Assembly (NCBI RefSeq): GCF_002252755.1
Contig: NZ_NHOY01000025.1
Span: 1 to 64,000 of the forward strand
Reading direction: 5' to 3'
Length of the DNA: 64,000 nt
Origin: Halorubrum sp. Hd13
Lineage (GTDB): Archaea; Halobacteriota; Halobacteria; Halobacteriales; Haloferacaceae
Shown: piece by piece, positions 1 through 64,000 of the stretch
Layout: every line of letters starts with the position of its first letter
Position numbering within the stretch: the stretch's first letter is position 1
Notes under the pieces: model-generated
The model's input: only the letters and a program-made list of their open reading frames with translations
Databases searched by the model: none
Told to the model about the DNA's origin: nothing
Position numbers and translations under genes: made by a program

Positions 1-191
1 GCGCGAGCCGTCGCGGCTGGGGTTTCGGAGGTCTTCAGGGCTGACTTCCGAGCAGCCATTTATAATCGAGCGGCCGGAGCGTTGGCGGTGACTGAGATCG
101 TCCCTTTCTTTTAAGAACGATCCGCGTCCGAGTCGCGAGCAACACCTGCCGGACCGAAGATGTGTTAGTGCTCGGGGCCCAAATCAGCGTA

Positions 192-1469
192 ATGGGAGTT
201 CAGGAGCAGTACCCGTTCAACGTGGAAGCGCTCCGGGCAGACTTCCCCGTCCTCGACCGGAAGGTCGGCGGGGATCCGGAGTCGCCGGGACAGGGACCGG
301 GCGACGACACGCCGCTCGTCTACCTCGACAACGCGGCGACCTCGCACACCCCCGACCCGGTCGTGGACGAGATCTCGGACTACTACCGGAGCTACAACGC
401 CAACGTTCACCGCGGCATCCACCAGCTGAGCCAGGAGGCCTCCGTCGCCTACGAGGAGGCCCACGACGCGGTCGCCGACTTCGTCGGCGCCGCGGGCCGC
501 GAGGAGATCGTCTTCACGAAGAACACGACCGAGGCGATGAACCTCGTCGCCTACGCGTGGGGCCTCGAGGAGCTCGGTCCCGGTGACAACGTCGTCCTCA
601 CCGAGATGGAGCACCACGCCTCGCTCGTCACCTGGCAACAGATCGGCAAGCGGACCGGCGCCGACGTGCGCTTTATCGACGTGACCGACGAGGGGCGGCT
701 CGACATGGACGACGCGGCGGACCTCATCGACGACGACACGCAGATGGTGTCGGTCGTCCACATCTCGAACACGCTCGGCACGATCAACCCGATCGCCGAG
801 CTGGCCGACCTCGCGCACGACCACGGCGCGTACATCTTCGCCGACGGCGCGCAGTCGGTGCCGAACCGCGCGGTCGACGTCGATGAGCTCGGGGTCGACT
901 TCTTCGCGTTCTCCGCGCACAAGATGTGCGGCCCGACCGGGATCGGCGCGCTGTACGGCCGCGAGGAGCTGTTGGAGTCGATGCAGCCGTACCTCTACGG
1001 CGGCGACATGATCCGGCGGGTCTCCTTCGAGGACTCCACGTGGGAGGACCTCCCGTGGAAGTTCGAGGCCGGGACGCCCTCGATCGCGCAGGGGATCGGC
1101 TTCGCTGCGGCGATCGAGTACTTAGAGGAGATCGGGATGGACCGCGTCGAGGCCCACGAGGACCTCCTCGCCGAGTACGCCTACGACGAGCTGTCGGCGC
1201 TCGGCGGCGTGGAGATCTACGGGCCGCCCGGCGACGACCGCGGCGGCCTCGTCGCGTTCAACGTCGAGGGCGTCCACGCGCACGACCTCTCCAGCATCCT
1301 CAACGACTACGGGATCGCGATCCGCGCGGGCGACCACTGCACCCAACCCCTCCACGACGAGATGGGCGTCTCCGCCTCCGCGCGCGCCTCCTTCTACCTC
1401 TACAACACCGTCGAGGAGGTCGACGCTCTCGTCGAGGCCGTCGGCGAGGCGCGCGACCTGTTCGCCTGA
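192..1469 (+). CDS. sufS: Cysteine desulfurase SufS
   Basis: Group II PLP cysteine desulfurase, 425 aa, which takes sulfur from cysteine for iron-sulfur cluster assembly. The PLP lysine is visible in SAHKMCGP (about K244), and the persulfide cysteine in GDHCTQP (about C383) near the C-terminus. The NVHRG motif and the HHAS segment fit the fold-type I aminotransferase family. A GTG in frame lies 30 bases upstream, but the ATG at 192 (MGVQEQYPFN) is preferred because the family begins shortly before the FPVL-type motif. The scaffold gene sufU follows about 1 kb downstream on the same strand, separated by one unrelated gene. Confidence 0.95.
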   Translation: MGVQEQYPFNVEALRADFPVLDRKVGGDPESPGQGPGDDTPLVYLDNAATSHTPDPVVDEISDYYRSYNANVHRGIHQLSQEASVAYEEAHDAVADFVGAAGREEIVFTKNTTEAMNLVAYAWGLEELGPGDNVVLTEMEHHASLVTWQQIGKRTGADVRFIDVTDEGRLDMDDAADLIDDDTQMVSVVHISNTLGTINPIAELADLAHDHGAYIFADGAQSVPNRAVDVDELGVDFFAFSAHKMCGPTGIGALYGREELLESMQPYLYGGDMIRRVSFEDSTWEDLPWKFEAGTPSIAQGIGFAAAIEYLEEIGMDRVEAHEDLLAEYAYDELSALGGVEIYGPPGDDRGGLVAFNVEGVHAHDLSSILNDYGIAIRAGDHCTQPLHDEMGVSASARASFYLYNTVEEVDALVEAVGEARDLFA

Positions 1470-1818
1470 GGCCCCCGCGCGTCGACGCGGGCGGCCGTTC
1501 GCTCGGATCCGCCGCGATACGCGAGGCCTGAGTGTGCCGAAACCGCCGGACCGGAGCGGCAAGTCGAAGACCACTAAGTAATCGCTTCTCCGGCCGCCCC
1601 CGAACCGTCGTTCGGTTCCGCTGTTCGACGCTCCCGGCTCGCATCGTTTCCACCGTCTGCCCGTCGATCGTCATCACAAGCGATCGGGCCGCTGGCAACC
1701 CGAGAGGCGTGACAACGGTGGTCGCACAATTATTATTACTATCCGAGTAAAAATAGTAAAACGAGAGCGACGTCCGTTGCAATCGGCCGTAGCGGCGTTG
1801 CGAAGATATCACCCGTTC
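1470..1818. other. Intergenic region, no gene seen
   Basis: The 349 bases between sufS and the receiver-like gene show no convincing coding frame. An AT-rich patch at about 1726-1762 could hold a promoter, but it lies some 60 bases before the next start codon. No hairpin or RNA gene was recognised. Confidence 0.5.
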
Positions 1819-2352
1819 ATGACCGACACTTCACCGTCCGCCGCCGCGCCCGATGCCCAGACAGAGATGCACGCCGCCGACCGCGACTCGACGCCGGAAC
1901 CCGACTCCGTCGCGGTGCTTCACGTCGAACCCGACTCGCGCGCGGCGGAGCTGTTCGCGGCGTTCACGGACCGGTCGGTCGACGGGGTCACGGTCCGGTC
2001 GGTCGACGGGGTCGCCGCGGCGTTCGACGCGGCCGACGCGGTCGACTGTGTCGTGACCGAACAGCGGCTGCCGGAGGGCTCCGGCGTCGAGTTGGTCCGT
2101 CGACTCCGCCGCGACGGGAGCGACGTGCCGGTGCTGTTCCACACCACCTGTCGCGAGGGCGAGACCGAGGCGTTGGCGCTCGAAGCCGGCGCTGACGGGT
2201 ACTTCACGAAGCGCTCGGAACGCGGGCAGTACGAGCGCCTCCTCGAACGGCTCCGCGAGCTCGTCGCCGGCAACGGCCCCCGAACCGCCGAGACGGCGGC
2301 GCCTCCGTCCGGGCCGAGGCCGGGCGCAGAGACCGCCGGATCCGAGGAGTAG
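1819..2352 (+). CDS. Receiver-like protein with Glu at the phosphoacceptor position
   Basis: A 177-aa protein with one CheY-like receiver domain at about residues 35-155, flanked by low-complexity acidic tails. The first beta strand reads VAVLHVEPDS, and the strand that normally ends in the phosphorylated Asp reads CVVTEQRLPEGSG, so Glu (E81) replaces Asp. The conserved Lys is present in YFTKR (K131), 50 residues later, the usual spacing. No output domain follows. The start at 1819 (MTDTSPS) is preferred over an upstream in-frame TTG-type start at 1777. Family knowledge: Glu here often mimics the phosphorylated state, so this is probably a constitutive or non-phosphorylated adaptor. That is inference. 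It could also be a decaying response regulator. Confidence 0.75.
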   Translation: MTDTSPSAAAPDAQTEMHAADRDSTPEPDSVAVLHVEPDSRAAELFAAFTDRSVDGVTVRSVDGVAAAFDAADAVDCVVTEQRLPEGSGVELVRRLRRDGSDVPVLFHTTCREGETEALALEAGADGYFTKRSERGQYERLLERLRELVAGNGPRTAETAAPPSGPRPGAETAGSEE

Positions 2353-2446
2353 TCGGTGTCCGCCGCTCGTCGGCTCGCGGTCCCCGCGCCCGGTCGTCAC
2401 AATCGACGGAACCCTTTTGTCCCGCACTGGCCTACTTGAACCCGAT

Positions 2447-2869
2447 ATGGGACTGGGCTCGGACATGTACCGGCAGCAGATCCTCGACCACTACAAGAAC
2501 CCGCGCAACTACGGTGAGCTCGAGGAGCCGGACTTCACGCACGTCGGCGAAAACCCTTCCTGCGGCGACACGATCCGGATGGACGTCGACCTCGACGAGG
2601 CGGGCGAGACGATCGAAGCGGTCCGGTTTACGGGCGACGGCTGCGCCATCTCGATGGCCTCCGCGAGCATGCTCTCGGAGCGGCTCCACGGGATGGCGGT
2701 CGAGGAGCTCCACGGGATGGACACCGACGACGTCACGGAGATGCTCGGCGTCGACATCTCACCGATGCGGGTGAAGTGCGCGGTCCTCGGCCGGCAGGTC
2801 GCGCAGGACGGCTCGAAGATCCACCGCGGCGAGCTCGACCCGGACGACCGCACGATCACCGAGGAGTAG
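2447..2869 (+). CDS. sufU: SufU/NifU-type iron-sulfur scaffold protein
   Basis: A 140-aa IscU/SufU-family protein that accepts sulfur from SufS and holds or relays nascent clusters. The three conserved cysteines are in NPSCGD (about C39), DGCAIS (about C66) and VKCAVL (about C111), and the N-terminal QILDHYKNPRN block is diagnostic. The gene is the usual size. The start at 2447 is chosen over an upstream in-frame start at 2417; a second ATG at 2465 (MYRQQI) is also possible. Partner sufS lies upstream on the same strand with one gene between them. Confidence 0.93.
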   Translation: MGLGSDMYRQQILDHYKNPRNYGELEEPDFTHVGENPSCGDTIRMDVDLDEAGETIEAVRFTGDGCAISMASASMLSERLHGMAVEELHGMDTDDVTEMLGVDISPMRVKCAVLGRQVAQDGSKIHRGELDPDDRTITEE

Positions 2870-2953
2870 CCGACGGCGGAGCGGCGGTCGCCGCCGCGCC
2901 CCGGTCGTCCCGAGCCCACCGGACTTTTGCTCGTCAACCACGTTCGTCCGCCC

Positions 2954-3619
2954 ATGAGCGACGGGTTCGACAAGGAGGCCGAGCGCGAGAAGCTCCGCGA
3001 GAAGCTCGCGGACGACGAGGAGAAGCGCGAGCACACGCAGCGGATGTCGGAGCTCCTCTTGCAGGGGGCGACGATGACGAACCGCCACTGCGACGACTGC
3101 GGCGACCCCATCTTCCGGAAGGACGGGCAGGAGTTCTGCCCGACCTGCCACACGGTCGACGCCGCGGACGAGGGGAGCGCCGACCCGACCGCGGGCACCT
3201 CGACTTCGGCCGCGTCCGGAGACGTCGGCGCGGACGCGGTCGACCGCTCGCCGACGCCCCCGACTGACGGAGCGCCGTCCCCGGCGACCGGCGCGAACGG
3301 TTCGGCCGAGCCGCGGCGCCCCGACCGGGAGTCAACTGGGACGCCCTCGGAGCCGTCGACTGGGACGCCCTCGGAGCCGTCGACTGGGACGACCCCGGAG
3401 CCGTCGACCGGGGTCCCCGACCCGACCGCGGGCGCGTCCGAGAGCCCCCCGACGACGACTGCCGGCTCCGAGAGTGTCGCCGACGCCCGGGCGTCGCTGA
3501 CGCGGACGCTCCATCGGTTCGCCGTCGCGGCCGAGGAGACGGACGACCCGCGGCGGGCGCGCGACCACCTACGGGCGGCCCGCGAGGCGGCCGAGGCGCT
3601 CTCGGCGCTCGACCGGTAG
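2954..3619 (+). CDS. Zinc-ribbon protein, Sjogren autoantigen p27 family
   Basis: A 221-aa protein. The N-terminal 75 residues hold a charged helix followed by a zinc ribbon with HCDDCG and FCPTCH, the arrangement of the autoantigen p27 (Auto_anti-p27) family found across archaea. A long Pro/Ser/Thr/Asp-rich linker follows, with tandem copies of GTPSEPST at about residues 127-155, then a helical C-terminal domain (DARASLTRTLHRFAVAAE) of about 50 residues. Molecular function is not established for the archaeal family. Start at 2954 (MSDGFDKEAE) because the upstream extension is not conserved in character. Confidence 0.8.
   Translation: MSDGFDKEAEREKLREKLADDEEKREHTQRMSELLLQGATMTNRHCDDCGDPIFRKDGQEFCPTCHTVDAADEGSADPTAGTSTSAASGDVGADAVDRSPTPPTDGAPSPATGANGSAEPRRPDRESTGTPSEPSTGTPSEPSTGTTPEPSTGVPDPTAGASESPPTTTAGSESVADARASLTRTLHRFAVAAEETDDPRRARDHLRAAREAAEALSALDR
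3332..3418 (+). repeat. 24-bp in-frame tandem repeat
   Basis: Three 24-base units at 3332-3355, 3356-3379 and 3380-3403, plus a partial fourth to 3418, encode the GTPSEPST linker repeats of the p27-family protein. The copies differ at only a few positions, so the linker length is probably variable among strains. Confidence 0.9.
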
Positions 3620-3715
3620 GGAGCGACGCGAGCGGACGCGGCGCCTCAGAACAGAGAGAGAACGCGAACGAGCGGTCCGAAGCCGCGGATACCCGATCCT
3701 TTCGAACGCGCGCCG

Positions 3716-4006
3716 TCAGGCGCCCGTCGCCCGCCCGGCCGGCTCCATCTCCTCCCAGCTGGGACGGCGGTCGCTCAACAGCGACCGGACGATCCGGACG
3801 ACGGCGTCGGTCCCGTCGCAGCAGTCCACCTCGCCGCGCTCGACGCGCCGGACGAAGCGGTCCAGCTCCTCCAGCGTTACCGCTCCCGACGCGACGGCGC
3901 CGGTGATCGTCTCCGTTTTGCTCTCCATCGTCCGCACCAGATCGATCGGTGCGGTCGAACCGTCTCGGTCGATGCGCGATGCGACGCCGGGCTTCTTCGC
4001 GGCCAT
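3716..4006 (-). CDS. Conserved-type small haloarchaeal protein of unknown function
   Basis: A 96-aa soluble protein starting MAAKKPGVASR, with an amphipathic middle (TITGAVASGAVTLEELDRFV) and an RxVERGEVDCC segment. No signal peptide, membrane span or known catalytic motif was recognised. Coding is supported by the strong third-position GC pattern, the acidic composition and an AT-rich promoter-like stretch just upstream (about 4013-4045 on the opposite strand). Function is unknown. Confidence 0.6.
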   Translation of the reverse strand: MAAKKPGVASRIDRDGSTAPIDLVRTMESKTETITGAVASGAVTLEELDRFVRRVERGEVDCCDGTDAVVRIVRSLLSDRRPSWEEMEPAGRATGA

Positions 4007-4207
4007 GTCTATTCTTACTACAACATGAGTTAATATATTACTACCGGTAACTGACGGGGTTCTGTCACGTGTCGTCGACGCGGTCTCGCCCCCCGCGTTC
4101 GACCGACGACGCGGCGCGTCCGCACGGAGCTCGCGGGCCGGCGAACGGCGCCGCCTCGAGCGAGACGCGTCGCTCCCGGCGTCTCCGTCTCAAGCTTCGG
4201 TCGCCGA

Positions 4208-5569
4208 CTACCGCCCGCTCTCGACGGCCACCAGCATGTCCGTCGCGAGCTGCTCGGCGCGGTCCGGGTCGGCGGACTCGGCGTAGATCCGGACCTTCGG
4301 CTCCGTGCCGGAGGGACGCACGAGCACCCACGCGTCGCCGTAGTCGAGGCGGTAGCCGTCGGTGGTGTTCGGCTTCGCGTCGGCGGTCTCGACGTACGCC
4401 CGCGCCGCGGAGAGCATCTCGTCGCGCTCGGCGGCGTCGGCGTACTCCACGTTCCGGCGCACGAAGTGGTAGTCGGCGTAGGGCGCGACCACGTCGCTGA
4501 CCGGCTCGCCGGCGTCCGCGAGCAGTTCGAGGAAGCGAGCGCCGATGTACGCGCCGTCCCGCGAGAGCCGGTACGGCGGGAAGAACAGCCCGCCGTTCCC
4601 CTCGCCGGCGACGGGTACGTTGACTCCCGCCTCGTGGAGCTCGCGCGTCCGGGTGATGATGTTCGTCGCGCCGATGGGGGTCAGCTCAAGGTCGGCGTCG
4701 TTCGCGTCGCAGACGTCGACGAGCCGCTGGGAGACGTTGACGGCGCTGACGACGCTGTCGCCGGGCTCCACGCAGGCGTCGGCCATCGCCGCGAACGAGG
4801 TGTCGCCGTCGACGAACCCGCCGTCCTCGTCGACGAAGACGGCGCGGTCCGCGTCGCCGTCGTGGGCGATCCCCACGTCGGCCTCGGAGGTCGCGACGAG
4901 CCGGGAGAGCGCTTCGAGGTTCTCCGCGATCGGCTCGGAGTCGCGACCGGGGAAGTGGCCGTCCGGCGTCGCGTTCACCGTCAGCACGTCACAGCCGAGC
5001 TCGCGGTAGATCCGCGGCGACGCCACCGACGCCGCGCCGTGACCGGGGTCGACCGCGACCGTCAGCCCGGCGTCGGCGATCGCCTCGCGGTCGACCGCGT
5101 CGAGCAGCTGGTCGACGTAGTCGTCGACGGCACCTTCGACGGCCGTCGTCGCGCCGGCGGTCCGCCAGTCGGCGAGGTCGTACTCGTCGTCGAGGACGCG
5201 GCGCTCGACGCGTTCGAGCACGTCGACCGAGAGCTCGACGCCGTCGTCGCCGACGAGCTTGATCCCGTTGAACTCCGGCGGGTTGTGCGAGGCGGTGACG
5301 AGCACGGCCGGGACCCCCGTCGACTCGCAGTAGTTCCCGACTGCGGGCGTCGGCACGACGCCGAGTCGGTCGACGTCGCAACCCACGGCGGCGAGCCCGC
5401 TCGCGGCGGCGTTGACGAACAGCTCGCCGGTGGTGCGGGTGTCGCGGGCGACGGCGACCCGGTCGGCGTCCCACACCGATCCGGCCGCCTTCGCGATGTC
5501 GAGGACGAGCTCCGGCGTGAGGTACCGTAGCGCGACCCCGCGAATGCCGCTGGATCCGAACAGCTCCAT
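4208..5569 (-). CDS. glmM: Phosphoglucosamine/phosphomannomutase, GlmM type
   Basis: A 453-aa alpha-D-phosphohexomutase with all four signature loops: the phosphoserine loop TASHNPPEFNG, the metal loop HDGDADRAVF, the sugar-binding GEGNGGLFFP and the phosphate-binding RPSGTEPKVR. The family interconverts hexosamine- or hexose-6-phosphate and the 1-phosphate. The ELFGSSGIRG N-terminus resembles archaeal GlmM/ManB proteins. GlmM is favoured because glmS and glmU-like genes lie in the same window (39.6-42.6 kb), though substrate cannot be read from sequence alone. The start is 5569 (MELFGSSG). Confidence 0.85.
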   Translation of the reverse strand: MELFGSSGIRGVALRYLTPELVLDIAKAAGSVWDADRVAVARDTRTTGELFVNAAASGLAAVGCDVDRLGVVPTPAVGNYCESTGVPAVLVTASHNPPEFNGIKLVGDDGVELSVDVLERVERRVLDDEYDLADWRTAGATTAVEGAVDDYVDQLLDAVDREAIADAGLTVAVDPGHGAASVASPRIYRELGCDVLTVNATPDGHFPGRDSEPIAENLEALSRLVATSEADVGIAHDGDADRAVFVDEDGGFVDGDTSFAAMADACVEPGDSVVSAVNVSQRLVDVCDANDADLELTPIGATNIITRTRELHEAGVNVPVAGEGNGGLFFPPYRLSRDGAYIGARFLELLADAGEPVSDVVAPYADYHFVRRNVEYADAAERDEMLSAARAYVETADAKPNTTDGYRLDYGDAWVLVRPSGTEPKVRIYAESADPDRAEQLATDMLVAVESGR

Positions 5570-5700
5570 GGCCGGTCATGGGCCGGCCGACGGGAAAGCG
5601 GTTCCGAACCCCGAGCGCGCCGAGGCGGTGCGGCCCGTCCGAGGGGGCGTCGGTCGCCCGAACGCGTGCCCTTGAAACCGGTCCCGCCCCTACGGTTCGC

Positions 5701-6303
5701 ATGGAGCGCACGCGACGCGACCTGTTGGCGCGGACCGGGGCGACGCTGGCCGCGACGGGAGCGGTCGGCGCCGCCGGCTGCCTCGACTTCGCCGCCGGCG
5801 ACGGTCCGCAGGGGCCCGAGGGGACCCCGGAGACGCTGTCCTGCGGGGACGACGAGTTCGTCCGGCTCTCGCAGCCGTTCGAGAAGGAGGTTGCGGGGAC
5901 GCTCGTCGAGACGGCCGAGACGACCGTCGAACTGTCCGCCGAGGGCAACTCGGAGACGTACGGCCAGTCGCTCCGGTTGGTGTTGCGGAACACCGGCGAC
6001 GAGCCCGCGACCGCCCTCGGGCGACACGCCTACTCGGTCCAGCGGGAGACCGCGGCGGGCTGGCTCGACGTCCGCGGCTCGACGACCGGAGAGGCCGTCG
6101 AGCTCCCCCGTACCGAGGAGGCGTTCGGCCCGACCGGGGCGTACAGCTGGTCGATCGACCTCGACGAAGAAGCGATCGCCTCGGCCGTCCCCGACCTCGA
6201 CCTGACCGTCTGTCCGCCGCTCGGTCCCGGGACGTACCGGTTCGTCTACTGGGGTATCGTCGACGCGCCGCCGCTGGGGGCGCAGTTCGAGCTGATCGGG
6301 TGA
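5701..6303 (+). CDS. Exported Tat lipoprotein of unknown function
   Basis: A 200-aa protein beginning MERTRRDLLARTGATL, a twin-arginine signal with a lipobox ending in GAAGC, so it should be folded in the cytoplasm, exported by Tat and lipid-anchored outside. The mature part is a beta-rich domain with the C-terminal motif LTVCPPLGPGTYRFVYWG. A very similar ending (VCPDLVPGRYRFVFWG) occurs in the lipoprotein at 18894-20072, so the two share a domain. The start is moved to 5701 because the upstream in-frame sequence is unlike protein. Ligand or function is unknown. Confidence 0.75.
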   Translation: MERTRRDLLARTGATLAATGAVGAAGCLDFAAGDGPQGPEGTPETLSCGDDEFVRLSQPFEKEVAGTLVETAETTVELSAEGNSETYGQSLRLVLRNTGDEPATALGRHAYSVQRETAAGWLDVRGSTTGEAVELPRTEEAFGPTGAYSWSIDLDEEAIASAVPDLDLTVCPPLGPGTYRFVYWGIVDAPPLGAQFELIG

Positions 6304-6364
6304 GCGTCGCGGCCGCCGGATCCGGTTCCGGTTCCGGTTCGACCGGCGCGGTCGCCGCTTCCGA

Positions 6365-6973
6365 TCAGAACTGCGTCCAGTCGGAGGGGCCGCCCACCCG
6401 CCCGCGGACGCGGAACTCGCGGTCGTCGCCCTCCACGCGCGTCTCGACCACGACCTCGAACGGCTCGTGAAGGGTGTGGACCACCTGCTCGTCGTGCGCC
6501 GTCGACCCGACGACGCCGACGAAGGGCCACCCCTCCCCCGACGTCTGCGAGGTCATGACGCGGGTGAATCGGTAGATGCGCTCGGGGTCCCAGTACATCA
6601 ACAGCTGGGAGAGCGAGTAGAGGCCGACCGCGCGGTCGCGGCCGGTCGAGGACTCGACGACGTCGGTGAACTTGATCCCGATGTCGGTGAGGTTCCCGGC
6701 GCTGCCGACGTACTTGGTCGTCGGCGTGTCGTCGCGCTTGTCGCCCTGCTCGTGGGTGACGCAGTCGATGACGGTCACGTCGTCGCCGTCCCGTCCCGTG
6801 ATCGACTCGTAGTCGCCGCGGACCTTCTCCGCGGTGCGGCCGGTCGAGATGACGACCGGTTCGTCCGTCCACTCGGCGAGCATCCGGTTGAACAGGTCGT
6901 ACTTCCCGCTCATCGGGGGGCCGCTGACGAGCACGCTGTCGGCGTCGCGGACAGCGTCGGGAAGCACGGTCAT
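6365..6973 (-). CDS. RecA/KaiC-like ATPase-fold protein with altered Walker A
   Basis: A 202-aa protein with a P-loop-like GPPMSGKYD near the N-terminus (residues 18-26): the lysine is present but Tyr replaces the usual Ser/Thr after it. Later segments (VVISTGRTAEKV, VTVIDCVTHEQG, GLYSLSQLLMY) follow the RAD55/KaiC fold layout seen in haloarchaeal proteins of the DUF7504 type. It is part of a minus-strand group with a small protein and an intact KaiC-like ATPase (7403-8098). Role is unknown; a signalling or regulatory ATPase-like function next to chemotaxis genes is inference. Confidence 0.65.
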   Translation of the reverse strand: MTVLPDAVRDADSVLVSGPPMSGKYDLFNRMLAEWTDEPVVISTGRTAEKVRGDYESITGRDGDDVTVIDCVTHEQGDKRDDTPTTKYVGSAGNLTDIGIKFTDVVESSTGRDRAVGLYSLSQLLMYWDPERIYRFTRVMTSQTSGEGWPFVGVVGSTAHDEQVVHTLHEPFEVVVETRVEGDDREFRVRGRVGGPSDWTQF

Positions 6974-7016
6974 GTGTCTGGGTTGAGGGGGTATCGCGTA
7001 AAACCCTTCCGAGGGA

Positions 7017-7403
7017 TCACTTCCGCAGCATCGACGGGAGGTCGAGTGACGATGGGGGACCCTCTCGTGGCGGTCGCGTTAGTGTCAGATCCGTTATCGC
7101 TCCGGGCAGCGCGGCTCCGACGGGCGACTCGCGGGGCGTCCCCGCGGCGTCGACGAGCGTCTCCCAGACCTCCTCCGGGTCGTCCGCGTCGTCGGCGGCG
7201 TCGAGCGCCTTGGTCCGCCCCTCGTCGTACGCCAGTTCGACGAGGCTCCTGTCGTACGCGCTCGGGAACGCCTCCATCACGCGGTCGAGCTCGGCCGAGC
7301 GCCCGTTCCCGACGCCCGCGGCGACGCCGAGGGCGAACGCCCGTCGAACCGCCTCTTCGCGAGTGAGCTCGTTCCACTCCGTGCCGAAGGTCCGGTCGTA
7401 CAT
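7017..7403 (-). CDS. Hypothetical protein coupled to KaiC-like ATPase gene
   Basis: A 128-aa acidic soluble protein with alanine-rich helices (EEAVRRAFALGVAAGVG; VELAYDEGRTKALDAADDAD). Its ATG overlaps the TGA of the upstream KaiC-like gene by one base, so it is almost certainly translated from the same message. No known domain was recognised. Tight coupling suggests it works with the ATPase; this is inference. Confidence 0.65.
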   Translation of the reverse strand: MYDRTFGTEWNELTREEAVRRAFALGVAAGVGNGRSAELDRVMEAFPSAYDRSLVELAYDEGRTKALDAADDADDPEEVWETLVDAAGTPRESPVGAALPGAITDLTLTRPPREGPPSSLDLPSMLRK

Positions 7404-8098
7404 CAGTGGGTCACCGTCGTGGCGGCGCCGACGCGGAGCCCGCCGTCCGTGAACTGAACGTCCTGTATGTCGGTGTCAACGTCGGTCCCGCGCATCTTCA
7501 GCACCTGGACCCCGCGCTGCATTCCGTCGTCCTCGAGGTAGTTGTGCATGAAGACGACGCCGTGCGCGAGGTAGTGCTCCTCCGAGTACGCGCTCGGGTC
7601 GGTCATCTCGGAGATGAGGAGCGTCGTCGCGTCGGTCCGCTTCAGCGAGGAGAGCAGCTGGATCATCGTGTCCTCGTCGTCGTCGAGGAGGAACCGCAAC
7701 AGCATGGTGGAGTCGAAGACGACGCGGTCGATGTCGCGGGAGTTGATGAAGCCGGTGAGCCGGTTCGTCACCCCGGAATGGTCCCGACGCTCGCCCGGGA
7801 GGCCGAAGAACCGGCGGCCGTCGGAGGAGAAGGAGTCGAGGAACGTGACTCGGTCCGTGTCGAGCGCGCGGTCGAACCCGAAGTCGTACCCGCTCATGTC
7901 GCGCCGGATCCCCTCCTTGGTCTCGTGCATGCTGATATACAGGACGTCCTCGCCGTTACGGGCGCCCTGCGCGGCGAACTGCGAGCAGAACGTCGTTTTC
8001 CCGCTGCCGGGAGGGCCGCTTACAACGTATAAACGACTCTCCGGGAAGCCGCCGTCCACGAGACCGTCGAACCCGGGAACGCCGCTTGTGACGCGCAT
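7403..8098 (-). CDS. KaiC/RAD55-family ATPase (HTR-like)
   Basis: A 231-aa single-domain RecA-superfamily ATPase. The Walker A motif is intact (GPPGSGKTT, K34), and a hydrophobic strand ending in VVFDST serves as Walker B. The layout TSGVPGFDGLVDGGFP before the P-loop is classic for archaeal KaiC-like proteins. Such genes are often labelled HTR-like in haloarchaea and frequently lie near taxis genes. It shares an operon with the 128-aa protein below and sits 105 bases downstream of cheW on the same strand, with its own promoter-like region including a palindrome at 8141-8156. Confidence 0.85.
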   Translation of the reverse strand: MRVTSGVPGFDGLVDGGFPESRLYVVSGPPGSGKTTFCSQFAAQGARNGEDVLYISMHETKEGIRRDMSGYDFGFDRALDTDRVTFLDSFSSDGRRFFGLPGERRDHSGVTNRLTGFINSRDIDRVVFDSTMLLRFLLDDDEDTMIQLLSSLKRTDATTLLISEMTDPSAYSEEHYLAHGVVFMHNYLEDDGMQRGVQVLKMRGTDVDTDIQDVQFTDGGLRVGAATTVTH

Positions 8099-8140
8099 AC
8101 GAAGCCACTCGCCGGTCGGCGCATAAGGGTTGGCTCGCGT

Positions 8141-8156
8141 TTCTCACTGGTGAGAA
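8141..8156. promoter_or_regulatory. Palindrome upstream of KaiC-like gene
   Basis: Perfect inverted repeat TTCTCAC-TG-GTGAGAA, located 43 bases before the start of the KaiC-like gene (8098, minus strand). A CTTATGC TATA-like element (complement of about 8121-8127) lies between the palindrome and the start. The position just upstream of a basal promoter suits a regulator binding site. No regulator is identified. Confidence 0.45.
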
Positions 8157-8203
8157 CTGTCGCGCCGCCGCCGTCGTCGCGACGCTCGTCCCGGCCCCGC
8201 GAG

Positions 8204-8683
8204 CTACGCCTCGGCGTCCTCGGGGACCACGTCGGCGGCGTCGATGTCGCCGACGTCCTCGACGTCGGGGGAGACCCAGACGACGAAGCGGTCGTCGGAC
8301 TTGACGATCCCGCGGATCCCCTCGTCGTCGACGGTCGTGCCCCGATCGACGTCCTCGGGGGCGACGTCGCGGACCTGGAACACCTCGTCGACCATCCAGC
8401 CGACGGTACCGCCCTCGTCGATCTCGGCGTCGTCGAACACGACGATGCGCTCGCGCGGGCCCTCCGCCGCGATGTCGAACAGCGTCTTCGGGTCGACGAT
8501 CGTCGTCGTCCGCCCGCGCAGGTCCATCACGCCCTCGACGTGGTCCGGCGAGTTGGGGATGCGCGTCAGCTCGCCGGCGTCGACGATCTCGTCGATGACG
8601 CCGATGTCCAGACAGTACGTCCCGTCGCCTAGTCCGAACTCCAACACCTTCGTGGGCTCGGCCTCCGTCTCGGTGGCTGCCAT
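8204..8683 (-). CDS. cheW: Chemotaxis coupling protein CheW
   Basis: A 159-aa CheW-domain protein that links transducers (Htr/MCP) to CheA kinase. The conserved core is visible: VLEFGLGDGTYCLDI, the PNSPDHVEGVMDLRGR motif and the later GWMVDEVFQV strand. A short acidic tail follows, typical of haloarchaea. It is transcribed divergently from cheB, sharing a 102-base promoter region. A TTATTG element on the minus strand at about 8706-8713 lies 23-30 bases before the start, consistent with a leaderless message. Confidence 0.95.
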   Translation of the reverse strand: MAATETEAEPTKVLEFGLGDGTYCLDIGVIDEIVDAGELTRIPNSPDHVEGVMDLRGRTTTIVDPKTLFDIAAEGPRERIVVFDDAEIDEGGTVGWMVDEVFQVRDVAPEDVDRGTTVDDEGIRGIVKSDDRFVVWVSPDVEDVGDIDAADVVPEDAEA

Positions 8684-8785
8684 GGCCTGACCTGCGGCGA
8701 AGGGGCCAATAACCGTGTCCCCTGAATTATCAGGGGTGATTACTGGGTCCGTGGATTTATGCTGATTCTGGGCCCGCTATCGCAC
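8684..8785. promoter_or_regulatory. Divergent cheW/cheB promoter region with palindrome
   Basis: The 102 bases separate the two divergent chemotaxis transcripts. A perfect 18-base inverted repeat CCCCTGA-ATTA-TCAGGGG occupies 8719-8736, midway between the TATA-like box for cheB (ATTTATGC at about 8755-8762) and that for cheW (minus strand, about 8706-8713). Placement between both basal promoters suggests one site could control both directions. The binding factor is unknown. Confidence 0.6.
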
Positions 8786-9910
8786 ATGAGTAGGACGACG
8801 GATCGGCGGGGCGGTCGCGACGACTCCTTACGAGTGGTTGTCGTCGACGACTCGCCGTTCATGCGGGGCCTGATCGCCGATCTCCTGACGGATGCCGGAG
8901 TGGCGGTGGTCGGCGAGGCCGGCGACGGCGCGGAGGCGCTGTCGGTGGTCGCCGAGACGCGTCCCGACGTGGTGACGATGGACGTCGAAATGCCGGGTAT
9001 GGGGGGGCTGGAGGCGGTCGAGCGCCTGATGGACGAGACGCCGACGCCCGTCCTGATGCTGTCAGCGCACACGGCCGAGGGCGCGGAAGTGACGTTCGAG
9101 GCGCTCGAACGCGGCGCGGTGGACTTCTTCTCGAAGCCGGGCGGCGAGGTATCCACCGGCGTCTCGCGCGAGTCCGACCGGCTGGTCGAGGCGGTCAAGT
9201 CGGTCGCCGACGCCGACCTCGACGCGGCGACCCGGGACCGACGAGAGAGCGACGCCGACGGCGCCGCGAGCGATCCGTCGCCGGGCGCGACCGCCTCGGC
9301 CGGCGCGAGCGGTTCGCCCGGGACCGCGGCCGTGGACGTCGACGGCCCGCTGACGGTCGTGATCGGTTCGTCGACGGGCGGGCCGAACGCGGTCGAGCGC
9401 GTGATGTCGGCGCTGCCGAAGGCGGACTGTCGGATCGTCATCGTCCAGCACATGCCGGAGGCGTTCACCGCTCGGTTCGCCGACCGGCTCGACGCCGCCT
9501 CGGCGTACGACGTGCGCGAGGCGAGCGACGGGGCGCGGATCGGCCCCGGCGAGGCCGTCGTCGCCCGCGGCGGGAGCCACACGCGAATCGACAGCTACCG
9601 CGCCGGGCGGCTCCGCGTGAAGCTCGACGAGGACGACTCGCAGTCGGTGACGCCGGCCGCCGACGTGACGATGCGCTCGGCCGCCGAGGTCGTCGACGAC
9701 CCGCTGGTCGGCGTCGTGCTGACGGGGATGGGCTCGGACGCCGCCGAGGGGATCCGGGCGATGGCCGACGCCGGCGCCCGGACGATAGCACAGAGCGAGG
9801 ACACCTGCGTCATCTACGGCATGCCGAAGCGCGCGGTCGAGACGGGCGGCGTCGACGAGGTGCGCGACCTCGACGACGTCGCCGGCGCGATCGTGGGGGG
9901 TGAGGCCTGA
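8786..9910 (+). CDS. cheB: Chemotaxis methylesterase/glutamine deamidase CheB
   Basis: A 374-aa CheB that removes methyl groups from transducers. The N-terminal receiver is intact (VVVVDDSPFMR; phosphoacceptor D66 in VTMDVEMPGMGG; FFSKP lysine). A low-complexity linker of about 45 residues leads to the C-terminal esterase with the catalytic triad in GSSTGGP (Ser), QHMPEAFT (His) and GMGSDAAEG (Asp). The start at 8786 is preferred to an in-frame codon at 8759. Its TGA overlaps the cheA ATG by one base, so the two are translationally coupled. Confidence 0.96.
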   Translation: MSRTTDRRGGRDDSLRVVVVDDSPFMRGLIADLLTDAGVAVVGEAGDGAEALSVVAETRPDVVTMDVEMPGMGGLEAVERLMDETPTPVLMLSAHTAEGAEVTFEALERGAVDFFSKPGGEVSTGVSRESDRLVEAVKSVADADLDAATRDRRESDADGAASDPSPGATASAGASGSPGTAAVDVDGPLTVVIGSSTGGPNAVERVMSALPKADCRIVIVQHMPEAFTARFADRLDAASAYDVREASDGARIGPGEAVVARGGSHTRIDSYRAGRLRVKLDEDDSQSVTPAADVTMRSAAEVVDDPLVGVVLTGMGSDAAEGIRAMADAGARTIAQSEDTCVIYGMPKRAVETGGVDEVRDLDDVAGAIVGGEA

Positions 9911-12189
9911 TGGACTCCCACCGCGCCGCGTTCGTCGCCGAGGCGGAGGACGGCATCACGGACCTCAACAACGCCCTGCTCGCGCTGGAGGCCGACCCCG
10001 AGGACGCCGAGGCGATGGACGACGTGTTCCGCGTCGCCCACACGCTGAAGGGGAACGCCGCGGCGATGGGGTACGACGACGTCTCCGACTTCGGGCACGC
10101 CCTCGAGGACCTGCTCGACGCGGTCCGACAGGGCGACCGCGAGGTGACGCCCGAGCTGATGGACCTCCTGTTCGAGGGGGTCGACACCGTCGAGGCGATG
10201 GTCGCTGAGATCGCCGACGCCGGCGAGGTCGCGACCGACCCCTCGGATCTGGAGGGCCGCCTCCGGGAGATGGAGGAACACGGGACCGTCGGCGACGACG
10301 CGACCGACGGCGACGGCGACGACACCGCCGACGGCGACGGCGACGACACCGCTGACACCGCCGACGCCGACGGCGACGACGCGACCGACGGCGACGACAC
10401 GGTTGCCGAAAATGGCGACGACGACGCGGCCGACGGCGACGACGTCTCCGTCCCCGATCTCCCGGCGGCCGCCGCGGGGCTCGACGCCCCCGTGGTGTAC
10501 GCCGACGTGACGATCGGCGAGACGTCGATGGCGGGCGTCGACGCCGCGCTCGTCCTGCAGGCGCTCGACGGCCAGTTCGACGGCCACGTCACGGATCCGG
10601 ACCCGGACGCGCTGGAGGAGGGCGAGTACGACGAGGGGTTCGACGCGTTCGTCGCCGGCGCCGACCCCGACGTGGTCGCGGAGGGGCTCGGCGCGCTCAC
10701 GCAGGTCGAGTCGGTCGCGACCGCGCTCGCCGCCGCGGAGACCGGTGACGCCGCCGACGCGGAGACCGGTGACGCCGCCGACGCGGAGACCGGCGACGCC
10801 GCCGCCGACGGCGACGAGTCGAGCGCGCAGGCCGAAAAGGCGGCGCCGGCGCCGACCGAAGAGACCGGCCCCGGCGAGGGAGAGACGGCCGAGGGTGCGC
10901 CCGACGGCGAGCCGGCGGAGTCCGAGACGACCGACCGCGACGAGATCAAGTCGATCCGAGTCGACGTCGACCAGGTCGACGAGCTGTACGGGCTCGTCGA
11001 GCAGCTGGTGACGAGCCGGATCAAGCTCCGGCGCGAGCTGGAGGCGGCGGACGCCGAGTCGGACACGCTGGACGAGCTCGACAAGCTCGCGTCCAGCCTC
11101 CAGGACACGGCGATGGACATGCGGCTCATCCCGTTCTCGCAGGTGTCGGACTCGTTCCCGCGGCTCGTCCGCGACATCTCGCGGGACCTCGACAAGCGGA
11201 TCGACTTCGAGATCGAGGGCGACGACGTGGAGCTCGACCGCACGATCCTCACGGAGATGCGCGACCCGCTCGTGCACGTCCTGCGGAACGCGGTGGACCA
11301 CGGGATCGAGTCCGCCGAGGAGCGCGAGGCCGCCGGCAAGGATCCGACCGGACACGTCAGGCTCACGGCCGAGCGCGAGCGCGACCACGTGATAATCGAG
11401 GTCGCCGACGACGGCGGCGGACTCGACCCGGACCAGCTCCGCGAGAAGGCGGTCGAGGAGGACGTCAAGAGCCGCGAGGCGGTCGAGGCGATGGAGGACG
11501 ACGAGGTGTACGACCTCGTCTTCCACCCCGGCTTCTCCACCGCGGAGGAGGTCACCGACGTCTCCGGGCGCGGGGTCGGGATGGACGTCGTCCGGACGAC
11601 CGCCCGGGACCTCGACGGCTCCGTCGCGGTCGAGAGCGAGCCCGGCGAGGGAACGACGGTCCGGTTCCGCCTCCCGGTCACCGTCGCCATCGTGAAGGTG
11701 ATGTTCGTCGACGTCGGCGGCACGGAGTACGGCATCCCGATCAAGTCGATCGCCGAGGTCGCCCGCGCCGACGACGTGGAGGAGGTCCACGGCGACGAGA
11801 TCGTCCGCCACGAGGACGACCTCTACCCCGTGATCCGACTGAACGAGCGCCTCGCGGAGAGCGGCGCCGCGGCGGTCGGCTCGGGAATCGGCGACGGATC
11901 CGGAGAGAGCGACGCCGGAGCGGAGGACGGACCGCCGGCGAACGCCGAGGCCGCGGTGAGCGACGCCGAGGCCGCATCGACCGACGGCGGCGTCACCGAC
12001 GAGGGGATGCTGGTGCGGATCCGCGAGGAGACCCGGCAGGTCGCGCTCCACTGCGACGCGGTGCTCGACCAGGAAGAAGTGGTGGTGAAACCCCTCGACG
12101 GGCCGTTGTCCGGGACGCCGGGACTGAGCGGCACGGCGGTCCTCGGCGACGGCGACGTCGTGGCCGTGCTCGACGTGGTGAGCCTATGA
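9910..12189 (+). CDS. cheA: Chemotaxis histidine kinase CheA
   Basis: A 759-aa CheA. In order: HPt/P1 with phospho-His H44 in VAHTLKGNAAAMGY; a very acidic Asp/Gly/Ala repeat linker (about 130-180); a P2-like region (TIGETSMAGVDAAL); a second low-complexity linker with ETGDAADA repeats; P3 dimerisation; P4 kinase with N box HVLRNAVDHGIE, G1 ADDGGGLDP and G2 GRGVGMDVV; and CheW-like P5. P5 is unusual: about 48 low-complexity residues (about 650-697, Gly/Ala/Asp/Glu-rich) are inserted between the strands around VIRLNERLAE and MLVRIREETRQ. It sits between cheB and cheR with overlapping starts and stops. Confidence 0.96.
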   Translation: MDSHRAAFVAEAEDGITDLNNALLALEADPEDAEAMDDVFRVAHTLKGNAAAMGYDDVSDFGHALEDLLDAVRQGDREVTPELMDLLFEGVDTVEAMVAEIADAGEVATDPSDLEGRLREMEEHGTVGDDATDGDGDDTADGDGDDTADTADADGDDATDGDDTVAENGDDDAADGDDVSVPDLPAAAAGLDAPVVYADVTIGETSMAGVDAALVLQALDGQFDGHVTDPDPDALEEGEYDEGFDAFVAGADPDVVAEGLGALTQVESVATALAAAETGDAADAETGDAADAETGDAAADGDESSAQAEKAAPAPTEETGPGEGETAEGAPDGEPAESETTDRDEIKSIRVDVDQVDELYGLVEQLVTSRIKLRRELEAADAESDTLDELDKLASSLQDTAMDMRLIPFSQVSDSFPRLVRDISRDLDKRIDFEIEGDDVELDRTILTEMRDPLVHVLRNAVDHGIESAEEREAAGKDPTGHVRLTAERERDHVIIEVADDGGGLDPDQLREKAVEEDVKSREAVEAMEDDEVYDLVFHPGFSTAEEVTDVSGRGVGMDVVRTTARDLDGSVAVESEPGEGTTVRFRLPVTVAIVKVMFVDVGGTEYGIPIKSIAEVARADDVEEVHGDEIVRHEDDLYPVIRLNERLAESGAAAVGSGIGDGSGESDAGAEDGPPANAEAAVSDAEAASTDGGVTDEGMLVRIREETRQVALHCDAVLDQEEVVVKPLDGPLSGTPGLSGTAVLGDGDVVAVLDVVSL
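10738..10809 (+). repeat. 24-bp tandem repeat in cheA linker
   Basis: Three consecutive 24-base units at 10738-10761, 10762-10785 and 10786-10809 encode ETGDAADA repeats in the linker between P2 and P3. A looser acidic repeat (GDGDDTAD type) lies at about 10300-10400. Such linkers are length-variable spacers. Confidence 0.85.
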
Positions 12190-12989
12190 GCGGCGAGACC
12201 GCCTTCGAGGGCGTCCTCCGTCAGATCGACGACACCGTTCCGTTCGAGCCCGGCTACTACAACGAGTCGTACCTCGACCGCCGGATCACGGCGCGGATGC
12301 GCCGCCGCGACACCGAGTCGCACGCGGAGTACGAGCGCCTGCTTCGGGAGGACGACGAGGAGCGGCGTGCGCTGATGGACGCGCTCACGATCAACGTGAC
12401 GGAGTTCTTCCGCAACGCCGAGATGTGGGACGTCCTCCGCGACGTGCTCCGCGAGCGGACGAGCGAGCAGCGGCGGGTCCGCGTCTGGTCGGCCCCCTCG
12501 GCGGACGGTCGAGAGCCGTACTCGGTCGCGATGCTCGCCTGCGACGACCCCGAGATCGACGAGTCGCGGATCGAGGTGCTCGGCTCCGACATCAGCGAAG
12601 AGGCGCTCGACAACGCCCGCGACGGCGTCTATCACACGACTCGGACGACGGACATCGCGGAGGAGCTGGAGCCGCTCTCGGACCCCGACCGCTACGTCGA
12701 GCGCGACGGCGACACGTTTCGGGTTCGGCGGGCGGTCCAGCGGCTCGTCGACTTCGAGACGCACGACCTGATCCGCGACGGCGCGCGCGACCCGTTCGAC
12801 GTCGTGCTGTGTCGCAACCTCCTGATCTACATCGACGTCGACCACAAGGGCGCGCTGTTCGACACGCTCGAGGCGTCGCTCGCCGACGACGGCGTGCTCG
12901 TGCTCGGGATGACGGAGAGCGTCCCGCCGGAGCGGTCCGACAGGTACGAGCCGATCGACAAGCGCCGACGGGTGTTCGGGAGGGTCTGA
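12186..12989 (+). CDS. cheR: Chemotaxis methyltransferase CheR
   Basis: A 267-aa SAM-dependent methyltransferase that methylates transducer glutamates and works against CheB. The N-terminal helical domain ends in LTINVTEFFRN. The SAM-binding region reads VWSAPSADGREPYSVAM, the haloarchaeal version of the GCSTGEEPYS loop. NLLIYID and VLVLGMTESV are the C-terminal CheR signatures. Its ATG overlaps the cheA stop by four bases, and its TGA shares a base with the next ATG, so it is in the middle of the che operon. Confidence 0.95.
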   Translation: MSGETAFEGVLRQIDDTVPFEPGYYNESYLDRRITARMRRRDTESHAEYERLLREDDEERRALMDALTINVTEFFRNAEMWDVLRDVLRERTSEQRRVRVWSAPSADGREPYSVAMLACDDPEIDESRIEVLGSDISEEALDNARDGVYHTTRTTDIAEELEPLSDPDRYVERDGDTFRVRRAVQRLVDFETHDLIRDGARDPFDVVLCRNLLIYIDVDHKGALFDTLEASLADDGVLVLGMTESVPPERSDRYEPIDKRRRVFGRV

Positions 12990-14200
12990 TGTCCCTGTAC
13001 CAGTACGCCCGGGACGGGAACGCGGAACGGCTCAGGGACGCGCTGAGCAGCGACAGCGCCGCGGTCCGGCGCCGAGCGGCCGAGTTTCTGGGGGAGGTCG
13101 GCGACGTCGACGACCAGGCGACGGTCGAGGGGCTCCTCCGGGCGGCGACGAGAGACGACGACGCGGAGGTCCGCGGCGCCGCGGTCGACGCGCTCGACGA
13201 ACTCGGACAGGCGGCGCTCGAACAACTGCTCGAGGAGCTCACCGGCACCAGCGGCTCCGAGGCGGAGTGGGTCACCGCCCGCAAGTTCGCCCGCGCGCTC
13301 AAGGCCGACCGCCCGGAGCTCCGGATGGCCGCCGCGAACGCGCTCGGCGGGCTCGACGACGCCAGCGGGCTCCAGCACCTCGTCGAGGCGCTCGACGACG
13401 AGGACCCACGGGTCAGGCTGCGAGCCTGTCAGGCCTGCGGGACGTTCGCGGACCCGCGGTCGGTGCCGGCGCTGACGGAGCGGCTCGACGACGGCGATCC
13501 GCGGGTCAAGCGCGCCGCGGCGAACGCCCTCGGGAACGTGGGGACGGACCAGGCGCTGTCGCCGCTGCTCGACCTCCTCGACGACGGCGACGAGTCGCTC
13601 CGGCGGATCGCCGCCGGCGCGCTCGGGAAGGCGAACAACCCCGAGCCGGTTGAGCCGCTGGCGCGCGCGCTCGGCGACGAGAGCGCGGTCGTCCGGAACG
13701 CCGCGGTGTACTCGGTCATCGAGCTGCTGTCGAACGTGCCGACCGAGCAGAGCCACGCGGTCCGCGACCGCGTCGTCTCCGAGCTGAAGTCGGCGGACGA
13801 CGCCACGGTCGTCGAGCCGCTCGTCGAGATCCTCACGGACGGCCAGCAGAGCCGCCAGCGGCGGAACGCGGCGTGGATCCTCGGTCGCGTCGCGGAGCCG
13901 GAGTCGGCGCTCGCGGTCGAGGCGCTCGCGGACGCGCTCGCCGACGAGGACGCGCAGACAGCTCAGTTCGCGGCCACGAGCCTCAAGAGCCTCGGAGGCC
14001 CGATCGTCGAGGACCGGCTGCTCGACCGGCTCGGCACCGAACACCCGGAGGACGCGCGGGCGAAGGCGGTGTTCGTCCTCGGGCAGATCGGCGGGCAGGA
14101 GACGCTGAACCGGCTCGAAGACCTCACCGACGACGAGAGCTCCGCGGTCCGGCAGCGGGTGTTCTCTGCGGTGTCCAAGCTCCGGGCGGGGGGACCGTAG
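12989..14200 (+). CDS. HEAT-repeat protein of the archaeal chemotaxis cluster
   Basis: A 403-aa protein built almost wholly of PBS-lyase-type HEAT repeats, recognisable as recurring blocks of DPRVRLRACQACG, DPRVKRAAANALG, DESLRRIAAGALG and similar, about 31 residues apart. It begins on the ATG overlapping the cheR stop (12989) and is immediately followed by cheF. In Halobacterium salinarum a HEAT protein at this place (OE2401F) was reported to interact with CheF-type proteins and the Che system, connecting to the archaellum. This gene is very likely its orthologue. No enzymatic motif is present. Confidence 0.85.
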   Translation: MSLYQYARDGNAERLRDALSSDSAAVRRRAAEFLGEVGDVDDQATVEGLLRAATRDDDAEVRGAAVDALDELGQAALEQLLEELTGTSGSEAEWVTARKFARALKADRPELRMAAANALGGLDDASGLQHLVEALDDEDPRVRLRACQACGTFADPRSVPALTERLDDGDPRVKRAAANALGNVGTDQALSPLLDLLDDGDESLRRIAAGALGKANNPEPVEPLARALGDESAVVRNAAVYSVIELLSNVPTEQSHAVRDRVVSELKSADDATVVEPLVEILTDGQQSRQRRNAAWILGRVAEPESALAVEALADALADEDAQTAQFAATSLKSLGGPIVEDRLLDRLGTEHPEDARAKAVFVLGQIGGQETLNRLEDLTDDESSAVRQRVFSAVSKLRAGGP

Positions 14201-15073
14201 ATGTCCGACGGCGGCGGCGAGTACAAGGTGACGGACACGCAGGGTCGCTTCGCGGTCGCCGTCCGAGAGGGTCGGAAGGTGAGCGACGTCTCGTGGACGC
14301 CGGGGCGGGTGCTCCTCTCGAACCGGCGGCTCATCCTCGCCGGCAACGACGGGAAGCGAACGATCCCACTCTCGGAGCTCCGGGGGCTGGGCGGGCGCCA
14401 CGACGCCAACCAGTCGGTCGCGCGCGTCTCGAACTACGTGAGCTTCGACCTCGGAAACCAGGTGCTGTTGGTCGCGGCGTCGGACCACGAGGCGTTCGAG
14501 CGCGACGTCTACCGGGCGCTGCTCGACCAGCGGACGGTGACCGCCAAACACCCCGCGATCGAGGGCGGCGTCGTCCAGGAGACCGAGTGGGAGCAGGCCC
14601 GCGTGAAGATCGACGAGAACGGGCTCAACGCCGCCTTGGAGAGCGGCGCGTTCGTGAAGTTCGACCTCGACGATATCAGCGGCCTCGACGCGGCCAAACG
14701 CACCGTCAACGGCGAGAAGAAGCCCGTCATCGAGGTGTCTCACACCGACGACGAGGGCACCAGCATCGAGACGCACGTCGCCGGCGATCCCAACCGGATG
14801 CGGTTCGTCGAGGCGTGGCTCCGGAAGGGCGAGGAGCGCAGTTCGACGAACGTCGACCTCTCCAGCCGCGACCGGGAGGTGTTGATGGCGCTGTACTCCG
14901 GCGTCTCGCCGTTCGAGATCCCGTCGTTCCTCGGGATGGACGTCGACGCGGTCGAGGAGACGTTCGAGCGGCTCGTCGAGCTCGACGTGGTCGAGGAGGT
15001 GCGGGTGCGCCGCGAGGTGGCGCTCAACTCCCGCGGTCGGAACATCGCCAGCGAGGCGATGAACGAGCAGTGA
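14201..15073 (+). CDS. cheF: Archaeal chemotaxis adaptor CheF (DUF439)
   Basis: A 290-aa CheF-family protein. The N-terminal two thirds are a beta-rich double domain (RVLLSNRRLILAGNDGKRTIPLSELRG) and the C-terminal part is a winged-helix-like segment (SSRDREVLMALYSGVSPFEIPSFLGMD). CheF is the archaeal-specific adaptor that lets CheY-P act on the archaellum motor. The ATG directly follows the stop of the HEAT gene with no gap. Only one cheF copy is present here, while some haloarchaea carry two. Confidence 0.9.
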   Translation: MSDGGGEYKVTDTQGRFAVAVREGRKVSDVSWTPGRVLLSNRRLILAGNDGKRTIPLSELRGLGGRHDANQSVARVSNYVSFDLGNQVLLVAASDHEAFERDVYRALLDQRTVTAKHPAIEGGVVQETEWEQARVKIDENGLNAALESGAFVKFDLDDISGLDAAKRTVNGEKKPVIEVSHTDDEGTSIETHVAGDPNRMRFVEAWLRKGEERSSTNVDLSSRDREVLMALYSGVSPFEIPSFLGMDVDAVEETFERLVELDVVEEVRVRREVALNSRGRNIASEAMNEQ

Positions 15074-15268
15074 GCGGTCGGACCGATCGCTGACGGACCC
15101 GAGCGAACAGCCGGCGCGGTCCCTCTCCGCGGCGGTGCGCCGGGCTCCCGCCTCGGCCGCCGCGGACGACGGCTCAGCTCACGGGCGCGCTGGCCGCGGT
15201 ATCGCTTATAAATCGACGGAGCGACCGCGTCGAACCACGCTTAAGTCGCCGCCCGGCCGAGTGGGGGC
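15074..15268. promoter_or_regulatory. Promoter region of the pentose bisphosphate gene group
   Basis: A GC-rich 195-base gap after cheF. Two TATA-like elements are visible: GCTTATAAAT at about 15204-15213, and CGCTTAAG at about 15239-15246, the latter about 26 bases before the HAD gene start at 15269, fitting a leaderless transcript. Confidence 0.45.
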
Positions 15269-15982
15269 ATGAGCTACGAGGCCGTCTGTTTCGACCTCGA
15301 CAACACCCTGTACCCGTATCCGCCCTGCAACGAGGCCGGCAAGCGGGCGGCGCTCGCGGCGTTCCGCGAGCGCGGGTACGAGATGGACCGCGAGGCGTTC
15401 GACGAGCTGTACGCGACCGCGCGACTGGAGGCGAAGCGCGAGACGGCCGGCACCGCAGCCTCTCACGACCGGCACATCTACTTCAAGCGCGCGCTCCGGC
15501 GCCACGCGGGCGAGCGGGACGCCGCGGCCGCGCTCGCGCTCGGCGACGCCTACTGGGAGGGGTACGCGTCCGAGATGCGGCTCTGTGACGGCGTGGAGTC
15601 GGTCTTCGACGCGCTCGCGGCGGCGGGGGTCGATGTCGCGGTCGTGACCAACCTCACGACCCGAGTCCAGCTGCAGAAGCTCGCTCGACTGGAGATCGAC
15701 GACCGGATCGACCGGCTCGTCACCTCCGAGGAGGTGGGCCGCGAGAAGCCGAGCGCGCTGCCATTCACGACCGCCCTCGCGGCGTTCGACTGCCGGCCGA
15801 GCGAGGCGCTGATGGTCGGCGACAACGTCGACGCCGACGTCGCGGGCGCGAACGCGGTCGGGATGGACACCGCCCTGTTCGACGCCGGCGGCGACGCGCC
15901 GGCCGACGACGAGCTCCCGGAGCGGCGGCGACCGGACTACCGCCCGGACGCCTTCGCCGACCTGACGGAGGTGGCGCCGTGA
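15269..15982 (+). CDS. HAD-family phosphatase, candidate RuBP phosphatase
   Basis: A 237-aa HAD hydrolase with motif [10 protein letters not shown], motif II VVTNL, the lysine in EKPSALPF and motif [15 protein letters not shown], plus a helical cap (about residues 20-90). Its stop overlaps the GTG start of a class II aldolase, and ribose-1,5-bisphosphate isomerase and a PfkB kinase follow. In the non-carboxylating pentose bisphosphate pathway described in halophilic archaea, a HAD phosphatase converts ribulose-1,5-bisphosphate to ribulose-1-phosphate. The context points strongly to that role, but substrate is inferred, not read from the sequence. Confidence 0.8.
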
Positions 15983-16653
15983 GCTGGGACCCGACGGATC
16001 CCGACCCCGACCTGCTCCGCGACGCTCGCGAGTCCGTCGTCGAGTACGCGCCGGCGCTCGCCGGCCTGACGCCCGGCCGGACCGGGAACCTCAGCGTCCG
16101 CGACGGCGACGCGGTCGCGGTGACGCCGACGGGCGTGCCGTACGACTCCTTCGACGCCGACGACGTGCCGGTCGTCGGCCTCGACGGCGAGCGCCTGGCG
16201 GGCCGGATGGCACCGTCAAGCGAGGTGCCGATGCACACGGGGATTTACAAGCACGACCGGCCGGGCGCGATCGTCCACACCCACTCCCCGTGGGCGACGA
16301 CGATGGCGACGCTCGGCCGGCGGCTCCCGCCGGTCCACTACATGATCGTCTCGGTGGGCCGGGAGGTGCCGCTCGCGGATTACGCGCCGTACGGGACCGA
16401 GGAACTGGCCGCGAACGTCGTCGCCGCGATGGCCGAGGCCGACTCCGACGCGGCGATCCTCGCGAACCACGGGCTGGTGGTGACCGGGCCGGACCTGGAG
16501 ACCGCGGTCGAGAACACGCGCCACGTCGAGGACCTCTGCCGACTCTACCTCCGGGCGTCGGCGGTCGGCGAGCCCACCGTCCTCACCGACGACCAGCTGG
16601 CGACCGTCGAGGAGCGGTTCGAGAGCTACGGCCAGCAGCCGGACTCGGAGTAG
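15979..16653 (+). CDS. Class II aldolase, candidate ribulose-1-phosphate aldolase
   Basis: A 224-aa member of the fuculose-phosphate/ribulose-phosphate aldolase family. Zinc ligands are visible in VHTHSPWA and NTRHVEDLC; the APSSEVPMH segment carries the catalytic acid; LANHGLVV is the family signature. It starts on a GTG overlapping the HAD gene stop (15979-15982). In the haloarchaeal pathway the aldolase splits ribulose-1-phosphate into dihydroxyacetone phosphate and glycolaldehyde. It would generally be annotated as FucA, but the neighbours favour ribulose-1-phosphate as substrate. Confidence 0.82.
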
Positions 16654-16697
16654 GGCGGGACGCGGAGTGAGGCCGGACTCTCGGCCAGTCGCCCGGT

Positions 16698-16706
16698 TAT
16701 ATAAAT
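16698..16706 (+). promoter_or_regulatory. TATA box of the isomerase-kinase pair
   Basis: A clear TATATAAAT centred about 28 bases before the ATG at 16730. This indicates a separate leaderless transcript for the ribose-1,5-bisphosphate isomerase and PfkB kinase, in addition to any read-through from the HAD/aldolase pair. Confidence 0.65.
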
Positions 16707-16729
16707 ACCCGGCCGGTTACCGGATCGAT

Positions 16730-17701
16730 ATGACCGAGCACGAGCCGGCGGCCGCGGTGCGCGAGACCGCCGAGGAGATCGCGACGATGGAGATCCGCGG
16801 GGCGGCGACCATCGCCTCCGCCGCCGCCGAGGCGCTCGCCGAGCAGGCGCGCGCGGCCGCGAAGAGCGGGCGGACCGCGAGCGACCCGACGGCGTTCCGC
16901 GCGTCGATGCGCTCCGCGGCCCGCGACCTCCGCGAGACCCGCCCCACGGCCGTCTCGCTGCCGAACGCCCTCCGGTACGTCCTCCAGCGGATGGAGGGCG
17001 ACGACGTCGATCGGCTCCGCCGGAGCGTGGTCGACGCGAGCGAGGCGTTCGTCCGCCAGCTCGACCGCGCGCAGGAGGACCTCGGGCGGGTGGGCGCCAA
17101 CCGCCTCGCCGACGGCGACACGGTGATGACGCACTGTCACTCGACCGACGCGCTCGCGTGCATCGAGGCGGCCGTCGAGCAGGGGAAGTCGATCTCGGCG
17201 GTCGTCAAGGAGACGCGTCCGCGACAGCAGGGCCACATCACCGCGGAACAGCTCCGCGACGCCGGGGTCCCGGTCACGCTCATCGTCGACTCCGCGGCCC
17301 GGCGCTACCTCGACGAGGTCGACCACGTCGTCGTGGGGGCCGACTCGATCGCCGCCGACGGGGGCGTGATCAACAAGATCGGCACCTCGGGGCTCGCGGT
17401 CAACGCCCGCGAGCGCGGCGTTCCGATCATGACCGCGGCCCAGACGATCAAGCTCCACCCGGAGACGCTGACGGGTCACACCGTCGAGATCGAAATGCGC
17501 GACGAGAGCGAGGTGATCGGGACCGAGGACCGCGAGGCGATCGGCGAGATCGCGGTCGAGAACCCCGCCTTCGACGTGACGCCGCCGCGGTACATGGACG
17601 CGATCGTCACCGAGCACGGGCAGTTCCCGCCGGAGAGCATCGTGACGCTCATGCGGGAGCTGTTCGGCGAGGGGGCCGCGGAGCCGTGGGCGGAGCCATG
17701 A
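16730..17701 (+). CDS. Ribose-1,5-bisphosphate isomerase
   Basis: A 323-aa enzyme of the eIF2B-alpha/R15P isomerase family that converts ribose-1,5-bisphosphate to ribulose-1,5-bisphosphate. The catalytic Cys and Asp of characterised archaeal enzymes are in place: THCHST (C136) and VVGADSI (D205), offset by three from the Thermococcus numbering (C133, D202). The GGVINKIGT motif is also intact. The start is moved from an upstream codon at 16667 to the ATG at 16730, because the TATA box lies inside the extension. The stop overlaps the following kinase ATG by four bases. Confidence 0.92.
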   Translation: MTEHEPAAAVRETAEEIATMEIRGAATIASAAAEALAEQARAAAKSGRTASDPTAFRASMRSAARDLRETRPTAVSLPNALRYVLQRMEGDDVDRLRRSVVDASEAFVRQLDRAQEDLGRVGANRLADGDTVMTHCHSTDALACIEAAVEQGKSISAVVKETRPRQQGHITAEQLRDAGVPVTLIVDSAARRYLDEVDHVVVGADSIAADGGVINKIGTSGLAVNARERGVPIMTAAQTIKLHPETLTGHTVEIEMRDESEVIGTEDREAIGEIAVENPAFDVTPPRYMDAIVTEHGQFPPESIVTLMRELFGEGAAEPWAEP

Positions 17702-18870
17702 GCGGGAACGGAGAGAGGAGCGGGAACGGAGAGAGGAGCGGGAACGGAGACGGGAGCGAGACCGGGCGCGACGACTGGGAGGAGGAGGTCGCGGAGTGGG
17801 ACGAGGAGGTCTCCGAGTGGGAGTCAGACGACGCCGAACCGGGTGACGGCGCGGGAGCGCCGGGCGGATCCGGACCCGTCGGTACGGACCCCGACCTCTC
17901 GCCGGAGGAGTCGAGCCGCGTGCCGAAGGTGATCGCCGCGGGTCACATCAACTGGGACGTGACGGTCCACGTCGACCGACTGCCGGAGCCGGACGGCGAG
18001 ACCCGGATCGAGCGGCTCGAACAGTCCGGGGGCGGCAGCGCCGCGAACGTCGCGGTCGGGCTCGTCGACCTCGGCGGGCAGTCCGTCGTCTACGGGAGCG
18101 TCGGCGGCGACGAGTCGGGCGCGCTCGCGCTCCGCGAGCTCGCGAGCGCCGGCGTCGACCCCGGCCAGGTGCTCGTCGACGCCGACGAGCCCACCTCGGT
18201 GAAGTACGTGATCGTCGACGGCGGCGGCGAGCTGCTGATGCTGGCGAACGACGGCGCCAACGAGTCGTTCACCGCGGCCGGGCTCGACCGCGACACCCTG
18301 ACGGCGGCCGACCACCTCCACCTGACGGGACAGCAGCCGGAGACGGCGGCCGCGCTGGCGACCGCGGCGGGCGAGGCGGGCGCGACCCGCAGCTTCGACC
18401 CCGGGCGGCGCGTCGGGGACCGGGAGTTCGAGGCCGCGCTCCACGCGGCCGACGCCCTGTTTCTGAACGCTCGGGAGGCGGACGCGCTGGCCGACTCGAC
18501 CGACATCGACCCGTGGGAGCCGACGGACCGCGTGGTCGCGATCAAGCTCGGGGACGAGGGCGCGACGGTCCGGACGCCGCACGGCGACGTCTCGCATCCC
18601 GGCTTCGACGTCGACCCGGTCGACACGGCCGGCGCCGGCGACGCCTTCGCGGCCGGATTCCTCGGCGCGGCCCTCCGTGAGCCCGACATCGTCGACGGCG
18701 GATTCTCGCACGACCCGCGCGACTACCAGGTGCCCCTGCTCGTCGGCAACGCCTGCGGCGCGGCCGCGGCCGAGACGGTGACCGCCCGCGCGAGCCTCTC
18801 GTGGGACCGGATCCGCGAGGTGATGGGCGAGTCGCCCGAGTCGGACCTCCTGATCGAAGTTCGGGCGTAG
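17698..18870 (+). CDS. PfkB-family sugar kinase, candidate ribose-1-phosphate kinase
   Basis: A 390-aa PfkB/ribokinase-family kinase. The core (about residue 78 on) shows the N-terminal GHINWDVTVHVDRLPEPDGE, the GGSAANVAVGL glycine motif and the catalytic DTAGAGDAFAAGF near the C-terminus. About 75 residues of acidic, Gly/Asn/Glu-rich low-complexity sequence precede the core, an unusual extension built partly of an 18-base repeat. ATGA overlap with the isomerase gene implies coupling, and the pathway context suggests phosphorylation of ribose-1-phosphate to the 1,5-bisphosphate. The extension might instead be trimmed by using a start further in. Confidence 0.85.
   Translation: MSGNGERSGNGERSGNGDGSETGRDDWEEEVAEWDEEVSEWESDDAEPGDGAGAPGGSGPVGTDPDLSPEESSRVPKVIAAGHINWDVTVHVDRLPEPDGETRIERLEQSGGGSAANVAVGLVDLGGQSVVYGSVGGDESGALALRELASAGVDPGQVLVDADEPTSVKYVIVDGGGELLMLANDGANESFTAAGLDRDTLTAADHLHLTGQQPETAAALATAAGEAGATRSFDPGRRVGDREFEAALHAADALFLNAREADALADSTDIDPWEPTDRVVAIKLGDEGATVRTPHGDVSHPGFDVDPVDTAGAGDAFAAGFLGAALREPDIVDGGFSHDPRDYQVPLLVGNACGAAAAETVTARASLSWDRIREVMGESPESDLLIEVRA
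17701..17754 (+). repeat. 18-bp tandem repeat at kinase N-terminus
   Basis: Three 18-base units (17701-17718, 17719-17736, 17737-17754) encode the repeated SGNGER segment. The first two are identical and the third differs in two bases. Confidence 0.9.
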
Positions 18871-18893
18871 GCGACGGGACTGGAGCCGCCGAA

Positions 18894-20072
18894 CTACCCC
18901 GCGTAGTCGAACGCGACCGCGAGGTCGTCGGCGCCCCAGAAGACGAACCGGTAACGGCCCGGGACGAGGTCGGGACAGACCCGGAGGTCGTCGGCGTGCG
19001 GACCGCCCTCGATCAGCCCCGCCTCGGTCAGCTCGAACTCCCAGGCGAGCGTCTCGCCCGGCCGGACGCCGATCGCCTCGTCGGTGTAGTCGAACGTCGT
19101 CCCCGCCTCGGCGCCGCGGATCTCCCTCCATCCCGACTCGGTCCGCAGTTCGAGGTTGTACTTCCCTCGGTTGCCGACGTAGGCCTCGTGTCCCGAGGCG
19201 TTGGTCAGTTCGATCCGGAGCTCGTCGCCGCGCTCGAACGCGGCGGCCGCGGCCCCGCCGTCGCCGTTCGGGTCAACGACGCGGAGTTCGAGGCCGTCGC
19301 CGTCCCCCCCGGCGCCGCCGCCGGTGCCCCACGACACGCCGTCCTCGTATACGGCGGGGTGGCGCTGGAAGTCGTCCGTCTCGCAGTCGAGCCCGGCGGG
19401 CACGGTCTCGGGGTCGCCGTCCGGGCGGACGTACCCGTCGAGTCGCTCCGGGTCGAGCACGCCGTCCTCGCCGCTCACCTCGCCCGTCTCGCCCCACCCG
19501 TCCGTGACCGATACCCGGATCGCGTCGGGGCGGGCGTCGGTCGCGACCCGGAGGAAGGCTCCGGAGAAGGTGATCGCCTCCCCGCAGGCGATCTCGTAAC
19601 TCTCGGGCCCCTCGACGCTCGCGCTCGCGACGAGCGTCCCGTCCTCGACCGCGACGTCGGCGAACGAGATCCTGGCGTGACAGGTCGTCGGCCCGACCGA
19701 CTCGACGTACGCGAGCGCCGACTCGTCGAAGTCGGTCGCCTCGACGAACGCGACCGTCTCTTCAGGCGCCTCCCGGAGCACCCACGCGGCGTCGCTCTCA
19801 TCGGTGATCAGCGCGGCGAAGCCGCGGCGCTCCTCGCGGCTCCACGCCGGGCCCGAGAGGGCGCCGCCGACCTGATGCACCTCGGTCTCGGGGTCCGGAT
19901 CGCTGTCGTCGTCGCCGTCACCGCCGTCACCCCCGTCTCCTCCGTCGGTACCGTCGCTCCCGTCTGCGCCGTCGCCGGCCCCCGGATCGCCTCCGCTCGT
20001 ACAGCCGGCGAGCGCGGCGACGCCTCCGGCGCCGAGACCGCACAGGACCGTCCGCCGCGTGCGTCGGATCAT
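18894..20072 (-). CDS. Exported Tat lipoprotein, two-domain, unknown function
   Basis: A 392-aa protein with the twin-arginine leader MIRRTRRTVLCGLGAGG and lipobox LAGC, then an Asp/Gly-rich spacer typical of haloarchaeal lipoproteins. The first half (about 60-200) is a domain with VAFVEATDFDESALAYVES; the second half ends in RVCPDLVPGRYRFVFWGADD. That second domain matches the C-terminus of the smaller lipoprotein at 5701-6303. It is convergent with the PfkB gene (23-base gap). A surface binding role is plausible, but nothing in the sequence names a ligand. Confidence 0.75.
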   Translation of the reverse strand: MIRRTRRTVLCGLGAGGVAALAGCTSGGDPGAGDGADGSDGTDGGDGGDGGDGDDDSDPDPETEVHQVGGALSGPAWSREERRGFAALITDESDAAWVLREAPEETVAFVEATDFDESALAYVESVGPTTCHARISFADVAVEDGTLVASASVEGPESYEIACGEAITFSGAFLRVATDARPDAIRVSVTDGWGETGEVSGEDGVLDPERLDGYVRPDGDPETVPAGLDCETDDFQRHPAVYEDGVSWGTGGGAGGDGDGLELRVVDPNGDGGAAAAAFERGDELRIELTNASGHEAYVGNRGKYNLELRTESGWREIRGAEAGTTFDYTDEAIGVRPGETLAWEFELTEAGLIEGGPHADDLRVCPDLVPGRYRFVFWGADDLAVAFDYAG

Positions 20073-20144
20073 GGCCGTCGCTACGCGGGACGCGCATAAG
20101 GGCTTCCCGTAGGCACAAACGCTTCTCTGTGCTATCTCCGGCGC

Positions 20145-21230
20145 TCAGACGCTCCCCGGCGTTCGGAACAGGTCGCCGAGGGCGACGCCCTCGGCGTCCC
20201 GCTCGCCGCGGTCGAGGCCGGCCGCGAGCCCGAGCCCGAGCGCGACCCGCGCCTTCGACGCCGGGAGCGGGCCGGCGAACGTCACGCCGCGCTCCGCCAG
20301 CGTGACCGCGCCCCCGGGCGTCCCGTACACCGGGTCGGTCGGTCCCGCCGGCGGGCGGCCGGCGACGACGACGGGCGTCTCCGGGAGGGCGTCGGCCACC
20401 GCGTCGCCGATCGCGGCGGTCGCGTTGCCGAGGCCGGTCCCCTCGATCACGAGCCCCCCGACGCCGGCGTCGACGGCGCGCTCGACCGCGCCGGCGCCGA
20501 CTCCCGTTCCGGAGTGGACCACGGGGACCTCGGGGACGTCCTCGGCGCTTTCGATCGCGTCCGCGAGCGGGTCGACGCCGACCCCGCGCCGCGGCTCGCG
20601 GACGAGCCGCGACCCGGCGCGGGTGAACGTCGCGACCGGTCCGGCCCCCGGCGAGGTCATCGTCGAGAGCGCGTTGCTGTGGGCCTTGACGACGTCGCGG
20701 GCGGCGTGGAGCTCGTCGTCGAACGCGACGTGGACGCCCGGCGCGAACCGCGCGTCCGCGGCGGCCCGGACCGCGAGCGTCAGGTTCGCGGGCGCGTCGC
20801 TGGAGACCTCGTCGAGCCGGCGCTGGGCGCCCGTGACGACCACCGGCGCGTCGAGGTCGGTGAGGAGGTCGAGCGCGAAGGCGGTGTCCGCGAGCGTGTC
20901 GGTGCCGTGGGTGACGACGACGCCGTCGGCGCCCCCCGCGACCGCCTCGCGCGCCGCGTCCGCGGTCGCGAGCACGTCGCGCCACCGCACGTCGAACCCC
21001 GGCTGCGAGCAGACCTCGCGGGCGCTCACGGTCGCGTACCGCTCGACGCCCGGGACCGCCGCGACGAGGTCGTCGCCGGTCTTCGCCGGCGCCGCGCCGC
21101 CGTCGTCCGGCTCGGACGCGATGGTGCCGCCGCAGGCGACGACGGCCACTCGCGGTTTCGCCCCGCCGTCGGCCGCGGTCCGTCCCCCGTTCCGCGCTCC
21201 GCGTTCCGCCGTCGGCTCCGTGTCCGTCAT
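20145..21230 (-). CDS. L-asparaginase, type I family
   Basis: A 361-aa asparaginase that hydrolyses asparagine to aspartate and ammonia. The two catalytic threonines are in ACGGTIAS and VTHGTDTLAD, and the assisting lysine in VVKAHSNALS. The family length is about 330, and the extra residues form an N-terminal low-complexity tail (TEPTAERGARNGGRTA). No GatE partner is adjacent, so a GatD role in tRNA amidation is unlikely from context. Cytoplasmic, with no signal peptide. Confidence 0.9.
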   Translation of the reverse strand: MTDTEPTAERGARNGGRTAADGGAKPRVAVVACGGTIASEPDDGGAAPAKTGDDLVAAVPGVERYATVSAREVCSQPGFDVRWRDVLATADAAREAVAGGADGVVVTHGTDTLADTAFALDLLTDLDAPVVVTGAQRRLDEVSSDAPANLTLAVRAAADARFAPGVHVAFDDELHAARDVVKAHSNALSTMTSPGAGPVATFTRAGSRLVREPRRGVGVDPLADAIESAEDVPEVPVVHSGTGVGAGAVERAVDAGVGGLVIEGTGLGNATAAIGDAVADALPETPVVVAGRPPAGPTDPVYGTPGGAVTLAERGVTFAGPLPASKARVALGLGLAAGLDRGERDAEGVALGDLFRTPGSV

Positions 21231-21485
21231 ACCTCCCCGTTCTCCCGGAGGACCAAAGCGGTTGGTCCCGCGGCAGCCGCGCCGGACCCGGTGCCGATCG
21301 GGGGCGACCGGCGGTCGTCCGCTCGGCTCTCGCGATCACGAGAGAAAAGGATTAGAGAGACGTATAAACGGTTAAAATGATTTTGTGCCCGTGTTAAAAC
21401 GTTCGTAACCCGTCGAGAAACGTGGTGAAATTCCCCGAACCCTCTGCTGGATATATGGGGTCCCCAGACATACACGAAACTGTCA

Positions 21486-21707
21486 ATGTCTATCCCCGCC
21501 CCCACGCGCCTCGCCTCCGGCCGACAGGTCGCCGGGCTGATGACCGGCACCCTGAAAGCCGCCGCCTTCTGGGCCGCGATCGCCATCCCTGCCACGTACC
21601 CCGCCCTGCTGTACTCGGGGCTCGACGGCGGCACCGGACGGCTGTTCGTCGCCCTGCTGTTCGCGAACGCGCTGGCGCTCGCGCTCGGCCACGACTACAA
21701 GCGCTGA
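21486..21707 (+). CDS. Small two-span membrane protein
   Basis: A 73-aa protein. After a short soluble start (MSIPAPTRLASGRQ) there are two hydrophobic segments, about residues 23-43 and 52-68, and a basic end (GHDYKR). Haloarchaea commonly encode such short conserved membrane proteins; function is unknown. An AT-rich promoter-like region with GATATATG lies about 35 bases before the ATG. Confidence 0.65.
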   Translation: MSIPAPTRLASGRQVAGLMTGTLKAAAFWAAIAIPATYPALLYSGLDGGTGRLFVALLFANALALALGHDYKR

Positions 21708-21869
21708 CCGCGGACCGGCAGCGCCGAGGCGTCGCCCTCCAGACGCACCGAACCGTCCGACCACGCCCTCCCTCCCGCGCCGTCATTTGACTGCCGTCAT
21801 CGCGTTCGCCGCCGTCGGCCTCCCGTCCGGTCTCGAAGCGCTTACCCACGGGCCGACCCGACCTCCCGT

Positions 21870-23528
21870 ATGACCGACGAGACGCACGTCGAGTGGCGCG
21901 ACTGGGGGCCCGAGGCGTTCGCCGAAGCCGACGAGCGGGACTGTCCGGTGCTCCTCTCGCTGTCCGCCACCTGGTGTGAGGGCTGTCACGAGATGGACGC
22001 CGTCACGTACGCCGAGCCCCGGATCGCCGCCAACGTCAACGAGGGGTTCGTCCCGGTCCGCGTCGACGTCGACCGTCTCCCGCGCGTGCGAGAGCGGTAC
22101 AACATGGGCGGGTTTCCGACCACGGCGTTCCTCACGCCCGACGGCGAACTGCTCACCGGCGCGGGCTACCTCGACGTCGACGGGATGCGGCAGGTGCTGG
22201 AGTCCGTCCGCCAGATGTGGGCCGATAAGGGGCGCTCGGGGGGGAGAGTGCCGCGCGCGCTCGACGCCGACCTCCCGCCCCGCGGGGAGCTGACCGACGC
22301 GATCGAGAGCCACCTCGCCGGGCAGGTGGAGGTGAAGTACGACGAGGAGCACGCCGGCTGGGGGACGGACGCGAAGTTCCCGCTTCCCCGCACCGTCGAG
22401 TTCGCGCTGAAGCGCGACCGCGATCGCGCCCTCCGGACGCTCGACGCGGTTCGCGACCACCTCGCCGACGACGTCGCCGGCGGCTTCTTCCGGTTCGCCG
22501 GGACCCGCGACTGGGGCGACGTCGCCTACGAAAAGCCGATCGACACGAACGCGGCGGTCACGCGCGCGTTCGCGAACGCCTACCTCTACACCGGCGACGA
22601 GGCGTACCTGGGGCCCGCGACCGACGCGGTCGACTTCCTCACCGACGACCTCTGGACCGGCTACGGCGTCGGCGGGAGCCTCGGGCCCGGGCTCGGTCGC
22701 GCCTACTACGCCGCGCCCGCCGACGACCGCGCGGATCTCGACCCGCCCCGCCGCGACCTCACCGTCTTCGCGGGCGGGAACGCGCTCGCGGCCGACGCGT
22801 TGCTCGCGGTCGCCGCGTACACCGACGACGAGCGTGCCCGCGAGTACGCCGACCGGATCCTCGACGGTCTCGAACGCGACCTGATCGACGCCGACACCGG
22901 CGAGGTGACCCGCTACCGCGGCAGCGACGAGGTCGGCGAGTCGGACTTGCTCGACGACGTCGCTCGCGTCGTGAGCGCGTACGTGCGGGCGGTCGGCGTT
23001 CTCGGTGATGGAGCCGACGTCGCCCGCGCGGTCGCGGACCGAGCGATCGATCGACTTCACGTGGACGGCTCCTTCGTCGACGGACCGCGGTCGGGGCCGG
23101 GCCTGCTCGACCGCCCCTTCCGTCCCCTCGACGGCAACGTCGAGATGGCGACCGCGCTACTCGACTTGGCCGCGCTGACCGGCGAGGACCGCTACCGCGA
23201 GGTCGCCCGCGAGACCGCGGCGTCGTTCGCCGGGGCCACGGAGCGGCTTGGCATGCAGGTCGCCGGTTATGGGAGCCTCGTCGGGCGCCTGCTCCGCGGC
23301 ACCACCCTTATGGCGGTCGGCGACGAGCCGGGGAGCGACCTCCACCGCGCGGCCTGGCGAGTCGCGGACCACGAGAAGGTCGTCGCCCCGAACGCCCACG
23401 CGGAGGGGTCGCCGGCGCCGCGGTCGGTCCCCGCGGGGTCGGCGCTTGTCGTCGCCGGCGACGCGGTCTCCGAGCCGGCGGAAACGCCGGACGAGTTGAT
23501 GCGGCGAGTCGCCGAGACCGCGGAGTAG
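21870..23528 (+). CDS. DUF255 thioredoxin-domain protein (SPATA20/YyaL family, short form)
   Basis: A 552-aa protein. The N-terminal 120 residues form a thioredoxin-like domain with a CEGC redox motif (TWCEGCHEMD) and the GGFPTTAFL cis-proline region. The rest is an alpha/alpha six-barrel like that of N-acylglucosamine epimerase relatives (KFPLPRTVEFAL, KPIDTNAAVTRAFANAYLYTG). Bacterial and eukaryotic members are about 700 aa, so this is the compact archaeal form. Biochemical role is not established for the family. Confidence 0.85.
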   Translation: MTDETHVEWRDWGPEAFAEADERDCPVLLSLSATWCEGCHEMDAVTYAEPRIAANVNEGFVPVRVDVDRLPRVRERYNMGGFPTTAFLTPDGELLTGAGYLDVDGMRQVLESVRQMWADKGRSGGRVPRALDADLPPRGELTDAIESHLAGQVEVKYDEEHAGWGTDAKFPLPRTVEFALKRDRDRALRTLDAVRDHLADDVAGGFFRFAGTRDWGDVAYEKPIDTNAAVTRAFANAYLYTGDEAYLGPATDAVDFLTDDLWTGYGVGGSLGPGLGRAYYAAPADDRADLDPPRRDLTVFAGGNALAADALLAVAAYTDDERAREYADRILDGLERDLIDADTGEVTRYRGSDEVGESDLLDDVARVVSAYVRAVGVLGDGADVARAVADRAIDRLHVDGSFVDGPRSGPGLLDRPFRPLDGNVEMATALLDLAALTGEDRYREVARETAASFAGATERLGMQVAGYGSLVGRLLRGTTLMAVGDEPGSDLHRAAWRVADHEKVVAPNAHAEGSPAPRSVPAGSALVVAGDAVSEPAETPDELMRRVAETAE

Positions 23529-23640
23529 GACGCGGTATCCGTCGTTGTCGTCCGCCTTCGGTCGTCTGCGTCGATTCGATCGATCGTCCGGTAGCCGCGG
23601 AGCGCCGCTCACCACCGCACCCGCGTGTAAACGGGCGACG

Positions 23641-23650
23641 TGTTTATGTC
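23641..23650 (+). promoter_or_regulatory. TATA-like element of the TrmB gene
   Basis: TGTTTATGTC lies about 25-31 bases before the ATG at 23672, giving a leaderless transcript for the TrmB-family regulator. Confidence 0.5.
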
Positions 23651-23671
23651 AATGCCGCGTGATCGGATGGT

Positions 23672-24478
23672 ATGGCATCTCTCCGGGATCTGGGGCTCTC
23701 CGAGTACGAGGCGCGCGCCTACCGCGCGCTGCTGCGCACCGGGCCGACGACCGCGAAGGACCTCTCGCGGGCCAGCGAGGTCCCCATGGGACGCGTGTAC
23801 GACGTGCTCAACAGCTTGGAGCAGCACAACCTCGTCCGGAGCCAGGCCGCCAGTCGGCCGAAGAAGTACGCGGCGGTCGAGCCCGACGCCGCGCTCGACC
23901 GCCTGCTCGACGAGAAGAAACGCGAGCTGGAGACGCAGGTGGAGCAGTACGAGGAGGTGGTCGCGGACCTCTCGACGGAGCTCGACGCGGGGGAGCCGGT
24001 GGACGGCCAGTTCTGGACCGCGGCCGTCGGCGCGGAGGAGGCGACGGACCTCCTCTTAGAGCGGATCGCGGCCGCCGAGCGCCGGATGGTCGTCGTCGTC
24101 GGGGCGCCCGCGACCGGCTTCGACCTCGGCACGATCGGCGAACAGGTGGCCGCCGAGTTGGAGTCGGCACTGGAGCGTGGCGTCGAGATACGGGTGTTGC
24201 TGTCGCCGGAGACGGTCGATGCGCTGCCGCGGAGCGTCGGTCGGCGGTACACCGCGGAGCTCTCCAACATGGAGGGGTTCGAGGTCCGAACGACCGCGGG
24301 CGTCGACGGCACGTTCAACGTGTTCGACGGGATCGAGGTGTGCATCGAAGTGCCGCACCCGCTCTCGGGGGACGAGCCGTTCGCGATGATCGACGTGAAG
24401 GACGCGGAGTTCGCGACGAGCGTGAGCGAGGAGTTCGAGCCGCGGTGGGCGGAGTCGGATCCGCTGTCGTTCGGGTGA
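23672..24478 (+). CDS. TrmB-family transcriptional regulator
   Basis: A 268-aa regulator. The N-terminal winged helix (LGLSEYEARAYRALLRTGPTTAKDLSRASEVP) is typical of TrmB. A short coiled coil follows (KKRELETQVEQYEEVVADL), then a C-terminal TrmB effector/PLD-like domain (residues about 115-260). Such proteins often sense sugars and switch sugar uptake or gluconeogenic genes. No obvious target operon is adjacent: the upstream neighbour is the DUF255 gene and the downstream gene is convergent cspA. Confidence 0.88.
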   Translation: MASLRDLGLSEYEARAYRALLRTGPTTAKDLSRASEVPMGRVYDVLNSLEQHNLVRSQAASRPKKYAAVEPDAALDRLLDEKKRELETQVEQYEEVVADLSTELDAGEPVDGQFWTAAVGAEEATDLLLERIAAAERRMVVVVGAPATGFDLGTIGEQVAAELESALERGVEIRVLLSPETVDALPRSVGRRYTAELSNMEGFEVRTTAGVDGTFNVFDGIEVCIEVPHPLSGDEPFAMIDVKDAEFATSVSEEFEPRWAESDPLSFG

Positions 24479-24619
24479 GTCGGCTCTACTCACGACTCAC
24501 CGACGCACTCTGATCTAGCTCCGGTCAATACAACACGGACAGCGACCGCTGACTAGGCGTGTGAGCGTCTGGAAAAACAGACTTCCGGCCATCGCTGCAA
24601 ACGAGGGCAGAAGTAGTCG

Positions 24620-24826
24620 TTAGTTGCGGACGAGGTTCGTCGCGCGAGGTCCCTTGGGAGACGATTCGATGTCGAACTCGATCTCCTGACCCTCTTCGAG
24701 GTCCGGACCGCCAACATCCTCCATGTGGAAGAACACGTCCTCGTCGTCGTCGAGATCGCCGTCGTCAGTCGAAATGAAACCGTAGCCGCCAGTATCGTTG
24801 AAGAAATCAACTTTTCCGTTTGCCAT
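24620..24826 (-). CDS. cspA: Cold-shock domain protein CspA type
   Basis: A 68-aa single OB-fold cold-shock protein. The RNA-binding motifs RNP1 (GGYGFIST) and RNP2 (VFFHMED) are intact. The longer open frame upstream is discarded because MANGKVDFFND is the canonical N-terminus. The gene is less GC-rich than its neighbours, as often seen for this highly expressed class. A CGTTATG TATA-like element on the minus strand lies about 27-33 bases before the start. Confidence 0.95.
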   Translation of the reverse strand: MANGKVDFFNDTGGYGFISTDDGDLDDDEDVFFHMEDVGGPDLEEGQEIEFDIESSPKGPRATNLVRN

Positions 24827-25004
24827 TGCAATCAAACGTACAGTCCTTTGGGGCATAACGCTTCCGAACGTCACGGTACCACGGCTCTCGATTTACCTCG
24901 TACTTTTCAGTGATCAACTGTTTCGGACGAAACGCGTCCGAAGAAGGGGAGCGCAGCAGAGCCGGGACCCCATGACCGTTCCGCGAGCGAGGGCCAGTCT
25001 GCGC

Positions 25005-25934
25005 CTACCGCGCGTTTAGCTCGGCCCGCAGGTTGCCCATCGTGACCTCGCGCTCGGCGTGGGCGTTGTGCTGGTGGATCGACTCGTCGTTCGACTGCTT
25101 CATGCGGATCACGGCGTCGTCCGGGAGGTGGTCGAACTCCTCGACCGTCCCCTCGGCGAGCGCGCGGACGCAGTCCTCGACGAACTTCGCGTCGGCGTGG
25201 GCCTCGTAGGTCATGTGGTCCTCGTCGGGGCGCTTCGCCATGTTGTAGATCCGCGCGCTCATCGAGTCGCGGGCGACGTCGATCAGGTCGCGGAGGTCGA
25301 GGTCGGGGTGGCCGTCGGTGGTGACGGTGAGCGTCGCGTGGCCGCGCTGAGAGTGGCCCGGCTGCGGGACGGCGTCGAGGAACTCCTCGGTCGTCTCCTC
25401 GTCGACGCCGAGGTCGGCGAGCTTCTCGCGGGCGCGCGACTCGCTCATCCCCTGCGAGCAGGGGCAGACGGTCATCCCGGTGACCTCCGCGCCGATCTCC
25501 TCGCGGGTGCCCGCCTCGGTCGCCGTCGCGCTGGCGACGATCGTCGACGTGCTCTGCGTCTCGATCCCGGACGCCGGCGTGTCCTCGCGGGTGACGAGCT
25601 CCGCGGTCATCGACACCTCGGCCGTGCTGGTGTAGTCGTGCTTCTCAAGGAGTCGCTCGGCGGCGTCCCCGCAGACGTCCTCGACGCGGTACGCCTCCTC
25701 GCGGGTGATCTCTTCGAGGATCTCGTCGACCGTCGCGAGGTTCCGAGACATGTCGATCCCCTTGCGTCCGCTCGGGAGGTCGACGAACACTTCGAACTCC
25801 GCCATGAGAACGATGGGGCGTTTGTCCCCGCGGGCGAGCTTGACGAGCTTCTCCACGCCGGTGACGCCGACCTGCGAGAGCCCGACGGTGACGTCGGGTG
25901 CCGACGCCTGCACGTCCGGCAACTGGTGACTCAT
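25005..25934 (-). CDS. mptA: GTP cyclohydrolase MptA (GTP cyclohydrolase IV/FolE2 family)
   Basis: A 309-aa T-fold enzyme that opens GTP in the archaeal pterin route, using a metal ion. The family signatures [11 protein letters not shown] (catalytic/metal Cys), [12 protein letters not shown] and the [18 protein letters not shown] segment are all present. In haloarchaea the product feeds folate-type cofactors and probably archaeosine. The start is MSHQLPDV at 25934. It is the last core gene before the AT-rich island that begins upstream of it. Confidence 0.93.
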
Positions 25935-26406
25935 TATAAACACGTTAGGGAACTCCCGGGATTAGCACTTTCGATAGGGGGTCTTCCATAGGGTACTTTT
26001 CGCGCCCGTCGCGAGGGGTCTCTCGACCATCGGCCGGCGGGAAGCTGAGCGCCGGGCTCCGTTGAACTCCGCAGAGAATGACAGTTGCCGGTCGCTGAAT
26101 ACAGAGGATGAGTGCAGCATGACGATTCTGTTTGTTTCTCACCGAAAGGAGTGAACCATCCGCTCACTACACATGCGAAGTGCACAGCACCTTTGTACAT
26201 CGACACGGTAATATTGTCGATCCAAATCCACGTTTTATCTCCTCCGACACAACGGTACTGCTCCGCTCAATCCGTCGCTGGATTGAACCTGGCGCCATCG
26301 GTGACAAGCCCGTCCATATCTGAGAGGATGCAAGGACGTGCAAAAACGCGCTCATTTGTGTGTTCATATGGCGGCTCGGATGCGAGATACAATTGTACCA
26401 CCACCA
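25935..26406. other. Island boundary region, no gene recognised
   Basis: 472 bases. The first 100 or so carry the mptA promoter (TTATAA just upstream of its start). From about 26080 the composition becomes clearly AT-richer than the flanking chromosome. Several short open frames on both strands resemble no known protein. No tRNA or attachment-site repeat was found by eye. Confidence 0.45.
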
Positions 26407-27330
26407 CTATGCTATCGATGGATCGTACTCCCACCCTTCTTCGACACGTTCGATTGTTCCATCCAGATAGGCATTCCCGAACGCAGTTAGCGTCATGAAT
26501 CCGACACCATCCCTATTTATGTGGCGGAGCAACGAACGCAACTGATCTAATCGTTCATTCGTCGTGAAGTGCTGGTAGTGCATCATCTGGATGTACAAGT
26601 CACCTTCCGCGTACACACGGTCGAATGCTGCAATCATATCCTCAAGCGAATAAAACGCGGCCGTCTCCCAATCCGATACAAACGCGTGAGTTTGGGGAAT
26701 ATGGAGGGCACCCCCTGCGGTAAATGGAATGTCCGCTATGTCAAAGTAGTCCCGGGTAAACCAATCCCCGCCCGATACGATTGGGATCTCAGCATCAACC
26801 AGTTCAACAACCGTGGTCTGGTCGTACGTGTTGAACGGAGGAATGAAGGTATCGATCGGCTCGTCTACACAGTCCTCGAGTATTGCGATACCATCCCGAA
26901 TGCGTTGGCCCTGCTCGTCAGCTGGTAGACCGCCGAACTCACTTTGGCCGCGGAAGTCAGTTTCCGCCTCGTGAGCATAGCCGTGCAGGCTAACATCGAA
27001 GAGGCCTGGATGCGCGGTCGACGTATTGCGAACGTACTCACAAAACGCATCGGCTTCGTCTAATGGCGTCCCCCTCGACGGGATCACACCATGCGTCACT
27101 GGCACCTGCTCACCGATGAAAATCTCGTTTACAGCCTTGAGCGCGTCCATCGCGTATCCCGGAGCCGGATCGTCGTTGCGCATAATGACGATTAGGTCGT
27201 ACGTCCCCGGCTCGAGACGATACGGTTCAGCGGAGGGTGTATCCTCGTCGCTTCCATCCGATAATCCTAGGCAGCCACACGAACTCGCAGCCACCGCCGA
27301 AGCCAGGAGTGCACGTCGTGTTATCACCAT
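26407..27330 (-). CDS. Exported polysaccharide deacetylase (DUF2334/PgaB-like)
   Basis: A 307-aa exported lipoprotein: ITRRALLASAV leader with a Cys pair at residues 18-20 as the lipobox. The NodB-like fold is suggested by the paired aspartates MRNDDPAP (D53/D54), the metal histidines in SLHGYAHEAE (H116/H120) and IPPFNTYD. The family removes acetyl groups from GlcNAc polymers at the surface. The ATG at 27330 overlaps the 3' end of the glycosyltransferase gene by seven bases, as expected for a synthase/deacetylase pair. Codon use is more AT-rich than neighbours outside the island. Confidence 0.75.
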   Translation of the reverse strand: MVITRRALLASAVAASSCGCLGLSDGSDEDTPSAEPYRLEPGTYDLIVIMRNDDPAPGYAMDALKAVNEIFIGEQVPVTHGVIPSRGTPLDEADAFCEYVRNTSTAHPGLFDVSLHGYAHEAETDFRGQSEFGGLPADEQGQRIRDGIAILEDCVDEPIDTFIPPFNTYDQTTVVELVDAEIPIVSGGDWFTRDYFDIADIPFTAGGALHIPQTHAFVSDWETAAFYSLEDMIAAFDRVYAEGDLYIQMMHYQHFTTNERLDQLRSLLRHINRDGVGFMTLTAFGNAYLDGTIERVEEGWEYDPSIA

Positions 27331-28922
27331 TCTTCCTCCCGACCGCGAAGGACCTTCCACACCGAAATGGCGAGGTTTGTGTCGAGCACATTCTTATAGC
27401 CCACGAAGAACAGTGGAGCGTACCCGAGTAACCTGATATCGAGATCATCCATCGCGACCGGAACCCACAGCAGCAATACCGTCAAGAACAGGAAGAATAG
27501 GGCGGTCGCGAGCACGTAGCCGGTGGGCCCAAACACGAGCATCCAAAAGACCGCCGCGATAACGATAATACTCACGAGCGGGATCAAGACCGTTGAGAGC
27601 AATCTCACAGGGATCACGAATCCGTGGAGAAATCCATACGCGGGCTTCGAACAGACATCACGGTGCTTGAGGAGCGTCTCCACGTTGCCACCGAACCATC
27701 GACGACGCTGCCGCCAGAAGGACCTCCAGTCAGTCGGTACGTATGTGCTCACCTTAGCGGGACTGTGGCGGGTCTTCCAGCCATCCCGAAGAATCTTCAC
27801 GGTAATGTCGAAATCCTCCGTCTGGGTGTCCGGATCGAATCCCCAGACCCCATCGATCGCCTCGCGGCGAAACGCTGCAAGACACCCTGGCAACACCGGC
27901 ACCACGTCGAAGAGGGAGTACACCCGGCGAAATGCCTGGATACTGAATGCGTACTCGAGTGCTTGCATTTTCGCCAGGTGGGAATCGTCATTCTCAACGT
28001 ACACCGATCCGGCCAGACCGCCGATGTTGGGATCGGTTTGAAACTGTCCGACTAATGTGTCGATGGCGTCGGGGGTGACCAGACTATCGGCGTCTATCGA
28101 GACGATGATCTCGCCCGTGGCAAAGCAAAGTCCCATATTCAGTGCGGCGTGCTTCCCACCATTCTCTCGCTGAATTACATGCACGCGCTCGTTACCGTGG
28201 GTGGTAGCTCGCTCGTAGGTCCGGTCCTCGCTCCCATCATCAATTACGATCACCTCAAGACAATCCTCCGGATACGTCGACGCCAGTACGGCATCAATGC
28301 ACTGCCCAATCGAATCCTCCTCGTTGTAGGCCGGGATGAGCACGCTCACATAGGGAAATGGTTCAGAAGCCGGAGGGACCGATGGCTCTTGGTGATACTG
28401 ATACACGGCAAGCGGCATGATCACCCAGGTCTGTAGCGCGAACAGAAACAAGGCAGTGATGAAGACGACCGTTAAAACGGGCACCCAGCCAAAGAGGGCT
28501 GCGATGGGTCCGGCCACAGCCACCCCAAATATCATCAATCCCCAGCACGGAATTCGGTCATGTTTCCGAAATCGTCCTGTTTTCTCAATGTATCCGATCA
28601 CTCCACCGAGTCCCAAAGCAAAAAGAACGATCCACGGAATCAGCTCTCGCGTAAAGAGGACCGACTGATCGAGGAGTACAAGACTTCCCAGAAGCAGAAT
28701 CCCCCCGAGCACGAGCCACCGTGGCACCGGCACGCGCCACGCGAGAAAACGAAACAGGCGACGCGGCCACGCACGAATGCTCAACATTACACCGCTCACA
28801 ATCAGACTCAACAAGGTACAGAGTGCGAGTAAACGCCAAGGTAGTAGTAGGGTTCCAACCCAGAACCCAGCCACGAGAGTTGTGAGTGCAGCAAGTGTCC
28901 GTAAGTCCAGTGTACCGCTCAT
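27324..28922 (-). CDS. Membrane GT2 polysaccharide synthase (PgaC-like)
   Basis: A 532-aa processive-type glycosyltransferase. About five to six N-terminal membrane segments (residues 1-180), then a GT2 domain: SVLIPAYNEEDSIG, IVIDDGSEDRT, DADS metal site, TEDFD acid/base region and the QRRRW processivity motif (RRRWFGGN), then more C-terminal spans. This layout fits synthases of PNAG, hyaluronan or related polymers. It is followed by the deacetylase, and preceded after a 2-base gap by a small Cys-rich protein gene, so all three look like one operon. The ATG at 28922 is preferred to a GTG at 28943. Confidence 0.82.
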   Translation of the reverse strand: MSGTLDLRTLAALTTLVAGFWVGTLLLPWRLLALCTLLSLIVSGVMLSIRAWPRRLFRFLAWRVPVPRWLVLGGILLLGSLVLLDQSVLFTRELIPWIVLFALGLGGVIGYIEKTGRFRKHDRIPCWGLMIFGVAVAGPIAALFGWVPVLTVVFITALFLFALQTWVIMPLAVYQYHQEPSVPPASEPFPYVSVLIPAYNEEDSIGQCIDAVLASTYPEDCLEVIVIDDGSEDRTYERATTHGNERVHVIQRENGGKHAALNMGLCFATGEIIVSIDADSLVTPDAIDTLVGQFQTDPNIGGLAGSVYVENDDSHLAKMQALEYAFSIQAFRRVYSLFDVVPVLPGCLAAFRREAIDGVWGFDPDTQTEDFDITVKILRDGWKTRHSPAKVSTYVPTDWRSFWRQRRRWFGGNVETLLKHRDVCSKPAYGFLHGFVIPVRLLSTVLIPLVSIIVIAAVFWMLVFGPTGYVLATALFFLFLTVLLLWVPVAMDDLDIRLLGYAPLFFVGYKNVLDTNLAISVWKVLRGREEEW

Positions 28923-28924
28923 GT

Positions 28925-29302
28925 CTAATTTGAGTCGGTCCACGTCCGATCGGGCAGTTTGCCACAGCTACCGCAAATGCGGACCGATCCGACTCGTGGC
29001 ATAGACTTGAGTGATGTCGTCTGTTCGTCACATTTTGGGCATTGGTCGCCCGGTTCGATCGTCGAGGTGAACCCGTCGGCCGTCACGTACCCGCATGGCC
29101 GATGCTCACGGACGACAGCCATCACATCCACGGAATCGTCACACTCCTCACAGGTACCCGGCATCCCTGGATTGATATATTCTGTCAGTTCCCACACTTT
29201 TCCGTCAGGCAGTACCCAGAGCAATCGGCCAGAAAGCTGCCTCGATATCTCAATCCCTCCTGAATCATCGTATCGCGCTATATTGTCCAACCGTTGAGTC
29301 AT
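28925..29302 (-). CDS. Small Cys-rich zinc-binding protein of the polysaccharide operon
   Basis: A 125-aa soluble protein with three CxxC pairs (CEEC, CPKC, CGSC) and an additional HRPCG, so probably two zinc ribbons. The N-terminal half (SRQLSGRLLWVLPDGKVWELTEYI) is beta-rich. It is the first gene of the synthase/deacetylase operon and diverges from the glycosidase gene across 144 AT-rich bases. No family was recognised; a regulatory role for the operon is a guess from position. Confidence 0.6.
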   Translation of the reverse strand: MTQRLDNIARYDDSGGIEISRQLSGRLLWVLPDGKVWELTEYINPGMPGTCEECDDSVDVMAVVREHRPCGYVTADGFTSTIEPGDQCPKCDEQTTSLKSMPRVGSVRICGSCGKLPDRTWTDSN

Positions 29303-29446
29303 AGTGGCAATTCATTCATATCGATATTAGTAAAAGACTTGTTAATATTCCATATTTCACAAATCTTGAAGCGCAGAAAGTTAGTCTACTAATTCTGTCC
29401 GATTAGAGAGATTGTAACGAATACTGATTCGTCCCACCGGTGAGTT
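29303..29446. promoter_or_regulatory. Divergent promoter region inside the island
   Basis: 144 very AT-rich bases separate the minus-strand synthase operon from the plus-strand glycosidase gene. TATA-like patches occur on both strands (for example around 29323-29350). A shared promoter region suggests co-regulation. Confidence 0.4.
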
Positions 29447-30616
29447 ATGCAACGCCGTCGGGTGATCGCCCTCACTGGAGCAGCGGCAGCTGCAACGATC
29501 GGCGGGTACCAAACCGTTGCTTCGCTCTCTGAATCACCAGATAATACGTCGCCCGATCAAAACCAGTCAGATCACGGATCAGCAGATACCGACGACCTCG
29601 GACCTGAGGAATCGTACGAATCACGAGAGGGCGACATATTGACCGGCATCACGCCAGGGGTACTCGACCGTCCCGGACGCGAGGCTCTCGATACATGGCT
29701 CGGCATGGATCACGCCGTTGAGGTGAGCTTCGTCGATGTCGGGATGACCCACCGCGGAATTACCTATTACTTGGAGCAGACGCTTGATCAGATCTGGGAG
29801 CGACGGAGAGTTCCGATGGTGATGTTCCAACCCGCGATCGAGGAAGATGGCGAGACCTCCTCGGAGATCAACCGTCACATCGCTAATGGCGAACACGACG
29901 AGTTATTCGAAAGCTGGGCCGACAAATTTGCGGCATGGATCTATGCTGAGGAGTACCCGAGGCGGGCATACATCAACTTAGCTCCTGAGTTTAATGGCGA
30001 CTGGAGCCCCTGGAGTCCAGCCGTTGGCGACACTGACGAGACTGATTTTGTGGAGATGTGGCGGCGCATCCACGATATATTCAGCGATACCGAACTTGAC
30101 AGCGAACACATCCAATGGGTGTGGTCAATGGATACGTCTACGCGCGGCGTTGACGTCTCAGCATGTTACCCGGGAGGTGACTACGTCGATTGGGTCGGCA
30201 TTCATGGCTACAATTGGGACGGGTGGGGGGGTTGGATGTCACCGGCAGAGCACTATGATGGTGTGCTCGAGACTGTCCGATCGATCACGGATCGGCCCAT
30301 CGCATTCACCGAATTTTCCACCTCAGCGCAGGTTGAGGACGGGTTCGATCCCGAACGAAAGGCAGAGTGGATTTACGACGTGTACGCGTATTTTCTGGAG
30401 GAGAACGTTCGCATGGCATGCTGGTATAACGACGAACCTGATGTAGACTGGGCAATCTTCGGCGGCGAACACGGGGTAGAGACTGTCACTGTCGAGGGAA
30501 TCGAGTATCGGGTGTATCCAGCATATCGAGAGGTTGTGAACGAATCGGGTATGCTCGGGGCGCACCCTTCGCATCCACAAATTCTGACTACCGAGGAATT
30601 TCAGGGAGAGTTTTGA
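29447..30616 (+). CDS. Exported GH26-like glycoside hydrolase
   Basis: A 389-aa protein. MQRRRVIALTGAAAAAT looks like a Tat leader without a lipobox, followed by a Ser/Asp-rich spacer. The catalytic part has NLAPEFNGDWSPW (probable acid/base E181) and PIAFTEFST (probable nucleophile E289), the pattern of GH26-type TIM barrels, plus the GIHGYNWDG loop. It is divergent from the polysaccharide synthase operon, so it could trim the polymer made by that operon. Mannan or other beta-glycan substrates cannot be excluded. Confidence 0.72.
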   Translation: MQRRRVIALTGAAAAATIGGYQTVASLSESPDNTSPDQNQSDHGSADTDDLGPEESYESREGDILTGITPGVLDRPGREALDTWLGMDHAVEVSFVDVGMTHRGITYYLEQTLDQIWERRRVPMVMFQPAIEEDGETSSEINRHIANGEHDELFESWADKFAAWIYAEEYPRRAYINLAPEFNGDWSPWSPAVGDTDETDFVEMWRRIHDIFSDTELDSEHIQWVWSMDTSTRGVDVSACYPGGDYVDWVGIHGYNWDGWGGWMSPAEHYDGVLETVRSITDRPIAFTEFSTSAQVEDGFDPERKAEWIYDVYAYFLEENVRMACWYNDEPDVDWAIFGGEHGVETVTVEGIEYRVYPAYREVVNESGMLGAHPSHPQILTTEEFQGEF

Positions 30617-30782
30617 TCCCGACGACCAGAGTCCCACATGTATTTCGCGTAGTATAGGATTGATTAATGTTGGATCACCCACCAATGGTGATGCGCCCAC
30701 GGTCGGTATCTAGGCAGGGATGGACCCGTAAGCGACGATCGCATTTATGAAACCCTGCTCGATGCCATTCATCTCCGACATA

Positions 30783-30983
30783 TTAGTGGGTGCCTGGGTG
30801 CGTGATGTTTTCCATCAAGATGTTCTCGATTGCGATATCCCGAACCCAGAAATACGGGATAATGAAATCATCCGTCAGAACTACCCAGTTTAACTCGATT
30901 TCGGCGACGGGAATCTCTGAGAAAACAGCTGCCAGTGGATATTCACCGTCAGCCGCAGTAAACGTTGCTTCAATTGTATGAAT
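30783..30983 (-). pseudogene. Fragment of a bacterio-opsin-activator (Bat)-type regulator
   Basis: Reading the minus strand from 30983 gives about 66 residues (IEATFTAADGEYPL..., VAEIELNWVV, IIPYFWVRD) that resemble the N-terminal sensor part of haloarchaeal Bat/HTH-10 regulators. The frame has a stop immediately upstream and no usable start codon, and it ends at 30783 without any helix-turn-helix. It is therefore a truncated, non-functional remnant. The family assignment rests on pattern memory of the strand order and is moderately sure. Confidence 0.45.
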
Positions 30984-31763
30984 AAGATACTAGCGACCGG
31001 TGAAAAGGTGTATCAGTTAAACCACCGTCGCCGACGTTTGTTCTCTACCGTACTCGGGGCAAGAGCCAAATCAATCCCGAAAATAACCTGCGTCGTCCTG
31101 TAACAGCCAAGTGCTGTATCTTGCCGGCATTCTTGATAAATCGTAGGTGATTCAACAGGCAATGGGTACGTGAGTCCCCTTTAATGAGCATTCGGCCCAC
31201 CGCGTAATCGCGCTCAGACCCGTGCAACGTATGCGCTCTGTATGCAGCAATATCATCAAGAGCTTCGCTGGATCCGACAGAAACGCTGTGACCGACTCAG
31301 AGGGTGTAGTCAGCCGCTCACCGAGATCCAATGTCTCGGTGAGCAGGCGACTCACTCGGTCGAAACGGTCTACGCCTTCCTCAGTTCAGACGGTGTGTGT
31401 TCCCGGGAGCGAATCTGTGAATCACAACCCGCCGACGACAACCCCAACTCGGGCTTGTTTAGACGTGTGAGATCATGGCTGTGAGTGGCTGACGGCTTGT
31501 TCTACGTTTCTGAGGTGGGCTTTAGAACGACCTTTCTAAACTCTTCCCGCTTCAGTCACTCATCCTTCCGGGAGAAACGCCTCTACCCCGCGTCTAAACG
31601 GCCTGCGCGCTGTATTCAGCACCACCTCAACAAGCTCCCAGCGGCTAACGATTTCACGAGACCCGGAGCGCCGCCGTCAGCCTCTCGGGGGGTCGTCGCC
31701 GACGCGGAGGGCGGCCCGGCTCGCAGTGTGGTAGCCGCTCTCGGGCGAGGGCCGTAACGCACC

Positions 31764-31771
31764 ATTTATAC
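31764..31771 (+). promoter_or_regulatory. TATA box of the rpl21e-rpo4 operon
   Basis: ATTTATAC lies about 30-36 bases before the rpl21e ATG at 31800, a standard archaeal promoter position allowing a very short leader. Confidence 0.55.
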
Positions 31772-31799
31772 CTGCGGCAGCGGAACGTAGCCCAAGACC

Positions 31800-32093
31800 A
31801 TGCCGAGTTCCAATGGGCCCCAGAAGGCGACCCGCGACAAGCTCTCGAACAAACCGCGCGACCGCGGCACGTCGCCGCCGCAGCGAGCCATCCAGGAGTT
31901 CGAGTCGGGCTCGCAGGTCCACCTCAAGATCGACCCCAGCGTGCAGGAGGGTCGCTTCCACCCGCGCTTCGACGGCCGGACCGGCACCGTCGTGGGCAAG
32001 CAGGGCGCCGCGTTCAAAGTCGAGATTTCGGACGGCGGGAAGACGAAGACGCTCATCGTCCGCGCCGCCCACATGAGCGCCCAGCAGAACTGA
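31800..32093 (+). CDS. rpl21e: Ribosomal protein L21e
   Basis: A 97-aa large-subunit protein unique to archaea and eukaryotes. The segments [45 protein letters not shown] and AAHMSAQ are highly characteristic. The gene for RNA polymerase Rpo4 starts one base after its stop codon, a conserved archaeal pairing. Confidence 0.96.
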
Positions 32094-32094
32094 G

Positions 32095-32451
32095 ATGACG
32101 ATCTTCAAAGAGAAGGTCGACGAGGAGTACGTCACCGTCTCCGAGGCGAAGGAGGTCCTCGTGGACATCGAGGCGGAGCGCGCCCAGGACGAGGAACGCG
32201 ACCTCCGCTACGAGCTCGCTCGCGCGATCGAGCACGTCAACCGGTTCGCCCGGCTCGACGCCGAGGAGTCCCGCGAGCTCGTCGAGGAGCTGACGGAACT
32301 GGAGCAGATCGACGTCCCCACCGCCGTGAAGATCGCCGACCTCCTCCCCGAAGACCGCACCGAGCTGCGCTCGGTGTTCGCCCAGGAGCGCTACTCGCTC
32401 GACGGCGACGAGCTCGACGACGTGCTCAACATCGTCGCGAAGTACGCCTGA
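32095..32451 (+). CDS. rpo4: DNA-directed RNA polymerase subunit Rpo4 (RpoF)
   Basis: A 118-aa homologue of eukaryotic Rpb4, which pairs with Rpo7 to form the stalk of the polymerase. Features seen: EYVTVSEAKEVLVDIEAER, LARLDAEES-type helix and the C-terminal IVAKYA. It lies one base after rpl21e. In many haloarchaea a DUF655 gene and the KsgA methyltransferase gene follow; here they do not, and a hairpin-rich non-coding stretch follows instead. Confidence 0.93.
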   Translation: MTIFKEKVDEEYVTVSEAKEVLVDIEAERAQDEERDLRYELARAIEHVNRFARLDAEESRELVEELTELEQIDVPTAVKIADLLPEDRTELRSVFAQERYSLDGDELDDVLNIVAKYA

Positions 32452-32877
32452 GACGCGCGGAGCACGTCGTTTCGGATTCGGCCCCCTTCGATCGTCGGAA
32501 CTTCTTCAAACCACCAGCCGCTCGCTTATAAGCAGTTGTCTGTGTTCCAACTGTGAACACTTCCAAAGTCCCAGCCGCGAGGCGCTTCGCGCCTCTGGCA
32601 GCCGGCGACGGAGCCGCCGGCGACTGCCCCTTTGAGTCCTCCCCGACCGCGACCGCACCCAGCCTCATACCTCCCCAGCCTAGTCGGCCGGCGCTTACGA
32701 GCGCCGGCCGACTCCCTCGCGCGTGCTCCTCGCGGGCCGGTGGCCCGCTCGCAGGCACGCGCCACCGCACTTGTCTGTGATGGAACACGCCGATCTCGTC
32801 GCCAGTCGGATCCGCTCGCTCGGATCGACCGACGAAACCCCGGAACCCCTTTGAACGGCCGCGACGACGGTATCTGT
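32452..32877. other. Non-coding region with multi-hairpin element
   Basis: 426 bases between rpo4 and the eIF2B-like gene. Apart from the structured element at 32523-32762, it shows no convincing reading frame; the open frames that cross it are fragments in unlikely composition. The last 100 bases hold the upstream region of the eIF2B-like gene. Confidence 0.6.
32523..32762 (+). ncRNA. Candidate structured RNA or mobile hairpin element
   Basis: A TATA-like GCTTATAAGC (32524-32533) is followed by a GTGTTC/GAACAC inverted repeat (32542-32560) and four strong hairpins. Hairpin 1 at 32579-32595 has 7-bp arms and a 3-base loop. Hairpin 2 at 32601-32621 has 7-bp arms. Hairpin 3 at 32682-32713 has perfect 14-bp arms around TACG. 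Hairpin 4 at 32719-32762 has outer 8-bp arms plus an inner 7-bp stem with a 3-base loop. All lie in non-coding sequence. It could be a small RNA, a REP/MITE-like repeat or a processing/termination region after rpo4; only recurrence or transcript data can decide. Strand is assumed from the TATA element. Confidence 0.5.
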
Positions 32878-33720
32878 ATGATCGACGAGACCGTCGCCGA
32901 GATCCGGGCGATGCGGACTCACAGCACGTCGGCGGTGGCCGTGAAGGCGACGCGCGCGCTCGCGGAACTGCTCGACCGCGAGTACGTGACGGTCGACGAG
33001 TTCGAGCGCGACCTCGAACACAACGCGGGCGTGCTTCGCCGGTCGAACCCCTCTCACGCCGCGCTTCACAACGCGATGCGCGACGTCGAGCGCTCCATCA
33101 TCGGCGAGCCGACCAGCGTCGAGGACGCCAAACAGCTGCTGCAGGAGACCATCGACCGCGTCGCCGACGACATCGAGACGGCGAAGGGGGAGGCCGCCGC
33201 CAACGCGGCCGAACGCATCGAGGACGGCGACACGCTGTTGGTCCACGACTACTCGACGACGGTGCTGGAGTCCATCGAGAACGCCGCCCGCGACGGCGCG
33301 CACCTGACCGTCTACGTCACGGAGGCGCGCCCGCGCACGCTCGGCCGAAAGACGGCGCGCGTCCTCGCCGGGATGCCCCGCGTCGACGTCCACATGGTCG
33401 TCGACAGCGCGATGGGGTACGCCCTGCGCGACTGCGACCGCGTCCTCCTCGGGATCACCTGCATCACCGGCGGCACCTACTACAACCGGATCGGAACGTT
33501 CCCCGTGGTCGTCACCGCGCGCGAGCTCGAGGTGCCGGTGACCGCGGTCGGCTCGGGCGCGAAGACGATCGAGGAGTTCCGGTTCGAGAACGAGTTCCGC
33601 GACGCCGTCGAGGTGATGCGCGAACCCGTCGAGGACGTCGAGATCGAGAACCCGAGCTACGACGCCACCCCGATCGGGATGATCGACACCGTGATCACCG
33701 ACGACGGCGTCGTCGAGTAG
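32878..33720 (+). CDS. eIF2B-alpha family protein lacking isomerase catalytic residues
   Basis: A 280-aa member of the same superfamily as the R15P isomerase at 16730-17701. Conserved fold motifs are present (VYVTEARPRTLGRKTA, GTYYNRIGTFPVVVTA, VENPSYD-type end), but the catalytic Cys is replaced (VHDYSTT, D124) and the catalytic Asp by Thr (LGITCITGG, T194). It is thus unlikely to be an R15P isomerase and may be the regulatory eIF2B-like protein of haloarchaea with unknown ligand. The start is set at 32878 (MIDETVAEI); the upstream frame runs through the hairpin element and is not credible. Confidence 0.85.
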   Translation: MIDETVAEIRAMRTHSTSAVAVKATRALAELLDREYVTVDEFERDLEHNAGVLRRSNPSHAALHNAMRDVERSIIGEPTSVEDAKQLLQETIDRVADDIETAKGEAAANAAERIEDGDTLLVHDYSTTVLESIENAARDGAHLTVYVTEARPRTLGRKTARVLAGMPRVDVHMVVDSAMGYALRDCDRVLLGITCITGGTYYNRIGTFPVVVTARELEVPVTAVGSGAKTIEEFRFENEFRDAVEVMREPVEDVEIENPSYDATPIGMIDTVITDDGVVE

Positions 33721-33865
33721 CCGGACCGTCCGCTTCTCGGGACCGCTTCCGACGCGCCTTCCCCCTCGTCAGGTGAGCCCGATCAGCAGCGGCGCGAGGG
33801 ATCGTCTTCTTTCCGCCGTGAATCGGACGTAAGTGCTTTGTGTGTGCACCGTGTTAACGGATCCA

Positions 33866-34819
33866 ATGAGCGTGTATTCGGGCTCCGCCAACGCCTTCCG
33901 GATCCCCAGCGCGGACCCGGCGGCGACGGGGGAGTGCACGACCCTCTCGTGTGAAATCGGCGCGGCGGCGACCGAGCCGACCGTCGTCGTCGGGGCGGTC
34001 GTCGTCGGGCTCGCGGCGTTCCTCGCGTTCGCGTACGTCCGCGAGGCGGCCGACGCCGGCCAGCACGAGCAGCGGCGCGTCCTCGCGGAGCGCGACGCGT
34101 TCGAGGAGTTCGCTGACCGCGTCTCCGCGCTCGATCCGGCGCCGACCGGATCGACGCCGTCGGGATTCGACGGACAGATGGCGGCGGTTCGCACGGTCGA
34201 CCGCGCCGACGGTGACGTCAAACTCAGGCGCGTGCTGGCGGCGTACCGCGACACGGTGATGTCGGTGCCGCATTACAGGGAAGAGTACGACGAGACGGTC
34301 CCGGAGAGCCTCGCCGCGGAGCTGGGTCCCGACACGGCGACGGCGCTGGCGTCGAACGGCACCCTGTCCGAGGCGGCGCAGTCGGCGCTCGTCAGTCGGA
34401 GCCGACACGCGGCCGACGCGCGCTCCTCGCTCGCCGAGGCGATCGGCGAGGAGATCGAGGCGTTGCGGTCGTTCGAGAACGACCTCTCCTGCGTCGACCG
34501 CCGCCGCCGCCGGCTCCTCGAACACCTCGACGGGGTCTCCGGGGCCGGCACCGACGCGGCGATCGACGTCTGGAGGCGGCTCGAAGAGCTCGAACGCGAG
34601 TGCGACGGGATCGCCGCCGAGCGACAGGAGGCGCTCACGGACCCGCCCATGACGCCGGACTCCGCGGTCGATGTCGACGGGGAGCACGCCTTCTACGAGT
34701 ACCTGTACGAGCCGACGGACGGGCCTCGCTACCCCGTGTTGGCGCAGGTCTCCGAGCTCGCGGAGCGGATACGCTCGGACCGGGACGGCGTCGCGAGCCG
34801 GCTGGCTGGCGGGCGGTAG
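33866..34819 (+). CDS. Haloarchaeal membrane-anchored helical protein (DUF7260-like)
   Basis: A 317-aa protein with one membrane span at about residues 38-58 (TVVVGAVVVGLAAFLAFAYV), then a long helical, probably coiled-coil, acidic C-terminal part (EQRRVLAERDAFEEFADRVSAL; RRRLLEHLDGV; RRLEELERECDGIAAERQEAL). The layout matches a common haloarchaeal family of unknown function. The start is ATG 33866. No operon partner is visible. Confidence 0.65.
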   Translation: MSVYSGSANAFRIPSADPAATGECTTLSCEIGAAATEPTVVVGAVVVGLAAFLAFAYVREAADAGQHEQRRVLAERDAFEEFADRVSALDPAPTGSTPSGFDGQMAAVRTVDRADGDVKLRRVLAAYRDTVMSVPHYREEYDETVPESLAAELGPDTATALASNGTLSEAAQSALVSRSRHAADARSSLAEAIGEEIEALRSFENDLSCVDRRRRRLLEHLDGVSGAGTDAAIDVWRRLEELERECDGIAAERQEALTDPPMTPDSAVDVDGEHAFYEYLYEPTDGPRYPVLAQVSELAERIRSDRDGVASRLAGGR

Positions 34820-35076
34820 GCCGGGCGGTCGGAACGGAGTGCGGGCAGACGGTTAGTCGGGCGAACCGAGAGCGGTGCTCCGGACGGGCGACGCTCCGAA
34901 CGGGCGGCGCCCCAGATGGACGGCGCCCGCGACGGGGGCGACGCGGCCGACGTGCCCGTCCCGACGTTGCGCCACTGCTTGACGTGATACTACGTGTGTA
35001 GTGCACGCTCGATTGACATGCCATACACGTCGACACAACGGAGATGCCCCCGTAGCCGTTGCATACATCCACGCAC

Positions 35077-35322
35077 ATGACACCGGACATCGTCGACACC
35101 CTCTGCTGGAATATCGTTACGACCGTCGCGGACGAACGCGGTATCGAACCCGAACGGATCGACGACCGACTGTACGACGTCCTCGACGTCGAATCGCTCG
35201 CGCGCCTCGTCGAGCAGGCCCAACGCAGCGACTCGATGGACCTCTCCGTCTCCTTCCGGATGGCCGGCTGCTTCGTCACCGTGACCGGGGACCGAACCGT
35301 CCGGGCGAGCGCTCCGAGCTAA
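35077..35322 (+). CDS. HalOD1 output-domain protein
   Basis: An 81-aa stand-alone HalOD1 domain: DIVDTLCWNIVTTVADERGIEPERIDDRLYDVLD followed by VSFRMAGCFVTVTGDRTV, the standard helix-then-beta layout. The domain is found at the end of haloarchaeal signalling proteins and as single-domain genes; its molecular role is not settled. An in-frame TTG lies 18 bases upstream, but ATG 35077 is preferred. It converges on the WecB-like gene with a 31-base gap. Confidence 0.8.
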   Translation: MTPDIVDTLCWNIVTTVADERGIEPERIDDRLYDVLDVESLARLVEQAQRSDSMDLSVSFRMAGCFVTVTGDRTVRASAPS

Positions 35323-35353
35323 CCCGCGACCGGAACCGAACGCCGGACCGCTC

Positions 35354-36457
35354 TCACCGGACTATCTCCCCGCGTTCCGCGTCCACGGGAAGCGCGCCGA
35401 GGACGCGCTCCGCGGCCCCGCCGGTCCCGTAGGGGTTCTCCCACTCGCCGTCCGACTCGAGCGCCTCGGTCACCGAACGGCAGACGCCGTCGGGATCGCG
35501 CGCACCGAGCCGATTCGCGCCAACCTCCGTCGTCTCCGACCGCTCGGTGGCGTTCTGCACGGTCACGCACGGGGTCCCGAGGATACACGCCTCCTCCTGC
35601 ACGCAACTCGAGTCCGTGACGACGGCCGCGGACGCCGACAGGAGCCGCACGAACGCGGCGTATCGCCGCGGCTCGACGGTCCGAACCGGGGCGGGTCCGT
35701 CGGGGACGACCTCCCCTGAGCGCTCGCGAGCACGCGGACGAACCGGACGGACGACCTCCAAGCCGTGGGCGCTCCCGGCACGGGCGGCGCCGTCGAGAAC
35801 CGCACGGAAGCGCCCCGGATCGTCGGCGTTCCCCCGCCGGCGGACGTCGACGAGAAGGAACCCGCCCGCTCGGAGCCCGAACTCGTCGAGCACCTCGCGC
35901 TCCGGGCGCGAGCGGTCGCGGACGCGTTCGAGGGCGTCGACCGCCGTGCTCCCGGTGACGGTGATCCGCAGCTCCGTGACGCCCTCGCGGACGAGATACC
36001 ACCGGGCCTTCTCCGTCGTGGCGAACAGGTAATCGGCGACGTGATCCGCGATCACTCTGTTCGTCTCCGCCGGCGCCGACCGGTCGAAGCTCCGGAGCCC
36101 GGCCTCGACGTGGGCGACCTTCGGACGCATCTTGCTCGCGGCGACCGCGCCGGCCAGGGCGCTGTTCGTGTCCCCGTGCACGACCGCGACCGCCGGGTCG
36201 GTCTCCGCGAGCGCCCGCTCGATCGCGGCCAGCATCGTCCCGGTCTGTCTCCCGTGCGGGCCCGAGCCGACGTCGAGCGCGATATCGGGGCTCGGGACGT
36301 CGAACCCGTCGAACACCGACCGTTCGAGCGTCTCGGCTCCGTGCTCTCCCGTGTGTATCACCGCGTGGTCAACGCCGCGTCGTTCGCACGCCCGGATCAC
36401 GGGCGCGAGCCTGACCGCCTCGGACTCGGTGCCGAGCACGAACGCGACCTCCGTCAT
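35354..36457 (-). CDS. WecB-like UDP-GlcNAc 2-epimerase homologue with altered active site
   Basis: A 367-aa GT-B-fold protein of the non-hydrolysing UDP-GlcNAc 2-epimerase family (HGDTNSALAG, HVEAGLRSFD, TERSETTEVGANRL). Several normally invariant residues differ: the usual THRxEN strand reads VDVRRRGN, so His becomes Arg (R206) and Glu becomes Gly; HPNP becomes RPRA; TDSGGxQEEA becomes TDSSCVQEEA. Family knowledge gives the His and Glu catalytic or binding roles, so activity on UDP-GlcNAc is doubtful. Its ATG overlaps the upstream GT2 stop by four bases. It could be a divergent epimerase for another sugar or a non-enzymatic paralogue. Confidence 0.75.
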   Translation of the reverse strand: MTEVAFVLGTESEAVRLAPVIRACERRGVDHAVIHTGEHGAETLERSVFDGFDVPSPDIALDVGSGPHGRQTGTMLAAIERALAETDPAVAVVHGDTNSALAGAVAASKMRPKVAHVEAGLRSFDRSAPAETNRVIADHVADYLFATTEKARWYLVREGVTELRITVTGSTAVDALERVRDRSRPEREVLDEFGLRAGGFLLVDVRRRGNADDPGRFRAVLDGAARAGSAHGLEVVRPVRPRARERSGEVVPDGPAPVRTVEPRRYAAFVRLLSASAAVVTDSSCVQEEACILGTPCVTVQNATERSETTEVGANRLGARDPDGVCRSVTEALESDGEWENPYGTGGAAERVLGALPVDAERGEIVR

Positions 36458-37560
36458 CGCCCGTCGGCCTCCGTGCCGTCGCCGGTCGTTCCGCCGTCGT
36501 GAGCCACGTCCAGTCCTCGGTCCTCGTTGGCGGCCCCGAAGCGACCGCTCCCGTCGATCCCGACCGAGCCGATGTCGTGAACCAGTCCCTCGTTTTCCGA
36601 GACGTCGAGCCACGTCCCGAATAACACCAACAGGAGCCCGAGGGTCGCGACGACGAACGACACCATTCCGCCGAGGAACGTGTCGACGCCGGCGCTCCAC
36701 ACGGAGTAGCCGCCGGCGGTGACGCCGGCGAGCAGCACGACCGCACCCAGCGAGTAGCACGCCGCCAGCGGATGGAACCGCCGGAGGACGTACGACCGGC
36801 CGATCCGGGTGAGGAAGTTCCGCGCGATCAGCGCCGAGAGGCGCGGGACGAACGTCGAGTATTGGATCGTGCTCCGCTCGTCGCCGTACCGCGCCGGGTG
36901 AGAGACGTCGGCGATCGGCTGCCGGTTCACGTTTAGCGCGAACAGGAGGTCGTTGAGGAAGCCGTACCGGTCGTACAGTCGGTCGAAGCGGACGATCTGG
37001 AGTCCCTCGTTTGAGATCGCCGTGAACCCGTTCTGCGGGTCGGACAGCTCCCAGTAGCCGCTCGAAACGCGCGTCAGCATGGTGAGCAGGAGGTTCCCGA
37101 ACAGCCGCCAGCGCGACATCGAGGCGAAATCGCGGCTGGACCGGAGCCGGTTCCCCTTCGCGTACGTCACCTCGCCGGCCGCGACCGGCTCGATGAGCCG
37201 CTCGAGGTGTGCGGGGTCCATCTGACCGTCGCCGTCCATGACGGCGACCACGTCCATTCCGTCGTCGAGCGCGCGAGCGTAGCCCGTCTTCACCGCCGCG
37301 CCGGCCCCGCGATTCCGCTCGTGTCTGATCGGCACCACCCGGGTCTCCTCCCCGGTTCCGCCCGTCCCGTTTTGAGTCGCCGCCCGTTCGTTCCGGCGCC
37401 TTGCGTGTTCGCGTATCTCCTCCCACGTCTCGTCGGTCGACGCGTCGTCGATCGCGTAGATCCGGTCGACGTAGCGGGGGATCGTCTCGATCACCTCGCC
37501 GACGTGACCGCCCTCGTTGTACGCCGGGACGACGACCCCGACGGCGTTGCCGTCGTACAT
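36454..37560 (-). CDS. DPM1-like GT2 glycosyltransferase with two membrane spans
   Basis: A 368-aa GT2 enzyme. The N-terminal domain has VVVPAYNEGGHVGEVI, AIDDASTDET, GAGAAVKTGYARAL and the metal motif VMDGDGQMDP, as in dolichol-phosphate sugar transferases and AglJ-type enzymes. Two C-terminal hydrophobic segments (about 262-283 and 292-315) and a soluble acidic tail follow. The NGT rich insert at about 58-72 is low complexity. It would transfer a sugar from a nucleotide donor to a lipid carrier. ATG 37560 is chosen over a GTG two codons upstream. It is coupled to the WecB-like gene. Confidence 0.82.
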   Translation of the reverse strand: MYDGNAVGVVVPAYNEGGHVGEVIETIPRYVDRIYAIDDASTDETWEEIREHARRRNERAATQNGTGGTGEETRVVPIRHERNRGAGAAVKTGYARALDDGMDVVAVMDGDGQMDPAHLERLIEPVAAGEVTYAKGNRLRSSRDFASMSRWRLFGNLLLTMLTRVSSGYWELSDPQNGFTAISNEGLQIVRFDRLYDRYGFLNDLLFALNVNRQPIADVSHPARYGDERSTIQYSTFVPRLSALIARNFLTRIGRSYVLRRFHPLAACYSLGAVVLLAGVTAGGYSVWSAGVDTFLGGMVSFVVATLGLLLVLFGTWLDVSENEGLVHDIGSVGIDGSGRFGAANEDRGLDVAHDGGTTGDGTEADGR

Positions 37561-38171
37561 CGTCACTCTCGCCCCTCGACGCGGTCCGCGTATCGGTCCG
37601 CTCCGTGTCGGGGGGGCAGAGTCCGTCGGTTCCGCTTCGTTCGAAGCGTGCTAGTTGTCATTATCGGAGGCTTCGTATCGGTCCCCGGGTCGAGTCCGCG
37701 CTCGGATCCTCCCGGCGGCGCATACCACGACAAGACGCTGACACGGGCTTTGTTATACACTGCCTCACCCACCGGTATCGCTCGAATTCTCCCACGATTC
37801 CGGTGCGGAGCCGCCCGCCGCGGCCCTCGCCGTCGACCGATCGTCGTTCGCCGCGTTTCCGTCGTCTTCGTCCGTTTCCCGGACGATCACCCGCTGCGCG
37901 TGACGTGTCGATCCGCGATCGTTTCGGGACCGACGCTCGGCTCTGATCGCCTCGCTTCAGTCATCCGCTCGCGTCGATCCGGGGGACCGCTCGGAGTCGG
38001 GGGCCCGCTTCGCTCGTCGCCGTCTCGGCATAGAAGCGGGCAATCAGGCAGAGAATAGCGCCGATATGGGGGTGATAACAAACTAAGTATGGGTTGATCG
38101 GGTACCCATTCAGCCAAGCCAATCGCAGGAACCCTGTCCGTCGTCCGCGCGCGAAGCGGAGTTTTGAACCC
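37561..38171. other. Divergent intergenic region
   Basis: 611 bases between the GT2 gene (minus) and the wHTH-membrane gene (plus). An ATGGGT/ACCCAT inverted repeat (38089-38109) and AT-rich patches around 38060-38090 lie before the plus-strand gene. A 69-codon minus-strand frame (37563-37772) directly precedes the GT2 gene but looks like nothing known and was not accepted. Confidence 0.45.
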
Positions 38172-38684
38172 ATGGAGGAAATCACGAAAGACGAGGTGTT
38201 CGAGGTGTTGAGTAGTTCGCGGCGACGGCTGATCCTGTACCATCTCCACCGGCGCGGCGGCGAGGCGGTGCTGCGGGACCTCGCGAGCGACACGGCCGAG
38301 GCCGAGAGCGAGGACGAGGTCGACGACGACATCGTCAAGCGGTTCTACATCTCGCTGTACCAGACGCACGTTCCGAAGCTCGAGGAGGTCGGCCTGGTCA
38401 GGTACGACAGCGACACGAAGACGGTGTCGCTGACGGACCGGATCGAAGAGGTCGAAGCGATCCTGGAGACCGAGTCGGAGCCCGGCAGACGATGGCCGGT
38501 GTACTACGGAGCGCTCGCGATCGTCGGCAGCGCGCTCGCCGTCGTCCAGTTGGTAGGGATCGCCCCGCCGGTGACGAGCGTCGCGTTCGCCGCGGCGCTG
38601 CTGTTGCTCGCGGCGTTCCAGTACTACGAAACGGAAGTCAAACAGCGGGAGTACCACTTCCTCGCGCAGCTCGTCAGCGACTGA
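38172..38684 (+). CDS. wHTH protein with two membrane spans (DUF7344-like)
   Basis: A 170-aa protein. The N-terminal ~100 residues form an ArsR/PadR-like winged helix (KDEVFEVLSSSRRRLILYHLHRRGG; FYISLYQTHVPKLEEVGLVRYD), the typical DUF7344 layout of haloarchaea. Two C-terminal hydrophobic segments (about 112-132 and 136-154) anchor it in the membrane. Such proteins are presumed one-component membrane regulators. ATG 38172 is chosen because the N-terminal extension is Arg-rich and not conserved. It converges with a paralogue 14 bases away. Confidence 0.78.
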   Translation: MEEITKDEVFEVLSSSRRRLILYHLHRRGGEAVLRDLASDTAEAESEDEVDDDIVKRFYISLYQTHVPKLEEVGLVRYDSDTKTVSLTDRIEEVEAILETESEPGRRWPVYYGALAIVGSALAVVQLVGIAPPVTSVAFAAALLLLAAFQYYETEVKQREYHFLAQLVSD

Positions 38685-38698
38685 GCCCGCGCTCGCGG

Positions 38699-39319
38699 TC
38701 AGCCCGCGTACTGCAGGGCGACGATCGCGAGGATGCCGACGACGCTGAGCAGCGTCCACGTCGCGGCGGGCACCGCGGCGAGCGGGCCGAGACCGACGGC
38801 GCCCGCCGTGACGAGGACGGTGACGCAGCCCGCAACGGCGGGGACCGCCCACGTCCGCTCCGTCTCCTCCGCGTCCTCCCGGTCGTCCTCGTCGAGGTCC
38901 ATGTACTCCAACAGCTGCGCGACGGACGCCTGCAGCTCGATCGTCCCGCGGTTCTTGTCGTAGTCGATCACCCCGAGCGAGTCCATCTTCGGGAGGTGAC
39001 ACTGGTAGAGCCCGATGTAGACGCGCTTCCGCTGGTCCGAGGAGAGCTGCCGGACGGTGGTGTCGTTCTCCTCCGCAGCGATGTGCTCGGCGAGGTCGTT
39101 TAGCACCGACTCGCCGTCGTTCTCCCGTAGGAAATGGATAACCATCCGTCGCCGCCGGTTCTTCAACAGGTCGAATATTTCACCCTTGGTTAACTCCGCG
39201 CCGTCCGAGCGCGACGTCTTTCCGATGTCGTCGAGGTTAGCGACGTCCGCCTCCGACGAATCGCGTTCTGTTCCCCCCGTCGGTTGGCTGCCGAGTGACC
39301 CTGATTTTCCCGCTGACAT
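38699..39319 (-). CDS. wHTH protein with two membrane spans (DUF7344-like), paralogue
   Basis: A 206-aa paralogue of the preceding gene, with the same winged helix (KGEIFDLLKNRRRRMVIHFLRENDGE; YIGLYQCHLPKMDSLGVIDYD) and two C-terminal spans (about 155-175 and 180-200). About 40 extra residues at the N-terminus are polar and low complexity. The two genes are convergent with a 14-base gap. Regulatory targets may include the surrounding glycan genes, but this is inference. Confidence 0.78.
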   Translation of the reverse strand: MSAGKSGSLGSQPTGGTERDSSEADVANLDDIGKTSRSDGAELTKGEIFDLLKNRRRRMVIHFLRENDGESVLNDLAEHIAAEENDTTVRQLSSDQRKRVYIGLYQCHLPKMDSLGVIDYDKNRGTIELQASVAQLLEYMDLDEDDREDAEETERTWAVPAVAGCVTVLVTAGAVGLGPLAAVPAATWTLLSVVGILAIVALQYAG

Positions 39320-39639
39320 CGACCAACGTTACGCGTACACCTATCTTAGATATACGGAAATTAATTCTCGATGACCTTACTCGTCGGCGTTATCTCGATA
39401 TGAGAACGTCGACCGCGACTCGGATCGAATCCGGGTCCTACTGACGTTTCCCCCGATTAAACCCGTTAACAACGCGTTAATACGCCGGTTGGCGGACCAA
39501 ACCCCGTCGCTCGTGAGCGCGCGTCCGACCCTCGCGGGTCCGGCCGAGGGTCCGCCGCGTGCGGACCGCGCGTTTCGGCCCGTGGACGGACCGCGCGTCG
39601 GCCCTCGCGGACGGACCGCGCGCTCGCCCGGCCACCGCC
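39320..39639. other. Intergenic region upstream of wHTH gene
   Basis: 320 bases. The AT-rich part (39330-39420 and the GTTAACAACGCGTTAATA patch near 39465-39482) probably contains the wHTH gene promoter on the minus strand. The part near glmS carries three spaced copies of GGACCGCGCG (about 39560-39632). No gene seen. Confidence 0.45.
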
Positions 39640-41451
39640 TCACTCGACCGTGACGCTCTTCGCGAGGTTCCGCGGCTTGTCGATGGCGCGCGAGAGCTCC
39701 TCGGCCGCCATGTACGACACCAACTGGAGCTGGACGTTCGCGAGGATACCGGCGACGTCCTGGTGCGTGTCCGGGATCCGAAGCACGTGGTCCGCGTAGT
39801 CGTCGATCTTCGCGTTGCTGTCGGCGCTCACGGCGATGATGGGCGCGTCGCGCGCGCTCACTTCCTTGGCGTTGTGCAGCGTCTTGGTGTCGTTCCGTCC
39901 CGTGAAGACGGCGAACACCGGCGTGTTCTCGGTGACGAGCGCGAGGGGACCGTGTTTGAGCTCGGCGGCCGAGAACCCCTCCGCGTGGTCGTACGTGATC
40001 TCCTTGAACTTCAGCGCGCCCTCGAGCGCCACCGGATGCGCGACTCCCCTCCCGATGAAGAAGTACGACTCGGCGTCCCGGTACGCGGCGGCGACGGACT
40101 CCGCGTCCGGCTCGTCGAGGATCTGCTGGACGTCGTCCGGCAGCGCCGCGAGCGAGCTGAGCAGCTCGCTCGACTCGCGCGGGCTCGCGCCGTTCGTGTC
40201 GTAGCTCAGCCGCTCGCTGAGCAGGATCAGCGTCGCCACCTGCGAGGAGAACGACTTCGTCGCGGCCACGCCGATCTCCGGGCCCGCGCGGATGTACACG
40301 GTGTGCTCGCACTCGCGCGTGATCGTGGACCCGACCACGTTCGTCAGGGCGAGCGTGCGGGCGCCCGTCCCCTGGATGCTCCGTATCGCCGAGAGCGTGT
40401 CGGCGGTCTCGCCGCTCTGCGTGACGGCGATGACCAGCGTGCTGTCGTCGACCGGCGGCGGGTTCGAGCCGTACTCCCCCGACAGGAACGCCTGCGCCGG
40501 CATCCCGCGGTCCGCGAGCAGCGTCGTCGCGTACACCGCCGCGTGGTACGAGGTGCCCATGGCGACGAGGTGCACCGACTCGACCCCGTCGAACGCGTCG
40601 TCCGGGAGCTCTTCGAACTCGACGTGCCCCTCGAGCGGGTCCATGCGGCCCCGAATCGTCTGTCGCAGCGCGGCCGGCTGCTCGTGGATCTCCTTCAGCA
40701 TGTAGTGGTCGTACCCGCCCTTCCCGGCGTCGTTGGGGTCCCAGTCGACCGTCTCGAACGAGCGCTCCACGGGCTCCCCGTCCGTGTCGGTGATCGCGTG
40801 CCCGTCCGGGTGTATCGCGACCACGTCGCCGTCGCGGAGGTAGACCACCTCGTTGGTGTACTCGAGGAACGCGGGCACGTCGCTCGCGAGGTAGTACGCG
40901 TCGGACGCGCGGCCGAGCACGAGCGGCGACCCGCTTCGCGTGCCGAACACGGTGTCCGAGCCCTCGAACACCGCGGCGATGGCGTAGCTTCCCGAGAGGC
41001 GATCGATCGTCCGTCTGAACGCCTCCTCCGGGCCGTAGCCGGCCGAGCGGAACTCCTCTAAGAGGTGCGGGACGACCTCGGTGTCGGTGTCGCTCGTGAA
41101 CTCGTGGGTGGACAACTCCTTCTTCAGTTCGGCGTAGTTGTCGATGATCCCGTTGTGGACGACCGCGACCCGATCGAGGCAGTCGGTGTGGGGGTGCGCG
41201 TTCGCGTCGGTCGGCGGCCCGTGCGTGGACCACCGGGTGTGTCCGATCCCCGTCGCTCCGCGGACGGCCGACCGGTCGACGGCGTTGCAGAGGACGTCCA
41301 TCTCGCCCTCGTGTTTCACCACGTCGATCCCGTCGGCCGTCACGGTGGCGACCCCCGCGGAGTCGTAGCCGCGGTACTCCAGGTTCTGGAGCCCGGTGAG
41401 GAGCTCCGCGATCGCGGGCCCCTCGCCGACGCGGGCGGTGATTCCGCACAT
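39640..41451 (-). CDS. glmS: Glutamine-fructose-6-phosphate aminotransferase GlmS
   Basis: A 603-aa GlmS that makes glucosamine-6-phosphate from fructose-6-phosphate and glutamine. Cys2 starts the glutaminase domain (MCGITARVG), with NLEYRGYDSAG and TRWSTHG signatures. Two SIS domains follow (GTSYHAAVYA, TQSGETADTL; FIGRGVAHPVALEGALKFKE) and the C-terminal AKSVTVE ends the protein canonically. The ATG lies one base into the glmU-like stop (TAATG arrangement), so the two are translationally coupled. The in-frame upstream open frame is ignored because Cys2 must follow the initiator Met. Confidence 0.96.
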   Translation of the reverse strand: MCGITARVGEGPAIAELLTGLQNLEYRGYDSAGVATVTADGIDVVKHEGEMDVLCNAVDRSAVRGATGIGHTRWSTHGPPTDANAHPHTDCLDRVAVVHNGIIDNYAELKKELSTHEFTSDTDTEVVPHLLEEFRSAGYGPEEAFRRTIDRLSGSYAIAAVFEGSDTVFGTRSGSPLVLGRASDAYYLASDVPAFLEYTNEVVYLRDGDVVAIHPDGHAITDTDGEPVERSFETVDWDPNDAGKGGYDHYMLKEIHEQPAALRQTIRGRMDPLEGHVEFEELPDDAFDGVESVHLVAMGTSYHAAVYATTLLADRGMPAQAFLSGEYGSNPPPVDDSTLVIAVTQSGETADTLSAIRSIQGTGARTLALTNVVGSTITRECEHTVYIRAGPEIGVAATKSFSSQVATLILLSERLSYDTNGASPRESSELLSSLAALPDDVQQILDEPDAESVAAAYRDAESYFFIGRGVAHPVALEGALKFKEITYDHAEGFSAAELKHGPLALVTENTPVFAVFTGRNDTKTLHNAKEVSARDAPIIAVSADSNAKIDDYADHVLRIPDTHQDVAGILANVQLQLVSYMAAEELSRAIDKPRNLAKSVTVE

Positions 41452-42629
41452 TACGCCACCACCTCCGCGTTCTCGGGGACGTCGCGACGGAGCGCGATAC
41501 CCGGCGCGACCGTCCCGCGCGGCCCGATCCGACAGCCCGGGGTGATCGTGACGTTGGCGCCGACGGTGGCGCGGTCCGCGACGACGCCCCCGAGCCGACG
41601 GTCCACGTACTCGACCCCGTCGACGACGAGCGTGGCCGAGCGCCCCGGCGATACCGTCCCGTCGCCGATAGTCGCGCCGCCGCCGACGATGGTGTCTCGG
41701 AGCAGCGCGTTCGCGCCGACGCGGGAGTCGGGCCCGACGATCGACCCCTCGATCACCGCGTTCTCGCCGACGATCGTACTGGAGAGGAGACAGGTGCCGC
41801 CCTTCACGACGGCGCCGGCCGACACCTTGCAGTCCGGTCCGATCAGCACGTTCTCGCCGACGACGGCCGACTCGTGGACCCGCGCCGACTCCTTCACCTG
41901 TTCGGTGACGCCGGCGAGCGTCGGATGGGCGTAGAGGATCCGCTCGTTCGTTCGGAGGAGCTCCCACGGGTAGGAGGGGTCGAACCAGACGCCGTTCGGG
42001 GTCGCGGCGATCGCGGGACCGTCCAGCTCGGCGATCGCGCCGGTCAGCGGACGTTCTCCGTCCTCGTACTCCGTCCGGTCGAGCGCGTCGAACACCGATT
42101 GGTCGAACGCGTACACGCCGGCGTTGATCCGCGCCGACGCGCCGTCGCCGTGCTCGTCGATCCGATCGACGACCCCGTCTTTCACGCCCACCGTGCCGTA
42201 CTCGCCGGTTCGGTCGGACGTGACGACCGCGAGGCAGGCGGCGGCGTCCGACTCCGCGTACCGGTCGGCGGTGACCCGCACCATCGTCTCGTCGATGACG
42301 TTGTCTCCGTTCACCACGAGGAACTCCCCGTCGACGCGGTCGGCCGCGGCCTCCAGCGCGTGCCCGCTCCCCAGCTGCGTCGACTGCGTGACGTAGGTGA
42401 GGTCGACCCCGCGGTAGGAGTTCTCGAACCGGTTCTGGATCCGGTTCCGCCCGTGGCCGACCACGATGACGACGTGGTCGACGCCGCTGTCGACCACGGC
42501 GTCGAGCGGGTACTCCAGTATCGGCCGCCCGGCGACCCGGAGCATCGGCTTCGGCTGGTAGCGAGTGAGCGGCCTGACGCGCCGCCCCTCCCCGGCCGCG
42601 AGGACGACCGCCTGGGTGAGGGCACTCAT
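41451..42629 (-). CDS. glmU: Bifunctional sugar-1-phosphate nucleotidylyl/acetyltransferase, GlmU-like
   Basis: A 392-aa archaeal GlmU-type protein. The N-terminal nucleotidyltransferase has AVVLAAGEGRRVRPLTRYQPKPML, with the VVNGDNVI metal site. The C-terminal left-handed beta-helix is built of hexapeptide repeats (VVGENVLIGPDCKVSAGAVV; IVGPDSRVGANALLRDTIVG). It would acetylate glucosamine-1-phosphate and form UDP-GlcNAc. Transcribed with glmS downstream; GlmM at 4208-5569 supplies the missing step. The start is 42629 (MSALTQAV), since the upstream 25 residues are Arg-rich and unlike the family. Confidence 0.9.
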   Translation of the reverse strand: MSALTQAVVLAAGEGRRVRPLTRYQPKPMLRVAGRPILEYPLDAVVDSGVDHVVIVVGHGRNRIQNRFENSYRGVDLTYVTQSTQLGSGHALEAAADRVDGEFLVVNGDNVIDETMVRVTADRYAESDAAACLAVVTSDRTGEYGTVGVKDGVVDRIDEHGDGASARINAGVYAFDQSVFDALDRTEYEDGERPLTGAIAELDGPAIAATPNGVWFDPSYPWELLRTNERILYAHPTLAGVTEQVKESARVHESAVVGENVLIGPDCKVSAGAVVKGGTCLLSSTIVGENAVIEGSIVGPDSRVGANALLRDTIVGGGATIGDGTVSPGRSATLVVDGVEYVDRRLGGVVADRATVGANVTITPGCRIGPRGTVAPGIALRRDVPENAEVVA

Positions 42630-43368
42630 CGCTTCACTCCTGCGGCGCGTGCCGGTGCCCGACGAACGGGGCCGCCGGCGCGACGGACAACGCCGCTGAC
42701 GCACACGTCTGACTGCGCTTTCGCCCCGTGGAGGACGTCTCTATCCATGCCCACCCTTGTCACACGGGCGACCATTGTAATGCGGAACCTTTCGCGACCG
42801 AACGCGCGGGACGACGGGACTCGGGAACGTCGACTGACCGTTATGACCGTCCTACCGCGGCCGCCGTCTCGAACCCCTCTCGGCGACGGAACGGTCGTCA
42901 TCGCGTGGTCCCGGCGACGACGGCGACGCGGTGTCGACGGCGTACGCCTCGTACGACGAGGCCGCAGTGTCGGCGGGCCCCGCGTCACCGTCACGGAAGG
43001 CGAAAGTCGTCGGCGTCGGTCGAGACGATCGACCGCCCGCCGTCGGCAACTCCGCGAACCGAACGCCGGCCGTCGGTCGGTGCGATCCGGCGCGATCGGT
43101 TCGCGACCGGTCAGGCGCGTTCGCAGGACTGAGTATCCGGGGTTCGGATCGGTAAACGTCGTAATCGGGGTTCGGATCGGTAAACGTCGTAATCGGGGTT
43201 CGGATCGGTACACCGCCGATCCGAGAGCCGCCGGAAATCCGTTGCGGACGGCCGCTCGCTCACGAAATCGAATTATCTCACTGTTACCTTCGAGTTAGTC
43301 GGAAAAAGAACATATTAATTTGAGGTTTACGGTTGCTAACAAATTACCTCGACTTCTGAATACGTAAT
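42630..43368. other. Intergenic region before the GT2 gene, with 28-bp repeats
   Basis: 739 bases. Open frames exist on both strands (for example 42931-43155) but have skewed, unlikely compositions and no known match, so none is accepted. A 28-base tandem repeat lies at 43141-43211. From about 43262 to 43368 the sequence is strongly AT-rich, which fits the promoter of the downstream GT2 gene. Confidence 0.5.
43141..43211. repeat. 28-bp non-coding tandem repeat
   Basis: Two perfect 28-base units (43141-43168, 43169-43196) beginning GGTTCGGATCGGTAAACG, plus a partial third to about 43211. Located upstream of a GT2 gene, outside any accepted gene. It could be an iteron-like binding site or a slippage-prone spacer. 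Confidence 0.85.
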
Positions 43369-44319
43369 ATGGCTCCGAAAATTTCGGTGATCATCCCCAC
43401 CTATTACCGGAACGATGCCCTTCCGGAAGCGATCGAAAGCGCACTGAGCCAGGAGTACGAGCCGGTCGAGGTGATCGTCGTCGACGACTCGGGGGAAGGA
43501 TCCGCAGAGCCGGTCATAGAGCAGTACGACGAAGTTCGGGGGGTGATCCGCGAGGAGAACGGCAACTGGAAGGCGGCGTTGACGACCGGCATCAGGTCGT
43601 CGACAGGTGAGTACGTTCAGTTCCTCGACGACGACGACCGGCTCTTGGAGGGCAAACTGACGAAGACGGCAGCGGTGCTCCGGGAGAACCCGGAGGTCGG
43701 CGTCTCGTACTGTGGCGTCCTCAGGGGCGACGAGCGATGCTACCCGAAGCCCAACGTGTCCGGCGACTTCCTAGAGGAGGCGCTGGCCTTCCAGACGTTC
43801 CCGATGTGGACGGGGTCGATGCTGATAGAGCGCGAGGTGTTACTCGACTGCCTCCCGCTCGCGGGGATGGGCGAAGACGACGATCTCGACATCGAACTGG
43901 GCGATACCGACCTGAAGATCGAACTGGCCCGACGGACGAAGACCGAATACGTCGACGAGATCCTGGCGTTTTACCGACAGGACACGAACGACCGATGGAC
44001 CGGTCCGCGCCGATTCAGAAAGGTGAAACAGAACGTGGAGCACCAGCGAGAGCTGTACGATCGGTACCCGTCGATCCGGAGAGAGCTCCTCGCCGCTTGG
44101 CATGAGAAGCAGGCCGTCTACTGGCTCGAAGAGAAGGCGTGGTCGCACAAGCCGGTCTCTCACTTCCTTCGCGCCGCCTACTGCTCGGAGGCGCCCGCGG
44201 ACAAGGTCAAGTACGGCGCCGGGGCGGCGGTCTCGCTGTTCGGCCGTCCGGGTTGGCATCTCGCCGAGTCCATTCGCCTTCCCTTCTCGCACGACGAGCG
44301 GCGTCACACCGTGAGTTAG
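43369..44319 (+). CDS. GT2 family glycosyltransferase
   Basis: A 316-aa GT-A enzyme: ISVIIPTYYRNDALPEAIESALSQ, VIVVDDSGEGSAEPV, and the metal motif FLDDDDRLLEGK. The C-terminal third is helical and Trp/Tyr-rich (AWHEKQAVYWLEEKAWS) with a weakly hydrophobic region but no clear span. It starts 34 bases upstream of the ABC exporter gene, suggesting one transcript and a common role in surface glycan assembly. Donor and acceptor cannot be determined from sequence. Confidence 0.85.
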   Translation: MAPKISVIIPTYYRNDALPEAIESALSQEYEPVEVIVVDDSGEGSAEPVIEQYDEVRGVIREENGNWKAALTTGIRSSTGEYVQFLDDDDRLLEGKLTKTAAVLRENPEVGVSYCGVLRGDERCYPKPNVSGDFLEEALAFQTFPMWTGSMLIEREVLLDCLPLAGMGEDDDLDIELGDTDLKIELARRTKTEYVDEILAFYRQDTNDRWTGPRRFRKVKQNVEHQRELYDRYPSIRRELLAAWHEKQAVYWLEEKAWSHKPVSHFLRAAYCSEAPADKVKYGAGAAVSLFGRPGWHLAESIRLPFSHDERRHTVS

Positions 44320-44352
44320 CGGCATCTTACTAACAACCCCTATCGACTAAAC

Positions 44353-46140
44353 GTGAGCACGATGTCGGATATACCTCTCCGCGAGAAACTCCACGGGCTC
44401 TATCTGATCGCGTCATACAGACCGCGTTTCACCGCCGCTATCGTCGGGTTCGGCGTGTTGACCGCCCTGCTCGAAGGTGTCGGCGTGACGCTGATCGTCC
44501 CGCTGATCGAGGTCGCCCAGTCGTCTGGTGCTCCCCCCGACGGCGGGATCGCGGGACTGTTCGCTCGCATCTACCAGCTACTCGGGCTTCCGTTCACGGT
44601 CGGATCCATCGTCCTCGGTGTCGGGATCGTGCTCACGGTGCGGTACCTGTTCACGTTCCTGTCCGAGTGGGCGCGCGTGCACCTGCGGACCCACTACGTC
44701 TCCGACCTTCAGACTCGTGGCTTCGAGAACACGCTGGACGCCCGGATCGCGTACTTCGACCGCGAGGGCTCCGACGACATCCTCAACGCGATCGTCACGC
44801 AGGCGCAGAAGGCCGGCGAGGCGATCGAGGCGTTCGTCCGAGTGTTCCAGCGAAGCATGCTTATCCTGATGTACCTCGCAATCGCGCTGTACCTCGCCCC
44901 GCTGTTGACGATCCTTTCGGCGGGGTTTGTCGGTTTATTGACGTTCGGGCTGCGAAACACGATCGAGTCGGCGTACACCATCGGCGACCGCGTCGCCGAC
45001 GCCAACGAGAAGATACAGCAGGCCGTCCAAGCCGGCACGCAGGGTATTCGAGAGGTAAAGACGCTCGGATACGACTCCGAGCTACGAGGTGACTTCTCTG
45101 AGGCGATGAATCAGTACGTCGGGTCGTCTATCCGAGTGAAACGGAACGAAGCGCTGATCGGGAACGCGTACAACCTCTCGATAGCGCTGCTGATATTCGG
45201 GCTGATCTACGCCGCGTTCGTGTTCACGAGCATGTCGTTCGGCGTTCTCGGAGCGTTCCTGTTCGTGATGTTCAAACTCGGGCCCGCGGTGAGCGGCACG
45301 AACAAGCGGTTCTACCAGCTCGAAGGGATGCTTCCGCACCTCGTCCGCACCGAGGAGTTCATTCAGAACCTGCGACGGAATCCGGAGATCGAAGGCGGAG
45401 ACGAACCCGTGCCGGCCGATCCCTCCCCGGTCGAATTCCGAGACGTCTCCTTCTCGTACGAGGGAACCGAGGACGTTCTCTCGGACGTCTCCTTTCAGAT
45501 AGACAGCGGCGAGTTCATCGCGTTCGTCGGCGAGTCCGGTGCGGGGAAGTCCACTATCGCCTCGCTGCTCGTGAGGCTGTACGAGCCGGACTCCGGACAG
45601 ATCCTGGCCGGCGGCCGACCGGTGAGCGCGTACGACATCGACGAGTGGCGGTCGCGAGTGGCGTACGTCCGGCAGAACCCGTTCATTTTCAACACGACGC
45701 TTGAGGGGAACCTCCGTATCGCGAACCCGCACGCCAGCCGACGGGAGCTGGAACGCGTCTGCGAGATCGCTCAGGTCACGGAGTTCGTCGACGACCTCCC
45801 GAACGGCTACGAGACCGAACTCGGTGACGACGGGGTTCGGCTCTCGGGCGGACAGCGGCAGCGCGTCGCGCTGGCCCGCGCGCTGCTGGAGGACGCTGAT
45901 GTCCTGGTTCTCGACGAGGCGACGAGCGACCTCGACACGAACATCGAGGCCAGGGTGCAGGCGGGCATCGAGTCGATGGACCGCGACTTCATGACGCTCG
46001 CCATCGCCCACCGGCTATCGACGATCAGCGACGCCGACCGGATCTATACGGTCCAAGCCGGCAAGATCGTCGAGCGGGGCGAACACGAGTCGCTCATCGA
46101 GGAGGAGGGCCAGTACGCGGAACTCTACTCCGCCCAGTGA
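44353..46140 (+). CDS. ABC exporter, lipid-oligosaccharide flippase type (fused TMD-NBD)
   Basis: A 595-aa half-transporter of the MsbA/PglK class. Six membrane segments occupy about residues 25-310; the nucleotide-binding domain has Walker A GESGAGKST (about 392-400), the signature LSGGQRQR, Walker B VLVLDEATSD and the H-loop AHRLST. It sits between two glycan genes (GT2 and the Wzx-type flippase), so translocation of a lipid-linked glycan is likely. The start may be GTG 44353 or ATG 44362. Confidence 0.88.
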   Translation: MSTMSDIPLREKLHGLYLIASYRPRFTAAIVGFGVLTALLEGVGVTLIVPLIEVAQSSGAPPDGGIAGLFARIYQLLGLPFTVGSIVLGVGIVLTVRYLFTFLSEWARVHLRTHYVSDLQTRGFENTLDARIAYFDREGSDDILNAIVTQAQKAGEAIEAFVRVFQRSMLILMYLAIALYLAPLLTILSAGFVGLLTFGLRNTIESAYTIGDRVADANEKIQQAVQAGTQGIREVKTLGYDSELRGDFSEAMNQYVGSSIRVKRNEALIGNAYNLSIALLIFGLIYAAFVFTSMSFGVLGAFLFVMFKLGPAVSGTNKRFYQLEGMLPHLVRTEEFIQNLRRNPEIEGGDEPVPADPSPVEFRDVSFSYEGTEDVLSDVSFQIDSGEFIAFVGESGAGKSTIASLLVRLYEPDSGQILAGGRPVSAYDIDEWRSRVAYVRQNPFIFNTTLEGNLRIANPHASRRELERVCEIAQVTEFVDDLPNGYETELGDDGVRLSGGQRQRVALARALLEDADVLVLDEATSDLDTNIEARVQAGIESMDRDFMTLAIAHRLSTISDADRIYTVQAGKIVERGEHESLIEEEGQYAELYSAQ

Positions 46141-46354
46141 ACCACGCCCTCGCGGCCGGTCGAAACTCCGGTTCCGGGGGTCTCGGAGGAGGAATCTCCG
46201 ACCGCTCGGTCCCGTTACGACGGCGGTTCTCCGCACCGGCAGCCCGCGACCGCAAATCGATGACACGTACGGTTCCGTCCGGAGTTCGATAGCTCCTAAC
46301 CCCTGTTTTTAAGAGGTTAACTTTGACCGTTTCGCCGAATGGTGAGTCAACCGA

Positions 46355-47935
46355 GTGAGACGGTACTATGAGTCCTATCCCAACACCACCCACACCGCCC
46401 GCAGCACCCCCGTCCGGTCAGACGGGGAACGGACCGTGAAGAGCCGCCTCCGCGAGCTTCTCGCGGCGGTCGTTCCGGGCGGATCGATCCTGCAACGCAC
46501 CGTCCGGAGCGGCGCGTGGTCGGGGGCGATCAAGGTGTCGAGCCGGTTCCTGCAGATCCTGATGCTGATCGTCCTCGCGCGCCTGCTCTCGCCTCGGCAG
46601 TTCGGACTGGTCGGGATCGCGCTGCTCTCGCTGAGCGCGACGCGACGGTTCTCGCAGATCGGCCTGAACTCGGCGCTGATCCAGCACGAGGCCGAGGACG
46701 TCGACACGTACCTCGACACGACGTGGTGTCTTGAAATGGCCCGCGGAGCTGTGATATTCGGGGCGCTCTTCCTCCTCGCTCCCGTCATCGCGGGTCTCTT
46801 CGACGAGCCGTCCGCGACGCCGCTGATCCGCGTCATCGGGGTCGGGCCGCTCCTGTACGGGCTCCGGAACCCCGGTGTGATCTACTTCCGGAAGGACCTC
46901 GAGTTCCACAAGCAGTTCGTGTATCAGGTCAGCGGCGGGTTCGTCCAGTTCCTCGTCGGCGTCGGGTACGCGCTGGTCTCGCCGACGGTCTGGGCGCTCG
47001 TGTTCGCGTACATCTCGGCGGACGTCTTTCGGTTCGGACTCTCGTATTTCGTTCACGACTACCGGCCGTGGCCGTCGTTCGACGTCTCGGCCGCGAAGGA
47101 GCTGATCGACTACGGCAAGTGGATCACGGCCTCATCGATCCTCTACTTCCTGTATCAACAGGGCGACGACGCCTTCGTCGGGTGGTTCATCTCCGCGACC
47201 GCGCTCGGGTTTTACCAGTACGCGTATCGGCTCGCCGACACCCCCTCCTCGGAGGTGTCGGAGATCATCGCCAGCGTCAGCTTCCCCGCGTACTCGAAGC
47301 TCCAGGACAGCCCGGCGGAGCTCCGCCAAGCGCTACTCGCGACGACGCGGGTCACGGGGTTCGTCACGATTCCGATGGCACTCGGCATCGCGCTCATCGC
47401 CCCGAGCTTCGTCCCGATCGTCCTCGGCGACGAGTGGACCCGGATGATCCGTCCGATGCAGCTGTTGGCGCTGTACGGACTGTTCCACTCGATCACGCGG
47501 AACTTCGGGTCCGTGTTCAAAGCGCTCGACCGTCCGGACATACTGGCGAAGATATCCGCTATCCGGGTCGCCTGCATCGCCGTGGTTATTTGGCCGGCGG
47601 CCACGCGGTTCGGTCTCGAGGGCGTCGCGCTCACGGTCGTCGGCGTGTACGCGTTCCCGATGCTGCCGCTCGACGTATACCTCGTCTCGCGGCTCACGGG
47701 GGTGGACGCGACGGCGTTCTTCCGGGAGTGGTTCTACCCGCTGGTCGCTGCGAGCGTCATGTTCGGCGGCCTCTGGACGGCCCGCGGGATGGTTGAGACG
47801 AGCCTCCTCGTCGAACTCGTGGTTCTGATCCCCGCCGGTATCGTCGTCTACTCGGCCGTCTCGCTCTTCCTGATGCGGTACTCTCCGTGGCAGATCGAAG
47901 GCGACATCCGTTCGATCGCCGGGAGCTTCGGCTAG
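46355..47935 (+). CDS. Wzx/MOP-type polysaccharide flippase
   Basis: A polytopic membrane protein of about 500 residues with around a dozen predicted spans (for example LQILMLIVLARLLSPRQFGLVGIALL, FGALFLLAPVIAGLF, WALVFAYISADVFRFGL), typical of oligosaccharide flippases of the MOP superfamily (polysaccharide biosynthesis protein). Start is uncertain: GTG 46355 gives 526 aa and GTG 46436 (MKSRLREL) gives 499 aa; the latter removes a polar extension. Having an ABC exporter and an MOP flippase side by side suggests two glycan export routes. Confidence 0.83.
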   Translation: MRRYYESYPNTTHTARSTPVRSDGERTVKSRLRELLAAVVPGGSILQRTVRSGAWSGAIKVSSRFLQILMLIVLARLLSPRQFGLVGIALLSLSATRRFSQIGLNSALIQHEAEDVDTYLDTTWCLEMARGAVIFGALFLLAPVIAGLFDEPSATPLIRVIGVGPLLYGLRNPGVIYFRKDLEFHKQFVYQVSGGFVQFLVGVGYALVSPTVWALVFAYISADVFRFGLSYFVHDYRPWPSFDVSAAKELIDYGKWITASSILYFLYQQGDDAFVGWFISATALGFYQYAYRLADTPSSEVSEIIASVSFPAYSKLQDSPAELRQALLATTRVTGFVTIPMALGIALIAPSFVPIVLGDEWTRMIRPMQLLALYGLFHSITRNFGSVFKALDRPDILAKISAIRVACIAVVIWPAATRFGLEGVALTVVGVYAFPMLPLDVYLVSRLTGVDATAFFREWFYPLVAASVMFGGLWTARGMVETSLLVELVVLIPAGIVVYSAVSLFLMRYSPWQIEGDIRSIAGSFG

Positions 47936-48042
47936 AGGGAGCATCGAACCAACCGTTCTCGGCGTCGCGAGTGATCCGAACCGATCGCCGCGTTCACCCC
48001 GCCGGGCCGTCCGACCTCGCAGGTTTCACTCCCCGAAGATTT

Positions 48043-48068
48043 GTAAACCAGTCAGATTCCTGGTTTAC
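48043..48068. promoter_or_regulatory. Inverted repeat upstream of aldo/keto reductase gene
   Basis: Perfect 9-base arms GTAAACCAG and CTGGTTTAC around TCAGATTC, 130 bases before the aldo/keto reductase start. AT-rich sequence with CTAGCA and GTATAC patches follows. It may be an operator or a transcript-end hairpin for the flippase gene 108 bases upstream. Confidence 0.45.
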
Positions 48069-48198
48069 TAGTCGAATAACAATGCTAGCAGGGTGAATAC
48101 CGTAGTATACAATGTCTGTACACAGGCCGGGAACCGCACCGAACGCTTCCGGCGGCACCTCTGAACTGAGCGGTCTCTCCGCGTCGGAGTGATCGACG

Positions 48199-49122
48199 AT
48201 GGAACTGAATCCCAAGACCCCGGTGCAGCCAGAACAGAACGTTGAATCGAACCGCCTCGCGACCGCGATACCGCCCGTCGGGGTCGGGACCTACCGGACC
48301 GGCGGATACGAGTGTTTCAACGCCGTTTCCGAGGCGCTTGAGATCGGCTACCGGCACGTGGACACGGCGATGGCGTACGAGAACGAGGCCGCGGTCGGCC
48401 GCGCGATCGAGGTCTCGTCGGTCGACCGAGAAGACGTCTTCGTCACGACGAAAATAAAGGGATACCCGGAGTTTCTGAGCCGCGATCGGATGATCGAGGC
48501 GGTCGAAGGGTCGCTTCAGCGGCTCGGAATGGACCGGATCGACCTCGTCTTGATCCATTGGTGGCACCCCGACGGAGACATGGACGACGTGTTCGGTGCG
48601 CTCTCCCGGCTCGTCGATGCCGGGAAGGTCAACCACATCGGCGTCAGTAACTTCTCGATCGAACAGCTCGAGCGGGCGATGGACGCCGCCGACGCTCCGA
48701 TAGCGACCAATCAGGTCCAGTACCACCCGTACTATCACCAAGACGATCTGCTCTCGTTCTGTCGCGACAACGACGTGTTGTTGACCGCGTACAGCCCGCT
48801 TGCTGCCGGGCGAGTCGCCGAGGACGACGCTCTCTCAGCGATCGGGAACCGGTACGGGAAGTCGGCCGCACAGGTCGCCATCAGGTGGCTCGTCCAGCAG
48901 GACGGCGTGGTCACGATCCCGAAGACGGTTCGGTCGGACCGCCTCCGGGAGAACCTCGACGTGTTCGACTTCGAACTCACGGACGCCGAGATGGAACGGG
49001 TCCACGAGCTCGAGGGGCCGCTGTGGTACAGGCTGAACACGGATCGGGGCGCGATATCCCGATTCAGAAGCGAGGTCGGCCAGTACGTACCGAAGCGCGT
49101 TCGCGACGCGCTCCCGTTGTAG
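48199..49122 (+). CDS. Aldo/keto reductase
   Basis: A 307-aa NADPH-type oxidoreductase with the full catalytic tetrad: D55 and Y60 (VDTAMAYEN), K85 (TTKIKGYP) and H120 (VLIHWWHP). The motif IGVSNFSIEQLE and the cofactor end IPKTVRSDRLRENL are present. N-terminal 25 residues are an unusual polar extension. It likely reduces an aldehyde or keto sugar or a glycolaldehyde-like compound; the substrate is not readable. Located in the glycan region but transcribed with its own promoter region. Confidence 0.9.
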   Translation: MELNPKTPVQPEQNVESNRLATAIPPVGVGTYRTGGYECFNAVSEALEIGYRHVDTAMAYENEAAVGRAIEVSSVDREDVFVTTKIKGYPEFLSRDRMIEAVEGSLQRLGMDRIDLVLIHWWHPDGDMDDVFGALSRLVDAGKVNHIGVSNFSIEQLERAMDAADAPIATNQVQYHPYYHQDDLLSFCRDNDVLLTAYSPLAAGRVAEDDALSAIGNRYGKSAAQVAIRWLVQQDGVVTIPKTVRSDRLRENLDVFDFELTDAEMERVHELEGPLWYRLNTDRGAISRFRSEVGQYVPKRVRDALPL

Positions 49123-49177
49123 GGCGGCTCATCCGGTGGGGTCACCGGCGAACCGTCCGGACGCGACCGCTGCCCGT

Positions 49178-50539
49178 TTACTCCAGATACCCGAGGTCCT
49201 CGAGCTGCGACTCCGTGCCGCGGGAGAGCCCCTCCGAATCCGCCTTCTCTTCGTCTCCCCACTCCGAGAGCCGCGCCACGCGACTCTCCATCGCCGTCGC
49301 GAACCGATTCTGGAGCGTTTCCCGGTCCTCCGACACCTGATTCCCGTCCGGTCCGAACAGGTACTCCCTGCCGTCGTCGGCCCTGACGTACTGGTGCGTC
49401 CCGTCGGCGAGAACCCGCCACCGGGTGGTCGGCTCGCTGGTGCGTCCGGTGTGGGGGACGTAGTCCTCGACGAGCGCGGCCTCGTTCCCGCACAGCGTCG
49501 CCGTCGGCGACAGCTCGGGCTCGGTAGCGAGGTCGAAGATCCCGGTCAGCTCCGCCGGCTGTGACACGCGTTTCGGCGCGTCCTGACCGGGCCGTTTGAC
49601 GATGAGCGGGACTTTCGTGTTGACCGGCCGCGTGGAGTGCGGCGGCGTGCCGTCGCGGTCGTGCTCACCGAGGTTCTTCCCGTGGTCGGCGACGAGTATC
49701 ACGAGCGAGTCGTCGTACCGTCCGGTCTCTTTCAGTGTCGACAGCAGCTGATCGAGCTTCCGGTCCTGGTAGCGGAGACTAGCGTCGTAGAACTCCAGGA
49801 CCCGTTCCCGTCGCTCCGGCGGGAGGTCGGCTCGCCCGAGGACGTACGCGAGGAGCTTCGTGTTCAACAGGCGCGGTTCGATCGGCCCCGGCGGCGAGAG
49901 GTCGAGCGCCTCGAAGGCGTCTCTCGGGGGGAAGTAGGGGCTGTGCGCCTCCATGAGGTTCAGGAACGTGAAGGTCGGAGACTCGTCCTCGGCGGTCGCT
50001 CGCATCCACCGACTCGCGCGGTCCACGAGGTTCGACGTGAACAGCCGTCGTTTGAGCAGGAAGACGGGCTGGCGAGCGCCCTGTGCGAGCAGATTGTGCG
50101 CCGCCGAGTACAGCCGGTCCCGCGTCGTCGAGATGTCGGCGTCGCCGTCGACGCCGATCTCGAGGTCCCACTCAACGTACTCGTCGAACCCCCTGTCGAT
50201 CCCCGAGAGCGTGCCGACCCACGGGTTGTTCGAGAACCCCGCGGTCCGGTAGCCGTCCGCCGAGAGCCGCTCCGTGAGCGTCTCGATCGAGTCGGGAAGT
50301 CGCAGCGACTGGTCGGAGAAGCCGTTGGTGATGCCGTGTTCGCTCGGAGACAGTCCGGTGAACATCGAACTGTGCGACGGTAGCGTCCACGGTGCCGGGG
50401 TGTAGGCGTGTTCGAACAGCGTCGCCTCCTCCGCGAACCGGTCCAGATTCGGAGTCGTCTCTCGGTCGTGTCCGTACGCGGAGACGCGGTCCCGGCGGAC
50501 TGAATCGAGGACGACGAACAAGACGTCGGGCTGGCTCAT
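49178..50539 (-). CDS. Sulfatase/alkaline-phosphatase superfamily enzyme with Thr nucleophile position
   Basis: A 453-aa cytoplasmic or exported hydrolase of the sulfatase family. Metal ligands are in VVLDSVRRD (D12), VADHGKNLGEHD and the HSTRPV region. The nucleophile site reads APWTLPSHSSMFTG, so the formylglycine position Cys/Ser is Thr (T52) and the Arg is His, as in phosphoethanolamine/LTA-type transferases and related haloarchaeal proteins. It is therefore probably a phospho- or sulfo-transfer enzyme of unknown substrate rather than an FGly sulfatase. The start is 50539 (MSQPDVLF); the upstream frame is rejected. Confidence 0.82.
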   Translation of the reverse strand: MSQPDVLFVVLDSVRRDRVSAYGHDRETTPNLDRFAEEATLFEHAYTPAPWTLPSHSSMFTGLSPSEHGITNGFSDQSLRLPDSIETLTERLSADGYRTAGFSNNPWVGTLSGIDRGFDEYVEWDLEIGVDGDADISTTRDRLYSAAHNLLAQGARQPVFLLKRRLFTSNLVDRASRWMRATAEDESPTFTFLNLMEAHSPYFPPRDAFEALDLSPPGPIEPRLLNTKLLAYVLGRADLPPERRERVLEFYDASLRYQDRKLDQLLSTLKETGRYDDSLVILVADHGKNLGEHDRDGTPPHSTRPVNTKVPLIVKRPGQDAPKRVSQPAELTGIFDLATEPELSPTATLCGNEAALVEDYVPHTGRTSEPTTRWRVLADGTHQYVRADDGREYLFGPDGNQVSEDRETLQNRFATAMESRVARLSEWGDEEKADSEGLSRGTESQLEDLGYLE

Positions 50540-51197
50540 ACGCGTTTTGAACGGAGGAGTGGCTTCGTTATAGAGTAGTTGACGCCGCACTGCCGGAGAC
50601 TGAATTCGACGCGCGGCGACCCGTCGGCCGGCCGGGGTTCCAGGGAACGATCCAGCGGTCTCCGCCCACTCGATCGCGAGTCGGGGCAGTCGCTCGCGGC
50701 ACGTGGGCCACACGCACCGCACTTCCGCCCGGACGTCGGCCGGCGAGCTGGCCCCCAGTCGAGAGTCGATCCGCGGATCCGCCCGCTCCGTGACCGCGTC
50801 CCGGTTCCACGCTGTGGCGGGGAGGCGTGTGCCGTTCGCGGTCTCGACTCGTTCGCTCGACCGTCTCGGCGCTCGCGGTTCGCCGACGCCTCCGAGACGA
50901 ACGCGCGTCGAATCCGACTGATCTGGAACCGGTTTCCGCGTGCTTAACTCCGGGTTACGACGGTTTCCACAGACCGGGGAAACCGGCTATCACGGCTTCT
51001 AACCGACGTTAATACTAACATAACAACTGTTAATTGGTAACAAACACGCCACAGTAATGTTGTCGTGATCGCCCCAAAAACAGATTGCTGATCCGGAAAA
51101 TCACGAAATTTCTGATTTATGTACTCGAAAATCACGGAACTCGAAACATATAATTAACAATACATTTATCCCGTATAGGATCATATTAACGCTTGCA
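50540..51197. other. Intergenic region before beta-helix gene
   Basis: 658 bases. The first 400 are GC-rich with open frames that do not resemble known proteins. From about 50990 the sequence is strongly AT-rich (for example 51135-51197 with TATAATTAAC and CATATTAACG), which contains the beta-helix gene promoter. No RNA gene or hairpin terminator recognised. Confidence 0.45.
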
Positions 51198-54100
51198 ATG
51201 GCACGCAAGCTGGTAAGCGAGGACGTCGATAGCGACAGCTCAATCGATCGCGAGGAATCGGGCGGAAACGACGGCGAAACCGAAGGCGTCGGCGGACTGG
51301 GTAGGCGCAACTACATAAAACTCGGTGCGGCGGCGGCGGGTGCGGTGTTCGGCGCCTCGGGACTGGGTTCGGCCGCAGTGACACGGGACGGGATCCGGTT
51401 CGACCGAGTGGTGAACGCGGTCGACGACCTCGGGATGGATCCGACCGGTAGCGATCCGATCGACGATGCGCTGAGCGCCGCTCACGAAACCGGGACGCTC
51501 GTCGAGTTCCCACCCGGCGACTACAGGGTGGAGACGGAGTCCGTGCTTTCCGGGTCGAAGAGCCGATGGGGGATCCAGGGAACTGGTGAGAGCCACGAAG
51601 ACGTCACGTTCCACTTCCCGAACGCGGATAATGCGTACTGGTTCGTCCATCAGGACGGTGGTTCAGAGGTGCTCCTCGACAACTTCACGGTCGACAGCGA
51701 CAACAAGCTGGTCGCCATCCGGGTTCGGACCAACGACGGTTCGCTCATCCGGGACGTCGAGTGGGCCGGATTTTACCCCGAACAGAAGGAGAATCCGGGA
51801 CAGATGGCCGACTTCGGGACGCTTGATCAGGACGGTGTCACCCGGGTCGTCAGAACGGTGATGGGACGTGACGGCGCGTTCGTTCACGGCCATCCGTGGG
51901 CCACCGGTCGCGTCCCGATGAGTATGTTCAGGTTCTATCCGAATCACTCCGGGGAGACTATTTTAAGAGATATCGAGATTCACCAGTGCGGGGCTAACGG
52001 TATCCGTCACACGAAGGGGAATGGTGTCGTTACAATCGAGAACAGTTGGACGAAGAACTGTCACCTTGCACACATTCGTGTGCACCGGGGTAACCATCCC
52101 ACGAAAGAATCCACGATCACCAACGCGGAGATGATCATCGACCACGATGACGCGCTTCCGATTGGTGACGGAGAGTGGCACGAGGCAGGTACAAACTGTA
52201 TAATGCTCGATTCGACGGGGGCGGGGTCCGCTTCTGCCATCTTCGAGAATTGTACGGTAGATGTTAGAAATGTAAAAAATAGCGACGGATGGGGTGCAGT
52301 TCGCTGTAATAATAGCGGACAATCTAACCCGACCGGCGGTGAATTTCAAAATTGTAACATATATAACGACACTGGCCTCCAGACGGTGTGGATAGATGAA
52401 CTCGACAGCGAAGATGCTGATGAACCTCATTATTGGATATTTGATGGCTGCCAAATCGAGATGACGAGCCCGGACCAGTACAGGGAAGCGGCGTTCGTTC
52501 TCCGCGACGACTGGGACGGGTCGGTGATCCGCAACAGCATCATTCACGCGCCCGACGGAGATCTCGACGGGGTGTTCATCGAGAACTGCAGCGACGTCAC
52601 GATCGAGGACACCACGATCGACGTGACCGGCCGAGCCACCGTGCTCGAGAACGCAGACGTCACGACCTCGAACGTCAGTTACGACGTCTCCGAAGACACC
52701 GATTGGTCCGTCGGCGACGACGGAGACGGGTTCGAGAACGACCCCAGTCGATTACAGATCGTTGCGGCGGACGACGCGGACGCGTTCGAGTACAGCTTCA
52801 CCGTCGACGGCCGGGTCGAACACGCCACGTACGGTGACTATCCCTCGAACCCCGACGCCTCCTCTGGCGACAGCATCGTCGAGAACGACGACGGCACCTA
52901 CACCGTCACCGGCGTCGTCGCCGGGTACGCCGGCGACGACAAGCGCTGGGGCGGCGACTCCTACCGGTTCACCAGGGAGTTCGCCGCCTTCAGCCTCGAC
53001 GGTCCGGCCGCTGTAACGATCGACGGCCAAGCGGTAGACACCGCCGAGCTCGTTTCCACAGACGACAGTACCGGCGACGACGGCACCGGTGACAGCGGCA
53101 CCGGCGACGACGGCACGGAACACATGCTCCGCGTTATCGCGGCGGACGACGCGGACGCGTTCGAGTACAGCCTCACCGTCGACGGTCGGGTCGAACACGT
53201 CACCGACGGGGACTACCCCTCGAACCCCGACGTCTCTCCGGGCGACAGCATCGTCGAGAACGGCGACGGCACCTACACCGTCACCGGCGTCGTCGCCGGG
53301 TACGCCGGCGACGACAAGCGCTGGGGCGGCGACTCCTACCGGTTCTCCGGAGAACTACTCGGGGTTTCGAAGGAGGGACCGGCCGACGTTCTCCTGAACG
53401 GCGACGCGATCGATCCCGACGAGTACACCGTGGAACCCGACCGGACGCTTCGGGTCATTGCGGACGACGACGCGGACGCGTTCGAGTACAACTTCACCGT
53501 CGACGGCCCGATCGGACACGCCACCGACGGGGACTACCCCTCGAACCCCGACGTCTCTCCGGGCGACAGCATCGTCGAGAACGGCGACGGCACCTACACC
53601 GTCACCGGCGTCGTCGCCGGGTACGCCGGCGACGACAAGCGCTGGGGCGGCGACTCCTATCGGATCTCGGGCGCGATCGTCTCTATCGGATTGGAAGGAC
53701 CGGGGACCGTTCTCGTCGACGGCGAGACTGTCGACCCCGACGAGTACGGACTGCCGAACCGCCTGACGATAATCGGCACGGGCACGTCGTCGACGTTTGA
53801 GTTCTCTGTCGACGGCGAGCTGAAGAGCGATCCGAACGTCTCGGACGACGGCGATCTCGTCCCGGGATCCTCGGTGGAGGGCACCGTGACGGACGGGGTC
53901 AAGGGGTTCCGATTCGACGGCGAGATCGCCTACTTCCAGTTCGAAGGCGAAGCGGGCGTCTATCTCAACGGGCAGCAGGTCGAACCGACGCTGCTCGACA
54001 CCGACGAAGACCCAGTGCTCCGGAACTGGATCCTGCTGGAGGGCGACGGGAACGAGACGGAGTACTCGTTCACCGCTTCCGGGCACGTGCGCAAGTCCCC

Positions 54101-54251
54101 GGACCTCGGTCCGATCGAAGCGAATGACGTCATCGACGGAACGGCGGTCGAGGGCGTGACCGACGACGAGACCGACGGCTACCGCTTCAGCGGTGGCCTC
54201 CTGTCGATGAACGTTCAGGGATCCGCCGATCTCCGATTCAACGGCAACTGA
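51198..54251 (+). CDS. Exported right-handed beta-helix protein with C-terminal repeats
   Basis: A 1017-aa surface protein. After about 35 acidic residues a twin-arginine segment (GRRNYIKLGAAAAGAVF) directs Tat export. Residues about 70-510 form a pectate-lyase-like beta-helix (VNAVDDLGMDPTG, FPPGDYRV, DVEIHQCGANGIRHT-type turns). The C-terminal half has five copies of a beta-sandwich-like domain starting about 52752, 53127, 53448, 53763 and 54030; the first three share the SNPDVSPGDSIVENGDGTY and AGYAGDDKRWGGDSYR motifs. It resembles haloarchaeal polysaccharide-binding or lyase-like proteins. The catalytic residues of lyases were not identified. Confidence 0.8.
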   Translation: MARKLVSEDVDSDSSIDREESGGNDGETEGVGGLGRRNYIKLGAAAAGAVFGASGLGSAAVTRDGIRFDRVVNAVDDLGMDPTGSDPIDDALSAAHETGTLVEFPPGDYRVETESVLSGSKSRWGIQGTGESHEDVTFHFPNADNAYWFVHQDGGSEVLLDNFTVDSDNKLVAIRVRTNDGSLIRDVEWAGFYPEQKENPGQMADFGTLDQDGVTRVVRTVMGRDGAFVHGHPWATGRVPMSMFRFYPNHSGETILRDIEIHQCGANGIRHTKGNGVVTIENSWTKNCHLAHIRVHRGNHPTKESTITNAEMIIDHDDALPIGDGEWHEAGTNCIMLDSTGAGSASAIFENCTVDVRNVKNSDGWGAVRCNNSGQSNPTGGEFQNCNIYNDTGLQTVWIDELDSEDADEPHYWIFDGCQIEMTSPDQYREAAFVLRDDWDGSVIRNSIIHAPDGDLDGVFIENCSDVTIEDTTIDVTGRATVLENADVTTSNVSYDVSEDTDWSVGDDGDGFENDPSRLQIVAADDADAFEYSFTVDGRVEHATYGDYPSNPDASSGDSIVENDDGTYTVTGVVAGYAGDDKRWGGDSYRFTREFAAFSLDGPAAVTIDGQAVDTAELVSTDDSTGDDGTGDSGTGDDGTEHMLRVIAADDADAFEYSLTVDGRVEHVTDGDYPSNPDVSPGDSIVENGDGTYTVTGVVAGYAGDDKRWGGDSYRFSGELLGVSKEGPADVLLNGDAIDPDEYTVEPDRTLRVIADDDADAFEYNFTVDGPIGHATDGDYPSNPDVSPGDSIVENGDGTYTVTGVVAGYAGDDKRWGGDSYRISGAIVSIGLEGPGTVLVDGETVDPDEYGLPNRLTIIGTGTSSTFEFSVDGELKSDPNVSDDGDLVPGSSVEGTVTDGVKGFRFDGEIAYFQFEGEAGVYLNGQQVEPTLLDTDEDPVLRNWILLEGDGNETEYSFTASGHVRKSPDLGPIEANDVIDGTAVEGVTDDETDGYRFSGGLLSMNVQGSADLRFNGN
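53201..53659 (+). repeat. 138-bp perfect direct repeat inside the beta-helix gene
   Basis: The stretches 53201-53338 and 53522-53659 are identical over 138 bases by eye. A third copy at about 52836-52973 differs at a few bases. They encode the core of the C-terminal domains 2, 3 and 1. Perfect identity of two copies suggests recent duplication or gene conversion. Confidence 0.85.
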
Positions 54252-54507
54252 TAGCGCCGAACGGCATCTCTCCCACTCGTTTTTGAACGTCGGTGGGGGC
54301 CGAGTGCACTGCGGGGCCGCCGGGTCGGAGGTCGTTCGTCTCGCCCGGTGAAAACTCCCGAACGACTGCCCGTTACTCAAGCTATAATTATGACAGAGGA
54401 GTACGAGTTATCAAGTATTAATGTGCCCTTCAGGTGTATTCGGTCAACCCACGGCCAAATGACTGAGCTCCGACTGAGTAACACCGCAGTCGTCCGGAGA
54501 GTGTAGC

Positions 54508-55983
54508 ATGGACCGCCGACAGTACCTCGCAGCGGCCGGGACCGCCTGTGTCGGACTGCTCGCCGGGTGCGGTGGCCGCTCCGATTCGGACGAGGAGCCA
54601 CCCGACCGTGATTCTGACCCAGAGGGCGACGAAACGTCGCCTGACGAGGTCGAGGTGAACACGTACGGAATCGAGTTCGACCGCATCGTGAACGCCGTCG
54701 ACGACCTCGGAATGGACCCGACCGGCGGAGATCCGGTCGACGACGCGCTCGCTCGCGCCTATCGAGAGGGGACGCTCGTGCGGTTCCCCCCAGGTGAGTA
54801 CCGGGTCTCGAAGTCGCGCGTCATCGAGGGCAGCGTATCGAGATTCGGGATTCAAGGCGCCAGCAAGGATCACACGGACGTCGTCTTTCGGTTCCCCAAC
54901 GCCGAGAACGACTATTGGTTCGTCCATCAGAATGGCGGTGAAGATGTCCTCCTAGACAACTTTACGATTAACACCCACGAGAAGTACGTTACAATTCGGT
55001 GTCGTACAAACAACGGATCGTTAGTACAAGACATCGAATGGCGCGGATTTCTCCCCGAGAAGGTAACTAACCGGGGACAGCTCCTCGACCCGAGCTGTCC
55101 CTCGGTCGATGGCACTAACACGGTCAGACGGGTAATTATGGGTCGCGACGGCGCACACGTCTCTGGACACTACAGTGCAACCGGTATCCGCTCTATGACC
55201 GGAATTCGGTTCTATGGAGCGCATGTCGGAGAGACCATTCTCGAGGATGTCGAGATCCACCAGATCGGTTCTAACGGTGTCCGCCATACGCGGGCGGACG
55301 GTGTTGTGACAGTCAAAGGGGGCCTATTCAAGAACTGCGGTCTCTCTGCACTCCGAATTCACAACGGGAATCATCCCTCGAAAGACTCGAGCGTAACGGG
55401 TGCGGCCGTCGTTATCGATCATGAGGACGCCAAATCAATCGGCACCGGAAACTGGTCGGAGCACGGGGCCAACGGAATCCTACTCGACTCCACCGGTCAA
55501 GGTTACTCGCAACCGACCTACGAGAACTGCGATATCATCTGTCGGTCAATTCTCTCCGATGGCGGGTGGGGTTTGATTCGAGGGACCGACACCGGACAGT
55601 CCAACCCCGGTGGCGGCGCGTTCAGGAACTGTCGGGTGATCAATCACACCGATCTCCAGACGGTGCGGATTGACCCCCGGAAGCCGGGGGCGGAACCCCC
55701 GCAGGGGTTCACGTTCGACAACGTCGGATTCTACCTGTCCGGGGACTCGCAACCGCTGGGGGCGGTCATTTCGATCGAAGACGGCTGGGACGGGTCTCGC
55801 ATCAGCGGAAGCACGATATACGCGTCCGAAGGCTCCGTCGACGGCGTCTGCGTTCGCAACTGCCAGAACGTCTCCATCGAAAACACGAGGATAAGCGTCC
55901 CACAGTATCTGATCACCGGCGCGGGGTCGCAGATCGTTACACAGCAGATCTCCTCGGAGGCACCGGAGGAACTCCCGTTCTGA
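54508..55983 (+). CDS. Exported beta-helix lipoprotein, short paralogue
   Basis: A 491-aa paralogue of the N-terminal half of the preceding gene. The leader MDRRQYLAAAGTACVGLLAGC is a Tat lipoprotein signal, followed by an Asp/Glu-rich spacer. Shared blocks with the larger protein include VNAVDDLGMDPTG, FPPGEYRV, GIQGASKDH-type, VMGRDGA/IMGRDGA, HNGNHPSKDS, GQSNPGG and FRNC. It ends right after the helix and lacks the C-terminal repeats. It probably binds or cleaves a polysaccharide at the surface; an enzymatic role is unproven. Confidence 0.8.
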   Translation: MDRRQYLAAAGTACVGLLAGCGGRSDSDEEPPDRDSDPEGDETSPDEVEVNTYGIEFDRIVNAVDDLGMDPTGGDPVDDALARAYREGTLVRFPPGEYRVSKSRVIEGSVSRFGIQGASKDHTDVVFRFPNAENDYWFVHQNGGEDVLLDNFTINTHEKYVTIRCRTNNGSLVQDIEWRGFLPEKVTNRGQLLDPSCPSVDGTNTVRRVIMGRDGAHVSGHYSATGIRSMTGIRFYGAHVGETILEDVEIHQIGSNGVRHTRADGVVTVKGGLFKNCGLSALRIHNGNHPSKDSSVTGAAVVIDHEDAKSIGTGNWSEHGANGILLDSTGQGYSQPTYENCDIICRSILSDGGWGLIRGTDTGQSNPGGGAFRNCRVINHTDLQTVRIDPRKPGAEPPQGFTFDNVGFYLSGDSQPLGAVISIEDGWDGSRISGSTIYASEGSVDGVCVRNCQNVSIENTRISVPQYLITGAGSQIVTQQISSEAPEELPF

Positions 55984-56100
55984 AACGGGCCGATCCCGTT
56001 CACGGAAGCCGCATCACCGTCGGTCCAAGCCGTCCCCCGACTCGGTGGCAGACGACGGCGTCGCGGACCGACTCGGGTTTCGCACGTCTCTCCCCGTGCG

Positions 56101-57231
56101 TCACTCCTGTCGACGTCGCGGTGCGCTATCGATTGACGGCCGGTCGCTCTCCGTTCGCGTCGCCGTTCGAGGCGTGACTTCGCGATAGACGCGCGTGATC
56201 CGCCCGGCGATCGCCGTCCACGCGTACCGGTCGCGAACGAGATCCCGGTTTTTTCGGGCCATCCGTCCGACCCGAGCGTCGTCACGAGCGAGCGAACCGA
56301 TCGCGTCTGCCAGCGCCGTCGGGTCGCCAGGTTCGACGAGCACTCCTCCGTCGTCGTCGATCACCTCGGGGATGCTCCCGACGGTCGTCGAGACGATCGC
56401 GTTGCCGCCGGCCATCGCCTCCAGCATCGCGATGGGCAACCCCTCGGCGTGGGACGGGAGGACGAACACGTCACCCGTCGAGAGCAGTCGGCACTTCTCT
56501 CGCTCGGAGACGAACCCGTGGTACGTCACGTGCTCGTGACGCTCCGCGAGATCTTCGACGGAATCTTTCAGCGGTCCCGACCCGGCGATCGCCAGCTCAA
56601 AACCGGGCGGTCCCTCGGACGACAGGCGGTCCACGGCGTCGATCAACTCTCGGACGCCTTTCCGAGGTATAAGCGACGAAACGAACGTCAGCCGAGTGGG
56701 GTCGTGGTCGTATTCGGGATCGAACCGGTCCGGATCGACCGCGTTCGGAACGACGACGAGCTTCCGATCCGGGGCCCGCGTTTCGAGTTCCCGCCGCCAG
56801 TACTCGGAGAGCACGACGATCCGGTCACACCGTTCGAACACCGCGGACTGGAGAAATCGAACGAGCCTCGAGTCCCGCTCGAGGAACGTGTCGAAGGACG
56901 ACCCGTGAACGTGAAACACGATCGGCCGACGCCAGAGCGCATCGACGACGAACACGTAGAACGCCGCACGGTAAAACGAAAACGCGTACGAGGAATGGAC
57001 GTGAACGAGGTCCGGCCGCCGTCGAATCGGAAACCGAACGGCCGCGACGATCGAGGCCACTATCGAGGTCAACAGCCATCGGACCCCGTCGCCGTTCGGG
57101 TCGGACCGCATATCGTACGTCGCCGCCGAGAGTTCGTCCGGGAGATGAACTATCAGATTATCGATGTAGTGGTGGATCCCGCCGCCGCCAAACGTCCCTA
57201 CGACGAGGACATCGATGTCGGATTCGCTCAT
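56101..57231 (-). CDS. GT4 family glycosyltransferase
   Basis: A 376-aa GT-B enzyme (glycosyl transferase group 1). The N-terminal part has VLVVGTFGGGGIHHYIDNL and VHVHSSYAFSF; the C-terminal domain has LTFVSSLIPRKGVRELIDA and the EGLPIAMLEAMAGG acid motif that binds the donor. The GGGG loop after the first strand is the acceptor/donor cleft of this family. It has a hydrophobic patch at about 52-64 but no clear anchor. It diverges from the GT2 gene at 57510. Confidence 0.87.
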   Translation of the reverse strand: MSESDIDVLVVGTFGGGGIHHYIDNLIVHLPDELSAATYDMRSDPNGDGVRWLLTSIVASIVAAVRFPIRRRPDLVHVHSSYAFSFYRAAFYVFVVDALWRRPIVFHVHGSSFDTFLERDSRLVRFLQSAVFERCDRIVVLSEYWRRELETRAPDRKLVVVPNAVDPDRFDPEYDHDPTRLTFVSSLIPRKGVRELIDAVDRLSSEGPPGFELAIAGSGPLKDSVEDLAERHEHVTYHGFVSEREKCRLLSTGDVFVLPSHAEGLPIAMLEAMAGGNAIVSTTVGSIPEVIDDDGGVLVEPGDPTALADAIGSLARDDARVGRMARKNRDLVRDRYAWTAIAGRITRVYREVTPRTATRTESDRPSIDSAPRRRQE

Positions 57232-57509
57232 GCGCCTCGCCCGATCCGGTACGAGCCTTCGACCTCCATGCCCTCACGTTCTCTGAACCGACGTATCGTT
57301 AATATCCTCTTTCCGACCGTCGTTCGTTCGTCGCCGGCCGCGGCCGCCGGGCGGACCGCTACGACACCGATCAACACCCCTCGAATCAGAGCCTCGTCAG
57401 AGAACGACCCATGTGCCGGAGAGCGAGGCGATCGCCGTCGATGCGGACGGACCGCACCGACCGGAAACCGATGATTAACTAAACCGACCGCGGTCCTGTT
57501 GTCGAGGAG

Positions 57510-58454
57510 ATGGTAGAGCTGGTCAGCGTCGTCATCCCGACATACGGCCGTCCGGACTTCCTCCCCGACGCCGTCCGGAGCGTCGCCAACCAGACGTACG
57601 CCCCGGTAGAGCTGATCGTCGTCGACGACTGTTCGCCCGATCCGATCGAACCGGTCGTGGACGAGTGCGACACGACGGGAATCCGACGCACCGAGGTGAT
57701 CCGCCACCAGCGGAACCGAGGGGCCAACGCCGCGCGGAACACCGGTATCGAGGCGGCGAGGGGCGACGTGATCGCGTTCCTGGACGACGACGATCGCTGG
57801 CAACCGACCGTCGTACGGACATACGTAGACGCCTTCGAGTCTGGCGGCCCGTCGATAGGCGTCGTGACGGTCGGCGTTCGAATGGTCGACGAAAACGGTC
57901 GGAAGATCGGAGAGTCCCGACCGACGATCCGGGACGGCGCGCTCGACGCTCTCCTAGACGGAACGCGCGTCGGATCGTTCTCGCGGTTCGCCGTCCGCTC
58001 GACGGTTATCGACAGCGCCGGCACCCCCGACGAGCGGCTCCCGTGCTGGCAGGACTGGGAGTGGCAGTTCCGACTCGCCTTCCACTGCGATTTCGAGGCG
58101 GTCTCGGACCCCGTCGTCGTGCGGACCCGCGGCACCCACGAGCAGATTACGGACTCCTTCGACGACCGTCGGGAAATCGCGTATCCGTTCCTGCTGGATC
58201 GGCACCGCGAACGGATCCGAGCGGCGCGCGGTCCGCGTGCCGAACGGCGGTTCGTCGCGCTCCTCTCGAAGTCGCTCGCTTTTGCCGCCCTCGACACCGA
58301 CCGGTACCTCACGGCGATCCGGTTACTGCTTCGTGCGCTACGGCACGACCCGTTCCTCCCCGAGGCGTATCTCTACCTGGGACTCGCCTGCGGCGGCCCG
58401 GTGACCTTCGGGAGCGCCCAGTGGGTGAAGCGACGACTCAGCGGGCTTCGGTGA
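57510..58454 (+). CDS. GT2 family glycosyltransferase
   Basis: A 314-aa GT-A enzyme with SVVIPTYGRPDFLPDAVRSVANQ, LIVVDDCSPDPIEP, GANAARNTGIEAARGD and the metal motif FLDDDDRWQPT; ends with WVKRRLSGLR. The arrangement resembles the GT2 protein at 43369-44319. It converges on the asparagine-synthetase-like gene with a 44-base gap. Sugar specificity cannot be inferred. Confidence 0.86.
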   Translation: MVELVSVVIPTYGRPDFLPDAVRSVANQTYAPVELIVVDDCSPDPIEPVVDECDTTGIRRTEVIRHQRNRGANAARNTGIEAARGDVIAFLDDDDRWQPTVVRTYVDAFESGGPSIGVVTVGVRMVDENGRKIGESRPTIRDGALDALLDGTRVGSFSRFAVRSTVIDSAGTPDERLPCWQDWEWQFRLAFHCDFEAVSDPVVVRTRGTHEQITDSFDDRREIAYPFLLDRHRERIRAARGPRAERRFVALLSKSLAFAALDTDRYLTAIRLLLRALRHDPFLPEAYLYLGLACGGPVTFGSAQWVKRRLSGLR

Positions 58455-58498
58455 GGTCGGTGTCGGCCCGAGCTCTCGCTCGGAGCACTCCGACGGAG

Positions 58499-60256
58499 CT
58501 ACCGGTCGAGGACCCGTCTGTGAAACAGTTCGACGGTCGTCACCGCCGAGAGGAACACGATGTGATCGGCCTCTCCCTCGAGATGTTCCCGCCTCGCCTC
58601 AAGGATCGGCTCGGCGTTGAAGAGGTCGCGGTCGCCGGCCCCGTACACGAGGTCGTCGACGACCTCGCGGAAGCGGTCGTTCTCGCGGTACCAGTCTCCG
58701 ACGGTGCTCCCCGATAACGCCCGTTGGACGACGTTTTTCGCAACGAACCCCGCGCCGTGAGCCGCGTGCGGGTACGACGGCGGGAGCTGCGTCGCACCGT
58801 ACGGGATCTCGTTCAGCGTCCCGTCTAATTCGCGGATCAGTCCCAACTTCATCCGGGACGGTACGTGCGGGATCCGCCCGCCCGTGAGCGGGATCGGTCC
58901 GCGACGCAGCGAGCGTGGAAAGACGCCGACGAGGTCGAGGAGGGCCGCGGAGCTCATCGGAACACGTGTCCCGGCCCGAGCCCGAGCGAGCTTGTTGGTT
59001 CCGCTGAGGTGTTTTCGAGAGTTGTACATCGTATGGGTCGCGGCCCTGATCTGCTCGTCCCCGTCGGTGTGACCGACGGCGCGGATTTCGTCGATAAATG
59101 TGTCTTTCGGTTCAACGTCGCCCGACAACGCCGATTTCACTAACTTCGCGTCCACTCTGGTGTGGAGTTCGCTGAGGACGTCCGCCGGGTGGTCGGCGCG
59201 TCCGAGATGATTCGATTCGACCTTTTCACCGGTGATGAGCGGGGTCGGGCCCTCGAACAGCACCGTTGGGTTTTCGGCGTCGATCTCGAAGACGTGCGAG
59301 AGATGGATGAGCGTGTTCCACGCGAGCTGGCCGTCCGTGATATCGATCAGTTCCGGGAGCCGCTCGGCGAGGGTCTCGGGCGAAAAGCCGACGACGTCGT
59401 GTTCGACGCCGAGTTCGTCGGCGACCGAACCCGCGATGTCGACGTCGTCGAGGAACGGATCGAACTTCGGGTCCATCGCGCGGTCGTACGTGTACGTCCG
59501 GTAGTCGGTGTCTCCTCGCTCCATCGCCGCAACGAGTATCCGGCTGTCCAGTCCGCCGGACAACCAGACGCCCGGCGTCCCCGAGACGGTTTCGAGCGAC
59601 GCGGCGACGGAATCGGCGTAGGCGTCCGCGGTCTCCCTGACGTGCCCGGCTTCGGAGCGGATACCGAACGAGTACGACCAGTACCGACGAACGCTCTGCT
59701 CGTCGTCGTCTCGCAGCACATAGCTCGCCGGTCTGAGGGCGTTCACCTCCTCGACGAGCGTCCGATCCCCCCAGATGTGTATCATCGTCAGGAGGTCCGA
59801 GACGGACTGCTCGTCGACGGTCGGGTCCTCAATCGCCGTCAGGACGCTGCTCAGCTCGGACCCGAACACGAACGGGCCGTCGGGCGTGTAGTACGCCGAA
59901 CGGGTTCCCAACCTGTCGGTCGCGAGAACGAACCGATTCGCGTCCCGATCCAGACACGCGAGCGCGAACGACCCGTTCAGCGTCGGTAGGGTGCCATCGG
60001 GGTCGTCGAGGATCCGTTCGACCAGGCTCTCCGTGAAATCGTCCGGAGTACCGAACAGCGCTCCGTAGAGCACGCCCGCGACGCCGTCTCCGTCAACCGC
60101 GTCGTATCCACCCGGGTCTCGCTCACCGTGATGGACGATGCCGAGCGTCGGGTCGGAACAGAGCACGTTCTCTTCGTGGAACGATCGCCGGTACGTCGCT
60201 TCCAGCAGCTCCTTCGGGGGCGGTGCTTCCGTATCTCCGCCGAATAACCCCGGCAC
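58499..60256 (-). CDS. Asparagine-synthetase-like protein without the glutaminase Cys
   Basis: A 585-aa AsnB-family protein. The N-terminal glutaminase-fold domain is present (LATDRLGTRSAYYT, FGSELSSVL) but starts MPGLFGG: the invariant nucleophile Cys2 is Pro, so it cannot take nitrogen from glutamine. The C-terminal ATP pyrophosphatase P-loop is intact (VWLSGGLDSRILVAA, about residue 235). It starts on GTG 60256. It may use ammonia or perform another ATP-dependent amide or peptide-bond-type reaction on a glycan sugar acid, as beta-lactam synthetase relatives do. That is inference. Confidence 0.8.
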   Translation of the reverse strand: MPGLFGGDTEAPPPKELLEATYRRSFHEENVLCSDPTLGIVHHGERDPGGYDAVDGDGVAGVLYGALFGTPDDFTESLVERILDDPDGTLPTLNGSFALACLDRDANRFVLATDRLGTRSAYYTPDGPFVFGSELSSVLTAIEDPTVDEQSVSDLLTMIHIWGDRTLVEEVNALRPASYVLRDDDEQSVRRYWSYSFGIRSEAGHVRETADAYADSVAASLETVSGTPGVWLSGGLDSRILVAAMERGDTDYRTYTYDRAMDPKFDPFLDDVDIAGSVADELGVEHDVVGFSPETLAERLPELIDITDGQLAWNTLIHLSHVFEIDAENPTVLFEGPTPLITGEKVESNHLGRADHPADVLSELHTRVDAKLVKSALSGDVEPKDTFIDEIRAVGHTDGDEQIRAATHTMYNSRKHLSGTNKLARARAGTRVPMSSAALLDLVGVFPRSLRRGPIPLTGGRIPHVPSRMKLGLIRELDGTLNEIPYGATQLPPSYPHAAHGAGFVAKNVVQRALSGSTVGDWYRENDRFREVVDDLVYGAGDRDLFNAEPILEARREHLEGEADHIVFLSAVTTVELFHRRVLDR

Positions 60257-60473
60257 GGGCTCGCGTTCGGGGCAGCAAGATATTGTTATGGGTTTTATAA
60301 TGTGTCCAGCGACCGAATCCGCCGATCACGATCATTTCGAGGGTCGGGCGGTCGGAATCGTCGGGCGGTCGCTGATACGGCATCCGTCCATCGAGGGGAG
60401 CCTGCATCCCGGTCTCTCATACGGACGTGGCAGTCAGCGGAAGGCCCGCCGCGGCACGGCGCCCGGCGACCGG

Positions 60474-61622
60474 TCACCGCAAGGCGTCGACCTCCGTCGG
60501 CAGTCGCGGGGCGTCCCCGAACGACGAGGGCCGACGAACGAGTATCTCTCCGTTGCTTCGACTCGTGTTGAACGGATTGATGAGTACCTCTCTGCTGGCG
60601 GTCGACGCGAGGAACGCGTACGCGTTCGCGGTCGGTACCCGAGGCACCGCCGCTCCCAGCGCGGGCGCTCGCTCACGGACGACGAGCTGGTGCCACCGTT
60701 CGTATCCCGACCGCCGGGACGCGGCGATCACTCTGACCGCCCCCGAGTCGGCGCCCCCGTTCTTCGGTCCGGTGCTGTCCGTTCCGGTCGTCGACGCGGT
60801 CGAGAACACCACCCACGTCGTCTCGTCCGACCGAACGGTCTCCGCATAGAACACCGGGCCGTCGACGGTCGCGACCGCCTTCGGCGCGGGTCGGTCGACG
60901 TGCCGGTCGGTCGACGGCGGCGGGATGTCGTCTCGTGAGAGGCGGAGGATCTCGATTCGGGGGGCGTACGAACAGTCCATGCCCCAGAGCACCGACTCCG
61001 GAGTGAACGCCAAGTCGACGGCGCGCCAAGTCTGACTCCCTCTCCCGACGGGACGAAATTTGCCGTCGACGAACCGACCGATCGCGCTTTCGCCGTCCGT
61101 GTCCCCGGTCGTCCCCCACAGCGAACCGGTGTACGGGTCGTGAAACAGGCCGTGAAAGTGACGAACGTCAGACCGGCTCACGTGCGTCGACCACCGGCTT
61201 CCGTCCTCGCTGACGGCGACTTTCGCCGTCTCGTCGCCGAGGGGATACTCGGCGAGGTAGACGCGGCCCTCGTGTCGGCAGACCGCGGACGGCAGCACGC
61301 CCATCGGCCCCGACGACTCCGGTAGTCGGCGGACCACACGCCACGAGCGCCCCCGATCGGTCGAAAGGAACAGTTCGTCTCCGACGGTCGCCAGCAGCCG
61401 ATCGCCGCCGATCGGCCACAGATTCGTCGTCGTGACGGACCCCGTAAGACGCGCGAGCAAGCCGCCGACGACGGGGCTGTCGGAGAGGCGTGCGACGGTA
61501 CCGGATCCCGGAATAGACCCGCTCGGTTCGAAGCCGTGGGCCCGACTCCACGTTCCAACCGAGAGCCCCCGGGTCGCGTGGACGACGCCGTCCTCGACGC
61601 CACCGAGTTTGAGATTCGACAT
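60474..61622 (-). CDS. Asp-box (BNR) beta-propeller protein
   Basis: A 382-aa protein with Asp-box motifs (LSTDRGRSWRVV; VSEDGSRWSTHV; weaker blocks near LWGTTGDTD), as in sialidase-like propellers. No signal peptide was found and the catalytic residues of sialidase are not visible. The ATG is directly adjacent to the stop of the polytopic membrane protein upstream (no gap), so the two form a translationally linked pair. A recognition role for a sugar is plausible but unproven. Confidence 0.65.
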   Translation of the reverse strand: MSNLKLGGVEDGVVHATRGLSVGTWSRAHGFEPSGSIPGSGTVARLSDSPVVGGLLARLTGSVTTTNLWPIGGDRLLATVGDELFLSTDRGRSWRVVRRLPESSGPMGVLPSAVCRHEGRVYLAEYPLGDETAKVAVSEDGSRWSTHVSRSDVRHFHGLFHDPYTGSLWGTTGDTDGESAIGRFVDGKFRPVGRGSQTWRAVDLAFTPESVLWGMDCSYAPRIEILRLSRDDIPPPSTDRHVDRPAPKAVATVDGPVFYAETVRSDETTWVVFSTASTTGTDSTGPKNGGADSGAVRVIAASRRSGYERWHQLVVRERAPALGAAVPRVPTANAYAFLASTASREVLINPFNTSRSNGEILVRRPSSFGDAPRLPTEVDALR

Positions 61623-63548
61623 TCAGACGTCCGTCTCCGCGGGCGCGCTCCCGCCGCCTCGCGGCGTAACGTAGTAGAGGTCGAAGCCGCCGTTGTCCTG
61701 AACGTGGTGGACGCCGGGCCGTGTTCCGATCTGTCTGAGCGACTCCCGTGAGTAGCGGACTTCGCGGTACGCGATCACTTCGCGCTCCACGTCGATCTCC
61801 GACACCGGGAGATATCTGGCCGCGTCTCTCCTCCCCGAGAGAAGTGCCTGAAGTTCCGCATCGTTGTACGTGGAACTGCCTTCGCTCACCTCCAGTCGGC
61901 TGTTCCGCCCCGTTCCCGGCAACAGCGCGTCGAACTCCCTTCCGGGACCGTTTCGGATTCCGCTCCACTGAATCTCCTCGCCGCGGTGTTCGATCGCGGT
62001 CTCGTAGCCGTTGACATGCCGATCACTCACGTGGTGAGTGGCGTTGTAGATATACGGCGAGGTGAACACGGTCAGGAGCGACAGCGCGAGCGCGACGGTG
62101 AGAAGCCCGAGTGCGAGGGGTTTGGCAATCTTCAACCACCCGCTCGGTATCGTCACTCCGATGCGGTGAACCGCGACCGCGCCGAGCACGATGGCGAACA
62201 TCATCCCGAACCCGTAGTGTCTAAAGAACAGGTGCGAGATCGGTCCCATGAAGTGTGCGATGAAAAACGGACCGAGGACGAGCCCAGCGTATCCGAAATA
62301 CGTGACGACTGACCGGCTGAGCGGGTCCACGTCTGTGGAGATGTTCCGCCGATCGGTGTCCCCGAACGAGTGCCAGAGCGTGTACGCGACCACCGAGAAT
62401 CCCAGCGCGATGTACACGGTCGGCACCAAGAACAGTTTCACGAACAGTTCTGGCAGGGTCGCCTCGACCGATCGCGCCGATTGGTACCGAGCTTCTACCG
62501 ACTCACCGGCATCAGCGGTCCCGAGAATCGCCTCGTACGTCGAGATGATCACCCGTTCACCGACGGAAAACACCTGGTCGAACTGGAAGATCCAGACGAG
62601 CCAGCAGACCAGTATAAACACGAACGCTCCGTACACGGGTCGAAGGTCCGAGACGAACAGGTCGAGGCGCTTGCATACCACCGCGTGCAACACCACGAGG
62701 GTCCCGAGGAGAATGATGACGTTCAACGCCACCTGCGGGTGGATGAGGATGAGCGTGACTCCCAACACCGCGAGCAGGACGTTCCACGCACCGACGGTGT
62801 CGAGGACCGATCCCTCCGCCAGGTCGCTCAAGAGCAGATCGGTGATCGAGTCGACCTCTCGTTCGCTTTTGATGTGTTTGACCAGGGCGTACAGGAACAC
62901 CGGAAAGAACCACATCGCCATCGAGTACGTGTGGAAGAACAGCCCGTTGCTGATCTGGTTGATCGGCAGGATCATGAACCCCGAGAACGCGGCGATCACG
63001 GTCATCTCTCTGTTCCCCGAGAGGGCCTTCGCGATCAGCGGAATAAACAGGGCGTACATGGCGAAGTACAGCGCGGCGACTAGGAGCATGCCCCGTTCGA
63101 TCGGGACTCCCATCGCGTCCGTCAGCAACGCCGTCGTGCTGTGTCCGCCGGGGTAGAACACCTCTCCGAACTCCATCCGTCCCGCCAACATCTCGGTCGC
63201 CCAGCCGAGGTGGGTCATCGGGTCGGCCCGTCCGTAGAACCGGTAGCTGCGGACGACCGGCAGCGCCCCGATCGCGACGGTCGTCACCAGGCCGAGCGCC
63301 ACGGCCAACCCCGCGACCCTGTCGCGACACGACCTCAGGGTGACGACGGCCGCGGAGAGAAATCCGATCGAGACGCCGATCCAAAACGGAAGCGGCGTAG
63401 CCGCGTATATCGATACCTCGTACGCCGTCGCCGGCGTCTGCCACGCAAAGGCCGTCCCGGCCGCGACGGCGACGAAGCCGACCGTGAGGAACAGCTTGCG
63501 CCACACATCGGGCGCGCTCGTGCCGAATGACCCCCGACTAACGCTCAT
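61623..63548 (-). CDS. Polytopic membrane protein, candidate glycan-assembly enzyme
   Basis: A 641-aa integral membrane protein with roughly twelve hydrophobic segments over residues 20-460 (for example LFLTVGFVAVAAGTAFAW, FWIGVSIGFLSAAVVTL, LLAVLGVTLILIHPQVALNVIILLG) and a soluble extracellular-type C-terminal domain of about 120 residues. FYGRADPMTHLGWATEML after the second pair of spans is in the loop position where GT-C enzymes carry acidic residues. Neither an oligosaccharyltransferase signature nor a polymerase signature is clear. The start is 63548 (MSVSRGSF). Confidence 0.7.
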   Translation of the reverse strand: MSVSRGSFGTSAPDVWRKLFLTVGFVAVAAGTAFAWQTPATAYEVSIYAATPLPFWIGVSIGFLSAAVVTLRSCRDRVAGLAVALGLVTTVAIGALPVVRSYRFYGRADPMTHLGWATEMLAGRMEFGEVFYPGGHSTTALLTDAMGVPIERGMLLVAALYFAMYALFIPLIAKALSGNREMTVIAAFSGFMILPINQISNGLFFHTYSMAMWFFPVFLYALVKHIKSEREVDSITDLLLSDLAEGSVLDTVGAWNVLLAVLGVTLILIHPQVALNVIILLGTLVVLHAVVCKRLDLFVSDLRPVYGAFVFILVCWLVWIFQFDQVFSVGERVIISTYEAILGTADAGESVEARYQSARSVEATLPELFVKLFLVPTVYIALGFSVVAYTLWHSFGDTDRRNISTDVDPLSRSVVTYFGYAGLVLGPFFIAHFMGPISHLFFRHYGFGMMFAIVLGAVAVHRIGVTIPSGWLKIAKPLALGLLTVALALSLLTVFTSPYIYNATHHVSDRHVNGYETAIEHRGEEIQWSGIRNGPGREFDALLPGTGRNSRLEVSEGSSTYNDAELQALLSGRRDAARYLPVSEIDVEREVIAYREVRYSRESLRQIGTRPGVHHVQDNGGFDLYYVTPRGGGSAPAETDV

Positions 63549-63769
63549 TGACCGTCGTTGGTAGTGACTCGGAATTGTTAACAGCGTCCTAACGGGGCAA
63601 AAACGGTCGAACGGCGGATATCGAACTGAACCGTCCGACGATCGGAGTGTAATATCGCTCGGTTCCCGTGCCAGCGATCCACCTGCGTCACGCATGCATT
63701 TAATTGGCGGCGCAGTCACCGCACCCGGAAATATACCTGTGTTTCGTTCACCGTTCTGCGTCGAAATTC
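63549..63769. other. Intergenic region between sulfatase-like and membrane protein genes
   Basis: 221 bases. AT-rich sequence (63560-63590 and 63700-63760) probably holds the promoter of the membrane protein gene on the minus strand. No other feature recognised. Confidence 0.4.
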
Positions 63770-64000
63770 TTACTCGGCGTATCCGAGACTTCGCAGTCGG
63801 TCGACGACGATGTCCTCGTCGATATCTCTAACCGACTCCGACGTGCCCTCTGCTGTGATCCGCGGGCGTGAGCCATGCGAATACACCAGCCACGGGATTT
63901 CCACAAGCTCCGGCACATGGATACCTTTGGGATGGCCGTACTTCCTATAAGGAAGCGGACCACTCCTGTCGCCTAGCAGCTCGCCGTGGTCAGACGTAAC
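63770..64000 (-). CDS. C-terminal part of a second sulfatase-like enzyme (cut by window end)
   Basis: The minus-strand frame open to the window edge encodes 76 residues ending in stop 63770-63772. It begins TSDHGELLGDRSGPLPYRKYGHPKG and continues IHVPELVEIPWLVYSHG, the conserved C-terminal metal-binding region of alkaline-phosphatase-superfamily sulfatases (DHGExLGD and the HPKG... segment), and ends VVDRLRSLGYAE, like the LEDLGYLE end of the enzyme at 49178. No start lies in the window, so the 5' part is outside it. Confidence 0.8.
   Translation of the reverse strand, partial: VTSDHGELLGDRSGPLPYRKYGHPKGIHVPELVEIPWLVYSHGSRPRITAEGTSESVRDIDEDIVVDRLRSLGYAE

Follow-up and report, generated by a model that had tools for sequence, protein, structure and literature searches.

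The gap downstream of rpo4 in Halorubrum sp. Hd13 holds a cluster of hairpins, and the question it raises is whether these belong to a small RNA or to a DNA repeat. The window, by which we mean the whole 64,000-nucleotide stretch analysed, places this gap between rpo4 (NF011550, E 3e-61, downstream of rpl21e) and an open reading frame at 32880-33720, which returned no match in an NCBIfam search and which may be eIF2B-like. An earlier note on the sequence described a TATA-like element, a short inverted repeat and four perfect or near-perfect hairpins, among them 14-bp arms around a TACG loop and a nested double stem; all of these are present (Table 1). The element extends from about 32498 to 32769, wider than the 32523-32762 first assigned to it. 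Compared with dinucleotide shuffles, the 240 bases so assigned give a better fold on each strand (z -4.55 and -4.82, 0 of 200 shuffles), and the stem of hairpin S2 is the sole perfect stem of 12 bp or more within the window. Twelve such stems occur in 1.2 Mb of a relative, seven of them in or near copies of the repeat described below. The short inverted repeat is probably incidental, because GAACACC lies in a conserved unit and its partner in a variable spacer. Beyond the element, the sequence upstream of the gene at 32880 (CCCCGGAACCCCTTTGAA, window 32840-32880) is strongly conserved in nearly all Halorubrum genomes examined and fits a leaderless promoter.

Table 1. Features of the repeat copy downstream of rpo4 (window coordinates).
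Feature	Position	Strand	Remark
Degenerate end of first left unit, GAACTTCTTCAAACCACCAGCCGC	32498-32521	+	71% to 32555-32578, spacing 57
TATA-like box TTATAAG of second left unit	32526-32532	+	Halorubrum-specific feature
Short inverted repeat GTGTTC/GAACAC	near 32541-32560		
Conserved left unit block, GTGAACACTTCCAAAGTCCCAGCCGC	32553-32578	+	conservation climbs 14 bases ahead of AAAG
Nested double-hairpin module GAGGCGC-TTC-GCGCCTC / TGGCA / GCCGGCG...CGCCGGC	32579-32621		replaces long stem 1
First hairpin of module, 7 bp, loop TTC	32579-32595		
Second hairpin of module, 7 bp	32601-32621		
Conserved linker K1, CTGCCCCTTTGAGTCC	32624-32639	+	
Conserved linker K2, CCTCATACCTCCCCAGCC	32663-32680	+	most widely conserved part, other genera included
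Hairpin S2, perfect 14-bp arms, loop TACG	32682-32713		cassette wholly different at the G009 orthologous site
Nested hairpin S3, outer GCGCGTGC/GCACGCGC, inner GCGGGCC/GGCCCGC	32719-32762		inner part swapped between orthologues
Conserved right end CACCGCA, where conservation ends	32763-32769	+	covariance model match 32624-32769

The hairpin cluster is one member of a non-coding DNA repeat family whose interspersed copies occupy intergenic gaps throughout Halorubrum. A DNA search gives 59 matches in the same genome, and a covariance model of the right half of the repeat finds 86 at E<=0.01 and 73 at E<=1e-8. Halorubrum genomes carry roughly 70-90 scattered copies each, all 52 that were searched contain a match, and 1.2 Mb of the close relative G009 holds 23 near-full copies. 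Among named genomes the exact motif CTGCCCCTTTGARTCCCNCC occurs in more than 116 stretches, and all 80 of the matches listed are from Halorubrum (two of these genomes are uncultured, one being archaeon A07HR67); an exact 20-mer around linker K1 is likewise confined to Halorubrum among the 80 matches listed. The impression recorded in the earlier note, that similar text recurs in Halorubrum genomes, is thus borne out within the genome, across the genus and among named genomes. An order-wide search of 293 genomes extends the family further, with 77 matching at E<=1e-6 in 24 of the 87 genera. The linkers of copies within one genome are on average 86% identical (maximum 97%), with no burst of identical copies; active mobile elements seldom look like this, and the copies may be under selection. 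The only annotated Halorubrum record examined, a plasmid, leaves the family without annotation, and the literature searched, largely outside subscription papers, contains no description of it, although an earlier one is possible.

The anatomy of the repeat was drawn from 35 copies of the same genome and 160 copies overall. The RNAalifold consensus is weak because the S2 cassettes cannot be aligned, and the structure was therefore set by hand. The repeat is a multi-part element of 270-400 nt consisting of tandem units ending AAAGCCCCAGCCG, a long hairpin, a linker CTGCCCCTTTGAGTCC...CCTCCCCAGCC, the hairpin S2 and the nested hairpin S3. The left units, usually one to three (up to five), are spaced 51, 54 or 57 bases apart and each ends in GTGAACACCTCCAAAGCCCCAGCCG; a left TATA, where found, lies most often 38 bases ahead of AAAGCCCC. 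The long hairpin, stem 1, lies between AAAGCCCC and GCCCCTTTGAG and is followed by the linker CTGCCCCTTTGAGTCCCACC...CCTCACGCCTCCCCAGCC, S2, CTCCCTCG, nested S3 and the end, GCGCGCCACCGCA. In most Halorubrum copies a right TATA stands within about 20 bases past this end (nearby in 93 of 152; in the control, 1 of 158). The copy in the window has two tandem left units, 57 bases apart, a short double hairpin where other copies hold stem 1, and no right TATA. Upstream of the start codon, predicted Halorubrum genes have purines at -36 to -33 and a signal resembling a TATA box at -31 to -26, which would be expected if most Halorubrum transcripts are leaderless. Should the local TATA-to-start distance of about 31 hold, any rightward transcript of the window copy would be predicted to begin near 32557.

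In other genera, at loci from several families, the order is AAAGCCCC, stem 1, GCCCCTTTCAGTCCC, CCTCACnCCTCCCCARCC, S2, TCCCTCGCGCG, S3 and GCGCGCCAC; the sequence of stem 1 is entirely different and the order of parts is kept. The group G158 is without the left half. None of 22 relatives checked in four genomes of other genera has a TATA at either end, which makes the promoter-like part a feature of Halorubrum; some of the 22 have tandem AAAGCCCC units. As a separate observation, several GGGG runs of the minus strand face one another near stem 1 and K2 (window 32555-32680), where the plus strand has CCCC/CCCC conserved in all genera; a G-quadruplex on the minus strand of the repeat is conceivable.

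Several other classes of element can be set aside. The left units are not coding, although their spacings are multiples of three, since there is a stop within the TATA and a small number of indel events accounts for the spacings. Nor do they form a CRISPR or tandem array, as the units number at most five, at 51-57 spacing, and a spacer array is absent. No autonomous copy carrying a gene in stem 1 was found, the longest distance from left unit to core being 209 nt. Copies of the family were not found in phage records, and the 16 viral contigs that contain a 16-mer of it lack the rest of the core, which argues against a phage or virus origin. A tRNA search of the window returned only a tRNA-Asp at 10282-10380.

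Covariance analysis across copies, a check proposed in the earlier note, does find covariation: the score is 0.259 against 0.124 after shuffling (0 of 500), and 16 of 23 pairs have changed on both sides. The kinds of pair are informative, since a structured RNA should tolerate G.U on whichever strand is transcribed. With a scorer that handles G.T and A.C alike, S2 gives 1325 Watson-Crick, 7 G.T and 9 A.C pairs, and S3, which holds a conserved mismatch, gives 1343, 41 and 40; together there are 48 G.T and 49 A.C. The tRNA control from the same genomes, a small one of 18 tRNAs, gives 184 Watson-Crick, 12 G.T and 0 A.C (difference p=0.0005). The G.U bias of non-Watson-Crick pairs seen in tRNAs is thus absent on either strand of the repeat, and S2 alone gives the same answer as the pooled test.

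The origin of the covariation is seen at orthologous sites of one species pair, G000 and G009, which share six sites beyond the window (one, L050, is not comparable part by part). Flanks at the six orthologous sites compared are 94-98% identical, apart from one flank of L068 at 84% and, for the window pair, a left flank that is out of register. Linker K2 is 83-100% identical at the six sites. Stem 1 differs in every comparable case and the inner part of S3 in most. Most sites also carry a different S2 (in one case GTCGGACCGGCGCG.. has given way to GTCGCTGGCGGCGG..), and the replacements are again palindromes. In several cases the swapped S2 cassette has a twin of 93-100% identity at another locus, and four of ten S2 alleles are without a close twin (>=90%) among the copies sampled. 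Hairpins are therefore replaced as palindromic blocks while the linkers are kept, and the covariation arises mainly from block exchange between copies. As linkers persist while palindromes swap, a DNA element whose copies exchange palindromes is the favoured reading; hairpins that swap as whole cassettes behave as parts of a DNA element, not as those of a conserved small RNA.

The short double hairpin that occupies the place of stem 1 in the window copy belongs to a further class of sequence nested in the repeat. Of 14 adjacent pairs of perfect hairpins in 1.2 Mb of G009, 10 lie in repeat copies. Such modules are 43-50 nt long, fall into types by their linker (GCCA, TGCCA/TTGCA, TGATGA and the complements; the window module is of the TGGCA type, the complement of TGCCA) and occur in both orientations. 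They were noted at the window, L046, L195, L199, L200, L308 and L300 and are polymorphic between orthologues; L046, a copy from the same genome as the window, contains two module inserts that are missing from its G009 orthologue. From these comparisons the modules are apparently mobile in their own right.

Genomic context was taken from a simple home-made codon-based gene caller. All of 76 copies are intergenic, none lying inside a gene, and 40 (53%) lie between convergent genes, compared with 20% of all adjacent gene pairs (p=3e-10). The plasmid copy, on pHAR01 of Hrr. salinarum, also lies between convergent annotated genes. Close species differ in the presence of the repeat, and those without it at a site have an ordinary short gap there. 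Besides the six sites shared by G000 and G009 at least two are empty; comparisons with other species give four shared sites and at least four that are cleanly empty. Shared copies have the same orientation. Relatives also differ at the rpo4 site: the repeat is present in some and degenerate in others, and two have a short gap without it. What lies between rpo4 and the gene at 32880 also varies across the genus (loci L194-L223): the two are adjacent in some genomes, with other genes between them in most. The left and right ends of the repeat differ in an alignment of 35 copies, with no terminal inverted repeats; the two flanks of a copy resemble each other no more than permuted flanks do (z 1.4-1.5), and an 80% direct repeat flanking the window copy, a candidate target-site duplication, is not general across copies. 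No transposase linked to the repeat was found. There are no clean junctions at the empty sites, so that the variable occupancy may stem from insertion or from deletion.

We therefore weighed four readings. The one we favour, with somewhat better than even confidence, is an interspersed palindrome-based DNA repeat, Halorubrum-wide with relatives in the Halobacteriales, whose hairpins are exchanged as cassettes. The earlier note had offered a new small RNA or a repeat family; the repeat family is strongly supported and the small RNA is not. For the latter, copies would be structured non-coding RNA genes, each with a TATA promoter of its own within the left unit; a rightward transcript would run from near the GTGAACACC block as far as the right end and keep a conserved fold. 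The TATA is indeed at a spacing typical of Halorubrum starts, conservation climbs at the predicted start, unpaired linkers are conserved and the covariation is strong; furthermore a 489-bp repeat of the Halorubrum virus HRTV-DL1, called a PATE, is transcribed (PMC10544981), so repeats of such a sort can make RNA. Against this, the stems change as blocks without the G.U bias found in tRNAs, the plus-strand loops are C-rich, the relatives examined in other genera lack the TATA, and a leftward transcript from the right TATA, which we rejected, would begin within S3. In Rfam the window has no match at the gathering threshold, and relaxed thresholds gave chance-level matches only. An RNA gene is thus improbable, although Halorubrum copies, with a TATA box at a promoter-like distance, may be transcribed.

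We judge as similarly improbable that the repeat is a functional bidirectional boundary between convergent genes, selected at each site, whose hairpins would end or block transcription or bind a nucleoid or architecture protein. The share of copies in convergent gaps, the constant orientation at shared sites and a sequence frame conserved without recent duplicates are consistent with such a role, but 47% of copies are not in convergent gaps, there is no U-run terminator, close species do without the repeat in ordinary short gaps, and neutral insertion that avoids promoters also predicts the convergent bias. A PATE strictly defined, meaning a non-autonomous IS605-type relative that has lost its core and is moved as single-stranded DNA by TnpA, is less probable still. 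The near-terminal palindromes, the lack of inverted terminal repeats and target duplication and the invasion by small palindromic modules, as of PATEs by SMR-A (PMC3119063), all point that way. However, none of 42 Halorubrum IS200/IS605 loci shares linkers or units with the repeat, one neighbouring copy excepted, G009 has the repeat without a match to a Y1 transposase, and no target oligonucleotide can be defined. Apart from this comparison, at L357 (G000 contig C8 7352-8791) a TnpB-encoding IS605-type element directly adjoins a repeat copy, and the palindrome of this element, AAGCCCACGGCTTCAGCCGTGGGA, lies just past the right TATA of the repeat.

The nearest kind overall is that of the transposase-free palindromic repeats (PATEs and SMRs) of Haloquadratum. 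PATEs of Haloquadratum walsbyi are non-coding, present in high copy, without inverted terminal repeats or target duplication, and have palindromes near their ends that are often invaded by smaller palindromic elements (PMC3119063). By form they are nearest to the repeat, which resembles them in its ends and in having palindromes near both termini (stem 1 by the left units, S3 at the right end). It differs in its tandem left units, fixed linker frame, three palindromes and whole-cassette exchange; we do not file the family as PATE because the defining kinship with IS605-type ends was tested and not found. SMR-A elements insert into the palindromes of PATEs (PMC3119063), and the double-hairpin modules are likewise small, palindromic and preferentially inside a larger repeat; by description they are set apart by their length (43-50 nt against about 110 bp) and by two tandem hairpins in place of terminal inverted repeats. 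A MITE is rejected, as neither inverted terminal repeats nor target duplication was found. Bacterial REP/BIME sequences are short intergenic palindromic repeats with many copies, and the repeat resembles them in that; it is longer and multi-part, and no link to a Y1 (RAYT-like) transposase was found. Double-hairpin elements are a known kind in mitochondrial genomes. The nested module, two adjacent hairpins that are apparently mobile, can be likened to these by description, although it is archaeal and has its own linkers.

For the cassette-exchanging DNA repeat that we favour, a mechanism can be proposed. The palindromes would form hairpins or cruciforms as DNA, at which the DNA could be broken, stalled or skipped; the gap would then be refilled from other members of the family via the conserved linkers, that is, by ectopic gene conversion. 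New copies would arise by rare insertion through machinery supplied in trans, and convergent gaps may be enriched because an insertion at such a place leaves promoters and operons intact. The double-hairpin modules would be smaller mobile palindromes inserting into the repeat. A bolder idea, which we consider unlikely, is that these are order-wide elements of the Halobacteriales in which a selected linker frame with interchangeable palindrome cassettes makes an array of hairpins that renews itself, marks or insulates the ends of convergent genes and is targeted by specialised double-hairpin mobile modules.

Covariation is normally read as proof of RNA. In this family the strand test and the orthologues indicate that it comes from whole-hairpin exchange at the level of DNA, a caution for the discovery of RNAs by covariation, and the family would preserve, in polyploid archaea, a natural record of the ectopic exchange that takes place around palindromes.
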